DNA from: Chlorops oryzae
Taxonomy: Eukaryota; Arthropoda; Insecta; Diptera; Chloropidae
Direction of reading: 5' to 3'
Length of the DNA stretch: 64,000 nt
NCBI GenBank assembly: GCA_020466095.1
Contig: CM035806.1
Span: 54,813,916-54,877,915 of the forward strand
Positions 1-64,000 of this stretch are shown here, piece after piece. Below the pieces are notes generated by a model. That model had not been told where the DNA came from, did no database searches, and saw only the letters and a list, made by a program, of their open reading frames with translations. Each line of letters opens with the position of its first letter. Position 1 is the first letter of the stretch. A program made the position numbers and the translations under genes.

Positions 1-300
1 GCGAAAACATCCCATTTGAATGCATGAGAAAGAAAGCGAAGCATAGATTGCTCCGAAGCATTTACCAAACAACCGTCTCTTTTCTTCGCACGGCTTTCTC
101 TACTTACTGGATTGCTTCAAAACATTCAAACGCGTGTCTGATGGATGCGACGTCCATCAACCATCAACAAGTTCGATGAAGTATGCTAGCAGCTGGCGTA
201 TTAACGCAGCAAGGGTTTGAACTTCGAACTCAAACTCGAATGATTCTCTCGAGCTTCATACACGAACCTGTTCTATTCGCTTAATTCATGTTTTCTCCGT
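1..300. other. Gene-free upstream sequence
   Basis: No reading frame, RNA gene or repeat is recognisable. The stretch lies just upstream of a possible core promoter and would be its proximal upstream region if that promoter is real. No TATA box is visible close to position 270. Confidence 0.3.
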
Positions 301-334
301 TCATTGTGTTTTTGAAGTTTGAAGCGTAAGGTTG
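301..334 (+). promoter_or_regulatory. Possible Inr + DPE core promoter
   Basis: TCATTG at 301-306 matches the Drosophila initiator consensus TCAKTY at five of six positions. Taking A303 as +1, positions +28 to +32 read GGTTG, a full match to the DPE consensus RGWYV at the required spacing. GA-rich sequence (GAGCGAGCGAGAGCGAGC, 434-451) lies downstream and resembles GAGA-factor sites. The motifs and spacing are seen; promoter function is inferred. Such short motifs can occur by chance. Confidence 0.27.
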
Positions 335-1566
335 TAAATAAGTCGGCACGTTACGTTCGGTAGTTCGTTTTTACGCGTTGTGTTTAGTGTGTGTTGTTGT
401 TGCTCTTTGTGTACGCGCGCGACTTTACGGCAACGTGCGTTTGAGCGAGCGAGAGCGAGCATAAAACGAATCGTGTTTTCAATTAAATCGCTTAATACGG
501 GAAGCAAAAAAAAAAAAAGAAAAATATTAAGAGTAAATAAAAAATAGTAATAATAATTAAAAAAAAAGTAATAAAAAAATAAAAGAAAACAAAGCAAAAA
601 TCATTATTGTAAGCAATTGCATCGAGTGTGTATGAATGAAATGAAGTCATTGAGATTCTCTCGCCTTAAATCGGCCTATTACAATCGAAATGGAAATTCT
701 TTACCAAAATAACAAAATCAATCAATTTCTGTCTGCTCGTCTCCTAGTCTGTTCGTCTGTCTTTTTGTCCGCTGTTATTTTATGCCATTGCTGTTTGCCG
801 CCTACTTTATCCAGCAATTTTCGGCTTTGAAATTTGCCGCCTGGAAGTCTTAACTGGAGGCGTACAGGCGAAGACGAAGGCGTCTTTGTGTGCTTATGCG
901 GAACGTTTTCATGCTCGAGGGTCGATTTTTATATACATAGCAGCATACATATGTATATATATATAAGTACATGTATCTGTGGTCATGAAAGATCAGAATT
1001 TTCAATTTCCCGTTTAATTATTTACATGAACTACTACACTCCATTTCTACATTCAATACTACGTTATAGAGTCCAATATATGTAGCTCTGATCTTTAACA
1101 AACAAAAACCCAAAGAAGAAATCGATTTTAATTAATATTCGAAAACGAGCAATTAAACTTAAACTTAAAGGCCGAATCCCTCAGGGAATCGAACCCGCCA
1201 GCTCTGTTAGAATCGTTGAATATCTTATAAAGAGGATTTCCAATGGCTTTTTTGTTCATTCTAAAGACAACTTTGATTTATGTTGTACTTATTTAAAAAT
1301 TTGAATATTCTGTGAAATGAATTTTTGCTTTAATAAATAATATCCATAATTGTTTCGGTCTAATTTAGGTTCTCAAGAGTGTTCATTGAAGCAAAGTTGC
1401 TAAAAAAAATAATAAAAAAAAAAAAAAATTAAATAAATAAAAAAATTTTTTTAAATAATAAGTATTAAGAAAAAAATTTGTGAAAATTAAGCGATCTCCA
1501 TAAAGGGAGAAAAGTTTGAAAATAAAATATCTAAGAAAAAAGAGAGAAAAAATAATATTAAACACA
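335..1566 (+). other. Probable leader or intron upstream of the first coding exon
   Basis: AT-rich stretch without a convincing coding frame. A-rich runs lie at 506-600 and 1399-1560, and a short tRNA-like fragment at 1181-1215. If transcription begins near 303, this would be 5' UTR, possibly with an intron; no splice pair is clear enough to call. The A-rich sequence just before the ATG at 1567 is typical of fly 5' UTRs. Confidence 0.3.
1181..1215 (-). repeat. tRNA-like B-box fragment
   Basis: On the minus strand the segment contains GGCGGGTTCGATTCCC, which fits the pol III B box and tRNA T-arm consensus (GGTTCGANTCC). No A box or complete cloverleaf is visible, so this looks like the 3' part of a tRNA-derived repeat. 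It resembles the cassettes inside the TIR elements at 12.0, 37.1, 47.1 and 50.4 kb and the one at 57.24 kb. Confidence 0.35.
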
Positions 1567-1776
1567 ATGCTGCCATATCCTTCGAATCCTACTTTGCATC
1601 CCACTTTGCGCAGTACCAACGACGACGAAGATCGTCAAAGTGGAGTACGACGACGGCGACAAGTCAACGGTACCAGTTGGAATACGCAAAGATCGCACCA
1701 GCCACGGAAATGGCTATTGGCACTATTTATTTTGGGATTATTCGCTACTAAAAACGTTGCCAGTGCAGCTGATGAG
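1567..1776 (+). CDS. Probable first coding exon of a membrane or secreted protein
   Basis: The frame opens at ATG 1567 in the context ACACAATG, close to the fly translation-start consensus, and encodes 70 residues. Residues 1-48 are polar and basic, with RRRR at about 28-31 and an NGTS sequon. Residues 49-60 (WLLALFILGLFA) form a hydrophobic core followed by small residues (NVASAADE). This fits a signal peptide with a long n-region or a type II anchor. After codon 70 comes GAG|GTGCGT, a good phase-0 splice donor at 1777. In-frame readthrough stops after eight more codons, as expected inside an intron. I do not recognise the gene. The next exon is not in the window, implying a first intron over 60 kb or a false exon call. 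Non-random composition, start context and donor make it more likely real than not. Confidence 0.5.
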
Positions 1777-3630
1777 GTGCGTTTTAACGAAACTAAATGA
1801 TTTTCATATTTTATTAAATTTATGTATTACATAGGCACACACATAATTCATTAGAATTTTTCCAACAGAAAGAGCTAAAGCTCTTTTAAATGAAATAGGT
1901 AGCTACATAAATTATTTAGTGAAAGGTCTGAGCCCACGCGGCCGATCATTCGAATGGAGTTCGGTTTTAGCATAAAATTTTACGAAACAAAAAACTTGAG
2001 TTTCTGAATGAATTTTTTTTTGGTTTTGTTTAAAAAAAAAAAAACTACTTCAAAGCATGAGAGCATGTCTCTGCTGTCATGTGAAAGGTGAAAGTAATTT
2101 AACTTTTGGATATACCTACATAGTAAATAAAATTCTAGGAAAAGAGAAAACAAACAACGGAGGAATTCCCTTGGAAATAAGAGATTTAAATGAGATTTTT
2201 TTTTTGTCTTTCAGTGGCCATACAAGTTACGATTTGTTGTACAACATGCAGTACAGTAGAAAGTATGGCTTGCCTGCATTTTGTGTTGACATATTCCGCC
2301 CACTCCAGAATGTTTTTGATCCGTCGTATTGGCCCCCAAAAAAGGTTGTGAATTTTCTTACTTGCCGAAATTGTAACGTGTGTGGAAAACTTAAGCGGTG
2401 TTCATGACTTCATTTAGGCCTACCAGTGTTCAGTGTCTTATGGAAAAAGGAAACAAAAGCTTAGAATTTGAGAATGATGCCATTGCGGAATCAACAGGAA
2501 TCTATAGATGTCAAAGGATGGAGGTGCCGATCAATCGAAATTAGACTATATATAATTCTATTATATAAAATTTTAATTGCAACTTTTTCGTCCAACTGGA
2601 AATGTGTTCCTTTGGGCCATTTTCTTCTTCCTTTTGTGCTTTGACGTTTGAAAGTTTTTTTTTCATTCTAGACTTTATTGAACTCCCAAGCGAAATTTCT
2701 TTCTCTGATTGGAATGTTTGTGGATTTTGTGTTGACACGATACTATAGCATATAGTGGCAGGCCAAAAATGGCTCGCCATTATATACTTTTGTATATACA
2801 ATACAGGTTCCTTTTTTTTTTTTTGACACCACATTGAATTTTATAGTGACCTCGTATATGTTCTTGCAATCTTCGCCCTCTTTGTGGAACGTTGACTTAA
2901 TCCTTTATATCAGGATAACAAAGATTTTATATTTTATATATATGTATGTATGTATATTGGATTCTTTTCCAAAAAGCGATCGTTCAAAGCTAATCCCCTG
3001 TGTTCACAATAAAAAAAAAATAAAATAAAATATTGTACTTAGAATTCGAAATCAGTTCATCATGAGCAGTGTTGCCAGAGTTTTTTCCCACAAGAAGCTG
3101 AAACCGTCGAAATAAAAGGCTCCCGAAAAACCATTTCTGTTGCGAGACATTACCACAGATGTTCAGGTACATACATACATTTGTACAGAAAAATTTGGAA
3201 AACGTGACGCTTCACGTTTTTCAATTACCCATTTATGTATATCAAACTGGCATCATGTTAACTCATCCCCTCGTATTGGCATTATACCAACGGCTCCAAT
3301 TCCTCGAAAGAGGAGGATGTACATTCACCCCGGGCCATGGCTTCTGGGAGGGGCCCCGAATTGAGGAGGTTCTCCTTTGCGAACGCAGAGATGAACTTTT
3401 TTTTTTGGTTTTGTTGCCAGGTTTTTTGGGAGATATTTCCACTGAGTATCTCAAAATACGGCCGACATTCTCTTAAATTTGATTTTGAATTCTTCGAAAA
3501 GCAAAAAAAAAATGGTCCGCTTCAAGATTCCGTAAAAACTTTTCCGACTAAGCCTCCGGTAAAGGCCAGAAATTTCGCCTAAACTGGCAATTGTGCCGCT
3601 GGCTACAAAAAGGGACCCTTGGTACCGACA
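1777..3630. other. Intron-like stretch, no gene recognised
   Basis: AT-rich sequence. Open frames such as the one near 2057-2407 lack a known domain, a good start context or splice partners. Short homopolymer tracts and TATATGTATGTATG runs (about 2938-2956) are present. No TIR pair or transposon end was identified. Confidence 0.35.
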
Positions 3631-3931
3631 AGAGTGGTGAGTAAGTAAGAGGGTGGTGAGTTAGTAAACGGGCGGTGAGTAAGTACGAAAGTGGTGAGTG
3701 AGTAAGATAGTGCTGAGTGAGTAAGATAGTGGTGAGTGAGTAAGGGAGTGGTGAGTAATTAAGGGAGTGGTGAGTAATTAAGGGAGTGGTGAGTAATTAA
3801 GAGAGTGGTCAGTGTCAGTAATTAGGGAGTCGAGAGTAAGTAAAAGGGTGTTTAGTAAATTAGACAGTAGTGAGTAAGTAAGAGAGTGGTGAGAAAGTGA
3901 GAGATAGCGGTGATTAAGGAAGAGAGTGGCG
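3631..3931 (+). repeat. Minisatellite of about 20-bp splice-donor-like units
   Basis: About 14 imperfect tandem units of the form GTGGTGAGTAAGTAAGRGA. At least ten GTGAGT hexamers and several GTAAGT hexamers occur on the plus strand; both match the U1-complementary 5' splice-site core. Units vary in length (18-24 bp) and degenerate towards the right end. The array lies about 1.9 kb downstream of the probable donor of the exon at 1567-1776, on the same strand. Confidence 0.8.
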
Positions 3932-5719
3932 ACTTTTTTGTTTGCTAAACCTGTTTTGGTTAGGAGGCCCCTAGGGACTTCAATTTTTCTCGACGGGCCT
4001 GCATACCAACATTTCCATTTGAAAGGTTTTTGATTTTCTTGATGGCACAGAAAAGTTAAAATTAAAATCATCGGATTTTGTAGACACATGTGCATTTCCT
4101 GGAAAAATTACGTTTTTGTCTCGTTCCTCGGTAGGTATACATATGTACGTATATTTATCTGATTGCCATTGGATCTGCATAGAAATTTGATAGAAAATAA
4201 AATTTCGCATGAGCTGCACGATAATATTTAGGAACAAAGGTAGTATTTACCGCATTCTTCAATCCGTTACTTTGACATATGAAATAAGTGAGGGAAGAAA
4301 AACGTTCATTTCTGTTGATTGAATTTCCTTTTTTCATGATAAGAACACCGAACATCATTTCGTTCTTATTCTTCCTTTCAATTTTAAACTCCAAATGGAA
4401 TTAACATGACTAATTTAAATCATTGTGCCCAACAATAAACATCGTTCAAAAATGAAAACTTATCAAATTGTTCCTCGTCTCCCATAACGGGTAAAAATCC
4501 ATGCAAAGCTAGCCTGCATTATTGAGCTGTATTTTGGGAAGTATGCATTCACCGTTCTATGGGCGCTGAATTCGTGCTGTTGAAGAGTCGCCTTTTCCTC
4601 TTCCAAATCCAATTTTTTCATTTCATCCATTCATAGAAACGCAAAGAGAAAACCCATTTTTGGAAAAGCGAATTCCGAGCACCTTGTATTGTGTTAATTC
4701 CAATTCGTATGGCGAGAACTGCTTCCAACTGTGTCAGCGAATTGCTTCTTCCGGTGAATTTTCAACAACATTCATAATTCATGCGAACGCGAATGCGAAT
4801 GTGAATGTGAAAATAGTTTTGCCTGGCATTCGCATTCGCATTCGCGAGGAGCATATTTTCGTGTTTTAATGGTTTTCCTGACCACAAAGGAAGAGCAGTA
4901 AACCTCGATGGGTTTCTTTGTTGCGCTGTTCCATAAACTTTCGTCGGCTGCGCTGGCTGTGACCATCGACCGACAGCAGATGCAGTAGACATCAAGAGCC
5001 GAATTCGAAACCGAACCTCAAGTTTACGCAGAAGCAGACGAAGACGAAGGCGAAGGCGACTACGAATGCGACGAAGAAGAAGAAGCAGAGCAGTAATGAC
5101 ATTTGCTGCCAATTCCGGGCAACGTCAAAAGCCGGTTCAATTCTTCGTGCGTTCATTTAAGGCGACAGAGACATGAATAGAAACTCGCACAGTAGCGACC
5201 CAAGTGGATGACGGCAAACGCTTTGCCACCGGCAGCGGCAGCGAGCACACCCAAATGAAAAGAAGCGAAGTTGATGCGGCGGAAAATATCGAAAATGCAT
5301 TTTCCCCGTCTGCTGTAATTTTTTTTTTCTTCCATCACTGCCCCCTCTTCATTGTGCTATCTATCCGTTACCTCGTCCGTTCGGGAATCCGTCGTGCGTC
5401 CGTCTCACGTCCGTTACACGTCCGCCCGTCCGACATTTCGTCAGCGTTGCATTTTTAAACTTTTGACTTTTGCCTGCAGTCGCGTTTAATCGCACTCGAC
5501 AATGCGTTCTCAGGCATTCGATTTTATTGCTCTTTTTCTCGCCTATTACTCGCTCCCCCCGCCCCCCTTCCTTTATACATATGTATATATGTATGTAAGT
5601 ATGTATATCGGTAGGGTAGCGGCGGAAAAGCTGCCTCTACATGAACAACCCGCTCCATTCGAAACCGCACATGTGGTGCCGATATTTGTTTTTGTTAATT
5701 TTATTAACCCCTTCGTTCC

Positions 5720-5761
<42 letters not shown>

Positions 5762-5852
5762 TTATGATATTCGCTGTGGCACATTATTTGTGATCTTGTG
5801 CTTTTGTAGGATCCTCTTCAGCTCTGTAAAAAAATGAAAAATTTCAGAAATA
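3932..5852. other. Gene-free stretch with short simple repeats
   Basis: No coding region is supported. The stretch holds hexamer repeats of the CGAATG type (about 4781-4850, in both orientations, giving weak hairpin potential), a GAAGACGAAGGCG-type purine run at about 5035-5095, a poly-T tract at 5722-5760, and TATATGTATGTA microsatellite-like sequence at 5576-5610. Confidence 0.5.
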
Positions 5853-6073
5853 CGAATTCCCCGGATATAAGCACGAAAAGTAGTGTATATAAGCGGTGAC
5901 TTCTTATATCAAAATCCCGCTTATAAGCACCGCCGGTGCATATACATATAAACGAATATTATTCAATTTCTATTGAGGCTTCCAGACCCACTGTTCTGCA
6001 GCAAGCGGTCTTTGTCACTACATCTTTCAATGTTGTTTCCAATTCGGAAAAAATTCGAATTTTGTCACAAAAG

Positions 6074-6112
6074 CACAGTGGATCGACTCCATACATTTCA
6101 TAGGCAGAAATA
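6074..6112 (+). mobile_element. Solitary Transib-like end with 23-RSS-type layout
   Basis: Heptamer CACAGTG (6074-6080), then 23 bp, then GCAGAAATA (6104-6112). The following sequence aligns without gaps to the left end of the complete Transib-like element at 9418, including CCATACATTT in the spacer. CACAGTGGATCGA also resembles published insect Transib termini. No matching opposite end or 5-bp duplication was found, so this is a truncated copy or a lone end. Confidence 0.55.
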
Positions 6113-6641
6113 GAATGATTGCAATGAAATTTGGCATGGACGTTTCTTTGCTAATAACTAAGAAAATTGGAAAAAATTTCGAAAATCAAACCACCCCAAA
6201 CCCCCAACCCCCCGCGTAAAGGGGGGGATCCAAATTTCACAATTTTGGAAGCACCAAGTGGAAATTCGAAACAGCTTACTGTTGTCCCCTTTAGTTGTAA
6301 AAATTTACCTTGGTGGTGCTACCCTGCCCACTTTTTCTGTCACGCCCACTCGAAATACAGTAAAAATCGATTATAACGATGTCGAAGGGATCAGCAAAAG
6401 TCCATCCTTATATCCGATAATCGCTATATCCGGTAACAGAAATTTTTTGATATATTTTTTAGGTTTCCACTTTTATTGCATTTTTTAGCTTTATGGTTTA
6501 ATTTGGAACATAAAGTAAATCTTCCAAACAAAAAGAAAATGATTTCTTTAAAATAAAAAGGTAACGAAAATTAAGATTTAACTCTGCATTACATGTGTGT
6601 AGAATGTACACTGTACAAAAAATGTAAGTATTAGGGTGGTC

Positions 6642-7869
6642 CAGGCGCGCAGCCAGGATTTCAATTTGGGGGGGGTTCGCAGAAAATTTTTCTAAATATT
6701 TTTTGTTTTTATTTTCGTAAAAAGCTTACAAAATATATAATTAAAATATATTTACATAAATATTTTAAATTTTTATAAGGTGTACAAAGTAAAAAAAGTA
6801 TTTTCGAAGTATTTCAATTTAAAGTGCAATGTTAAGTCTGCGCTTGCTTTCAGCAAGTTTATCTAGTATGTCCTCTACACTGGGAGTAAGATCTCGATGG
6901 ACGTGGAGGAGTGCTAAGGCATTTAACCTCTGTTCTGTCATTGTAGATCTAAGATAAGTTTTGAGTCGGCGGAGAGTTGAAAACGATCTCTCATTTTCAC
7001 ATGTGGTTATTGGAAGAGTAGCCAAAATAGTTAATAAAATAAAAATATTTGGTAAAATATCTTTTTTACAAAATTTTATAGCGTCAAACACTGTTTTTGG
7101 TCTTTCATTTTTTTCTAAATTATTAATTAATTTATACCAAATAGTGAGCTCCATTTTTGAATCATCAAAATTTTCCTCTAAATCATCTTGATAAAACTGA
7201 AAGAGTTTTTTAAATTTGTCTAAAAAATCAACAACTTTTGCAGTATCGCTTTGAGGAAATAAAACGTGAAAACCAAGAAGAATATCCTTGTGTTTTGAAA
7301 AGCGATTGGTTAAGTTGACAATAAATGCATCCACAAAAGGTAAATAAAGGGAAATACGATAATAATATTCAACACTTTTAGTATGAAAATGTGCTTCGTG
7401 GTCCTGAGAATGTGCGAGCCTAGGTTTTTGCAAAATAAGTCCGCTTGATAAAGCTTGCTTCTCAGCGTTTTTAAACAATTTCTGAAATTCTTCCTCAGCG
7501 TTACTTCTTAAGGTTTGAATATTCTCTAAGCATATATCTGCTAGGACAACAGCATATTTGAGATCAATGTTTCTACCTTGTAAATATTTACATAGAACAA
7601 ATGTGTAACTAAAAACTTGGTTTATACAATGAAGAGATATAAGAAATTCGCCTTTTTGTAAGGGACATTTTAATAAATTAGACTGACTTGACACATTTTG
7701 ATCATTCCAAGAGGAAATTCGGTCAAGAACTAAAATTATTGCATCATAAAACTTAATAAAAGAGTTTGTAGGACGGCGATGTAGAAATGTAAGCTGTGTG
7801 GTGTATTTTTTCCTCAATTTGGGGGGGTTTGAACCCCCAAAACCCCCCCCCCCCCTGGCTGCGCGCCTG
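6642..7869 (-). mobile_element. hAT transposon with intact ends (innermost level)
   Basis: Ends are perfect 16-bp inverted repeats, CAGGCGCGCAGCCAGG, flanked by an exact 8-bp duplication GGGTGGTC (6634-6641 and 7870-7877), diagnostic of the hAT superfamily. Subterminal G-runs (left) and C-runs (right) mirror each other. The 1228-bp element contains one long minus-strand frame for the C-terminal half of a transposase that starts only about 50 bp from the right end. It therefore looks like an internal-deletion derivative of a longer autonomous element. Perfect ends and duplication indicate a recent insertion. Confidence 0.93.
6819..7817 (-). CDS. hAT transposase, C-terminal half
   Basis: An uninterrupted 332-codon frame. 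Near residues 270-310 it contains NERSFSTLRRLKTYLRS followed by LNALALLHVHRD, the hallmark of the hAT C-terminal dimerisation domain, in the style of insect ZMYM1-like/52-kDa-repressor-like transposases. The upstream 260 residues fit the helical RNase H-fold and insertion region; the N-terminal BED zinc finger and first part of the catalytic domain are absent. There is no convincing ATG: the frame opens on a non-ATG codon and continues from the subterminal repeat, so the start is arbitrary. Lack of stops over 1 kb suggests a young insertion. It cannot be an active transposase alone, but the intact dimerisation domain could in principle act as a dominant partner. Confidence 0.85.
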   Translation of the reverse strand: MRKKYTTQLTFLHRRPTNSFIKFYDAIILVLDRISSWNDQNVSSQSNLLKCPLQKGEFLISLHCINQVFSYTFVLCKYLQGRNIDLKYAVVLADICLENIQTLRSNAEEEFQKLFKNAEKQALSSGLILQKPRLAHSQDHEAHFHTKSVEYYYRISLYLPFVDAFIVNLTNRFSKHKDILLGFHVLFPQSDTAKVVDFLDKFKKLFQFYQDDLEENFDDSKMELTIWYKLINNLEKNERPKTVFDAIKFCKKDILPNIFILLTILATLPITTCENERSFSTLRRLKTYLRSTMTEQRLNALALLHVHRDLTPSVEDILDKLAESKRRLNIAL

Positions 7870-8420
7870 GGGTGGTCCTTATTTTAAAAATTTTTTTATT
7901 TCATGAAAATTTTACATACAATTTTACATTTTTCGACTTTGAGCACAATTTTTTACTATTAATTTAAAGGTTTGTATGTTATTTTTGATTTCATAGTAAA
8001 AAATGACGTTTTAGTAACACAAAAGCCTTAAAAATTTTAAGATGGCTCAAACCATATTTGAGGAATATGATTTTCAAAACATCAATGGTATTTAAAAATT
8101 TAATACTTAAAAACCCCTTGGATTTTTGTACTGCTGTAATTTTATAATATATTTTATGAAACTAACAAATTTTTATATGGAGTTTATATGGAAAATTTTG
8201 AACGCTGGTAGCGACCCCCAAATGTCATTTACAAAATTTGAAAAAAATACAGAAATATTTTCTCGGGGTATATATTAAAATGACGGGGTGTCGCGCGAAA
8301 AATAAAAAAATTTTTTAAATAAGGACCACCCTAGTATGTATGTATATTAATTTTAGGCATTCTCTTTCATAAAAGTCATTAATTTTTGATTGTTTCGTAA
8401 ACTTTTTTAAAAATCGACTC

Positions 8421-8828
8421 TCAGTTCAGTTTTTTACCACAAGTTCCAGTCATATTTGCTGCTACCATGACAGTTAAACGCTCTTTTGACATTTTTCCAT
8501 TTGAACATTTTTCACCCTTAAATTTTAGCGATCGGCAAGGTGTCATATTGAAAACCAGACCGGTTTCATCGGCATTGAAAATATCATCGGCCGCAAAGTC
8601 TGCTCTCAATGAAGGCCATACAACATCTAACCAATTTTCAGACACTCCTTGGGTCGCTGCGGAGCTTTCGAGGTACAATTTACCGAAAACCATGTGATGG
8701 CGTAAGCGAAAGCGATGTATCCATGAGGAGTTGCAATGAAATTCTATCCCCATATTTTTTGCTGGATCGTTACCTTTTTCTTGCAAAATAGGTCCGCTGA
8801 TTGGAATATTGAGACGGAATGGAATCAA
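8421..8828 (-). pseudogene. pogo/Tigger transposase fragment
   Basis: A 135-codon frame matching the CENP-B/Tigger family. Residues about 5-55 contain ISGPILQEKG and a WIHRFRLRHH motif of the second helix-turn-helix (CENP-B-type) domain. Residues about 80-95 contain DIFNADETG, which carries the first catalytic aspartate of the DDE domain. KGEKCSNGKMSKERLTVMV follows, the conserved strand region. The frame stops after about 45 further residues, so the second aspartate and the third acidic residue are missing, as is the N-terminal DNA-binding helix-turn-helix. It is the remnant of the transposase of the enclosing element 6358-9068, in which the 5' end of the gene faces the right terminus. Confidence 0.88.
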
Positions 8829-9417
8829 TATTCTTTTGCGTTGGCGCGCGTAAGAAGAAAATATTTTTTTGTATCGTTATAACCGATACGAAAAACGAAA
8901 ATTTTGTGCAAAATTACATCGTTATAAGCAATAATCGTTATATTCGATATTCGTTGCATCCGGTTTATCGTTACATGTAATTGCATAGCGAACCAAACTT
9001 TATCTAAAATGTTCATCGCTATAACCGATAATCGTTATAAGCAGTATCGTTATAAACGATTTTTACTGTAACTAAATATAGCACTTATGATCCCCCTGAA
9101 AATCGTATGAAAATTTCAAAAACACTGGTGAACGTTATTTAGTTGTAACACTTTAATATAAAAACTAAAAAGTAAAAAAAAAACCAGCCCAGCCTTGCCA
9201 AAGAAAAAAATTTGAAATGGCAAAAACACTGAAATTCATGGTATAAAATTACACCAATTCCATACGTTTTAGACGAAAATTTAGAACATTTTTGAAAAAC
9301 GGGTGAATAACAGAAAGTAGCAGTTGATTTTTACATAGATATTCTGAAAGATAATAAAGTATTCTTTGATATTTTATAAGAATCAAGGTGGGACCTGATG
9401 GGACTCACAACACATCG

Positions 9418-9456
9418 CACAGTGTAACGAGCCCATACATTTTAGGAACAAAAATA
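9418..9456 (+). promoter_or_regulatory. 23-RSS-like left end of the Transib-like element
   Basis: Heptamer CACAGTG at 9418-9424, a spacer of exactly 23 bp (9425-9447), and nonamer ACAAAAATA at 9448-9456. The heptamer equals the consensus V(D)J recombination-signal heptamer. The spacing is shared by the second copy at 6074. Confidence 0.8.
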
Positions 9457-10268
9457 GAAGGAGTGATCGCACAATAATGAAACTTGGCATCAGTTAGGGT
9501 TTTGACCCAATTTAGAAAAAAAAAAAACAAAGTTTCATCAAAATCGGACACGCCCATCGCCCACCCCCCATACAACTCAAAACCTTTTTTTTCTTACCAA
9601 ATGGGATGTATGCAACGAATATGGTTGAAATTTAGTACAGTGCTTCATTACGGTTAAATACAGACCTCTGACAGATTTTATCAAAATCGGCCACGCCCAC
9701 TGCCCACTCCCGATACAACCCAAAACATTTTTTTTCCGCCAAATGTTGTTTAGGCATGGTGGCAAAATGGCGAAAACGGATTGATGCGCATCGAACCGCA
9801 TATTGAGACATACCTTTTTTGAAAGGTATTTTATCAAGGAATAATATATGAAAAAATTAGGACCAGAATCAACTGTGCTTAGTGTTTCCGGTGTTCGCAA
9901 GCCCACATATTTGGGGGTTTTTTCTTGGTTCATTGGGTAACATCGATTTTCGAAGAAAATCCCCACTATTCAAACAAAAAAAGTTCTTCTTTTAAGATGT
10001 GAAAAAATAAAATATAAAAAACCCTTTAAAATGGTGCAAAAAGTTTTAAAATCGGATAACGGAAAAAAAAGTTATGGCGTTTTAAATTTGCAGGTCACAA
10101 AAGCTAAATATAGCAATAAAAGACGCATATCAAAAATGTTTTGACTTTGACTATGCCTTGTAACCACATTAATTATTATTTTCCAAAACCTTTTGAGTTC
10201 TTCGTTAATTATAGTATATGTAACAAATCTGCATCAAAAAAATTTCAAATCTCGTACTTCGATTTTTT

Positions 10269-10296
10269 CCTTTTTGTCCCTCTTCGTTACACTGTG
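10269..10296 (-). promoter_or_regulatory. 12-RSS-like right end of the Transib-like element
   Basis: Read on the minus strand from 10296: heptamer CACAGTG (10296-10290), a 12-bp spacer (10289-10278), then ACAAAAAGG (10277-10269). With the 23-type left end this gives an asymmetric 12/23 pair. Confidence 0.8.
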
Positions 10297-10910
10297 CATC
10301 GGCTACAGAAAACGTGTAATTTATGGGCCTTACCCTATATTTTTACCAAGTTTAAAGTCGTGTTAAAAAATTAGTTTATTGTAAAATTGCGAATTTTAAT
10401 TTTTTGTCAAAAATTTCTAAAATTATATAAAACAAAATTAGCTTCGATATGTAAAAGAATGGATTTATAGGAATTTTTTTGCTGAAGTTCTCAGAACATA
10501 CAATTTGATAAAAAAAAAAAACCTTCACTTTGAAGCAGCGCAGAATCAATAAAAATTATTTGTTTAAATTAATAATCCGCATTTATACTACTGGAAGCTT
10601 TTCTTTTACAATGATACCCAATTCGATAGGTTTCGTCACCATAAAAATTTTTGATTTTTGTCCTCTAGACCTCCCAATGTACGTCGTTCTCTGTTGCTCA
10701 TTTTAATTGGCTTGTTATTTATTGAAGTGAAGAATACACGACGATTGAACATGCATAATCTGACTTTCAAATCGACTATTTTCACACATTGAAGCTCCCA
10801 TATGATTGCAAGCCGCTGCTTTTTGTGTTAAAATTTAAGGAAAATTACAAAATTTTGCATGCTTATAAGCGGGCTGCATATATACATACAAGTATATCCG
10901 AGGAATACTG

Positions 10911-11032
10911 TATTGTCCTCGATACGTACTAGAAGTTCGCTCAGAGTTGTATTATCGAGCGACTGTCGCCCTAATCTAATAGCCTATACTCAGATATACA
11001 GAAAATACTTGCTCAATTAATTGACGTAAGTA
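10911..11032. other. Short spacer between two transposons
   Basis: About 120 bp between the outer pogo/Tigger-like element and the CACAGAGAAAA element. Nothing recognisable. Confidence 0.4.
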
Positions 11033-11819
11033 CACAGAGAAAAATATAACTGTAAATTATACCAATTTCGCTCTTAACCCAACAATTTTCGCTCTTAAAA
11101 TGATCTCAAGAGTTTTTAGCTTTTAAACCAGCAATGTTATCACTGTTATTTTTTTTAAGAGCGAAATTGTTGCGTTAAGAAAGGTGGCTTTTAAAATTTC
11201 CGAGTGCGAAAACGGTGGATTTGAAATGCACAGCTTTTAAAATCTCCAAAAGCGAAAATTTTGATTTAAAATTGAAAACTTTTAATAATTTCCAAAAGTG
11301 ACACTGTTGATTAAAAATGCACAGCTGTAGATAATTTTATTATCTATTCGCAAAAATAATTTCAGAAAAATGTGTTTCCTCCTCTTAACATAACACCAAA
11401 AATAGCCATCGGTTGGACCCCATCCGATTTTGTCACTCCGTTGTCGTGACTGCTTTCGCAATGCTTAAAAGGTTCTAAGATGAATAAATGTCTTATATGT
11501 CCTATTTTATGAAACAAATGAGAATTATACCGAACGAAAAGAAATGTAATTAAGTGCTCAGTGCTCTTAACTTAAATAGTTTCGCTCTTAACAAATTCAA
11601 TAAAATGTAGTTGGAATAACAGTTTAGCTGAAAAAATCCGAACTTTAAATGCGAATGTATTTAAATCTACGGATTCGCTATTAAAGTTACTACTTTCACT
11701 CTTAAATGATAGCCAAGAGCGTTTTCATTGTTGGGTTAAAAGCTAAATCCTTTAGATTCAAGAGCGTTTTCTCTAAGAGCGTCGCACTCTTGAATTTACT
11801 ACGTGTTTTTTTCTCTGTG
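11033..11819. mobile_element. TIR element with CGCTCTTAA motif array
   Basis: Termini CACAGAGAAAAA (left) and TTTTTCTCTGTG (right) are inverted and flanked by TA (11031-11032 and 11820-11821). The 787-bp interior carries about ten copies of CGCTCTTAA or close variants (CACTCTTAA, CAAGAGCG) in both orientations, clustered near the two ends, plus several CTTTTAAA runs. No coding frame. The array resembles subterminal transposase-binding repeats. The TA flanks suggest a Tc1/mariner or pogo-type transposase; the family is unknown to me. Confidence 0.7.
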
Positions 11820-12218
11820 TAGGCTTGATGCAGCTTCTTAAGGAGAGAGTTAGAGGGCGCTATAGCAAGGGCTTGCATTTTCGAATTCTTCGAGTATTTG
11901 TATATCTAAAAAACCTGTTTCCATCGCGGCGCAATTAAGTATCAGCTGTTTCCAGATAACTTTTCACAAAAGAATGAGCGCGACTATTATTTGTATCAAC
12001 CCTGTAGAAGATTGGAGTACTCCAGGGTATGGTCTAAGAGTACTCGTAAATGCCCCAGTACTACTCGCCATTAATTTCCCCCACAATGCATTCAACTGAC
12101 GATTTTAACATTGTGCTGTCATTGAAAAATCTCTACTCGCGTTTGAAGTAGTGTAGAAGTAGAGATTATGGGGCCAATCAAATTCATTTCATATGTTACG
12201 TTACTAGCAAAGGCAACG

Positions 12219-12310
12219 GCTCGGGCTGAAGTAGCGAATGGGTAGAGCATTTGCCGCAGACCCCGGACGACCGGGGTTCGATTCTCGCCAAAGCGATTTT
12301 TTTTTTTTTT
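12219..12310 (+). repeat. tRNA-like cassette with A and B boxes
   Basis: TAGCGAATGGGT (12232-12243) fits the pol III A box and GGTTCGATTCT (12275-12285) the B box, about 40 bp apart as in tRNA genes. A T-run (12297-12310) follows and could terminate pol III. Acceptor and T stems do not pair well, so this is a tRNA-derived sequence rather than a functional tRNA gene. Confidence 0.5.
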
Positions 12311-12503
12311 GGATTAGTTATTCAAAATTAAATTTTAAGAAGAATAAAATGCAAATAAGAAATAAAGAAAGGGTTCTAAATTCATAGAAATAATTGAACA
12401 AGTTCTGAGACGTCAATGCACCAATGGCGAAGTCAGACAAGACAAGTATTTTTTATTTTCAAATTTTTGTATTTTTGAATTTTACAATTCTTTCTCATTT
12501 TTT

Positions 12504-12590
12504 TCGCCTACGACAGGGACTGAACTCGCGCCCTTCAGATTTCTAAGCCAACACTCTTCCATCACACTATCGAGTTATCTGAGTTAAAGT
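12504..12590 (-). repeat. tRNA-like cassette, inverted relative to its neighbour
   Basis: On the minus strand GAGTTCAGTCC (about 12515-12526) is a B-box-like T-arm sequence, preceded by TTGGCTTAGAAATCTGAAGGGCG. A T-rich tract (12490-12503 region) lies beyond its 3' side. Cloverleaf pairing is poor. It faces the plus-strand cassette of the same TIR element. Confidence 0.4.
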
Positions 12591-12758
12591 TTGCTACGCT
12601 GTTACATTAACGGTGAAGCAAAATTCAACTGTAGTCGCCTCGTTTACCGTGCCACTAGCTAGTCTCTACTCTCGGTATCTATACTCGTGCACTGGTTCTT
12701 TTTCCTATACTCGAGGACTACTCGCTAGAGCTCCAATTTACCCCAATCTCCTACAGGG

Positions 12759-13571
12759 AAGTAAAGGGAGAAAGTGTTAAAATCTCAGATGCAACCCTGA
12801 TTTCTATACACTTGCTGATTACTTGCCGTCTGAGTGTAAGTCAAAGTAACTAATTTACTTCGGTTTCTTTTTTTTTTTTTGCATGTTTTTCATATGGGCG
12901 CTTTACATATGTAGCAACTGAGTAAAGGCTAGAAATACGGACATTTGTGAAAATGTTCTGCCCGATCATTTCTGTAGACAGTCTTTCAGTCTCCAGCTCA
13001 TAAAAAACGCAGTTTTCGTTTTGCTCCTTTTTTGTTTTGGGTGACAGTTGAACGCGGAAGCCGCAGTTGTTGGTGAAAAGATGCAAATTTTCATTCTTTC
13101 CGAAAGGGGAATCGTGACAGAAGAAGTAAAGCGCCATGCGCTGTTCTGGGCTAATATTCATAAAACCGGAAAATTACTTCCAAGTAAATGCTGTACTGAG
13201 CTGGCAAGTTATCCAAGAGTATTGAGTGAACATGTCTATTTTTTATGCGAATTAAATGCTAGAAGATCTGATTGCAGATGATTTTTCAAAGAGAGCATAG
13301 AAACCGACGTCGAAACTGTTGATTTTTCGCATGAGTTTGTAGAATTTTAAAAGAATGAATATAGAAATCTCTCTCACAGTTGACGAGCTTGCAGCTAATG
13401 TACTTACATACCTACGTGCTTAAATGCTTACTTTATGTCTGAGTGTGGGCCAATTCGGACACTGGGATCTCGACAGAGAAGGTAAAGGGTTCTGAGCTGT
13501 AAAAGTAAATGCAAAGGAAGTCAAGCGATCATTCAATTGAAGAAAGTATAATAATAATAATGTTTGTTTGG
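12759..13571. other. Gene-free stretch
   Basis: Nothing beyond random open frames; none has domain signatures or splice context. No TIR pair was recognised. Confidence 0.35.
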
Positions 13572-13856
13572 TTCAAGATGGCCCAGGGTGTTTTCTTTCA
13601 CCCCCGCGCGGCTATCAGGCGCCTAATGACCAACCAGAGACATGACCTAGTCGATCATCCGGCAGTTGGCCGTAAAAGATAGCCGAACTTCTTTTTGCAA
13701 GGCCGGCCGGAACTTGGCTGAGCGTCGGCGGATGTGCGTAAAAACCCCTCTACTGCCTGAAATGTTCAGACTTAGCCAGCCAGCCGGATTTTAGTCGCCT
13801 CTTACGACAGGCATGCCTTACCACGGCATAATTCAAAACCCATCACCGGAGGGGAG
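13572..13856 (-). repeat. Fragment of a dispersed non-LTR-type repeat
   Basis: GC-richer than its surroundings. On the minus strand it carries GGCATGCCTGTCGTAAGAGG and CGACTAAAA, a sequence I associate with insect non-LTR retrotransposon untranslated regions, preceded by CTCCGGTGATGGG. No protein frame is visible. The family attribution is from memory of this motif and is uncertain. Confidence 0.35.
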
Positions 13857-13875
13857 ACACAAACTTAATAAAAGA

Positions 13876-14116
13876 TATATCGCACCCTTGCTAATAAGTC
13901 GGCACAATACAAATTTTATTTAATAGATTGCATTTTTCTGTAAGAAACCCAACACCCAGAAAATTAACGCTTATATTGACTGATGCAGCAGTTGATTGAG
14001 AATAATATAAGTTTAGAAAAAATGTTATTTTTCCTTAGTTTCATGAGAGATCGAATGATTTTCAAGAAATGCGAAATTTTGAATTGTGCCGATTTAGTAG
14101 CAAGGATGCGATATGT
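13876..14116. mobile_element. Short MITE with TAYATATCGCA termini
   Basis: Left TATATCGCACCCTTGC and the inverted right end (TACATATCGCATCCTTGC read inwards) extend as an imperfect inverted repeat of about 40 bp. They share TAATAAGTCGGCACAAT-like sequence with few mismatches. About 240 bp, non-coding. The ends resemble those of the elements at 52563-52822 and 52904-53164. Confidence 0.7.
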
Positions 14117-15881
14117 ATAACTTCGATCGTAAAAAGTCCGCTATGAATTGCAGTCCATCGGACACAGTTGTTTACGATTTGTTTCGGTCAAAGAATGAGC
14201 ATGCCCATTTATATAGTGAAGTACAACGAATTCTTGTCCCTATTTTAAATGCAAACCCCTGGATTTGATAACTTGTAATTACCGTATGCCTCCAGGTAGC
14301 GAAGGTAAGTCAAAGTACTCCTTTGTTTATTCTACATGTATGTATCTATGTATGTACATATTTGGTATAGAAAATTTACTTGTTTCGTTAGAGCGTAGAG
14401 CCCTTAAGTTTAAGTGCAACGTGGGAAGGGACCTTAAAAAAAGGGCCGCCACCTCGTAAACTAACTTTCAAGAAATTGTGGATTCTTTCGCTTCCTTTGG
14501 GTGTTTCTCAATTTACGGGTATGGTTGGTGAGATCAATGGTCTGGACTTACATACATACATATATCGACTGCAGTGAAACCCCTTTATTGCGGTCACCCA
14601 TACAATATTCTCCATCGCATACGACACAAAATCGAAATACTTATGTACCTACATATTTTTGATTACGCCCCTGAAAAGAATACCTACAATTGAGCTTCGA
14701 AAATCTGGTTGAAATCAATTTTGATTGTTTCATTGGTTGCTCCGTTCTGTGGCACATGCTCGCGGTTGTTGTGTTGTTGTTGTTGGTCTTCGTTGGGGTT
14801 CTTCGTGGCGTCCGATTTGATTACGTGGAATGGCTTTGGCTTTGATGATTTTTATTTATGGAAATTTTTCAAATTCAAATGCTCAGAATAAATATGTTTA
14901 CATACAAGATGTAGCGATGAATTGGTTCTAATTTGATAAATATGTATTTTTTTCTTCTTTTTTTTGTTTTGTTTCGCTTTGGATTTACGCGATTTCTGGG
15001 CCCTAATATTGCTGGATTTTTGGATGCCATGTCAAATTGTTTCACTCATACCATACAACCGTAGATGCGTCGTTAGTTCAAAGAACTTTTGTCCATATGC
15101 AATGGAAGAGGTTGTCCGCCAAAACTTAGGTTTCTCTGTAGTTAATTATGATGATGATGATGATGATGATGATGATTATGATTATGGTGTTATGTCCTTC
15201 TATGAGAGAGTCTCTCAATGTGTGGGCGGCCACACGATTGATCAGAATTCTTAAATCACTGAATATCTACCTCCAAGCAATTTTTCATCTTCCGAATAAT
15301 ATTTTTACCTTTCTTTTCAAACAGAGTCAATTAATTATTATTCATCGTTGGAGTTTTTCTTTGCTTCTTTTGGTCTATAACACCCTTAATTGCTTTTGCT
15401 TTTGTTTTTGTTTTTGTTTTCGTTTTTCCTTCTTACTACCCGCCTTCGTTGGCTTTTGACTTCAGCGTCTTCGTCTTCTACTTCAGCGTCGAATCACAGA
15501 TAAACACCTTCGTTCGTATCTACCTTCACGTTTTCTTGTTCTTGTTCTGGTTATCTTTCCACAAATTTTCTTTGCGTTATTGTTTATGCCCTGTCTCCGT
15601 ATTTTTCGTCGGTTTTTTGTATTTTTTCTTTCTTTTTGTCTTTACTTTTCTTTTTTCCAGTTTATCTTTGCACAGTTCTTTGGCGTATTCTTTTTTTTCT
15701 TTTTCTTTTTCTTTTCTTTTCCTTTTTTTTTTTTTTTTTGAACTGTCTGGTCTTGCGTTTACGCATTTATGTCTTGCTTTTGCGTATGAAGCGCGAAAAG
15801 AGTGTGAGAGAGAGAGAGAGGGAGAGTGAGAGCAAACAGAAAAGGCAAACAGAACTTTACACTCAACTATAAATGTTTTTA
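14117..15881. other. Gene-free stretch with simple repeats
   Basis: Holds a (GAT)n microsatellite (15148-15180), T-rich runs such as TTTTGTTTTTGTTTTTG (about 15390-15420), poly-T at 15721-15739 and a GA run near 15805-15828. The apparent open frames over 15449-15872 are products of this pyrimidine-rich composition. Confidence 0.5.
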
Positions 15882-15885
15882 TTAA

Positions 15886-17464
15886 CCCTTTACTGTTTTT
15901 TCTTGTCAGACCTCATATGTTGTATATGGGTTCATATCAGAGTTGAGCGTACTGCACAATATTTTCAGCTCCAGCTAAAATATAATGATAGTGTACATTT
16001 TTCCACTATTTTCATTGTTGTTTTATTGGTGAATGGAAAGGTATCAGCCACTCTATACATTAGAGACAGCGATAGTGAAACAATTTTTCACTAAAAGTCA
16101 TCTTAAAATAGTGGAGAAAACATTTCTAAAGGTTAGTGAAACATGTTTTCTTGCACTAATAGTACATAGTGACGTACCGAAAGTATTCAGTGGCAGAGTT
16201 TGGGTAGGCCACAGTTGGGCAAACGCCGTGTATGTGTTTCAATTGCAGTTAGAGGGCGCCGAAGAAATCTCGCCCAGGGCACTAAAACCGACACTGAAAA
16301 TATTCACTGAATTGAAGCAAAAGGTGAACAGTTCGTTTTTTGTGTCCTTTTCAAATGAAGGTTTGTGTCATTCATCACATAATTGAACAAAAAATATTGA
16401 TTTTCAAAATTCGAATTGCTTAATTTGTTCCTCTCCGAGGAACAGTCTATCATTCCACTAAACGAAAAGATTCGCTCAACTGGAGCAGAAGAAGGCAAAG
16501 GAGTGTTAAATTTCATAAACATTTTGCCTTATTAGCGGATACTTTTTAAGACAACTAGGAGCAGTGCTCCTGTCTAACAAAAAAGTTCCCAATTCATTTT
16601 GTATGCTCATAAGATTTTAAAGCGTTTGCACAAGTCGTTTTGCAGTAGTAAGTGCATGAAATTGTCTATGGTGTAAATTTTGTGTATGATATGATGATGT
16701 AGTAGCGAGTGCTCTGTATATGACAATTGATCGGAACGATTTGTATTGCAGCTTTCATTTAGTGATTGCTAAAGTTGTGCACTATTTGAGTGTAGTGCAA
16801 ATTAATTCATTACCAGTGGTGAAAAAAAAATTAACATAATTGAAAAATTCTGTATTGATATTAAACTGATGTTCCCCTATCACTAAAGCTAAAGTATGAA
16901 AAATACAATCGCTTCCCTGCAGACATTTAAACTAGTGCTATACTAGTACTTTACTAGTGCAAAAGCCACCAGTATTAGTTCTTTTCTATACCCTCGCCCA
17001 TATAAAATTCTGTAGAAAATCAGTATGCACCAGAATTATTCTAGTACTTTTATAGGCAATCGGGTAAATTTGCACCAGTTCAATATTAGTGCTGTTTACG
17101 GGAAAAAGGTATCAGAATCGTTGATTTGTTTTTACTTTGCCTTTAAGTACTTACATCATGGGAAAAACATATATGTTCAGTCACTATTAATTGATTTAGA
17201 GTTCAATTTTCATGAACACATATGATTATTCCAATTGTCACTAGTGTTGTATGTTATGGTGGAAGTTTATACAAAAATTGCTCAAGTTTTTCTAGTTCTG
17301 GTAGAAATACTAGTTATTTTCAGATATTTTCCCAACTGTTTACTACAGGGTTTTAACTAAATGTGTTTTGTGTTAGTAAAACGCTTAGAGTATTCATCAT
17401 GTAGTGCACTACCTTCAACTTTTGTGTGCCCTACGCGCAGCCCTGGTTCGTGTGCAATAGAGGG
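15886..17464. mobile_element. piggyBac-like TTAA element with TAGTG motif array
   Basis: Termini CCCTTTACTG (left) and CAATAGAGGG (right) are imperfect inverted repeats, flanked by TTAA at 15882-15885 and 17465-17468, as for piggyBac-type elements. The interior carries many CACTA/TAGTG motifs in both orientations (for example near 15990, 16008, 16075, 16090, 16111, 16157, 16262, 16760). A 436-bp element (16915-17350) is inserted inside; without it the length is 1143 bp. No transposase frame, so non-autonomous. Confidence 0.6.
16915..17350 (+). mobile_element. TIR element with ACTAGT motif array, copy 1
   Basis: Left CCCTGCAGACATTTAAACTA; right end read inwards CCCTGTAGTAAACAGTTGGG. Many CTAGTG/ACTAGT motifs lie inside. 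A homologous copy in the same orientation lies at 36359-36816 with the same internal order (TTCTATACCCTCGCCCATAT, AAATTCTGTAGAAAATCAGT), which defines the limits. No target duplication found. No coding frame. Confidence 0.75.
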
Positions 17465-17468
17465 TTAA

Positions 17469-18530
17469 ACATTTAATTTAATGTTCAATTTTTTCAATCG
17501 TTCGCATTGCTTCGAAATGTTAACATGTGGTTCGTCACTCAGAGTTCGCCAGACATCAGTTTAATCGAACATGCAACATGTATGAGACATTTTGTATCAG
17601 ATATTCTTCAGTTCCAAACATGTGTGCTAAAAGTGAGTTTTATGTTAAGTTAACAGCAAATGTTTTCGTAACAGCAGCTTGGCAATGTTAAGTTTATGAG
17701 TTGTTGCCACATTTCAGCTTATGTTTCTTTTGGCTTTGGTTGGCACTTCTTTTTGGTGCCTTTCCGTCGTGCATTTTGTGTTTTGTTATTTGAATTTTTC
17801 TGTTTCTGTTTCTGTTTCTGTTTCTTTGGGAATTCTCTATGACTCTACTGAATGCGTTTTCTGAGTTATGGCGTTCGGTTCATAAATGAGCTGAGGTTCT
17901 GTTTTTATTTTTCGCTCTTTGCTTTTTATTTTCTTTTTTTCCTTTTTTTGCCATAACAATTTCTTAAGTGATGAATTTGTAAACAATTCATGCAAGCAGC
18001 ACCAGCGGAAGTTGTGTATACAATATACTTATATTTTTTTTATTATTTATTTATTATTTTTTGAAAATATTTTTTAAATTCAGTTTTGCCTTGTCACAGT
18101 GTATCTACCTAAATATTTAGAATTCAAAGTCTCGCACTTCGGTTTGAATATTAGGAGCGATAGCCACTTTGACGGCAGATTGTGCTTAGATAAAAATGCG
18201 CATTTCCAAAGGGAGAAGAAATTGTGCAGTACGTACATTATAATTTAAATCCATCAAAAGCGGGCACTGATGGTCAATAGAATTGCGTGTCCACTAATGA
18301 AAATTGTCCAAGCATACGAGTTCCAGTGCAAAAAAAAAAAAAAAAAAAAAAAAAAACTTTTTTTTTTTGTACTTTTGCGTGCTTTAAAGTTGAGACACTT
18401 TACGCGTCTGTCATAGAAAATACCATGAAGCCTCTCACAGACATTAAGTAATGGTTAGACCAATGAGATTCTTTTGCTTTGGAACCTATGGGCCGAAAAG
18501 AACCCACGAATATTGGGCTCATTTTTCTGG
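17469..18530. other. Gene-free stretch
   Basis: AT-rich, with a (TTTCTG)n run at about 17798-17824 and an A28 tract followed by a T-tract at 18331-18368, which forms a perfect A/T palindrome. No gene recognised. Confidence 0.4.
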
Positions 18531-18532
18531 TA

Positions 18533-18637
18533 CAGTGTACCTTTTCCTTGCGGAAACTCCTCTTAAGCGAACACCCCTCTGAAACGGACACTTTTTGGGA
18601 ATGCTCTAGTGTCTCTGCTTCTTAAGCGAGTACACTG
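18533..18637. mobile_element. 105-bp Tigger-type MITE
   Basis: TA-flanked (18531-18532, 18638-18639), with termini CAGTGTAC at both ends. Interior CTCTTAAGCGAACACC and CTTAAGCGAG motifs match subterminal sequence of the larger element at 24012-25163, so it is a short relative or deletion derivative of that family. Confidence 0.7.
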
Positions 18638-18639
18638 TA

Positions 18640-20167
18640 TACTTTTCGTTTCTGTAGTATAATGTAGAAAAATATACAAAAATGTAGTGCCCTCAAATAG
18701 GACAGCAAGGGCTAATGGGTTAACAGAGAGTCTATACCGAGCCTTTCTAAAAGAAGTTCGTTTATACTTAAAGAAAAAGTCCGGGCGGTTGAGAATGCTT
18801 TGTATACATAATAGACACGGTAGCCGTATAATACGATGTCGATAATCGATTGATATGGTCTAAAGGCCATGGCCATTGGAAACACCCTTAAACTTGGAAG
18901 ACGTTTCAGCGATCTCCGCTGATCGCTTCGCAATTATTGAACGGAAATCGGAGGAACGAAATTGATAGAAAATTATGCTGACGTGCTCTAAGATAACCGG
19001 CGTAACTGGTATTTTATTACGCTAGCGTAAAAGAATGAGAAACGAAAATAATTTTGATTTCATTTTTTGATAACAAGTTTCATTGAAAACCAAACTCAAA
19101 GTCATCCAAAGTGTTGTCTTCTGTCGCGAAGATTGTGTCTGAAATTTTGAAATATTATCCAAAATTTAAGTAGGTATATTGATGGAATTGAGTTTGAGAA
19201 ATCGCAGCTAGCTCAAAGTCAATTGAGTTTTATTACGAAAGGAAAAACGTGCTTGGCAACTGGTTTCCGAGTGAAAAATTACCGTCGTCAATAGGTCGGT
19301 TCAATTTGGTATAGACCACGAAATGTGAGGAAAACGAAAAAAAAAAGAGAAAAAGAAAAGGGAAACAGGTTCCATAAAAAAGAGAATCAGAAAACGTGGG
19401 TGCGTGCAACTGGTGTAAAGCAATAAACTCGAACAACAATGTTGCGCATGCGCAGCGTTGACAAAACGCCTGCGACTTCCGTTGATGATTTCGCTATCTT
19501 GCTCAGCGAGCGCATTTTTTTTTTTTTTTTTTTTGTCGTATGTTCAAGTTCTCGTCTTCGTCGTCCATTGATGTCTGTTCTAGAAACAACATCGTTTGAT
19601 TTTGTTAAGGTGCAGCAGCGCATCATTTTGGAGCATTCAGCGCCTTTTTTTTTTCTTCTCTTTACTCTATTTTTTATATTTTTTATTTTGTTTACTTAGA
19701 TTTTAGCACTTCCAAACGCGACGTAGACTCCAACGCAAATTTGCGTAAAAGCATAAGTAAAAATGCGTTGTCGATCTTTCGGGTTTTTTATTTTTATTTT
19801 CATTTTTATTTTTATGGCTATTTAATTTTTTCTGTTTTCTTTTTCTTTTTCTTATTTTTAAGATTGAAGACGCTGAAAATGTCTTGGATGCTGACATCTG
19901 GCACAGCTGTTTATACGTTAACATGTTTACACAGGGCTCTACAATAGCTTTGAGTCTGTTTGTGTGTCGGCTATTCTACTTGAGCAACATTATCTTTGTT
20001 GTTATTGTTGTTATTGTTTTCTCTGGTGTGTTTGCCAAAGTCTCCTTGACATCTGTTGTGCGTTGTGCGGCATTAATTTTCAACGGCAACGGATTTGGGT
20101 TATTGACTTTTTTGCGTAGGCCTATGAGTTGTTTGTCGTTCTTTTCTCCTCTCAATCACTTTCTTTC
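18640..20167. other. Gene-free stretch with a piggyBac-like end
   Basis: At 18700-18722 GGGCTAATGGGTTAA resembles a piggyBac-type terminus next to TTAA, but no partner end was found. T-rich runs (19507-19535, 19645-19690) give spurious open frames. No gene recognised. Confidence 0.35.
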
Positions 20168-21127
20168 TTTTTTTGAGCACTCTCTCTCTCTCTCTCTGTC
20201 TTTTTTTTCTCTCTCCCCTCTATCTCCATCTCTTCTCTATCTCCCTCTCTTCTCTATCTCCCTCTCTTCTCTATCTTCCTCTCTTCTCTATCTCCTCTCT
20301 TCTCTATCTCCCTCTCTTCTCTATCTCTCCTCTCTTCTCTACTCTCCTCTCTCTTCTCTATCTCCTCTCTCTTCTCTTCTTCCTATCTCCTCTCTTCTCT
20401 ATCTCCCTCTCTTCTCTATCTCCCTCTTCTTCTCTATCTCCCTCTCTTCTCTATCTCCCTCTCTTCTCTATCTCCCTCTCTTCTCTATCTCCCTCTCTTC
20501 TCTATCTCCCTCTCTTCTCTATCTCCCTCTCTTCTCTATCTCCCTCTCTTCTCTATCTCCCTCTCTTCTCTATCTCCCTCTCTTCTCTATCTCCCTCTCT
20601 TCTCTATCTTACTCTCTTCTCTATCTTACTCTCTTCTCTATCTCCCTCTCTTCTCTATCTCCCTCTCTTCTCTATCTCCCTCTCTTCTCTATCTCCCTCT
20701 CTTCTCTATCTCCTCTCTCTTCTCTATCTCCCTCTCTTCTCTATCTCCCTCTCTTCTCTATCTCCCTCTCTTCTCTACTCCTCTCTCCTCTCTTCTCTAT
20801 CTCCCTCTCTTCTCTATCTCCCTCTCTCTCTATCTCCTCTCTCTCTCTCTATCTCCCTCTCTTCTCTATCTCCCTCTCTTCTCTATCTCCCTCTCTCCTC
20901 TATCTCTCTTCTCTCTCTCTCTCTATCTCCTCTCTCTTCCTCTATCTCCTCTCTTCCTTCTCACTCTCTCTCTATCTCCCTCTCTCTTCTCACCCTCTAC
21001 TCTCACACCCTTACTATCTACTCTTCTCATCTCTCTCTCTATCCTCCTCTCTATCTATCTATCTATCTATCTCTCTCTCTACTCTCTCTCCTCTCTATCT
21101 ATCTTTCTATATCTCCCTCTATCGATT
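20168..21127 (+). repeat. Polypyrimidine satellite, 17-bp unit
   Basis: Almost pure C/T on the plus strand for about 960 bp. The core is a tandem 17-bp unit, CTCTATCTCCCTCTCTT, best preserved at 20410-20720 and decaying to shorter CTCTATCT units on the right. Long open frames here (up to about 420 codons of S/L/P/Y) are composition artefacts. The tract is a candidate for triplex (H-DNA) formation. Confidence 0.95.
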
Positions 21128-23581
21128 AGTACAAGTTTCTTGTGAGAAGTAGAAGAAACTGACAATAGAAACGAACGCTTTGGGGAAGTAATTAAAAAGT
21201 AATAATTTTTATTCGGGGAGGTGGGTGATTTGGGAAGTCTATGGTTAGTTATTTTTCGGAAAGTTCAATGGACGAAGAAACCCCGATGTTTTTTTTTCTT
21301 TTGCTTTTTGGTTCTTTTTAAGGTCTCAGATGCCTTTCAGGTAACTCTTCGATTCCAATTGAGGCTATTGTTCATTTGTCTATCGCCTTTGTATCTCCAT
21401 AATGAGCAAGCTTCGAGGTTTCATATGAAAATGCGATTAATCAAAATTCCAAGTTGATTTTGATAGCATGAATTTTTGTGCTGCCGCCAAGCCGCCGACA
21501 ATATTTTGCTTATGCACGCGATATTAATTGAGCTCAACACTCTCACGTCATTTCATTACCTCAGATGGATTTAAGTACTTACAATGTTTGGCCGCTGACA
21601 TAAGTTGCCAGCACCGCCCGGCCCCTTTTTTGTTTGTTCTTCGCCAATGACAGTATTTCATTTCAAAAAAAAAAAACTAGCGAAAATAACCCATTCAAAG
21701 CAAATGAAAAGAGAAAATGAAATGCAAAATATAAAGGAAAACCGTAAACAAAAAAAGGTTGATTTCTTTTATTTGATCCACAAAGAAAAACAAAAAATGC
21801 AAAGCCGCTGGATGAGGCAAAATAAAGTTCAATCAACTCCAATCGTAATTTCCTTATCAAAAAATTTTTTATTATTTTTTATTTTTAGAAGTATTTTTAG
21901 GATTTTATTATTTGTTATTTCTTAGTTTATCGCTTTAAAGAAATAGATCATTGACGGCCCTGTAGGGAGTTCGTGTTAAGGGGCTTAATATTCCAGGCGA
22001 ACCGGACTTCCATAAGGGCCCCCCCTTACCAGTTCTCCTCAGACTAAAACAGCTGAATCTAAGTACAATATTTTTTGTCCCTATGCCAAGCAGTCTAAAA
22101 AAGAAAAAAAAACTCCCGTGGCCTGAAGTTGCCCGCTATTGCGCTTTTTTTTTTTTTTGGTGTATAAATAATACTGCAGATAAGAACGGAGAACTCAAGG
22201 AGAATTTACAACCCAAAACACCTTATCCGCTTTGTTTGCTTACACATCTATTTTTACGTTAATCTAGATTTTGTCGACTGCAATGGGCTTTATTAAGGGT
22301 GTTATAGTTTAAACGCGTCTAATTTATTATGTCGAATATAAAGACATAAGTCCAATGATATTTCAAAAAGAATTTTTCATCAGAAGTCAAAGCGAAACGG
22401 AGCCTACACATCGGGAAAATCAATTTTATATGTGTACCTATGTACGTGCAATATACTTATACTTAGAGAGGGTCTTGGTCTTATCATACACAGCTTAACG
22501 CTGGCTCGATGGATCAATTGTTTCCCCAATAACATGTTGTTCCATCGATGAACGTGAAAACAATCAAACGAAACCTTTTTCATGAATGGAGGCAATATGA
22601 ATGAAAGAAATTCTGTTCTTAAGTAAAACGAAATAAAAAGGAATTTGATTTGGATTGTCGATTTCTCAACCGTACACATAGCCAGAAGCTCCCCCACCCG
22701 AAAGCCACCACGCTTTTATTGGTTGATAATCTAAGTAAGCAACATTGGATCGCTTTATGACCTTATGCAAATAAAGAGAGATTTATGAGCGCAAACAGAT
22801 AGAAAAAATATCGAAAAATAAAGATAAGATTGAATTGAGTAAAGCGTCATCAAAGCGACAGAAATAGAGACAGAATGAAAGAAAGAAGAGAGAGAGAGAG
22901 AGAGAGAGAGATAGAAAATTCATATAATTTCCTTTTCATGATTTTATGAGCTTGAAATGAAGCAGAACAAACAAACCAAAAAAGAAAGAAAAAAATGATT
23001 CAACCCACGCGATTCTTCGACGCCTGGCCGACCGGCCGGTCCTCCTTCAACTGAGGTTTTTCTTCTTCAACTCGATTGGTTTCTCTTTGTGGAAGGAAAA
23101 TAATTTTCTCGCTTTCTTATTTTCTTTTTATTGCTTTTTTTATGCGTAGTTCGCATTGAGAAACAGGAAACCGTCGACTTTGCGAATTGCTCATTTTAGA
23201 CACAAAAAAAAAAAAAAAAAAAGATTCGCGATGTTAATTTACTTATGTTGAGATAGATTGCTTTGTGCAGCTTCTTCGCATCTCGATATGTCCAACTTAT
23301 TCTAAAAAGTCCAGTCGCGCTTAATTAGGAGAGAAATAAAGGCGTCTCAATCGAATTCTTGAGTCCCATAATCCCTACGGACCAGTTGACGTCTGTCATC
23401 GTCCCAATCCACGAAGCATTTTAAGAGAGATGGGAAAATTTAAAGAAATCGAGTATTTTCCGCATATTTCGCCTACGATTTGACAAAGTGTCATTACTCG
23501 AAATTTGGCGCTTTCGATAAGAAAATCTACATACGGACATTTCCGGCACACCGACGCGACACTGAATTGAGTAATTTTAAG
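21128..23581. other. Gene-free stretch
   Basis: No coding region supported. Contains poly-A and poly-T tracts (21666-21677, 22145-22159, 23203-23222), a GA microsatellite (22890-22912) and otherwise unremarkable AT-rich sequence. Confidence 0.4.
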
Positions 23582-23987
23582 CAGGGACGTGAACCGGTTT
23601 CGAACCGGAAAACCGCTTTTATCTGCTGATGTTTTGTAAAGGTTCAGGGTTCCATTTTTGCCTGCAACCATGCACAGTGGTTGCTCCCATAGGCCAAAAT
23701 TTAAAAAAAAATCGAAGTCGATACTCTTATGAAATTAGTATCGATACCATCTCTAATAATATGAGTAAGGTAACCATGTGCAAATTTTATCCCCAAATGG
23801 TAAAAAATTGCTTTAGAAGTTGGAACACGTGTTAAGAATTTTTTTCAGTTTGAAAAATTCCCGAACCGATGAACCGAACCGAAACCCCGGTTCAAAGAAA
23901 TAGTTTGACGAACACATCCAAAAGTTGAAACACGGTTCGAACCGCCGAACCGAACCGCGAAAAATTTCTACCCGGTTCACGACCCTG
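23582..23987. mobile_element. hAT-type MITE with GGTTCG motif array
   Basis: Termini CAGGGACGTGAACCGG and, inverted on the right, CAGGGTCGTGAACCGG. They are flanked by ATTTTAAG (23574-23581) and ATTTTAGG (23988-23995), an 8-bp duplication with one mismatch, as expected for hAT. The 406-bp interior contains many GGTTCG/CGAACC motifs in both orientations. No transposase. Confidence 0.82.
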
Positions 23988-24168
23988 ATTTTAGGTCCCA
24001 AATTCAAAAACCCGTGTGTTCTCTCTCTTAAGCGGACACCGAAAAATATGTCCGCTTAACAGATGTGTCCGCTTCAGAGGAAACTACTTATTTGAGAAGC
24101 AGAAACACTAAGGGCATTTCCAAAAAGTGTCCATTTAGGAGGGGTGTCCGTTTAAATTTTAAACTTTA

Positions 24169-25131
24169 AGGGTGGTAGTTACCAGAGCGGTTTAAGGGAA
24201 TTCTTAGCTTTCGCTTAAGTTTTCGTAGTTACCAAATCGTTTAAACCTAGTTTAATACCACGTCGTAGTAGTCTTAAATTTAAACGTGAAAATTTCGAAA
24301 ATTCGAACAGAGCATAGAAATAAAAAAATAAAAACGAATCTCACATTGCAATACCCGACACATTATTTATACATACCTGTACATATATATAGCAACAATT
24401 TTTTTGCTAAAGTGGCCTTTAGACCACGTCCACAAAAATGTTTGTACAGTGTATGGTTATGGGCATAATAGAAGTTCACATAATGATTTGCGTCCCATTC
24501 TCTAATGAACTGTGGGTGTCAGACATTTTTGCAAAGCCGCTCTTTGGTCACGCCCTCTTTCCCAAATTTTTAAAAGAGCATTGGGAGTCTTAAAAAAAAC
24601 TTACATTTCAAATTTCATCAAAAGATTTCAAAAATAAAGATTTAATAGCAGTTTTTACTATTTTTAAAACAGACCTTTGCACTGGAGGAACCCGAAAAAA
24701 TATCCCCATCTAGCCCATTCTCGAACTTGTTTTACGCATACTTCCCTGCATATTCAAACCTCATTTCGTCGAGATATATCAAATCCTTCGACGAGAAAAA
24801 TGTAAACATAAGGATAGACAGACAGACAGACGACATGGCTAAACCAAATCTCCTGGTAACGCTGATAATTTCTTTCCATTTTCGTATGATTTGGCTCTAT
24901 TAGGGGTGGATGTTACACTCGGATGAACAAACGCAATATTTTCTTTGATAAAAAGTTTTCGAAATCAGCTTTAAATAGCTGTTTTTGAAAAAAAAAAAAA
25001 TCTTTAATGTGGAGCCCCTATTCGAATATCGAATCTTTTAAGAACAGTTTAAGTTGACCCGGTAACTATCACTTTTACTTCGAAGGATTAAGATTAAACC
25101 TCAGTTAAACTTTTTCGGTAACTACCACCCT
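24169..25131. mobile_element. TIR element with GTTTAA motif array, middle level
   Basis: Perfect 15-bp inverted termini AGGGTGGTAGTTACC. Near both ends GTTTAA/TTAAAC and CTTAAG-type motifs recur. The centre is occupied by a decayed Helentron-type repeat on the minus strand. No coding frame. The target duplication is unclear (TTTA on the left, TAAA on the right). Confidence 0.75.
24480..24945 (-). mobile_element. Decayed DINE-1/Helentron-type repeat, copy 5
   Basis: On the minus strand it reads AATATTGCGTTTGT, then ATCAGCGTTACCAGGAG, GCCATGTC followed by (GTCT)n, and TCGACGAAAT, in the same order as the four well-preserved copies at 30.2, 48.8, 59.2 and 60.6 kb. It also contains GGGCGTGACCAAAG near 24535-24555, like their 3' part. 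Both terminal hairpins are lost, so the limits are approximate. Confidence 0.65.
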
Positions 25132-25163
25132 AAAAGGAGTGTCCGCAAAGAGAGAGTACACTG

Positions 25164-25997
25164 TAGCAAGTATAGTGGCAACTCTGGGTCTGAACATTTT
25201 TTTTTTTATTTTGTGGGGCTGTGTTATGAAACGAAACGAGACGCGACGAGACGAGAGAAGACGAACGATTTTTCGCTCCTAGGAACTGATCAAATAAATC
25301 TTTTTAAAAAGAGAAATTATAGCGAAACATGATTCCGTCGAAGGTTGCAGTTATCAGTTGGCGAAGTGTCATTTACGTTGTTTATTCGAATATAAAATAT
25401 ATTAACTTTTCTTAATAATTTCATTCGCATTGAATGCCTTTTTTTGTTTTCAACAATTTATTAATGATGTCAGACAAGTGCAATGCTATATTTGATTTTG
25501 CGATTTCCCCTTGGAATTTCAGAAGTTCGATGGAATTTCAAAGCCCGTAAAGTCCAAGGCTTATCAGTTTATTTTCTACTTATTTTTTATAATTTTTTAT
25601 AATTTTTTATTTTTTTTTTTTTTTTTTTTAGAAATTTTCAAATGATTTCATATTTTGTGATTAATGTTTTTAATTTCTTTTTAATCTCAAGTGAGAGTAT
25701 ATTTCGTGTGTGTGTGAGGGGGGGTAGCACATCATCAGCATCGGGCTGTTTGATCTAATAATTGCGTCGTTGAATTGATTTTTCGAATTTAATTTATTTA
25801 ATCAAATCTGACAATAACACGACTCGCGGTGCATATACGCAAATGGCAGCTTTTTACGTTTCAAAAATACGGATTCGATTCAAGATTACACCAATTCTGA
25901 AGATACCTTAAGCTTCAATGTGCACTAATAACGGCCATAAATTAATTGCAAGGAACTTTTAGGAAAAAATATTTTTGCTTTATCAATACAAAAAAGA
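25164..25997. other. Gene-free stretch
   Basis: AT-rich with poly-T (25198-25207, 25612-25630) and a GA-rich run, GAAACGAAACGAGACG (about 25228-25243). No gene or element recognised. Confidence 0.4.
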
Positions 25998-26550
25998 AGG
26001 AGAGAGAGAGAGAGAGAGAAAAAGAGAGGAGATGTGAGATAGAGAGAGAAAAAGAGACTGAGATAGAGAGAGAAAAAGAGAGTGAGATAGAGAGAGAAAA
26101 AGAGAGTGAGATAGAGAGAGAAAAAGAGAGTGAGAAGAGATTAGAGAGAGAAAAAGAGAGTGAGATAGAGAGAGAAAGAGAGAGAGAGAGAGAGAAAAAG
26201 AGAGAGATAGAGAGAGAAGAGAGAGAGAGAAGAGAGAGAGAGGAGAGATAGAGAGAGAAGAAGAGAGAGAAGAGTGAGAGAGAGAGAGAAAAGAGAGATG
26301 AGAAGAGAGAGAGAAGAGAGAGATGAGAGAGATGAGAGAGAGATAGAGAGAGAGAGAAGAGAGAGAAGAGAGTAGAGAGAAGAAGAGAAAAGAGAGAGAG
26401 AGAGAGAGAGAAGAAGAGAGAGATAGAGAGAGAGAGAAGAAGAGAGAGAGAGAGAAGAGATAGAGAGAGAGAAAGAGAGAGATAGAGAGAGAGAGAGAAG
26501 AGAGATAGAGAGAAGAGAAGAGAGATAGAGAGAGATGAGAGAGAGATAGA

Positions 26551-26581
<31 letters not shown>

Positions 26582-26960
26582 TAGAGAAGATGAGAAGAGA
26601 AGAGAGAGAGAGAGAGAGATGAGATAGAGAGAGATGAGATGAGAGATGAGAGAGGAGATAGAGAGAGAAGAGATAAGAGAGAAGAGAGATAGAGAGAGAG
26701 AAAGAGAGAGAGAGATAGAGAGAAGAGAGAGAAGAGAGAGAGAAAGAGATAGAGAGAAGAAGAGAGAAGATGAGAGATAGAGAGATGAGAGAGATGTAGA
26801 GATGAGAGAGAGATAGAAGAGGATTGAAGATGAGATGATAAGAAATGAGATGAGAAGAAGAGAGAATGAATAGAAGATAGAAGATAGAAGAGAGGAAGAG
26901 AGAAAAGAAATGAGAGAAAAGAGAGATAGAGAAATAGATAGAGAGAATAGAGAGATTATT
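25998..26960 (+). repeat. Polypurine tract with 24-bp units
   Basis: About 960 bp of nearly pure A/G on the plus strand, interrupted by scattered T. The left part (26030-26180) is a tandem array of about 24-bp units of the type GAGATAGAGAGAGAAAAAGA; the rest is irregular GA with ATAG and ATGAG interruptions. It is opposite in strand polarity to the tract at 20168-21127. A 101-codon E/R/K-rich frame at the left is an artefact. Confidence 0.93.
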
Positions 26961-28647
26961 GAAATTTGTTGAATTTGATCACGAGAGAATAGGAGTTATT
27001 GAAAAATTTATCACGAGAAAGGTTTGAATGCACGATCATAGACATGTGAGATGTGCGAGAGAGAAAGTTGAATAGAAATTTCTTGAAACTCCTCGATATG
27101 TACATGTATTATGGACACTTCACTCTCTGATCTCGTGTTCGCAATTATGATTCAACCGATTGATGTTAACTGCAGCGATTTCTTTAACCTTGAATTTTCA
27201 ACAAAGAGCAACCGGTGCACATGCACTGAAGTGATTATATGTAGAAAGGTATCCGCTAAATTTCATGATCAATGCAATGCCAGGTAAGAATTATGTATGC
27301 AGAGTCCTCATTGTTTTTGAACAAAGCAGCACTTTCAAGAACAAATTTCCTTCAACGGGGCCCCAGTGTTCGGCGTTTGAGAGCTGAGTCTGCTCTTGAG
27401 ATTTTATAGTTGGACACGCTGCATTAAGTATGTACATAAAGCTACGTAATGAGTGAGGGTGATTTCGATTTCGAGATTCTTCCGTCGGCGACGTCTATGT
27501 TGATGATGATGATGTTTATACTTAATAATAATAACAATGATAACGATGATGATAATGAAGGCGACGATGAAGACGACGAAGAATGAGAGATTAAGTCGGG
27601 GCTTCCCTTACCTCATGACCAGAATTTCTTGAATATCGTTGCTCGTCTGACTGCTCTGAATTGCTGTCGGCTGCCCTTCGCTGACGTCGTCGACAAATAT
27701 TTTCCCTTCGTTTTCGTTCTGGTCTACGTAACTTGAATGCATATCTTTGCTCTTTCATTGTTTAACTCCATTTTAATTCAACACATTTTATGGACGCCGT
27801 CCGCCGTTCGCCGTTGCCGTTCTGTCGTGATTCCAACTTCATTTCGAGTACGTTTAGCAAAATTGTTGCATGAATGCATTTCTTTCTTTCGCAAAGTAAT
27901 TAGGGTGCTCCATTCTTGTTTGCATTTGACTAATTACTCGTTTTTTATTTCATTATTTTGTGAATCTTTTTTAAGAAATTTTTTTTCATACTTTTTTATT
28001 GGCATTCCTACTAAATAAGGGTAGGGTATAAAGTAAATCTTTCAAACGGGCAAATGAAAAACGAATTTTATTTTATTCAATTATTTATTAGTTATAAGGG
28101 GCTCTCTCCAGTTCTGTCAGAAAGAGTTTGTCGATAGAGTCGGCGTTGCGGACGCTGCAATAAATGCAAGTGTTTTTCAGATCATTGTTAAAATTCTTCG
28201 ATTTCCGTGAAATTAACAACGTGACAAAGAAATATTATGGGCTTAAAAATGAAAACGATATAACATATGTATCTCCTTTTCATTGAATATAAATGAAAAC
28301 AATACAATGCAGCTCTAGGAACGCTTTGAGATCCGCTGTTCTTCTATAAAGCACATTTCGAGGAGCACCAAATAGAGGAAAAAATTCTCAGAATTGCTTC
28401 AAATCATGACAATTTTCGTTGATTCGCCGAAATCTTACAAAACACAAACGGGGAACGGAAATTGAAATTGATATTCGAAGGAAGACCCATTTAACTCATA
28501 GTCTGTAAACAAAAAACTCTTTTAAAAAATATTTTTTTAATAAAAAAAAAAACAATTTTTATTTTTTGACGCTTGGTTTACTTTTTGCTGGATTTGTCCA
28601 TATGCAATAATATTTTCGAATATAGTTTTATATGTTAAAAAATATAG
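26961..28647. other. Gene-free stretch with trinucleotide runs
   Basis: Contains GATGATGATGATG (about 27502-27514) and an AATAATAATAAC to GATGATGAAGACGACGAAG run (about 27520-27585). Open frames in this region (for example 27737-28018) show no recognisable domain. No TIR pair identified. Confidence 0.4.
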
Positions 28648-28651
28648 TTAA

Positions 28652-29949
28652 CCTTTAACTGTGGAAGTTCCATTTTTGTTACACTACCATGGACGTGCGG
28701 TCTCACAGACCGGTATCTTTACGGGATGGGTTCTACCTTCATGAGAAAGTATTGTATCTTTTTTTGTTGTTATTCCTTAGAATAGCTACTAATTTTAAAT
28801 AAGAGATGCAATTTTAATAAAAAAAGGATTTATTTTAAACTTAATCTAACAATATAACAATTAAAGGCAATTTTCAGACTTTATAGCTTGAGATCACTCT
28901 ATTGGTATATTGCCACAGGAAAATGATTTTTTTAGTTACTTTAACTTCTCTTAAAATGAAACATAAAGACCAAAAAACATAAAAAACTTAATATATTCTT
29001 CTCCAAAATAAACATAAAAATTTCGACAAGGGTCGAATTTGGTCATTTTTACTGGCAGTCTTTGCAGAGTTGCAACGGATATCCTGCCACTATTCGGTAT
29101 CTAACCTATCCGGCTTTAAATTTAGTATCCGGGCGGATACCGGATACCATCTATATCCGGTCGGATACCATCTATATCCAGCCACCGGATACCTCACATT
29201 ATACATTTGCTATATTGTATTTGTACTAGGATGAAGATTAGAAATTGGTGCGATTGGAGGTAACCGGATGCAGTTCCTCTAACATTTTCACAAAAAATTT
29301 CTATTTTCAGAGATTTTTCATTGCACTTCTGTCCAACCACTTGAAACACGCACTACTAAAATGTGTGCTGTGTCAAAAAATAACGTTCAAAATTTTTTCT
29401 ACCAAATGGCAACCCTCAGGATCATTGATACGCCGTTCAATATGGCTTTAAAAACCAAAAATATATAAGAAAAAACTGCGATTTTTGGCAGCCGGATATC
29501 CGGCTATCCGGCCTAGCAGCCAGCCGGATATCCGGCATCCTACCGGATACACTATCCGTTGCAACACTAGTCTTTGAACAGCGGCTTCGAGCATTGAAGG
29601 CATTTTGGCTGTTTACAGCCTACACAAGTGTGGGATGTCTTTCCTTTTATCTTATAGTTTGCCTGCAGTCTTTGGTTGACCGTTCAAAATCTCAAAGAAA
29701 CACAATCACCGTCAGCATCAATTTATAACACAAACGTGGACGTGCGGTCTCACAGACCGCACTCAAAATATAAAGCGAAACAACTCACGCAAAATTTAGC
29801 CGACGACGTAACCTTCTCTCTCAGCAGTCATTTCGCAACGAAAACTGAAGCTACTGAGGCCGGCATACGCCTCGGGTCCGCCGGAGGAGAGGGGCACGAG
29901 ATCCACAAAATGCAAGCGGTCTGTGAGACCGCACGTCCACAGTTAAAGG
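28652..29949. mobile_element. piggyBac-like element with hairpin motifs
   Basis: Perfect 13-bp inverted ends CCTTTAACTGTGG flanked by TTAA (28648-28651, 29950-29953), the classic piggyBac arrangement. A 21-base palindrome (9-bp stem, 3-nt loop) with core GCGGTCTCACAGACCGC occurs near 28695, near 29743 and, inverted, near 29915, so it lies next to both ends. A 504-bp hAT-type MITE (29065-29568) is inserted inside; without it the element is about 786 bp. No transposase frame. Confidence 0.85.
29065..29568. mobile_element. hAT-type MITE with CCGGATA motif array
   Basis: Left end CAGAGTTGCAACGGATA, right end read inwards AGTGTTGCAACGGATAG, flanked by the exact 8-bp duplication AGTCTTTG (29057-29064, 29569-29576). 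The right end has lost its terminal C/G pair relative to the usual CAGTGTTGCAAC of hAT elements. The interior is packed with GGATA/TATCC and CCGG motifs near both ends. Non-coding; inserted in the piggyBac-like element. Confidence 0.85.
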
Positions 29950-30233
29950 TTAAAAACATAAATTTTTTTCTTATACTCTTGAATTCTTTTAAAATATATT
30001 TTCAAAAATCAAATACTTAAATATTTTTATATAAGTACTTACTTACTTATTTAAATACTTTTTGTTGAATAGAAAAGTGTAACAATTAATTTATTATTTA
30101 ATATTTTTGAAAGTAAGTATAGTTGCAAATAATTAATTGTTTTTTGCAATCAACCTGTATATAAAATAAATATGTATGATATGTTTTGCCAACCTGTTTA
30201 AAAAAATAATTTTCTAATAAATTTTGCTCTTTT

Positions 30234-30953
30234 TATACCCGACACACTCTGTGTCGAGGGTATATTGCGTTTGTGTGGTTGTGTGTAACACCCAGAACCA
30301 GTCGAGATAGACCATACAAAATATATATAGAATTGATCAGCGTCACCAGGAGATTCGATTTAGACATGTCCGTCCGTCTGTCCGTCTGTTTGTATACAGT
30401 TATCTTATCGAAGGAGTTGAGCTATCTTGACAAAATTTTGTATGCGGGCTCACGGGGACATGAGTAAGAACAAGTTCGAGAATGGACCCGATCGGACCAT
30501 TTTTAGGGATACCTCCAGTACTAGGGTTTTCAACATATTTTGATGAAATTTGATATTTGAACATGTTTAAAGGCAAGTAATGTGATTTCCAAAACTTGGA
30601 AAAGTGGGCATGGCAGAAGGGCGTTTTTCGAAAATTGTCTCCTACATCCGAAACTTAAATGGGACTTCAACGAAAGTTGGCACTTCTGCTTCCTTTGTAG
30701 TCATAAACATCCGCCCTAAAAATTTCTTTGATCGGTCTATTATTAAGTGTACCTCCAGTACTAGGGTCTGTCACAAAAATTCGAAAACTGCCCCAAAACC
30801 GGACTTTTTCGAAGTATTCGAATGAAACATAGAATTTGAGCGATTAGAATTGCAAAAAAAATTGGAAAAGTGGGCGTAGCAAAAGGGGCGGTTTTCATAA
30901 AGAAATTTAACAACAATTTTATTGTCAGGCTCGCCTGACTATAACACCCTTGC
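30234..30953 (+). mobile_element. DINE-1/Helentron-type repeat, copy 1
   Basis: Starts with the hairpin TATACCCGACACA...TGTGTCGAGGGTATA, followed by TTGCGTTTGTGTGGTTGTG, ATCAGCGTCACCAGGAG and a GTCY microsatellite (30370-30388). It ends with the perfect 16-base palindrome GTCAGGCTCGCCTGAC (30924-30939), CACCCTTGC and a T-run. This layout matches mini-me/DINE-1 repeats, regarded as non-autonomous Helentrons. It lacks the 3' TGTGTCGGGTAT block found in the other copies. Non-coding; short frames inside are spurious. Confidence 0.78.
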
Positions 30954-33574
30954 TTTTTTTTTTTTTTTTTTTTTTCTTGTTGTGCCCCTCAGACTTTTAA
31001 AACGCTTCGCTAACTAAAGAAAAATTCAATAAAAAAAGATTTGACTGCTTTGGCAGGCTTCAACATTTCGGAATTCCCTCAGATGCAGCGTCTTCTAGTG
31101 AGCAGTCGCTTCGCCTTCATAAGAATAATTGCAGTCGAAGGATGAAATTTCGCAAATGTTGCATGCAAACTGAATTTGTTGACTTTCCTTTGGAATGACA
31201 TGTCTCGGAGGAAGCATATTGTAACTATTTAAACACAATGTTGCAAGATATGTACATACATTCACACATTCATTAAGATGCGCACATGCATATGTAGATA
31301 CATATGTATGTGTGTACATATGGGAATATAAAGGGCTATACACCCGGATGTTGTTCCTTCGTGCATTCATATTGCTTTTTGCATGAAATTTCGTTCCGGT
31401 TACTAGAAATTCTTTCGACTACAGAGAAACCTCTGATATGCTAACAGTCTAACGCTCAGGTTCAAAGAATTTTCGACCACATATGAGCACAGTATTAAAT
31501 ATTGTGTGGAAAAATCGGTCGACTACATCAATGCATTTAAGAATAACTTTAAAATAAGAGGTTTCACTGTCAAAAGATTGAAGAAAATTCCTTGGAATAA
31601 ATGGAATCAAACAATCAATTAGTATTTTGTGATCATGTGGATTGAAATACAATATGCATATAATGCAAAGGTTAAAGAGATTAAACGACCATATTAAGTG
31701 GTAAACGAAATATACAATTTTTATATACATACATACATACATACATACATAGCTAACACTAATGAAAATCTTGGTTGCTTTATGCCACAGGGAAGTTCCT
31801 GGCAAAATTGTGAACGCAAGCTTTAACTCATACGGTCATGCAACTCATTTTGAATAAGTATATCTTGTAGAGATAAGTAAGTAGGTATACTTAACGTTAA
31901 GATGTAAATTTCTATGAAAGATAGCATGAAAAAAAAAAAAAAAAAAAAACAAATCGAGTTCAAAGAACTCTGAGCGGGCAAAAAGCAGGAAAATATATAT
32001 CGCATGGAAAAATAGATGAAAATTCTTTGTATATAAAAGATTTGTATGAATGGGACTGTTTCTTTCAACTGCGAAATGTCAATGTGACCCATTTTCCTTT
32101 TTCGCCTGAACAACAACAACTGAAAACGTTGAACCGCAGCATGGTCATTGCAGTCGCATGTCGTACTTATATCGCATATACTGAAGCCGCCGCCAACCGC
32201 CACAATGACTGCTCACATTGTCCTTTGAGCGACAACAATGTGGCTGGTTTCTGGTGCTTAGCTTGTCTTTTGTTGCGCTAAAGATTCGGAAAGGGCCGAC
32301 GAAGGCGAAGAAAGGAGAGCGCCATGAATATGGTTGGTGGATATACAAAGTTGATTCCTAAAATAGTATGGACCGGCTCGCTGGGTTAGTTATGTACTTG
32401 ATTACTCCGTCAGTTAGTGAAGCGCGTATAAAAGTTGGTAATACAAGTTGGCAAGAGGCCTGGTGGAATGTTATTCCGCAAGCTTCTTGCTTTGGTTTCT
32501 CTTGCCTTTGCTGTTGCCGTTGCCGCTGCCTTTTTCAATTCGCCGTCTATTTGCTGCCTTCGCATCTAAGTATCTTAGTGTATACATATACAACACACAC
32601 ATGTATGTGTGTACTATCAACTTTGGATAAATGAAACCCAGCTAGCTTAACGTAACAATATCTGGAAATGAGTTCTTTTTACTATTCCTGTTAGCGGCAT
32701 TTACTTTAATTCCTTATTTCGGTCGGAATGGCAGCTCATCCGTTAGCTACGGATGAGTATAAGGGCACGTCCTTTTTTTTGTTTGTATTTTGTTTTGTTC
32801 CGCATACAAAGGAAGAATGAAAATCTGACTCAGCAGGTGACTTCGCTAGATGTTCTTTTGGAAGTCTTACCTCCTTTCTATATTTTATTATTTTTTTCTT
32901 CTATTTTTTATATGTTTACATACACACATACATATGCATTCTTTTGGTTTTCTATGTCACAATTACACCACCGTTTGCTCAACACATTTAAGTTTGGTAT
33001 TTATTCTTTTTGTTTTTTTTTTTTTTTTTTTTTAACTTGCATTAAAATGGAAAACCATTTTTTCTACTTTAAAAGCTTGCGTGTTTCCCAATTTAGTGCC
33101 TTGTTTTTGAAAATGGCGCCAGAATAGCAGAGAAAATGAGATTCGTTCCCAGTTACATTTTGTCACAATTTATTTTATATCTTATTCTTGTTTTATAGTC
33201 ATTCAAGCAGGAGAATTACACTCAATACGCTTCCCATTTGAAAATGCTACAAGATGGGGCTTTAAAACTTAAGTGTACGGAAATATTCATGGAGAGGAAA
33301 TGAAATCGTGCATTTTATTTTTGAGATCAATCTAATTTTCACATCTTTTCAAGATCATTATTTGCGATTTTTAGAACAGACTTTATACTTTGAAGCATCC
33401 AGAAATATGTAAGTATGTTTAATGTAACTCCTTGATTTTAGGATATGCCACTTACTTCTAGAAGGAAAGTGTTTACATGCCAGCGAATTTCGCGGGTCGT
33501 ATTATTTTTTCGCCTCAAATTCGAATGTCCCGCTAACGAATAAAACGAAAAATTGCCAGATGAATACACAAAAC
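30954..33574. other. Gene-free stretch
   Basis: No supported gene. Contains T-tracts (30954-30975, 33007-33033), A-tract 31929-31949, a (CATA)n run (31728-31752) and several short open frames without domains. The 32100-32650 part is less AT-rich and could be unique regulatory or exonic sequence, but nothing decisive is visible. Confidence 0.35.
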
Positions 33575-34752
33575 GATAGATAGATAGACGGATAGATAGA
33601 CGGATAGATAGACGGATAGATAGACGGATAGATAGACGGATAGATAGACGGATAGATAGACGGATAGATAGACGGATAGATAGACGGATAGATAGACGGA
33701 TAGATTGACGGATAGATAGACGGATAGATAGACGGATAGATAGACGGATAGATGACGTGAAGACGGATAGATAACGGATAGATAGACGGATAGATAGACG
33801 GATAGATGAGGAAGATAGACGGACAGATAGACGGACAGATAGACGAGATAGACGGATAGATAGACGGACAGATAGACGGATAGATAGACGGATAATGACG
33901 GATATATTGACGGATAGATAGACGGATAGATAGACGGATAGATAGACGGATAGATAGACGGATAGATAGACGGATAGATAGAGATAGATAGACGGATAGA
34001 TAGACGGATAGATAGATGGATAGATAGACGGATAGATAGACGGATAGATAGACGGATAGATAGACGGATAGATAGACGCATGATGACGGACAGATAGACG
34101 GATAGATAGACGGATAGATAGATGACGGATAGATAGACGATAGATAGACGATAGATGACGGATAGATAGACGGATACGGATAGACGGATAGATAGACGGA
34201 TAGATAGACGATGATAGATAGACGGACAGATAGACGGATAGATAGACGGATAGATAAACGGATAGATAGACGGATAGATAGACGGATAGATAGACGGATA
34301 GATAGACGGATAGATAGACGGATAGATAGACGGATAGATAGACGGATAGATAGACGGATAGATAGACGGATAGATAGACGGATAGATAGACGGATAGATA
34401 GACGGATAGATAGACGGATAGATAGACGGATAGATAGACGGATAGATAGACGGATAGATAGACGGATAGATAGACGGATAGATAGACGGATAGATAGACG
34501 GATAGATGACGGATAGATAGACGGATAGATAGACGGATAGATAGACGGATAGATAGACGGATAGATAGACGGATAGATAGACGGATAGATATGACGGATA
34601 GATAGACGGATAGATAGACGGATAGATAGACGGATAGATAGATGGATAGATAGACGGATTGATAGACGGATAGATAGACGGAGAGAACGACGGGTAGATA
34701 GAAGGACTTAAAGACGTCAGAGAGATACATAGATATAGAAACCGATAGATAG
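33575..34752 (-). repeat. 12-bp satellite, GATAGATAGACG
   Basis: About 95 tandem copies of a 12-bp unit, nearly perfect over 34240-34500 and with local slips (ACGGACAGAT, ATGACGG, ATGGATAG variants) elsewhere. Because 12 is a multiple of three and no frame of the unit contains a stop, long open frames appear on both strands (about 410-430 codons on the minus strand with YLSV, SIYP or LSIR units). These are artefacts. Confidence 0.97.
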
Positions 34753-35504
34753 CACTATGACATATTTTTGAGATCATCGAATGTAAATAAAGAATTTATC
34801 GCAGTTACTGAAAGTACTCAGTGAATAAAGAAACGTCCTTGGTTCAGTCATATCGACAAAATTTCGTTTCTATGTCGGTCTCAAAAAGTGTGGCCGAGAA
34901 TTAGGTTGCGCACTTAATTATGGCTATATCTCGTTTCGGGTTTAATATTTCTCTTTCCTATCTATGACAATGTTTTAGCCCTGGGCTGATTAAAGTAGTT
35001 GTAGCACTAACTGACCCGAAATAACTCCGCCTAGTGGCTACAAATTGCAAAAATCTAAAAAATTTTTTCGATTTTCACCATTTTTTAAGTTTCGTAGCCC
35101 ATTTTTCCCAAGCCAATAAGAACATTTTGAAAAGGTTTTGATATAAATATAGAAAAATTATTACTAAACAACTTCTTCAAGTACACTAACTGCATCTGAG
35201 CGCTCCTTAATACCGTTTTGTCACTGGAAAGCTGAACAATTTCAATTAAAAATCAGACGACAAAATTCAAAACTACCCTTTGAAAATGCTCGATATTATT
35301 TCATGCAACGCAAACGGTTTACAACTGTAAAAATAATTTCTAATCAGTACTGCAATGTTTTGTTTTTTTTTTCCGCGGGGAAAAAACCTTAATCCTCAGA
35401 TAGAAGAATAAATGCATGATTTTTATGGTCTCCCTCGAGTGGCTCCAGCTTTCGTATTCCGACGAATAGAGCCAATATGCACCCCATTTAAGTTGCAAGA
35501 CGGA
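34753..35504. other. Gene-free stretch
   Basis: AT-rich sequence without recognisable features. Confidence 0.35.
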
Positions 35505-35995
35505 TAGCGTTTAAATCAGAGATTATGAAATGTCTTTCACCGCCCCCTTTAAAAGTCAATCATTTTCCAGCGCCACCTATAAAAACTTAAAAACAACAAT
35601 TGAATTAATAGTGTGCTATATTATCGGTTCTGGTGTTTAAAACTTAAATTCCAAACTAGGCATTTTCTACTAGTGAGAGTTATTAAAATTCAGCTTCATA
35701 ATAGAAGCTATCAAGATGGTCAATCAATTTCAGTTTTAAATCTAATCTTATGAGATGGATGCATTTGATGATTTTGCACAAGTTCATTGATATCAGGTTC
35801 GATTTTACTCAAAAACAGTCATAGTTTGCCACGCCTTTATTATTCGATATCGAGTATTGGGAAGGTTCAAATTTTATTGAATTAAAAAAAATTTTTTAAA
35901 AAGCGATCGACCGTCTGAACCACGCCAACGTCCCTAAATTTTTGTATGGGCCCCTTCTAGGGCCCGAACGGTGGCGTTATCGCCCATTTTGAGCA
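35505..35995 (-). mobile_element. hAT-like dispersed repeat, copy 1
   Basis: About 490 bp, homologous over nearly its whole length to 55255-55730 in the opposite orientation. Shared landmarks include GGCGTTATCGCCC, GATCGACCG, CCACGCC, TATCGAGTATTGGGAAGG and GGTTCTGGTGTTTAAAACTT. The copy at 55255 starts CAGTGTTTTTTAAAGTGGGC, a typical hAT terminus; here that terminus is degenerate. No coding frame. Confidence 0.6.
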
Positions 35996-36358
35996 AGACG
36001 GGTTTCAATGACTCCTGCTCATTTTGTGTGTGTGGAAATGCAGCCAGACGGCGGGAATATGATTAAATAATTTCACTTAAAAATTCCAATAATTGAATGA
36101 AATTCTTGAGTTTCAAGCTTTTGCAATTAAAATGTAATTTCTTGTATAAAAGGGCGCCTATTTTCTGCCCCTATCCAATTCAGCTTCACTAAATTGCCTT
36201 AAATCTTTAATGAATTGCGTGTCAAATTGTTGTTTTTTCTGTTTACACGTCAAATGATAACCCAAATGTGAGCAATGTGTCGCCAATATTTCAAATGGAT
36301 ATGTTTCTTTAATATGTAAGCAATACGTGCATGCACACACATACAATATACGAACATG
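35996..36358. other. Gene-free stretch
   Basis: Nothing recognised beyond AT-rich sequence and a TGCACACACATACA run. Confidence 0.35.
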
Positions 36359-36816
36359 CCCTATAGGAATTTGAACTAGTGCTGTACTAGTACTTTACTA
36401 GTGCAAAAGCCACCAATACTAGTTCTTTTCTATACCCTCGCCCATATAAAATTCTGTAGAAAATCAGTATAACATCTGTACAGGAAAGCACTTTTACAGT
36501 ATGTACCAAAATTATTCTAGTACTTTCAAAAGGCAACCGGGTAAATTTGCACCAGTTAAGTACCAGTGCAGTTTATGAGAAAAAGGTGCCAGAAAATCGG
36601 TGATCCTTTTTCTTTAAGTACATCATGGGGAAAAAACATTTATATTCAGTCACTATCGACTGATTTGTAGTTCAACTTTAATGAACGCCCCATGATTATT
36701 CCAAATGTCACTAGTATACTTATGGTGGAAGCTTATCCAAAAATGGCACTGGTTCTTCTAGTTGTAGTGAAAGTACTAGTTATTTTCAAATAATTGTCCA
36801 ACTGTTTACTGCAGGG
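36359..36816 (+). mobile_element. TIR element with ACTAGT motif array, copy 2
   Basis: Homologous and parallel to 16915-17350 from CCCTATAGGAATTTGAACTA to the terminal CTGTTTACTGCAGGG. It carries about 30 bp absent from copy 1 near 36472-36500. ACTAGT/CTAGTG motifs recur. Non-coding. Confidence 0.75.
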
Positions 36817-37277
36817 TGCTAACACGCGAATATTTATGTATTTATGGGCAACGCATACGCACATAAATTTTCGAGCCTGCCTTTTCAAATCGCCATATTT
36901 ATTTTGTCAATGAAAGGCGCCTTTGATGTGAAATATGAAACTTCTTTTTGTAGTTTGTCGGATTTTTATTAATCGCTTGCTATCGCATTTTTCCAAACAT
37001 ATCTTATTAATTCATTCGCTTATTTATTCACTTTTATTTCCATGAATCATTCGTTTGCGTTTTCCCCCGGTATAAGAAACTTCCCAGCAAACATTTACCC
37101 TTAGTAAACAATTGGAAGTAATTTGCGCCCGCAAACAAAAGGCTTGGATCCAAGTGTTGGAATTTATTTGGAATTCAAGTGTTAATAACCAAAACGGCTC
37201 CCTTTTTATTCAATTGGATTTGAGATTGGAAAACATATAAATCCAAGCAATCGAATTAAATATTTTCCAAGCCTAAT

Positions 37278-37324
37278 CAAGCAGTACCAATCCGATGTAG
37301 GCGGGTTCAATCCCCGCTGCAGCG

Positions 37325-37330
<6 letters not shown>
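37278..37330 (+). repeat. tRNA-like B-box cassette
   Basis: GCGGGTTCAATCCCCGC forms a perfect T-arm hairpin (5-bp stem, 7-nt loop) and fits the pol III B box. A T-run follows directly. No clear A box or full cloverleaf. Confidence 0.45.
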
Positions 37331-37364
<34 letters not shown>

Positions 37365-37554
37365 AATACTTAGGTAGATAATATAACATTTAAATAATAT
37401 TTCAAAACTTAGAGGAATATCTTGCTTTCATCCAAACATTTATGAAAAAATAAAAAGAAATTTTTTGAAAGCACGTTTCTGACGACCGGATATGAACATC
37501 TAAGTGGATCAAATTTTACCTCAGATATCTTTCTACGTCCCAATTTTTCCACAA

Positions 37555-37610
37555 TCTTTTTTCGCCCGCGACAGGAATCGAACTCGTGCTAGAATTAATA
37601 TATTAACGTT
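37555..37610 (-). repeat. tRNA-like B-box cassette, inverted
   Basis: The minus strand reads CACGAGTTCGATTCCTGTCG, a B-box-like T-arm, next to a T-rich tract. It faces the cassette at 37278 within the same TIR element. Confidence 0.45.
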
Positions 37611-37856
37611 CGAAAAAATCGAACTGTAGATGCCTCGTATGTATGTACGATATCTATATAACATACATATTATTTTAGGTGGATTTAGCGAAGTACTTGA
37701 GAAATTCAACGTTTCCCAAACACATTTGGAAAGCGTTTGAGAAATGTTTGCGAATTTAATACAGCACATATATGCTTGGAAAAAGTTTGGAAAATTACTT
37801 GGAAACAAATGAATAGTAAGCACCTTTGTAAAAAGCTTATGCAAATGTTTGCTGGG

Positions 37857-38829
37857 TTATTAAGCTAGTATTGAAGAGAAGTCCGAGCGAAAATGTATCA
37901 AATTTCTGCCTTGAAAGTTTGAAGTTGAATTTGAAGGGAAATATAAATAACAGCTCCTTACAATATCCAACCCCCCCCACCCCCCGCCCCCCTCTATTTT
38001 TTTTGCAGGTTCTCTCCTTTCTCATTCTTTTAGGGGTTTCTTCTTCTTCGGCTGTTAAATTTGGGTAAAGGGATCCTTCATGGTTGATGAGGAACTTCGA
38101 AAAAGTTATTTGGGGTGAATAGCTTTTGAGTTTTGCGTATCGTTTCTCAGATTTCATTTTTAAATTGTGTTAAGCAAAGTTCAACGAAAAATTATTTGTG
38201 TTGAGTTGTGCGCAATATTGTATTTTTCCCTCTCCATAATCCTCAAATAGGGTGAATTTTAAAGAATTTAAAGAAATCGATAAACCAGCAGCACAAAAAA
38301 AAAAAAAATGGCCTTTGATATGATTTGCGTCAACAAAAAGCTCAATGTGTTCTTCCATTAATTAAGCAGTCATTCAGTCCTTCATGCAGTCAGTTATTCA
38401 GTCAGTTAAGTGGTTTGTCGATCAGTCTAAGTATCTATTTGTCTGTTCCGATTATGTTAGTTGGATAAAGATAATATTTGGAAAAAAAGAAGAAAAAAAA
38501 AAACAGCTCGGCATTACAATGCAATAAAATCAAAGCATTGCTAAAGGCCATCTATCCCCGCAATTCCAAAAGATTGGTTATTGTTGTTACCACCTCACAG
38601 ACGGAAAATAGTTACCCTTGACATAGAGTGTGTTGGGTATAAAACAGTTCATTCCCCAGCGGCCAACAGTGCCTACCGCCTATAAAGAATACGATATTGT
38701 AGGCAGCGTACCGCATGAACAAAACTGTGGTAGGCGTTCATTCTACAAAATGGCCACGCTCGAACAAAAGTATAGTAGGATTGCATATGAGGTCGTGTGA
38801 ATTACCGCCAACGAAGTGTGTTTCGCTTC
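37857..38829. other. Gene-free stretch
   Basis: No gene supported. Contains a C-rich run (37972-37993) and A-tracts (38294-38310, 38480-38503). Nothing else recognised. Confidence 0.35.
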
Positions 38830-40361
38830 TACCCAGCCAACCATATGCGGAGCGTTCCGAAGCAGGAGTCTTAAAGGACTCCCACCTAGACACCTTGAAG
38901 GATCGATTTCGGAGCGTTCCGAAGTAGGAGTGTAAAAGGACTCCCGCTTGGACTCCTTGAAGGAGCGTTTTCGGAGTGCTCCGGCAATGGGCTCCTCAAG
39001 AGCACCGTCAAGGAGCGTTCAGAGAGTCATGCTTTAAAATTGCCTTATCTAGTTAGCATGGTTTTTTTCATTCTTTATGGTTTGCAACTTTATGCAACTT
39101 ATGGTGATGTATCTTTACGGGAATTTCCCTTAATGAAATGGAATAGAGATTTAGGGGAGAAAACCTTTTTGGGTAACTTTTAGAAACTCACATTTTACAA
39201 TGTCTTAAGGGGACCTTCTGGTCTAGAATTTTTTGAAAATTGATTTTTTTTTTTTATATATTTCGAAAGAATAGACTTTTAAGAATATGCTGGCAAAGTT
39301 TCGTGAAGATATTGACAATATTTTCTTTGCTACAGCCGTTTTAGTAGGTAGAGACAGCACGCAGCGCGCTTGATCAAAGCAACTTTGAACGCGTTTATCT
39401 CAAAACCACTTTTTTTTGACCTGGTGTGAAGGAAAACAAAAAAACCATCCAACCGATTTGTCTGGAATTTTTATATATTATTCATAACATCAATGGCTAT
39501 GGCCCGAACTAGAATCGAATTTTTATTTCAAGAACTTCATATTTTTTCATCAAAAAAATTGTCAAAAAAAGGGGAGTTTTTGATGGTTGAAATAAAAAAT
39601 TGCGCCATTTTGTCAATTAAAAAAAATTTTTTTTTATTCTAGTTCCTGCCATAGCCGCATTCATTCTGATTAATAACATATTTTTTGTTTTTTTTTCCCG
39701 ATTACCAGAACTGCCAAAATCTTTCACACCACGGAGGTACTTTTTCAAAGAGTGTCCACTTCAACGCCATTTTTAAAATACAAAAAAAAAAAAAAAATTA
39801 CAACAACAATTTTTTATTTTTTGTCAATAAAGAATATAATAAGCCTGCATACTTAGAAAATCGTTTTTTATTTGGCTTAATACCAAAAAAAAATCATGAA
39901 AATACCCTAAATTTTCGTGCTCTAGACCAGAAGGTCCCCTTAAGTAAAAGTAGTTGATAAAAATAATAAGAAATATTTTTTTGGAATGCCTTAAAATTTT
40001 TAATAAGGAAAATGGTTGTTTTTTTTTATTATTTCTCAATGTACAGGAAATCAAGCAATCCTAAAACACTCCTCCTGGGTTATCTTTGGATTAATTTTGG
40101 AGTCCTTTTTTTAAAAATTGTAGGCTAATAGGGGAGTCCGCACGGAATCCTTGCGGTTTATCTGAGGGAGCATTTTAGGACGCCAAAAACGCTCCTTTTA
40201 GGAGTCCGCAGGGCACACTTTTTTCATATGTTTTGAAAAGGTCCTTTTCTCCCGCAAACACGCTCATTTAGGATCCTTTTGGGAGGCTCCTTAGGAGTGT
40301 TAACGCACCGCATTGGGAGTCCTAAAGGTGCACCGTGCGGACTCCAATGGTTGGCTGGGTA
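38830..40361. mobile_element. TIR element with GGAGTCC motif array
   Basis: Perfect 15-bp inverted ends TACCCAGCCAACCAT. Within about 200 bp of the left end and 290 bp of the right end are more than twenty copies of GGAGTCC, AGGAGT, GGAGCG and their complements, making these parts locally GC-rich. A second element (39209-39939) is inserted in the centre; without it the length is about 0.8 kb. Non-coding. The ends are related to those of 37083-37856 and 50417-52371. Confidence 0.75.
39209..39939. mobile_element. TTAA-flanked MITE nested in the GGAGTCC element
   Basis: Perfect 19-bp inverted termini GGGGACCTTCTGGTCTAGA flanked by TTAA (39205-39208, 39940-39943). The TTAA duplication suggests piggyBac-type mobilisation, although termini beginning with GGGG rather than CCY are unusual for that group. 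731 bp, AT-rich, non-coding. Confidence 0.8.
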
Positions 40362-41874
40362 TAAGCAGCATTTTGGCCGCTGGTCCAATGCACACAGGCA
40401 CGGAGTGCAAGTACTGAAAGAGAGATCCTGAAATTTCTATAAATCGAACTGAATCGACTGGCAAAAGATTTAAGGGAAAGTTCGACTTAAAATTCGTAAA
40501 CTCGAGTTCTACATGCGCTGAATAAGTGAACTCTTCGAATTCGAGTGATTCCGATTCGGTATACTGGAGTTTGGCTGTGCCGAAAAATTAAACGACGTCT
40601 CAAACCAAATTAACAAACGAAATTGGGTAGCAAGTCCCAGTTTAAAAATTTTTGTGGCTTTGACTTTTTTTCATTTCCATTGCTGGGTTCTTTGGATTTT
40701 CAGTTTTTGAATTTTTCAATTTTCCAATTCGGCTGATGCGATTGGATTTGTGAATTGTAGTTTATAAAAGTTTTCACTCACAGCTCAAAATGCTCCAGCC
40801 GCCACGGAGTGATAGGGACGGGGAGGAGAGTGGGGGGGGGGGATGGTAATCAAGCAAATTCAATTAACCGAAAGTGCGAAAATTTCAGCCACAAAAACGG
40901 AACATAAAAGCAAAACAATTCTTTTTGCTACTCTTGTTTTTGTTGGTTTGAAATTTATTACACATATATACATATGTATGTATATATGTATATATTTTCA
41001 AAGTCGAATACCTATAAATGGAAATTCGTGGTCCCGCTCTGAACCTACTCCGTTTTCAAAGCGTGCTAATTAATTAAAATCTGGACGAGGCATGTGCAGG
41101 AAAACTAAATTAATTGAAATAAACAGAAAAGATTTTGGGGCAAGCTTACATTAGGGGGAAAAATGAAATAAAATAAGTAAATAAAATTATTAAAATATTT
41201 ACATTTTAAATAAATTTCCAAGCATTTTTATCCAAAAAATAAATTCTAATTGCGAACTTTCTGTTGCGCTAATAAACTTATTTGTATACATACTTTTTCG
41301 CGAGGCAGAAACCACGAGAGAAAAAGAAAATAAAATAAAAAAAAAGATTCAATGGGAAAAATCATGGCGTGATGGCATGAAAAGCCAAACCCGGAACGTC
41401 CGCGCAGAGCCTTTGGATTTTGAGTTTTAGCAGATCTCTTGCGTGTTCATTTGTTCTTTGAAGTTGAGCAATTTTTCAGCGCGGAATTTCATTCAAATTA
41501 TAAACAGATGAAGAAAGAAAATTTATGAAAAAGAAACAAAACAAAGAAAGAAAAAAAAAGGAGAATATTTTTCTGTTTTCACTCCTATAGAAAATACAAT
41601 TTATTTGGGTCTGAAAAGTTTCATCAATCCGGTAATTTTTCTCTAGAATCTAAGAACCAGAGCAAGGAGAAAAATAAATCTCAACGAAGGTAGAACACTG
41701 GATATTTTTTATATCCTCCATGTATTTAAGATTAAGTGGGTATCGCACACTTAGTCCCTTGAGGCTTCCTGGTTTTATTGAGAGAATGGTGCCATTTTGT
41801 AAGATCAATACGAGAAATAAGTTTCCTCGAGAGCGAGTCTCCAACGTGTATTTAATTTGATTTACATTCCAAAA
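40362..41874. other. Gene-free stretch
   Basis: No gene or element supported. Contains a G-run (40832-40842), TATATGTATGTATATATG sequence at about 40965-40993 and A-rich tracts. Confidence 0.4.
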
Positions 41875-42740
41875 GAGAGCGAGAGCGAAGGATAGAGCAT
41901 GGGGTGAGGGAGGGAGAAAGAAAGGGGAGAGCGACGGAGTGAGCAAGGGTAAAAGACGGAACGAGTAAGGAGACAGCAAAAGGAACGAGAGAGCAAGAGA
42001 GAAAAAAGAAAGCAAGAGGGAAGGAGAAAGCGAGAGGGAACGAGAGAGCGAGAGAGAGAAAAGAAAGAGATATAAAGAGAGCGAGACGGAGTAATTGAGA
42101 GAGAGAGTGAATGAGAGAAAGAGATAGAGAGTGAATGAGAGAGGTAGAGAGTGAATGAGAGAGGGAGAGTGAATGAGAGAAGAGGGAGAGTGAATGAGAG
42201 AGAAGAGAGAGAGAGTGAATGAGAGAGAGAGGAGTGAATGAGAGAGAGAGAGAGTGAATGAGAGAGAGAGAGAGAGTGAATGAGAGGAGAGAGAGAGAGT
42301 GAATGAGAGAGAGAGAGATGAATGAGAGAGAGAGAGTGAATGAGAGAGAGAGAGTGAATGAGAGAGAGAGTGAATGAGAGAGAGAGTGAATGAGAGAGAG
42401 AGTGAATGAGAGAGAGTGAGATGAGAAAGAGTGAATGAGAGAGAGAGAGAGTGAATGAGATAGAAAGAGTGAATGAGAGAGAGAGAGAGTGTGAATGAGA
42501 GAAATATTGAAAGAGAGAGAAGATGTGGAAGAGAGAGAGAGAGAGAGAGAGAGAGTGAACGAGAGATAGAGAGAATGTAGGAGAGAAAGAATGTGGAAGA
42601 GAGAAAAAGAGAGAGTGAAAGAGAAAGAGAGAGCGAAAGAGAGTGCGAAAGGGAGAGCGAGAGAACAAGAAAGGGAGAGAACGATAAATGGAGAGAGCGA
42701 GGGCTAGAGCGAGAGAGAGATAAACTACAAGAGAGCAACG
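41875..42740 (+). repeat. Polypurine tract with GAGAGAGTGAAT units
   Basis: About 860 bp strongly biased to A/G on the plus strand. The central part (42095-42500) is a tandem array of units of about 12-20 bp ending in GTGAAT (GAGAGAGAGTGAATGAGA). Minus-strand open frames of 268-367 codons (S/L/H-rich) are artefacts. It has the same polarity as the tract at 25998 and the opposite polarity to that at 20168. Confidence 0.93.
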
Positions 42741-45296
42741 AAAAAAAAGGCAAAAAAAGAACTGGTTAGCAAAAATATGTCCCTTATTTTCTCCATAAAA
42801 ACTTGTAACTCCAGTAATTCTAATTCATGCCACAATGCACTCACGTTTCCATTGTCTTTAAGAATTCTTTTGAATTTGTTCGCCTCTTCTCCTACTCGTA
42901 CTTCCTTTTCCGTCGTGCTTTGTTAATGAATGTTTTGTTGTCTTCGTCTCCGGCTTGGTGGAAACTTTTTCATTTCCCTGCATTCAGTTTGTATGAGATA
43001 TCTCTGTGCGTTGTGTTTGAGAGGCATTAAAAAAAGAAGAATTGTAATTTTTCTTCGTCTCTTAGAGCGCTTGCGCCTAAAAGTAGGCTCATTGATATGA
43101 TTTTTTTCATATATATACATATGTATATAAGTATATTTTTTTTTTTTTTTGCAAAATAAGTGCTTCACGAGCAGATTATTCTTCCGTTTCTAATTCAAAC
43201 TCGATTTATCATCATTTTATGTAATCCATAAGGCGGTAAAGAAAGCCACTCATTTTTTTTTTTTTGCTTTGACTTTTGGTTTAAGACTGGCGCGTCCTTG
43301 TGTGGCGTTTATCTTGTTGCTTTTGTGACGTTTTGATGAAGTTAAATTGTTTTATTTTTCTTATTTTCCTCCCTCCTTTTTGCATCATTTTCAATTTCAG
43401 AATCTTTCTTTCATTGAAATTGTTTTCCGATTTCATTTCATTCTTCTTTCTCTCTCACGCTCTCTCGCTCTCTCGCTCTCGCTGTATTCTCCTCTTGACA
43501 ATACAAAACACAAATATACCCACACATGTGACAAAGTTAGATTGATGAAAAGTTGAAGGAATCATCGAAACTGTGCCATTTCGATCTTAATATAAGTATT
43601 TGGCGGAATATTGATTTCTTTGTCGACACTTTGCCTGGGCTTTCGTTTATCGGGCCACAAAATCGACTGAATTTCATATCAGATTAAGGCACTTCAAATG
43701 TCGATTGATTCATAAGCTGGAAAGTTTCTAATTCCCAAGCTCTTGAATTTGCTTCTCACTCAAGCTCTATTCTATCATATGCCACCCAAGTCGTAACTGA
43801 GGAAATGAAATTTTGATGAGATTCTTTGGATTATACATATCACAAAAGTCATGGCTGAAAATGTATTTTCCTTTCAACTAGTAATGATTTGAATTCCCAA
43901 GTTCTTTCTTCGCATTCATTGCAAGAAAAAGAAAAAATAATATTTAAAAAAAAAAAAAAAAAAAATGAAAACAGTTTGAGAAAATTGAAAGCATGAATGA
44001 GAATTGACAGAAATTGCTGACTTTTGTTGTGCCACCGCGCAATTTCGATGCCACAGAACAACCAAAAAACCCAACAACCCAGCAAGCAGAATGGCAACCA
44101 TTGTTGCAGCAGTTGCAACAATTCAACCGCATAAACCCACGCGTTGTTGCGGTTGAAAGCATCAATTTAAGATTTCGTTGATGCCATTTCGGCCTTTTAT
44201 CGATGTTGGTGTTTCGGGGAAGCTTCCGGAGGGCTTGGCAGCCGGTCATATGTTGTGCAACTTTGCCATTTGACAGTTGACTTATTCGATTGCTAAAAGC
44301 TTTATGGCTTTCCTATTTTCAAACGGTCTTAAGTGCTTCAGCCTTGCTGCCATTCAAAGGCGACACTTTGACTTCTGCAGTTCTAAGTTTTTTATATATT
44401 TTTTTAATTTTTATTTTTTATTTTTTAAATTTGTTTACATTTAAAAAAAAATATTTTATCCTTTTAAATTGAAAGGACATTTCAGTTCAAAAGGAAATTT
44501 TAGTTCATTAAAAAGAATCTCTAGCCCCTGCAAAAACTTCAATATTCGTTGTCGATTCAAAGCCATGTTCAAGTCTTTTGAAAACACTGGAAATAAACTT
44601 AATGATGCTGATCCAATCATTCCTTCGAAGAAAATTTTCGAACGAATGAATATATGTATAAACTAAACAAAAGATGGCCGTCTTTGGTTTCCAAGACTGA
44701 TTACACAATATTATAATGGCTAAAACAGCAAAAGGCTGGCCAGTTTTTTTTTTCCACAATTTCGGAAAGTCAAGATATTCGAGGCTGCCAAAGATTTGGA
44801 AACAAGACCGTTTCAAGCGTTGTGTTGTGAATACGGGTTCGTCAAGCGACAATTGGACAAAACGAAAATGAATGTATGAAGGTCACCATTTTATTAAAAT
44901 CACCTTGTTCCCACAAAATATATATTTATTATCTCAACATCTGCCGTCCTTTTTCAGCTGATTTTATTGAATTACATATAAAAATATCATAAAGAAAATC
45001 TTTCATTTCCTTCCCCGACATAGAAGGTATACTAATACATATTTACATATGTATGTGCGTATGCATTTTATTTGGAAAATTGTCATTGCCATTGTGCTGT
45101 CTGTCCCCGAGTCGTAAGACGTGAAGTAGCTTTGTCACAAACATATGTGCGTTTTGATTGAGTCTTCAAAATATGTTATGTGAAAATGAAAACGAATCTA
45201 TTGACTTGAATAGTGCGAATTCCCATACGGGGACTCTTAGGGTAGGAGGATTGCTATGTGTGCCTATATTAAATATTTATTATTTATTTTTCTGTT
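42741..45296. other. Gene-free stretch
   Basis: Contains a CT run (43450-43485), A/T tracts (43138-43150, 43946-43964) and ordinary AT-rich sequence. Several open frames of 60-115 codons lack domains, codon bias or splice context. The 44000-44270 part is less AT-rich and may be unique sequence. Confidence 0.35.
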
Positions 45297-45450
45297 CAGT
45301 TGAATCCGCATATAACGACCTCCTCGTTTATAATGACCAACCATTTTTAGCGCCGAAAATGCAAACTCAACTTTGGTTTCAAATGTTCTACATTGTGTTT
45401 CGTCCGATTAGTACGACAAAGTCCTTTGAGGGTCGTTATATCCGGATTCT
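45297..45450. mobile_element. Tigger-type miniature remnant
   Basis: CAGTTGAATCCGCATATAAC at the left and, inverted at the right, AGAATCCGGATATAACGACC. Internal TATAACGACC/GGTCGTTATA motifs are typical of pogo/Tigger ends. About 154 bp. The right terminus has lost its CAGT and no TA pair is visible, so the exact end is uncertain. Confidence 0.6.
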
Positions 45451-45620
45451 ATTCTACATAAAATTATTTGTCACTTATATAGCGAATTGCCTTTTAATAA
45501 CTCTTCTCTCTCTCTCTCTCTTTTTTCTTTCCAGGTACGTAGAAAAATGAATCGTGCTGAAGTTTCGTAGGCGAACTGAAATTTTATTCAACTAAAATGT
45601 TGCTCGTTTTTCCATTAAAT

Positions 45621-46193
45621 CTATGAAAAAAAGCAGAAATTCACTAAGAAACTCATTGAGACTAGGAGGCCACATCGACTGGCCGCAAATAATATTGATG
45701 CTTTTGATACTTGAAAAAAGTCCTTCACATTGGTATAGTGCATAGCGACAAAAGAGCTCTCCGGTGCAGAAACCGAACCCATACAATCCCTATAGAGATC
45801 CTCAGCCAAACGAAATCGAAACAAGCAGCAACGTACCATTCCTGGTGTCAAGCGGATAGCATAGGGTGTTTTTGCATCTAAGCATTCGTAATCGTCTACA
45901 CCAACAAGCCGGATCTTTTTACACTTCGATAGCTTGCTCTTCTTGAAGGATATAAAATACTTTGAGGTGTCGCCGTTTATCGAATAAATTGCGTACTTAT
46001 CCCCGATATCCATTAAGAGATCGGAGTATTTTATGTAAACATCCATTGGATATGATCCAGCGCAGACAAAATCCATTGTAGCGGTCTTCAGCGAGTTACA
46101 ACTTTTGTACAACGCCTCTCTGTGTCCCGAAATTAATCGAAAGATTATTATCAAAAGGACGAAGCGTAAAATATGCCCGTTTCGAAAAGACAT
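45621..46193 (-). CDS. Possible secreted cysteine-bearing protein, unrecognised
   Basis: A 190-codon single-exon frame. I place the start at ATG 46193 because ACAAATG is a good fly context and a typical signal peptide follows (hydrophobic ILRFVLLIII, residues about 8-17, then SG). The mature part has two cysteines 12 residues apart (KSC...FVC), two more around residues 85-100, a CC pair near residue 117 (GMVRCCLF) and a further C about 14 residues later. C-x11-C plus a later CC...C is reminiscent of insulin/relaxin B and A chains, but the third A-chain cysteine is a phenylalanine and the last spacing is one residue too long. I therefore do not call it an insulin-like peptide. The final 55 residues are hydrophobic and may be intron readthrough; a GT donor is possible near 45713. 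Composition is less AT-biased than the flanks. Function unknown. Confidence 0.45.
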   Translation of the reverse strand: MSFRNGHILRFVLLIIIFRLISGHREALYKSCNSLKTATMDFVCAGSYPMDVYIKYSDLLMDIGDKYAIYSINGDTSKYFISFKKSKLSKCKKIRLVGVDDYECLDAKTPYAIRLTPGMVRCCLFRFRLAEDLYRDCMGSVSAPESSFVAMHYTNVKDFFQVSKASILFAASRCGLLVSMSFLVNFCFFS

Positions 46194-46853
46194 TTGTGTC
46201 AAACAGAAAAATACAAAAATTATGAAATTATTTTAAATGGAAAAATTCAAAACTGAAATAAATTACACAGGCCAGCAAAATTGAAATTTGATTTTCCCCT
46301 TTTAAATTTCAGTGGTGTTTTTATTCGAATTTTTGTTAGCTGAAAAATTGAAAAATTTCAAAAAAATTCCATCACGTCAGAATTTCGAGAAAATCGCGGA
46401 AGAATTTCTTACGAATTTCTTTTTTGAAACTAATTTTTCTCAAATATTGTTTCAAATATTTCAAAATTTTTAAAACTAAAAAATATCATTCTTTAATATG
46501 GCATCAAAAATAACTAACAAATTGTTAAAGGAATGGTGTAAAATGATGCTCAAAGTCGAAAATTTGGTAATTTTTTGAAAGATGTTCATTTTTTTTTTTG
46601 GACTTTGAATGAACGTCGATCACCCATTAACAGTCCGCTTTCCAAAACCGATATCCTAAATTGTAGGTCAAACAATTGTGTGTAGATATGCCTAATTTCA
46701 GAACTGCAGCACAAACAGTTTCCACGATATAAACGTATTTCTAAAAAAACTAAATTGGGAGATTCATATACATAACATAATACAAATTTGAATTGAAAAA
46801 TTCACTTGTGTTTTCGTTTGAAAAAGAAGAAATTACTAGATTGATTTGCAATA
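46194..46853. other. Gene-free stretch
   Basis: AT-rich with runs of AAATTTC/GAAATTT type. Nothing recognised; no clear promoter for the minus-strand frame was found. Confidence 0.35.
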
Positions 46854-47047
46854 TTGGGTCAGGGAAAAATAAAGTTCAGATTAAAACGCGCGTAATTCCC
46901 TAGCTCACCAAGTTAACTGCCGCGACAAAACTTTTGGTCACAATGTAATGATTTTTGAGAGAACATAATGTGCTCATTTGACCTCAAAAAGAACGAGTGT
47001 TTACTTTGTTTGTTTTATTATAAGCACTTTATTTATTCCCGACCCAA
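46854..47047. mobile_element. Mariner-type MITE (TTGGGTC ends)
   Basis: Inverted termini TTGGGTCRGG, continuing with GAAAAATAAAGT on the left and the near-complement ACTTTATTTATTC on the right. Flanked by TA (46852-46853, 47048-47049). 194 bp, non-coding. TA target and TTGGGT-type ends fit mariner-like elements. Confidence 0.78.
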
Positions 47048-47267
47048 TATTTCAACTCAATCTAGAGAGAAGTATAATTCATACTGCAGCCATCTTAATT
47101 AATACACCTTGGCTAACAGTGATACCACAAAAATCAGAATAACCCTGTAGGAAGAATGGGGTCAATTGGGCCCTAGCGAGTAGTTCTCGAGTATAGGAAA
47201 AATAATTGGTACACGAGCAGAGACACGGACAGTATAACCTCACTAGTGTCATGGCCAAAATGTGTGT

Positions 47268-47332
47268 GTGCCGGGAATCAATCCTCGGACCTCGAGATCA
47301 AGAGCATGCATCCCCTACGCTATCCCAGAGCC
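47268..47332 (-). repeat. tRNA-like cassette
   Basis: Minus strand: TAGCGTAGGGG fits the A box and GGATTGATTCCCGG the B box, in tRNA-like order and spacing. Stem pairing is incomplete, so probably not a functional tRNA gene. Confidence 0.45.
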
Positions 47333-47390
47333 AATTTTATTCCTCTTACGATTTCGATTTTAACTAATAATTATAGAAAAAACTCGGCGT

Positions 47391-47460
47391 TCGCCTGCCC
47401 GGGGAATTGAACCTGGGCCCTTGGGATCGCGCTACGCTGTGAGCTACGACAGTTCGGGCC
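47391..47460 (-). repeat. tRNA-like cassette
   Basis: Minus strand: TAGCTCACAGCG (A-box-like) and AGGTTCAATTCCCCGGG (B box, T arm) about 30 bp apart. It occupies the same place in this TIR element as the cassette at 12219 in the related copy. Confidence 0.5.
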
Positions 47461-47784
47461 GGTCCCCCCATCTATTAACATAGTATATCATGTGTCCTGA
47501 ACTGGCCCTGTTCGCTCTACTTCTGCATTTGTTCAAACGCGGCTGTCGATTTTCGAATGATAATATCTCCCACACTAAAATACTAGTAACTTACTAGTAG
47601 TTAGTCCACTTTTGTTCTTAAATATACACTTTTTAATGCTTGCAGAGCATTGTAGTTGGTCTATGATTTATTTCACCTATTTAAAATTATTATCAACTAT
47701 ATATTTGAATAAATAAGTACCTATGTATTTAAGTTGCAAAAATTGCGATTTTTGTTTTTGAGCATGTAGTCAATCTCAAAACTG

Positions 47785-47957
47785 TCGAAACTCTCTATAA
47801 TGAATTTCAATGGACCTAAAAAATTAAATCTTTGATGAGAGAATTTGTTGTAAGGAGAAAAAAGGCGATATATTGTAGCGAAAAAGCCTTGAGAAAGTTC
47901 GCTATAGAGAGCAATTTGTTTTTGAGGAGGTCGTTATAGAGGGTGTCGCCTCTATTT
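47785..47957. mobile_element. Tigger-type remnant
   Basis: CGAAACTCTCTATAATGAA at the left and, inverted at the right, ACACCCTCTATAACGACC, with CTATAGAGAGC in between. The pattern of CTCTATAACG repeats is that of pogo/Tigger termini, but the extreme ends and TA duplication are not clear. Confidence 0.4.
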
Positions 47958-48139
47958 ATTTTGTTCAATGACCTACATGATGTTTGTTTGGTAAAAACTG
48001 CCGCATATATTAAAAAAAAAGTATTTTAGGATACTTTATTGTTCCAAGAAAGTATAAAGTATATCGATCACAAATAAAGTAGGATACTATAATATATAGT
48101 ATGGTTGGCAACCCTAGATGGAAATATGACTATTTAACC

Positions 48140-48490
48140 TGTTGCTATATTATATTTCACTCAATAAAAGACTCAAAACTGAATTGAATGGAATTTGACT
48201 TCAAAGTTACAAACGAAAAAATCCCTGGGGGCCTATTACAGTTTTCGTTAACGCAACAAACGCAGCGCCATTCAACAGTTTAAATTGAAAATTCAGTACA
48301 AAATTTTCAATTGGGTTGCGTTATTTGCGTTTACGAAAGCTGTACTAGGGCCCCTGACTTTCGATTTGGCAAACGCGTTGTCGACGGTCGAGTACAGGAA
48401 TAGAAAACGAGAGTTCCTAAATTAAAATCCCACACAAGGGGAATCCAATGCAAAGAAAACAAACACAATCACATTATTGGATTTATATCC
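48140..48490 (+). repeat. Diverged copy of the interior of the 50.4-52.4 kb element
   Basis: Homologous to the reverse complement of about 51935-52150: shared TATTTCACTCAA, GAATTGAATGGA, TCGATTTGGCAAAC, GTTGTCGAC, CACACAAGG. It includes a decayed tRNA-like cassette (48370-48440). Interrupted by a 126-bp MITE at 48228-48353. Confidence 0.6.
48228..48353. mobile_element. 126-bp MITE with GGGSCCTA termini
   Basis: Left GGGGCCTATTACAG and, inverted on the right, GGGCCCTAGTACAG, continuing with TTTCGTNAACGCAA complementarity. Flanked by CTG on both sides (48225-48227, 48354-48356). The paralogous sequence at about 52060-52068 (minus strand) lacks the insertion. A 3-bp duplication with GGG-type ends is compatible with PIF/Harbinger. 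Confidence 0.8.
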
Positions 48491-48832
48491 ATACATACAT
48501 ATATATGTTACATGCATACATGCATAGGTGGACATTATTTGCGAAAATTGGATTTTTTAGCGGGACACCCCCTAAAAACACAATGTTGATCGAAAAACAG
48601 CAACGTGCAAAATATTACCCCAATTGAAGGCTGTTTAGATTGCCCGACTTGACTTTGAAGTTTGGGAAATTCGCTGAAATAGAGAGGAATCGGCCCATAA
48701 CTCCCCAGAAGTCACCCTACGGACATAAAATGTATTACCCGCCCACCTTACTTTTTTGTGCCAAACATTTTTTCTGAACAAACCCACCCCCTATCCATCC
48801 TTCTTACTGGGCTCCCATACAAGAACAATTTT

Positions 48833-49690
48833 TATACCCGTCACACTCTGTGTTGAGGGTATATTGCGTTTGTGTGGTTGTGTGTAACACCTAGAACCAG
48901 TCGAGATAGACCATACAAAATGTATATAGAAATGATCAGCGTCACCAGGAGATTCGATTTAGCCATATCCGTCTGTCTGTCTGTCTTGTTGTATACAGTT
49001 TTCTTATCGAAGGAGCTGAGCTATCTCGACGAAATTTGGTACGCGTTCTTACGGGGACATGAGTAAGAACAAGTTCGAGAATGGACCCGATCGGACCATT
49101 TTTAGGGGTACCTCCAGTACTAGGGTCTGTTATGAAAATCACAAAAACTGCTATAAAACCGATGTTTTTCAAGATATTTTGATGAAATTTGACATTTGAA
49201 CATATTTTAGGCCAATTAATGTGATTTACAAAAATTAGAAAAATGGGCGTGGCAGAAGGGCGTTTTTCGAAAATCGTCTCCCACTCCCGAAACGCCTATG
49301 GGACTTCAACGAAAATTGCCACTTATACTTCCTTTGTTGCCATAAACATAATGCCCAAAAATTTTCTTGATCGGTCCATTATTAAGGGTACCTCCAGCAC
49401 TAGGGTCTGTCACAAAAATCTCAAAACTGCCCCAAAATCTGACTTTTTCCAAATAATTCAATGAAACTTAGAATTTGCGCGTATATTTTATCATCCGATT
49501 AGAATTTAAAAAAATTGGAAAAGTGGCCGTGGCAAAGGGGCGGTTTTCATAAAGAAATTCAACAAAAGTCGGTATATGGGGCCCCTTATGGCCTGAAACA
49601 CCTCTTGATATTAAAAATTATTGGAAGATGTGTGTCTGTGTCGGGTATTCTATTGTCAGGCTTGCCTGACTATAACACCCTTACTTGTTT
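48833..49690 (+). mobile_element. DINE-1/Helentron-type repeat, copy 2
   Basis: Begins TATACCCGTCACA..., contains TTGCGTTTGTGTGG, ATCAGCGTCACCAGGAG and (GTCT)n near 48970-48985. It ends with TGTGTCGGGTATTC, the palindrome GTCAGGCTTGCCTGAC (49655-49670) and CACCCTTACTTGTTT. The 5' ATACCCGNCACA and 3' TGTGTCGGGTAT are the subterminal inverted repeats expected for Helentron-related elements. Non-coding. Flanked on both sides by related sequence (see findings). Confidence 0.8.
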
Positions 49691-50306
49691 CAAATAAATT
49701 TCCCCCCTCGACCTAACTTGCCTCAAGGCGCCCCTAGACAAGTCAAATGTATGACCGACCCCCATTTACTTTGCCCCCCTAACATTTTTTCGGAATATAC
49801 TGACCCCCGATCACCCCTTCTTAGGGGGGAACCCATACAAAATTAGGCTCAAATTAAAAAAAAAATACCTCAAGAACTTCAATCTATAATATAGATGCCG
49901 TAGGAACAAGAACGAGCATGTTCGGTATGCATATTCGAAAAATATAATATACAAAATTGTCGTACCTTTTAAACGAGCCTAGTATGAAGAATATTGGATT
50001 AGTTTTTGGTATGTTTTAATAATATGTTATAATTATTAGGTACCTTTTTTTATTTTTAAAACTAAATTTTGGGTTCCTTCTCCTAACTGGCCAATTAATG
50101 ACCCTAGTACAAAAAACTTAAATTTTCGACTCAAATGCCGCAAACCTCAATCTATGACGAATTTTTTGAGACTATAAGCATTAAAATCAGTTTGTGGTTT
50201 CTATTAATAAAATTAATTTAAAACAAATATTTTTTGAAACGCAGTTTTCACTGTTTTCACGTTCGCGTTTTGAGTCCTTGCACGCATACAGAGCGAGTGA
50301 AACAGG

Positions 50307-50557
50307 CCAGGGTTCCATTTTCCTGCCGACAAAAGTAGCATATTTGATCAGGGCACGAGCGCCACTCGAAAAGGGCTCGCTTTTGATCAAAAATTTCAAA
50401 AATTCTAGCTAGGATATACCCACCCAACATTTTATTAAAATTCTGATCAAAACTGACTCGGATTCGAGTCGCGTGGCTGCCTAAAATAATCAAATATGCG
50501 CTCGTTTTCTGATCAAAAATGATACTTTTGTCGGGAGAAAAAGGTACCCTAGCCGCG
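50307..50557. repeat. Inverted repeat spanning an element boundary
   Basis: 50307-50351 (CCAGGGTTCCATTTTCC... TTTGATCAG) and the reverse complement of 50511-50557 match over about 45 bp, including GCCGACAAAAGTA / CCCGACAAAAGTA. GATCAAAA and GCGAGC/GCTCG motifs fill the centre. It straddles the left end of the element called at 50417. Confidence 0.6.
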
Positions 50558-50614
50558 ACTCTTCTTGGGGGATCATATTTGATATCATTTGCGAGTCGTT
50601 TTCATCATATGTTA

Positions 50615-51759
50615 CACTGAAAAAAAATTATAGCACCATGTGCTATATTTTGTTAGCACAGTTGTCTACAGATATAAGATATAGCTACTCCTTGCTATAG
50701 CATTTGGCAAATGGCCTAGCACCAGCGACTGAGACATGGGCAAAAACAAAAATGCTCTTTCCCCTGTGGTTGCTACGGCACTGATCATTTACTCATTATA
50801 GCTGCATATGCTATGCAAATAGCCGCAGATGCTTTAAAATCATTCTCCTACAGCTATGTATATTCATTTACTAACAAGATATAGCTATGTTGGCTATGTT
50901 TGTTTCAAATCAAGACATTTCGCTAGCTGAAATTCATATAAAATATACCCTGCAAGACATGCCTACCCGAAACACCAATCAGTTGAAAAAAATTTTATAA
51001 ACACTAATACAAATAAAATAAAAAGTTTAGCGTATGATATGAGTGAGAGCGACTAGGATAAAAGCCTTTGTTAAATTACGTATGCGTAAAAAAGACGGCT
51101 GATGTAAGCGGCTTTATGTTATGCAAAAGTGAAGTTTTTTCATGCTATAATACCGACTACTTGCTAAGAATTTTTTTTTGGTCTAGATGAAGCATCACTA
51201 TGGAATAAAAATTGTTAAGTCGAAATAATGTTTTTGGACTTGCAGCTCTTTACAGAATTTTATCTTTTTTCACAGCATTACTTAATTTTGACGCTAGCCC
51301 TAAAATATTCTACCGGTAGGCTCGCCAATAAGTGATACCTCTTTTCAAAAGAATGCCTAAGGGGTTTTTCCGTGAGGCTTTTCATACACCTACCTAAAAG
51401 GCTGCCTGATAATACTACAGATATATGCGTGATGTCTAACGAATTTTGTTGTTAACTATACCGCATTCAGTATGCCTACCATGAAAAAGCAAGACAACTG
51501 TATGTCAAAACATATGCGAGTTTTCATATGAAAGAAAAGGATAAATTCTTACACGTACATTTGTTTCAGGTAGTTTTTTCACACTTCCCTTAAGGAGCTA
51601 ATAGAATCTTTTTCAAATTGACTACCAAAAAGTATAGTTAGCGCTATTAGTTAAATCTCCTGGTAATTAACAGGTAGTGTGTTTGCAAGGTAGCAAATGC
51701 AGTAATAACACCGTTGCTATAGTTTATAGCAAGCAAGTAGTAGTTCTGTTTTTTGAGTG
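50615..51759. mobile_element. TIR element with GCTAT motif array
   Basis: Termini CACTGAAAAAAAATTATAGC (left) and, inverted, CACTCAAAAAACAGAACT (right). The interior carries about twenty GCTAT/ATAGC or TTGCTA/TAGCA motifs concentrated within 330 bp of the left end and 150 bp of the right end. No coding frame and no clear target duplication. It is nested in the GAGTC/GATCA element. Confidence 0.62.
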
Positions 51760-51977
51760 AAATCGAGTCTTTTTTGACTCATATTTCTGATCATTTTCGA
51801 GTCTTCTACGACTCATATTGATATAGTTTTCGAGTCTTTTCCGAGATATATTAACAATCGATTGCTTTCCAAAAAAAAAAAAAAAAATTATTGATAAATC
51901 AAAACGAGCGTTTTGGCTTTTAGGTGTGTATACGTATCATTATGGATTCAATAATGTTTTTTTTTTGTTCTTACCTT

Positions 51978-52035
51978 GTGTGGCATTTCAACCCGGGAAC
52001 TCTCGGTTTCTAGTCTAGTGCTCACCCGTCGACAA
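51978..52035 (-). repeat. tRNA-like cassette
   Basis: Minus strand: GACGGGTGAGCACTAG (D-arm-like) followed by CCCGGGTTGAAATGCC (T-arm-like, B box with mismatches), then a T-rich tract. A decayed relative is in the repeat at 48140-48490. Confidence 0.35.
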
Positions 52036-52562
52036 CGTGTTTGCCAAATCGAAAGTCATGGATTTTTTTCGTGCATAACTTTTAATTCGAAGTCCATTCA
52101 ATTCAATTTTGAGTTAAATTTTGAGTGAAATATAAGATAGCAACAATTTGAATGATCATATTTCAATCATCTACGTGATTAATTGTCGATTGCTTTATGT
52201 TTTGTTTTTGCACATTTAATGCGAATCGCTTTTGAAACATATTGAAGAGTCTTTTTCGAGTCTTCTTTTAATCGCAGATGATAGCAATCGCTTTTTAATC
52301 ATCAAAAGGAATCGAATAAGACTCCTCAAGGTAATTTTTGTAAAAACAATCTTCCAAATGTTGGGTGGGTAGACACATCAAATGCTTTTCAGGCATGTGA
52401 AAGTGTGAAAGTGAAAATGGAACACGCATACGTTGTGTGAATGGTTGAAACAAAATGAAAATATTTGGATTCTTTGCCCATCAGGTAGCCGCGCTTGACA
52501 TTTTGTATACCGCTTTTTGAGTGCTTGATCAAGCATTCCCATTTTCGAATGAACGTCGACGA

Positions 52563-52822
52563 TATATCGCACACCCTCTTCTAAGGTGACACAACTCAAA
52601 AATCGTCAATTTTGAGTTGACATATGGAACTTGATCATAGTTCACCTCTCTATCTGCACGGAAAATTCTAATCCGTTTTTGTTATTATAAAAAGCCGAAA
52701 AACCCCGTTAATGCCTTTTTTTTTGGCCTTTATTGACACTGCGATGCATTTTGTTTTTTGCGTTTTCTGAAAAATGAGGAATTTTGAGTTGTGTCACCTT
52801 AGAAGAGGGGTTGCGATATGTA
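52563..52822 (+). mobile_element. MITE with TAYATATCGCAC termini, copy 1
   Basis: About 45-bp inverted termini with CTCTTCTAAGGTGACACAAC and CTCAAAA. Internal ATGCATTTTGTTTTTTGCG and TCTGAAAAATGAGG are shared, in inverse orientation, with the neighbour at 52904-53164. 260 bp, non-coding. Confidence 0.85.
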
Positions 52823-52903
52823 CATGAACAAATTGTACTTTAGAATTTTTGGAGGTTTATCGCTCTCTTCCGGCATTGTGCCGCGTAAAAGGAAAGGAGT
52901 AGG

Positions 52904-53164
52904 TATATATCGCACCTCCTCTTCTAAGGTGACACAACTCAAAATTTCTCATTTTTCAGAAAACGCAAAAAACAAAATGCATCGCAGTGTCAATCAAAGC
53001 AAGACGAAAGGCATTACGGCTTTTTTTCGGCCTTTTATAATAGGAAAAACGGAATGGAATTTTTCCTGCAGGTAGACAGGTGACTTAGGAACAAGATCCA
53101 CATCATAACTCAAAATTCAAAAATTTTGAGTTGTGTCACTTTAGAAGAGGAGGTGCGATATGTA
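52904..53164 (-). mobile_element. MITE with TAYATATCGCAC termini, copy 2
   Basis: Same family as 52563-52822 and inverted relative to it, 81 bp away. Termini with CGCACCTCCTCTTCTAAGG match at about 40 positions. Non-coding. Confidence 0.85.
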
Positions 53165-55254
53165 TCAACTCACAAGTAACGAAAAAATAAATGCTTGCGA
53201 ACTCATGTTTGCCCTGTGTATATGCAACGTCAAAAAGAATTCACGAATATACTCTCGCATGCCTGACAAGCCATGAAGTGTCTATACACCGCATAAGACA
53301 TTTCGATATAAAAATACTTTTTTGTCGACAAAGAACGCACGGGAAAGAGTGGCTATTCCAAAAAAAAAAAAAAAAAAAATGTTTCATTATCGAAATGTCT
53401 TACTGTGTAAATCCCGTCCATGCATCTACACATAATATTCTCATCTGTTTGCGATTCATTGGTCCATATTTTGTCAATCTTAAACAGACCAGTGCTGTCC
53501 TGAAGCACGACTACTCGTATAATCGGCTAACAAACGATGACTTAAGGTTAAAATTATGTATTCGAGAGTACAGCATGTCTCTCAGTTAATATCGCCTTAG
53601 TCCGGCAACTACCAAAGAGATGATCATCATCTCCACAACCGAAATGAAATGACAAACAACGAAACGAAGGTCCTGCGGCACATGAATTTTGACGTCAAGA
53701 TTCGAGCTCATGAAACGAGATTTATTAGTGGCTCGAAATTTCCGGCATCTGAGTAGAATCATCTCCTTCAATGAAGTGAACTGCGTACTTACTTCATCTG
53801 CCAAAGAGACATACATCCATATGCAAGTTACAATCAACGACCAGCTACTCGTACTAATGGAAATTTTAAAGCATAGAGAATCGCGATTGCGATTGCATTA
53901 AATTTTCTTTTTAAATTATTGCATCCAATGAATTTAATTTAGAAAATGTTCTCTGCTCATATATGTATGTATATGTATAAGAACTTTATGAACATACACT
54001 TGCATGCATATGTCTGTATTTGTTTAAATCTAAATCCTTTGTTCATATCCTCTTTGAAGTACAGACGCTATAAGTTGTTATCGCTCTTATTTTATCTCGT
54101 TTATAACTGGAGCATAAGTTGCAATTCAAAATTGGGGTCAACATTTTAAGTTATGACACAACGAGCGCTTGTTGCAGACAGCTTACACAATACATGAAAG
54201 TATTTTCCTCTACTGGCAGTCGGCAAGTTGAAACTGACTTTCCTTTCTTACTGTTTCCTCTTTTCAACTTTTCAACGGTCAGCGGAAATGTTGCATCGGA
54301 GTGGAGTGAGTTTTCAATAGAAAATTCCATGACGAACGATTTGAATTTGAATTTTATCTTCTTCTAAAAACAAAAACAAAAATAAAAACAAAAACAAAAA
54401 CAAAAACAAAAAAAAATATTAATACCTAATAATAAAATAAAAAATTATAACGAATGAATATTCTAACCGACATTGAGTGCGAATTTATCGAATCAACAAA
54501 AGGAAATCGTTCAGTCTACGTTCAACGTCACAAGGCGTATCCGTAAAGGCGATTGTTCCGTTCGTAAATTTTCCGGAATTGTTCCAGCCATTAATTTAAA
54601 ATCCCGAAAAAAAGATCACAAAAAAAAAAAAAAAAATAGAACATCGTTATCGAGACTTGAGTACGCAGGATCGTTTATTCAAAGAATCGATTCCTGGCGA
54701 TCGTATTCTTTTGGCAGAACGATAACCTATAAAATGATATCAAAAATTTCTCTGACGTGAGTCAACATTTTCAGATTTTCTTTGAAGTCGTCCGTTTTAC
54801 GTTTTTATCGGGAAAATGTATTCAATCTCCCTACGAGGACATAACAAGACAGCTCAACGGACATCAATTTCGTTGCGCAGAATATTTGACTCAAATGAAA
54901 ATTGGAAAAACTCACAAAAGAAAGCTCAACACTTTGGTGTGAATTCAGCGTAGCAAATTAGCGTAGTCGTATTTTTGGCGCCCGACATACGCCATATACG
55001 ACCATGTCTTGTGCGCTGGTACCTTCCACCGGGCAAAAGCACACGCACACGAACACACACACACATACTTAATCTTTCGTGTGTTTTTTATTTTTTTGTG
55101 TGCTTTTTTTTTTTTTTTTTTTTTGGGAGATTTACTTCGAGATTTTTTCAATTTTCATGTTGAACATGCCGGCTTTAGGCGGCATAACACCCACAGAGAT
55201 ACACAAATACTCACTCGCATTCGCTCGCATTGTTCTCTTCTCATTCAAGTAGAC
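53165..55254. other. Gene-free stretch
   Basis: No supported gene. Contains an A-tract (53360-53378), an (AAAACA)n run (54366-54412), A- and T-tracts near 54618-54635 and 55107-55125, and a CACACGAACACACACACACA run (about 55032-55063). Open frames at 53191-53589 and 53586-53837 lack recognisable domains. Confidence 0.4.
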
Positions 55255-55730
55255 CAGTGTTTTTTAAAGTGGGCGATAACGCCACCGTGTGGGCGTTCGA
55301 TACCTAGAAGCGGAGCGTTAAGCGGCCCATAAAAAAATGAGGGACGTTGGCGTGGTTCAGGCGGTCGATCGTGTTTTTTTTTTTTTTAGGTTTTCTTAAT
55401 TCAATAAAATTTGAACCTTCCCAATACTCGATATCGAATAAAAAAAGGCGTGGCAAACTATGACTGTTTTTGAGTAAAATCGAACCTCATATCAACGAAC
55501 TTGTTCAAAATCATCAAATGCATCCATCTCATAAGATTAGTTTTAAAAGTGAAATTGATTGCCCATCTTGATAGCTTCTTTTAATTTGATTAAAATATAT
55601 TCTGTTAATTATGAAGCTGAATTTTAATAACTCTCAATAGTAGAAACTAGGCATAGTTTGGAATTTAAGTTTTAAACACCAGAACCGATAATATAGCACA
55701 CTATTAATTGATAATCTCTGGAGTGGACCA
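55255..55730 (+). mobile_element. hAT-like dispersed repeat, copy 2
   Basis: Starts CAGTGTTTTTTAAAGTGGGC, a typical hAT terminus, and is homologous to the reverse complement of 35505-35995. Relative to that copy it has lost about 95 bp between TTAATT and ATAATCTCTG near its right end. Non-coding. Confidence 0.65.
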
Positions 55731-57240
55731 TCGAGCTTAGATTTTGCGGGTATGTACGATGAAATTGTTTTTGCCTCAATGGCATTTTCCGCTTTTCAAT
55801 TTCAGCAGAAAATGTGAAAATGTGAGAACCGCTATTGCGGATGCTATCAAATATTAAGAAAGCTGGAGTTTCGAGAATATGAAAAGGACCTTTCGGTTGA
55901 TCGTTCGAAAATTATGAAAACTTGAAGATTTTTTCTCTCTCCCAATTATTCAACAAAAATAGCTTAGACTTTCGGCTCCTTTTCAAGAAAGACAGGGAAA
56001 CAAAGGAATATTAAAGTAATTATTTTGTTTGGCTAATCCTTAAATAGTGTTAAATGGTAAAAAAAAAATCGAAATTGCAAATTTGTGACGCCCAAAGGTA
56101 TGCTTACAAATATGTTTATTTAATATTTTAATGCGATTTATTTAAATCGAAATTGAAATTTAAGTGGAATTTTTTCTTTCTCGATTATTTATCGTTTGCT
56201 TCCGAGACCAAAGAGATTTACTCTAATTTCCTTCAACAATTTCCTAAAGGACCGTCGAAGGATTTCGACTAAATGAAATTCACTTCGCATGGAATTTAAA
56301 GGAGCGAAGAAGCGCCCACAAACCTATAGCACTGATGTCAGAATTTTCATTTTCATGGCATTTCAAGTAGCAAACTGTCTGGACGACTAGTGATTTGGGC
56401 CATCGTTCGCTGTTGTGTCTTGCTACGCTCGAGTTCGTTATTCTTTCTGTAATTATTGTTGTTGCTGCCACGACTTGTTGGATGCAGTTGTGTGTCTCTT
56501 CGTGTTGATATGATGACTCGGTTTTAATAATGCAAAATTACTAACACCACCAGAAACGAACCAGCAATTCCATGCCGATCATTCTCCTTTCCGCCTCTTC
56601 ACGGCAAGTGCCACTGTCGCTGGCACATGAAGTGCGTGCCGTTCATGTCTGCCTGCGAGGCATTTAAACTCGTTAAATACAAAATGATGAGAAAAAAAAA
56701 ACATAAAATAAAATAAAATTGTTGAGATGGCAACTCTTGACGGTTTTGCACATGCCGTTGGCAAATGACAACGTTGAAAGCGAATCACGGCTTCCAGTCT
56801 GCCGTGCCGTTCCGTTCATGATGAGTCCAAGGTGTGCAAACGAACAAACGAACAAACGAACGACGAACGAAACACGAAAGCTTATGAGCGAAATTGCTTT
56901 TGGCAACATTTCCGATCGCAAATCATCTATGGATGCGATGGTAATGTTCTTTATCACCCCTTTAAAGGGATTGACGGCGGGCTTCTCTAAGCAGTCTCAA
57001 CTTTTGCTCTAAAATTGTTTCAATTACTTTTCGCATTTTACTCTTTCGTTGTTTTAATGAATAACCGATTAGTTGCGCTCGGCAAAAATGTCCCAAAAAG
57101 AATCAGAAAATCTGAAAAATATTCTACAAATCTTTGACCCATAACCCAACAAACTAATTTGACATGATATTTTTAAAGCTGTTCCATAAAATTTCAAAAA
57201 AAAAAAAAAAAATATAAAAAAAATAAAAAAAAATCGATGC
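55731..57240. other. Gene-free stretch
   Basis: No gene recognised. Contains an ACGAACAAACGAACAAACG run (about 56838-56860) and A-tracts at 57197-57231. Some open frames (56579-57012) lie in less AT-rich sequence but have no domain signature. Confidence 0.35.
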
Positions 57241-57300
57241 TTGGCTGAGCGGGGATTTGAACCCGCCGACCTCGGATTGTGGAGCAATGTCTCTCATTAA
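57241..57300 (-). repeat. tRNA-like cassette
   Basis: Minus strand: CCGAGGTCGGCGGGTTCAAA followed by TCCCCGCTCAGCC, a B-box/T-arm sequence, with an A/T-rich tract on its 3' side. No clear A box. It resembles the cassettes embedded in TIR elements, but no terminal repeats were recognised here. Confidence 0.4.
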
Positions 57301-57452
57301 AAAAAAAATTATTTCTTCTAGTTTTTACGCAGAATCGTCTTAATTTTATTGAAAAGGAATTCCCCCTTAATATTTAGACCGGCCTCTCCTGAAGGGGGAC
57401 CAAACACTTCTAGTGGACTATACTATCCCTCAGATCTTCTTAACACAAGACT

Positions 57453-58332
57453 TTCAGACCGGACCACCAGACTGATCGTGCTCCCAACTCCATGGAGGTA
57501 TTAACGGATGGCTCTGAGCTCTGGGGCAGAGTTGGGGGCGGAGTTTTCTCAGAGGGCTCAACCTCAAATCAGCTTTTGATTGCCTGACCACTGCAGTGTT
57601 TTAAAGGCAGAGGTAGCGGCAATCAACATAGCGACCAATTGGTTTCTGGGTAACACGATTTTCCCAGAAAATCTGTTGATTTACACGGACAGCCAGGCAG
57701 CCATGAAATCCCTCTCAAGTGTGATGGCCACATCCAAGACAATCCACGAGTGCCGTCCATCTCTTCAGGAGATTGCAAAGCAATCCTCGGTGACCCTGAT
57801 GTAGGTACCTGGACACAGGGACATTAAAGAGAACTGTACAGCGGACGACCTTGCGAGAGCCGATATAGAACTAGAAAACATTATAATGGAGCCTGAACTT
57901 GGTGTTCCTATTGCCTCAGTAAAATTTAAGATTAAATCTGATTTCTACAGGCAAGCTCGCCAGGCGTGGGTAGAGGAATATTCTTGCCTAACTTCAAGGT
58001 TGATATTGGTAGACCTAGATCACAAATGGACCACTCAACTCCTTACCCTGGGCCGCGCTGACATAAGGCGCATGGTCTTCATTATCACAGGACACTGTAT
58101 AATTGGCAGACACGCTGAACGCCTTGGCGTTCCCTACAACGACTTCTGTAGAAGTTGCAGATCGGAGGAGGAAGAAGGAACGGTGAGCCACCTTATCTGT
58201 CACTGCTCGGGCCTGGCCAGAAGAAGATTCTGGATACTTCGCTGTCTCTTCTTCCCCTCTCTCACCGAGCTATCATCTGTTCAAATAAAAGACATGGCTC
58301 GCTTCATACATGACTTCAACTGGCTCCAATAA
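57453..58332 (+). pseudogene. Non-LTR retrotransposon 3' end: RNase H and C-terminal zinc motif
   Basis: TDGSELWGRVGGGVFSEGS (57504 onwards) is the first RNase H strand with its catalytic aspartate. After a +1 frameshift near 57575 the next frame reads LPDHCSVLKAEVAAI (catalytic Glu) and IYTDSQAAMKSL (catalytic Asp). A TAG at 57802 interrupts TLM*VPGHRDI, and the frame continues ENCTADDLARA. The C-terminal part ends with CRSCRSEEEEGTVSHLICHC, a Cys-Cys-His-Cys motif typical of I/R1/LOA-clade ORF2, and a natural stop at 58330. The reverse transcriptase domain is missing upstream (5' truncation). One frameshift and one nonsense mutation make it dead. Confidence 0.88.
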
Positions 58333-58421
58333 ATGGGTAACTAGGTAGGCAAGCCTTCCCACGTGGTATTACAACGGGCCCATGTGCGGCCTAAGTGTGT
58401 CGCCTTAAAGGAGGCAGTCAC

Positions 58422-58515
58422 CCTAACCTAATCTAACCTAACCTAACCTAACCTAACCTAACCTAACCTAACCTAACCTAACCTAAACCTAACCTAACCT
58501 AACCTAACCTAACCT
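58422..58515 (+). repeat. (CCTAA)n tail of the retrotransposon
   Basis: About 18 units of CCTAA, with a TCTAA variant and one extra A near 58487, beginning 90 bp after the ORF2 stop. No poly-A tail is present. The unit equals the complement of the ancestral insect telomere repeat TTAGG. Confidence 0.95.
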
Positions 58516-59210
58516 CTTTGGATAAAGAATATACAGCCCTATTCTAAATGAATATTCCCCGGGAGTTTTTTCCCTCGAAATTTTTCGCCGCGAAAAAAGA
58601 AAGCACTCCAAGCGTCATTCGAGGAAAATATGTGTTGACCTTTGCCGGAAAATGTTTGAAATTCTTGCTCTCTGTATATTCCCTTCCCAGTTTTCTTAGA
58701 ATGGCAGAATTTTTTTCAAATCCCCGTGAATATTGCGAATCGGGTTGATAGAGAAATCTTCTAATGCTTTGTTCTCACAATAGAGGTTAATTTTGGCTGA
58801 GGCTGAGGAGTTCGACAACTAAAAAACGCGCAAGGTATATCATCGAGAATTTGTAAATAAAAATGGAATTTGATTTATTAGATATGTTTAAAGAAGCTGA
58901 AAAAGCCAAAGGAATATTGGAAGCAATAATAGAAGAGCATTGCAATGTCTACAGGAACAAAAAAAGATTAATGGAGCTAATGGTGAAAGCGGCATCACAA
59001 AATTTTCCCGACCTGTGATCAAAAATTACATATCCCAAATACTTGCACTCATTTTCTGCACGTGAAAGCTTCCTGCCAGTGTCGTATTAAATTTTTACCC
59101 CGTTTTTGTACACGGTGTTAGCAAATGTAACTGAAAATTGCAAATGCAACTCTGCGCTAACTTCAGAGTTAAATGTTAACCCAGGGTATATTTTCGGGTT
59201 AGATGATTTT
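58516..59210. other. Stretch with one short reading frame
   Basis: AT-rich sequence between the retrotransposon tail and a Helentron-type repeat. Apart from the 51-codon frame at 58863 nothing is recognised. TGTTAGC, GTTAAC and GGGTTA motifs (59117-59200), continuing beyond the Helentron insertion at 59860, suggest that the repeat sits in another unidentified element. Confidence 0.35.
58863..59018 (+). CDS. Short acidic/basic reading frame, unrecognised
   Basis: 51 codons from ATG 58863 to TGA 59018. The peptide (MEFDLLDMFKEAEKAKGILE, then AIIEEHCNVYRNKK and LMELMVKAASQNFPDL) is rich in E, K, L and A, and reads like a helical segment of a real protein rather than translated AT-rich noise. 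No domain is recognised. It may be the N-terminus or an exon of a transposon protein, or chance. Confidence 0.25.
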   Translation: MEFDLLDMFKEAEKAKGILEAIIEEHCNVYRNKKRLMELMVKAASQNFPDL

Positions 59211-59817
59211 TATACCCGACACACTCTGTGTCGAGGGTATATTGCGTTTGTGTGGTTGTGTGTAACACCCAGAACCAGTCGAGATAGACCATACAAAATA
59301 TATATAGAAATGATCAGCGTCACTAGGAGATTCGATCTAGACATGTCCGTCCGTCTGTATGTCCGTCTGTATGTCCGTCTGTCTGTCGTCTGTCTGTTTG
59401 TATACAGTTTTCTTATCGAAGGAGTTGAGCTATCTTGAAATTTGGTATGCGTGCTCACGGGGACATGAGTAAGAACAATTTCGAGAATGGACCCGATCGG
59501 ACCATTTTTAGTGGGACCTCCAGTACTAGGGTCTGTCACAAAAATCTCAAAACTGCCTCAAAATCAGACTTTTTCGAAATATTTCAATGAAACTTAGAAT
59601 TTGCGCGTATATTTAAGCCTCCGATTAGAATTCCGAAAAATTGGAAAAGTGGGCGTGGCAAAGGGGCGGTTTTCATAAAGAAATTAAACAAAAGTCGGTA
59701 TATGGGGCCCCTATGGCCTTAAACAACTCCTGATATTAAAAATTATTTAAAGATGTGTGTCTGTGTCGGGTATTCTATTGTCAGGCTCGCCCGACTATAA
59801 CACCCTTACTTGTTTTT
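59211..59817 (+). mobile_element. DINE-1/Helentron-type repeat, copy 3 (internally deleted)
   Basis: 5' hairpin TATACCCGACACA..., GTCY/GTCTGTAT microsatellite (59346-59400), 3' TGTGTCGGGTAT and palindrome GTCAGGCTCGCCCGAC (one mismatch). At 607 bp it is about 260 bp shorter than copies 2 and 4, lacking the block between the two GGTACCTCCAGTACTAGGG-type repeats. This suggests recombination between these internal repeats. Confidence 0.8.
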
Positions 59818-60553
59818 TATAAGCGTTTTGACATTTGTAACCATGGGTTTCGCCGATAACCCTAACCCAGCCGAATGAGAACATAGCAGTTTTTTTCTTA
59901 TTTAGAGGGTATTTTAGGGTGCTCTCGTCGCACTGTGTAGGAACATTCTTCAAGGGAACGAGTTTCGAGACCTTTGAGAGATTTTTGTTCGATTATTTTC
60001 AACGCATTTTTGTCGTCTTGAGGGAACTCCGTACCTAACTGATGAGAAAAATTAAAATAAAATTCAAATAAACGAACAGATAAATATCAAATCATTGTTG
60101 CTTAACTCTCAAATGACTGACATTAATTTCATTATTTTCGAATCAACAATTGCTTCCGTAAACACTTCGCGAGACCAGTTTTTTTTTTTTAAATATTTTC
60201 AAAGAGATCTCCCAGCAGACATCTCCAGTCGAATAACAATAGAGATGAACACTCAAATGACAATTGAAATCCATATCTTGATAATATTTTAGTCCATTTT
60301 CTGCGTCCAGATCTTGGTCAAAATTTTCTCCCTTCACTCAGAGTGATGGAAGTTGTTTTCGTATCGGAATTCTTTTCATGAGCTTAATTCTTTTTTTCTA
60401 AACCGATTGCACTGCTTTGTTGTGCCATTGCACCGAACGAAATGGCTTCCATTGTTCGCATTTTGTGATACTTTCTTTTCCATTCGCCTTTTTAAATCAG
60501 TTTCGGTCACATTCTATTTATGAGGGCGCTCTGAATTGTGAACTCACTTTCAT
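59818..60553. other. Gene-free stretch between two Helentron-type repeats
   Basis: AT-rich; nothing recognised. Confidence 0.35.
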
Positions 60554-60697
60554 TATACCCGACACACTCTGTGTCGAGGGTATATTGCGTTTGTGTGGTT
60601 GTGTGTAACACCCAGAACCAGTCGATATAGACCATACAAAATATATATAGAAATGATCAGCGTCACCAGGAGATTCGATTTAGACATGTCCGTCCGT

Positions 60698-60729
<32 letters not shown>

Positions 60730-61429
60730 ATACAGTTATCTTATCGAAGGAGTTGAGCTATCTCGACAAAATTTGGTGTGCGTGCTCACGGCGACATGAG
60801 TAAGAACAAGTTCGAGAATGGACCCGATCGGACCATTTTTAGGGGTACCGCCAGTACTAGGGTCTGTTATGAAAATCACAAAAACTGCTCTAAAACCGAA
60901 GTTTTTCAAGATATTTTGATGAAAGTTGATATTTGATCATGTTTAAAGGCTAGTAATATGATTCCCAAAAATTGTAAAAGTGGGCGTGGCAGAAGGGAGT
61001 TTTTCGAATATTGTCTCTTACACCCGAAATTCAAATGGGACTTGAACGAAATTTGGCAGTTATACTTCCTTTGTAGCCATAAACATCCTCTCCAAAAAAA
61101 TTTTTGATAGGTCCATTATTAAGGGTACCTCCAGTACTAGGGTCTGTCACAAAAATCTCAAAATTGCCCCAAAATCGGATTTTTTTGAGATATTCCACTG
61201 AAACTTAGAATTTGAGCGTATATTAAGGCCTACGATTAGAATTCCAAAAAAATTGGAAAAGTGGGCGTGGCAAAAGGGCGGTTTTCATAAAGAAATTCAA
61301 CAAATGTCAGTATATGGGGCCCGTAATTGCCTTAAACACCTCTTGATATTAAAAATTATTTGAACATGTGTGTCTGTGTCGGGTATTCTATTGTCAGGCT
61401 CGCCTGACTATAACACCCTTACTTGTTTT
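60554..61429 (+). mobile_element. DINE-1/Helentron-type repeat, copy 4
   Basis: Full-length: 5' hairpin TATACCCGACACA..., (GTCT)n with seven or more units (60690-60726), two internal GGTACCNCCAGTACTAGGG-type repeats, 3' TGTGTCGGGTAT, perfect palindrome GTCAGGCTCGCCTGAC, and end CACCCTTACTTGTTTT. Same orientation as copies 1-3. Confidence 0.82.
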
Positions 61430-61646
61430 ACTTTGAAATCTTGGATAATTTTTCTGACACAACAAAAGTGCTTTTTCATAATTGAGGAGATATGAATTTT
61501 CAACGTGTAAACTGATGGTTTTTTAAAATATTCCTGATAGAAATTAATCGAAAGAAATGTCTCAAAATGGATATGGGCCAAAATTATTTTTAATGCCTTA
61601 ACTTCTGTCCCTGTCAATGAAATTCAGTTTTTCAGAAGGAGCAAAC
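61430..61646. other. Gene-free spacer
   Basis: AT-rich, nothing recognised. Confidence 0.3.
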
Positions 61647-61874
61647 CAAATTAGTAAAAAATTTATTACCAACAAAATAAAATACTCTAGTCGAATTGAA
61701 AATTCCAGTAACATTGTTGTCTTATCTTGTCTTGTCTTGTCTTGCCAAACAAGACAACAATGTTAATGTAATTTGCGAGTAAACAAGATGGAAGTTTGGT
61801 AATATTCGATTTTTTTCAATTGGACTAGAGCATTTTATTTCGCTATTAATAAATTTTTAGGTAAAATTAATTTG
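61647..61874. mobile_element. Foldback MITE
   Basis: About 60-bp inverted arms: CAAATTAGTAAAAAATTTAT and AAAATACTCTAGTCGAATTG on the left pair with the right arm. An inner inverted repeat (AACATTGTTGTCTT / AAGACAACAATGTT) surrounds a (TTGTC)n run (61723-61744). Nearly the whole 228 bp can fold into one hairpin. No coding frame. Confidence 0.7.
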
Positions 61875-61969
61875 TTATTAATTTGATTTGCTCTTTTACC
61901 AACACTGAATTTCGTTGACACAGACAGAAATTTAGGTATTAAAAAAAATTTTGGCCCATGTATTAATTG

Positions 61970-62005
<36 letters not shown>

Positions 62006-64000
62006 GAAATGGGGATATTTCAATACCAATATGTGACGGCGTCCAAAGAAAGAGACTAAGGGTTGGTCGGACGAACATTTTTTAAAATCAAATTCTGGGG
62101 TAAAATTTTGTTGTGAATCGAATGAGAGTGGTTTCAGACCCCGCCGAAGTCTCATTCATATCGAAAATTTCATTTTTATACATGCAAGTCGAGTTTTTCC
62201 AATTTTTGATTGTTTTTTTTTTTTCTTTCGAATAAACGTTTATTATAATTATTATGACCGTTAGATCCCTTTCATTGGACGCCTTTCACATATGAATTTT
62301 CATATATCAATAATTGTCGATTTGTGCTTCTGCTTTTGAAACTGAATTGACTTTAATCATCCAATTCCGTTCGCGCTGTTCAACACCTTAATCCCTTTGC
62401 ATCTACATACATACATATGTAGGGCTGTTTTGTTGGCGGTTCGGGATGTGTATTTTGTCGGGATTTTATTCAGCGACGAAAACGTACTCCTTTCAATGGC
62501 ACGAATGGCCTAAATTCGATTATTGACAGCAGAAAACGAGAAAAATTGCGCCTCTTCAATTCCATTGAGAGGGAATGATTGACATGTTCAATTCAGATAT
62601 GCACGTTATCGATAATTCAAAACTTTATTGGTTTTTTCATTAAAACAATCGGAGCAACGAACCCGATCGGCCAGTGTGTTGGAATGCCCATTCATTCTTT
62701 TATATTGTCTCAAAATGAGTTCATAGCAAAGTTTGAACGTTTGATTCGGTGTGTGGCAGTATGCGTGTGTGCGTTTCTGGGTGGTGATGATGATGATGAT
62801 GTATGCAGCACGTGTCAATTCGAGTGCCATGACATGATAAGGCATGGTAGAGCTGCTCATTGTTTTGGCATTTCATCACTTTCGCATAGACGTTCTTGAT
62901 GTAATGATGGATTAACAGTTGGGTCCGATCATTGTTTGCGGTCAATCAATAGCCATCGATTGCAAAGTCACGAAGCGAAACATGTTCTAGAATTGCAGTT
63001 GATCGATATACACTGGGTGTGGAGTTAATTTCAATAAAACAACATTATTCTCTTTTTATTATCCATCAATGATGATGGTGCAATAATTGTGCATATTTGA
63101 AAATTGAAAATTTGGTCGAAACTCCGAAGGATAATTACAATATTTTATCCCGAGTACCTTGTTTTTGTTTTTTAAAGAGTCTTTTAATTCCATGCAACGC
63201 CATGCAGCGATGGAATTCGAACACGAAAATTGCTCCTTCTTGAAATTTATTTGTTTTATTTTGAATTATCTCTATCATTGCATCGCAATTGTTACAAATA
63301 ATCGCACAAGTTTTTATTTTTATTTTCTTATCTCCCAGAGTCCTTCTCCCTGCTACTGCTACAGCTCGAACTCCGGCTCCGGCTCCAGCCCCAGCTACAG
63401 CTACAGATGTGTCCAAGAGATTTATTTACTTTTTTCGTATTAAGTTTCCCTTTCGGGATGGGACATTCGAACAGAGAAATTGTGCTCTCGTAAATGGCCA
63501 GCCACTTCATGAAATATTTTATAAGTCAGTCAGTTAGTCCATTGTCAAAAAAATTTATGTCCGAGCAATGAAAAGCTGAGAGTAAATGGTAGCTGAGAAC
63601 TAAATACAAAGATTACTCTCTACTCTCAACTTTCTACTTTCAACTTTCTACTATCTCGACTGTGTGGGAAAAGAGACCGTTCCATATAGTTTGGGTCAAA
63701 TAAATAATTTACGTTGATAAATTTTGTATTTTCGTCAGGGAAACACTTCGAAATAACACTTGAAAAACGTCATCACAACGCATGACCACAGAAAAGTGAT
63801 ATCTCCGTAATGTCAAGGATTTTTATTTAGTAAATTAAGAGAAGGAAAAAAAAAAACAAAGATTTTGGCAAAATAAATACCAAAGAGCACGGGTTTCTAG
63901 CAAGTTTGCTCGTTCGTAGCCATTTTCAACATTTAATTATTTTGGAATGTGTGATGTGAAATCATCCTCAGTTTCTGATTTACCATAATTCTTTCAAATA
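61875..64000. other. Gene-free stretch to the window end
   Basis: Contains an A-tract (61970-62003), T-tract (62213-62224), GATGATGATGATGATG (62784-62801) and a CTCCGGCTCCGGCTCC run (63373-63400). Open frames of 60-106 codons lack domains. No transposon end was recognised. Confidence 0.4.

Follow-up and report, generated by a model that had tools for sequence, protein, structure and literature searches.

A Transib-like non-autonomous element from Chlorops oryzae with a 12/23-like arrangement of heptamers and nonamer-like boxes at its ends

The window (the whole 64 kb stretch of DNA that was analysed) contains a Transib-like element of 879 bp at positions 9418-10296, bounded by inverted termini and a target site duplication (TSD). 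A related left end is found at 6074. The features are as follows:

9413..9417, + strand: left TSD, CATCG, read from the sequence
9418..10296, no strand assigned: Transib-like non-autonomous element, 879 bp, with terminal inverted repeats (TIRs), a TSD and ORFs without Pfam match
9418..9430, + strand: left 13-bp TIR, CACAGTGTAACGA, with the heptamer at 9418-9424
9448..9456, + strand: left nonamer-like box, ACAAAAATA, separated from the heptamer by a 23-bp spacer
9533..9593, + strand: copy 1 of an internal 61-bp direct repeat (copy 2 at 9676-9736; 87%)
10269..10277, - strand: right nonamer-like box, ACAAAAAGG, separated from the heptamer by a 12-bp spacer
10284..10296, - strand: right 13-bp TIR, CACAGTGTAACGA, with the heptamer at 10290-10296
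10297..10301, + strand: right TSD, CATCG, read from the sequence
9580-9969, 9941-10141, 10120-10371, 9408-9593 and 9635-9856: ORFs of the element or overlapping it, without Pfam match
6074..6137, + strand: related left end belonging to another Transib-like element, which is incomplete (identity 73% across 75 alignment columns)

Read directly, the whole of 9413-10301 consists of CATCG, the 879-bp element and CATCG. The TIRs are 13 bp long and perfect, and start with CACAGTG; an inverted-repeat search scored the arms as 14 bp rather than 13, because the adjoining TSD bases pair too. From its outer edge inwards, the left end is made up of CATCG, CACAGTG, 23 bp and ACAAAAATA, while the right end has its CATCG flank, the reverse complement of CACAGTG, 12 bp and ACAAAAAGG. 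The two boxes each match ACAAAAACC at seven of nine positions, and all of its first seven letters are matched by both. The sequence-only reading had described CACAGTG at both ends, spacings of 23 bp (left) and 12 bp (right), 7/9 nonamers and a perfect 5-bp CATCG duplication around the element, and was accurate on each of these points. Past the 13-bp TIR, the left and right ends are dissimilar. The motif CACGCCC is present in both copies of the 61-bp repeat, and a single further occurrence lies at 6341, within the second (6074) element.

The ORF list for the window contained at least 219 ORFs of at least 60 amino acids after a complexity filter, and 20 of these were scanned against Pfam. None of the five listed ORFs in or overlapping the 879-bp element (62-130 amino acids) had a Pfam match. 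Matches were obtained for two of the 20 scanned ORFs, one to a hAT and one to a Tc5-type domain; no RAG1-type or Transib transposase domain was found among the 20 ORFs scanned of the at least 219 listed. The marks of the Transib superfamily that could be read at the locus were the 5-bp TSD, with CATCG on both sides, and the CAC heptamer at the inverted termini, with CACAGTG inside the perfect 13-bp TIR. It is the termini and the TSD, and these alone, that place the element in Transib, and the earlier description of it as Transib-like held for the CACAGTG ends, the 13-bp TIR and the 5-bp TSD, but gained no transposase from the scanned ORFs. Since no recognisable protein is encoded, the element is best read as non-autonomous. 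On its sequence features, 9418-10296 is very probably a non-coding Transib that was inserted by a Transib transposase acting in trans. It might instead belong to a different cut-and-paste superfamily with CAC-type ends, a reading left some room by the lack of a transposase among the 20 scanned ORFs with which to classify the element; however, the exact CACAGTG termini and the perfect 5-bp TSD fit Transib, and we regard such an origin as very improbable. The CAC/CAG-ended CACTA, hAT and Chapaev elements make duplications of 3, 8 and 4 bp, respectively.

The boundary was evaluated by pairing all 40 plus-strand with all 41 minus-strand CACNNTG sites at distances of 80-6000 bp. The pair 9418/10296 alone reached at least 4/5 TSD bases together with at least 9/13 TIR bases. 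The only other pair returned was 6074 with 10296, which had 11/13 TIR bases but only 2/5 TSD bases. As a transposon boundary, 9418-10296 is thus beyond chance.

Several other repeats occupy the same region. A Tc5/pogo-type element at 6356-9070 has 25-base inverted arms (96%) with TA at both ends, begins some 280 bp inward of the incomplete Transib-like end at 6074, and contains an ORF fragment (8424-8876, minus strand) with a Tc5-type DNA-binding domain. Nested in it is a hAT gene fragment (6641-7870) that lies mostly between 17-base perfect inverted arms; the hAT ORF (6822-7883, minus strand) has a hAT dimerisation domain, and a second pair of arms, of 35 bases (94%), is found at 7867-8334. 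A protein search with the hAT gene gave 137 matches. Among the 120 listed, most were unnamed, the best named ones were from a tick (40% identity) and Diabrotica beetles (35-39%), and the lower named ones were from aphids and other beetles, then a brachiopod and a clam. On these matches, the host is likely to be an arthropod. Farther along the window, 48857-49460, 59091-59560 and 60542-60936 appear by eye to be copies of one repeat family, with approximate limits, sharing a near-identical frame beginning GYIAFVWLCVTPRTSR as well as simple repeats of the TCCGTCTG type. A short CCTAA run, TTAGG on the other strand, is present at 58428-58513; TTAGG is a common insect telomere unit. Low-complexity stretches at about 20-21, 26-27, 33.4-34.8 and 41.6-42.8 kb contain long open frames in which S, L, Y, P, I, V and R predominate.

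The sequence at 6074, CACAGTGGATCGA, is 73% identical to the left end of the 879-bp element over 75 alignment columns. Compared with the end at 9418, it has all seven bases of the heptamer and four of the following six TIR bases, and retains CCATACATTT; after a diverged stretch, 10 of the 12 bases from +23 are common to both ends (GCAGAAATAGAA against ACAAAAATAGAA). A right end for this element was sought at 6200-30000, presuming an AAAAG duplication and requiring at least 14/18 over TIR plus TSD, and none was found in that range. Nor did the window yield a second right end of the type seen in the 879-bp element, and the 12-bp side therefore rests on one sequence. Further TIR sites matching at 11/13 bases are present in the window at 18095, 46939 and 59937. 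These were rejected as element ends, as no partner was found for them at the TSD and TIR thresholds of the boundary test; past the TIR, 18095 and 46939 bear no resemblance by eye to the 879-bp element.

Beyond the window, exact left-end patterns had no matches in the viral contigs or the prokaryote genome contigs searched. A 14-base right-end pattern matched 23 viral contigs, but BLAST of the 879-bp element against them gave 40 rows at 20 loci, the longest of 22 bases and the best with an E value of 0.51, and no row in L003, L012 or L013; we consider these chance matches. The TIR strings CACAGTGTAACGA and CACAGTGGATCG were absent from the paper texts searched, which is a weak negative, as such strings are often given only in figures. 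Four variants of the TIR string matched five papers, whose titles were unrelated.

Among 1292 CAC triplets on both strands of the 64 kb, exact CACAGTG with a 7/9 nonamer occurred once at a spacing of 23 and once at 12, and these two sites are the two ends of the 879-bp element. The heptamer by itself was not clearly enriched, with six occurrences in the window against 2.72 expected, and six or more in 8 of 100 shuffles. With the requirement relaxed to CACNNTG, a 7/9 box at 12 or 23 was found at 4 of the 81 sites, two of which (27415 and 43627) lie outside the element. The window background of a nonamer match of at least 7/9 was 0.0038 per position. From this value, and for one pre-named element in one copy that was itself picked post hoc for its match (a reservation that holds for all probabilities of the RSS-like pair given here), the probability of an exact 12/23 pair, counting both orientations, would be about 3e-5, or 2.6e-4 with a tolerance of ±1 bp; the element's own A-rich background of 0.0086 raises the exact figure to 1.5e-4. 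We also applied dinucleotide shuffling, 8000 times, to 47 bp of subterminal sequence. A 7/9 box fell at the exact place in 0.006 of the shuffles on the left (23) and 0.004 on the right (12), whereas the joint exact match was seen in 0/8000 and the joint match within ±1 bp in 0.0005. With the bar lowered to 6/9, the joint frequencies were 0.003 (exact) and 0.02 (±1 bp). The exact 12/23 arrangement is therefore unlikely to arise from composition, but the comparison is post hoc and concerns a single copy.

These figures bear on whether the two ends might act as a working 12/23 pair, in which the cognate transposase, or RAG1/2, would prefer one 12-like and one 23-like end and the boxes would be candidate binding sites under selection. 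The exact match at both ends, improbable against the window, the element background and the shuffles alike, favours such a pair, as does the A-rich box that the 6074 end retains at +23 after its diverged stretch. On the protein side, Transib transposases are reported to have an NBD-equivalent domain (PMC9435367), section 6 of PMC8355894 argues for a functional role and regards the likeness to an RSS pair as meaningful, and HzTransib together with mouse RAG2 reportedly recombines mouse 12/23 RSSs (PMC8355894). Against it, the right end is a sample of one and the match was chosen after the fact. The box at 6074 matches ACAAAAACC at only 5/9 (3/9 at position +12), and because the first 75 columns are homologous throughout, its conservation need not reflect a nonamer, so the box is not necessarily specially kept. 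Three papers, each a secondary source on the point, also weigh against a pairing preference: RAG1 has no 12/23 preference without RAG2 (PMC8355894), asymmetry of the TIRs probably makes no difference to invertebrate RAG-like complexes (PMC7204232), and spacer lengths vary among Transib ends (PMC6941560). Taken together, we consider a working pair unlikely, though not negligibly so.

We give appreciably more weight, if still with some hesitation, to the possibility that the left box is a general Transib subterminal motif, with the right box falling at +12 by coincidence in A-rich DNA. A 7/9 box anywhere at spacings of 6-31 turned up in 12-14% of shuffled 47-bp stretches and in 7-10% of 87-bp stretches; additional 6/9 nonamer matches are present at +20 and +21 in the right subterminal region of the element; the window yielded no other right end; and Transibs with symmetric spacers of 20-22 bp are included in the list given in PMC8355894 (figure legend). 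However, a 7/9 box at precisely +12 was obtained in only 0.4% of the 47-bp and 0.3% of the 87-bp shuffles, and coincidence is less needed given that Transibs with 12/23 ends have been published. The simplest view of the 12/23-like spacing is that it is a feature previously described for certain Transibs or else, on the right side, a coincidence.

The sequence-only reading had proposed that the asymmetric ends may reflect an ancestral pairing rule, or convergence. With one related end for the 23-bp side and a single sequence for the 12-bp side, the material did not bear this out. The 12/23-like arrangement itself is present in one copy, its 23-bp side partly backed by the end at 6074 and its 12-bp side having no second copy, and overall the earlier interpretation is partly supported. 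That the element family has retained a genuine 12/23 pairing rule, imposed by a RAG2-less transposase of its own, appears to us highly improbable; if it did, the 12/23 rule would be a property of Transib ends and older than RAG2. In vertebrates, the 12/23 preference goes with RAG2. In PMC11844651, RAG2 is described as missing from Transib.

A Transib (RAG1-like DDE) transposase supplied in trans would probably bind the ends of the 879-bp element, recognising the heptamer and TIR and perhaps the A-rich subterminal DNA as well. It would then make a blunt cut at the CACAGTG end, leaving a hairpin on the flank, as has been reported for HzTransib cleavage (PMC6941560), and the element would be inserted with a 5-bp stagger. 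Transibs typically give 5-bp TSDs, according to PMC4411706 and PMC7204232, and TransibSU-1_PM, with identical 13-bp TIRs, is called analogous to known Transibs in the former.

The 12/23 arrangement is already in print among Transibs, and the 879-bp element is one more example. The legend to Fig. 2B of PMC8355894, citing Kapitonov and Jurka (2005), lists Transib5 of D. melanogaster and Transib2, N1, N2 and N3 of A. gambiae as 12/23-asymmetric; PMC9435367 ascribes asymmetric ends to all of its Subgroup I Transibs and both kinds of ends to Subgroup II; and insect Transib MITEs have been catalogued (PMC5199201). Published arguments on whether the 12/23 rule is older than RAG2 already draw on this asymmetric class, to which the element contributes a single copy with clear boundaries, CACAGTG exact at either end, and a 7/9 box at exactly +23 on the left and +12 on the right. 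Should the spacing turn out to be both shared by other copies and required for transposition, the family would make a good natural substrate for that question.

By their published description, Transib5 (Drosophila melanogaster) and Transib2, N1, N2 and N3 (Anopheles gambiae) likewise have heptamer-like ends and nonamer-like boxes, with spacers of 12 or 23 ±1 bp, whereas the element described here has exact CACAGTG at both ends and spacers of exactly 12 and 23. The N-named Anopheles elements are, to judge from the name, presumably non-autonomous, like the 879-bp element. HzTransib (Helicoverpa zea) shares the TIRs and a 5-bp TSD, which is GCTCG there, but is 3518 bp long with a deduced protein of 489 amino acids (PMC1852546), compared to 879 bp and no recognised protein here. 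ProtoRAG/RAGL transposons also have CAC ends, 5-bp TSDs and, in some cases, unequal spacers, but carry RAG1-like and RAG2-like genes, whereas no gene was recognised in the 879-bp element; their spacers, given as 27/31 for ProtoRAG (PMC8355894) and 4/13 for AanRAGL (PMC9435367), are unlike the 12/23 seen here. The V(D)J 12-RSS/23-RSS pair has the same exact heptamer, a nonamer that the boxes match at 7/9, and the same spacers of 12 and 23; it differs in that the sequences described here are the ends of a mobile element, and are RSS-like by sequence only.
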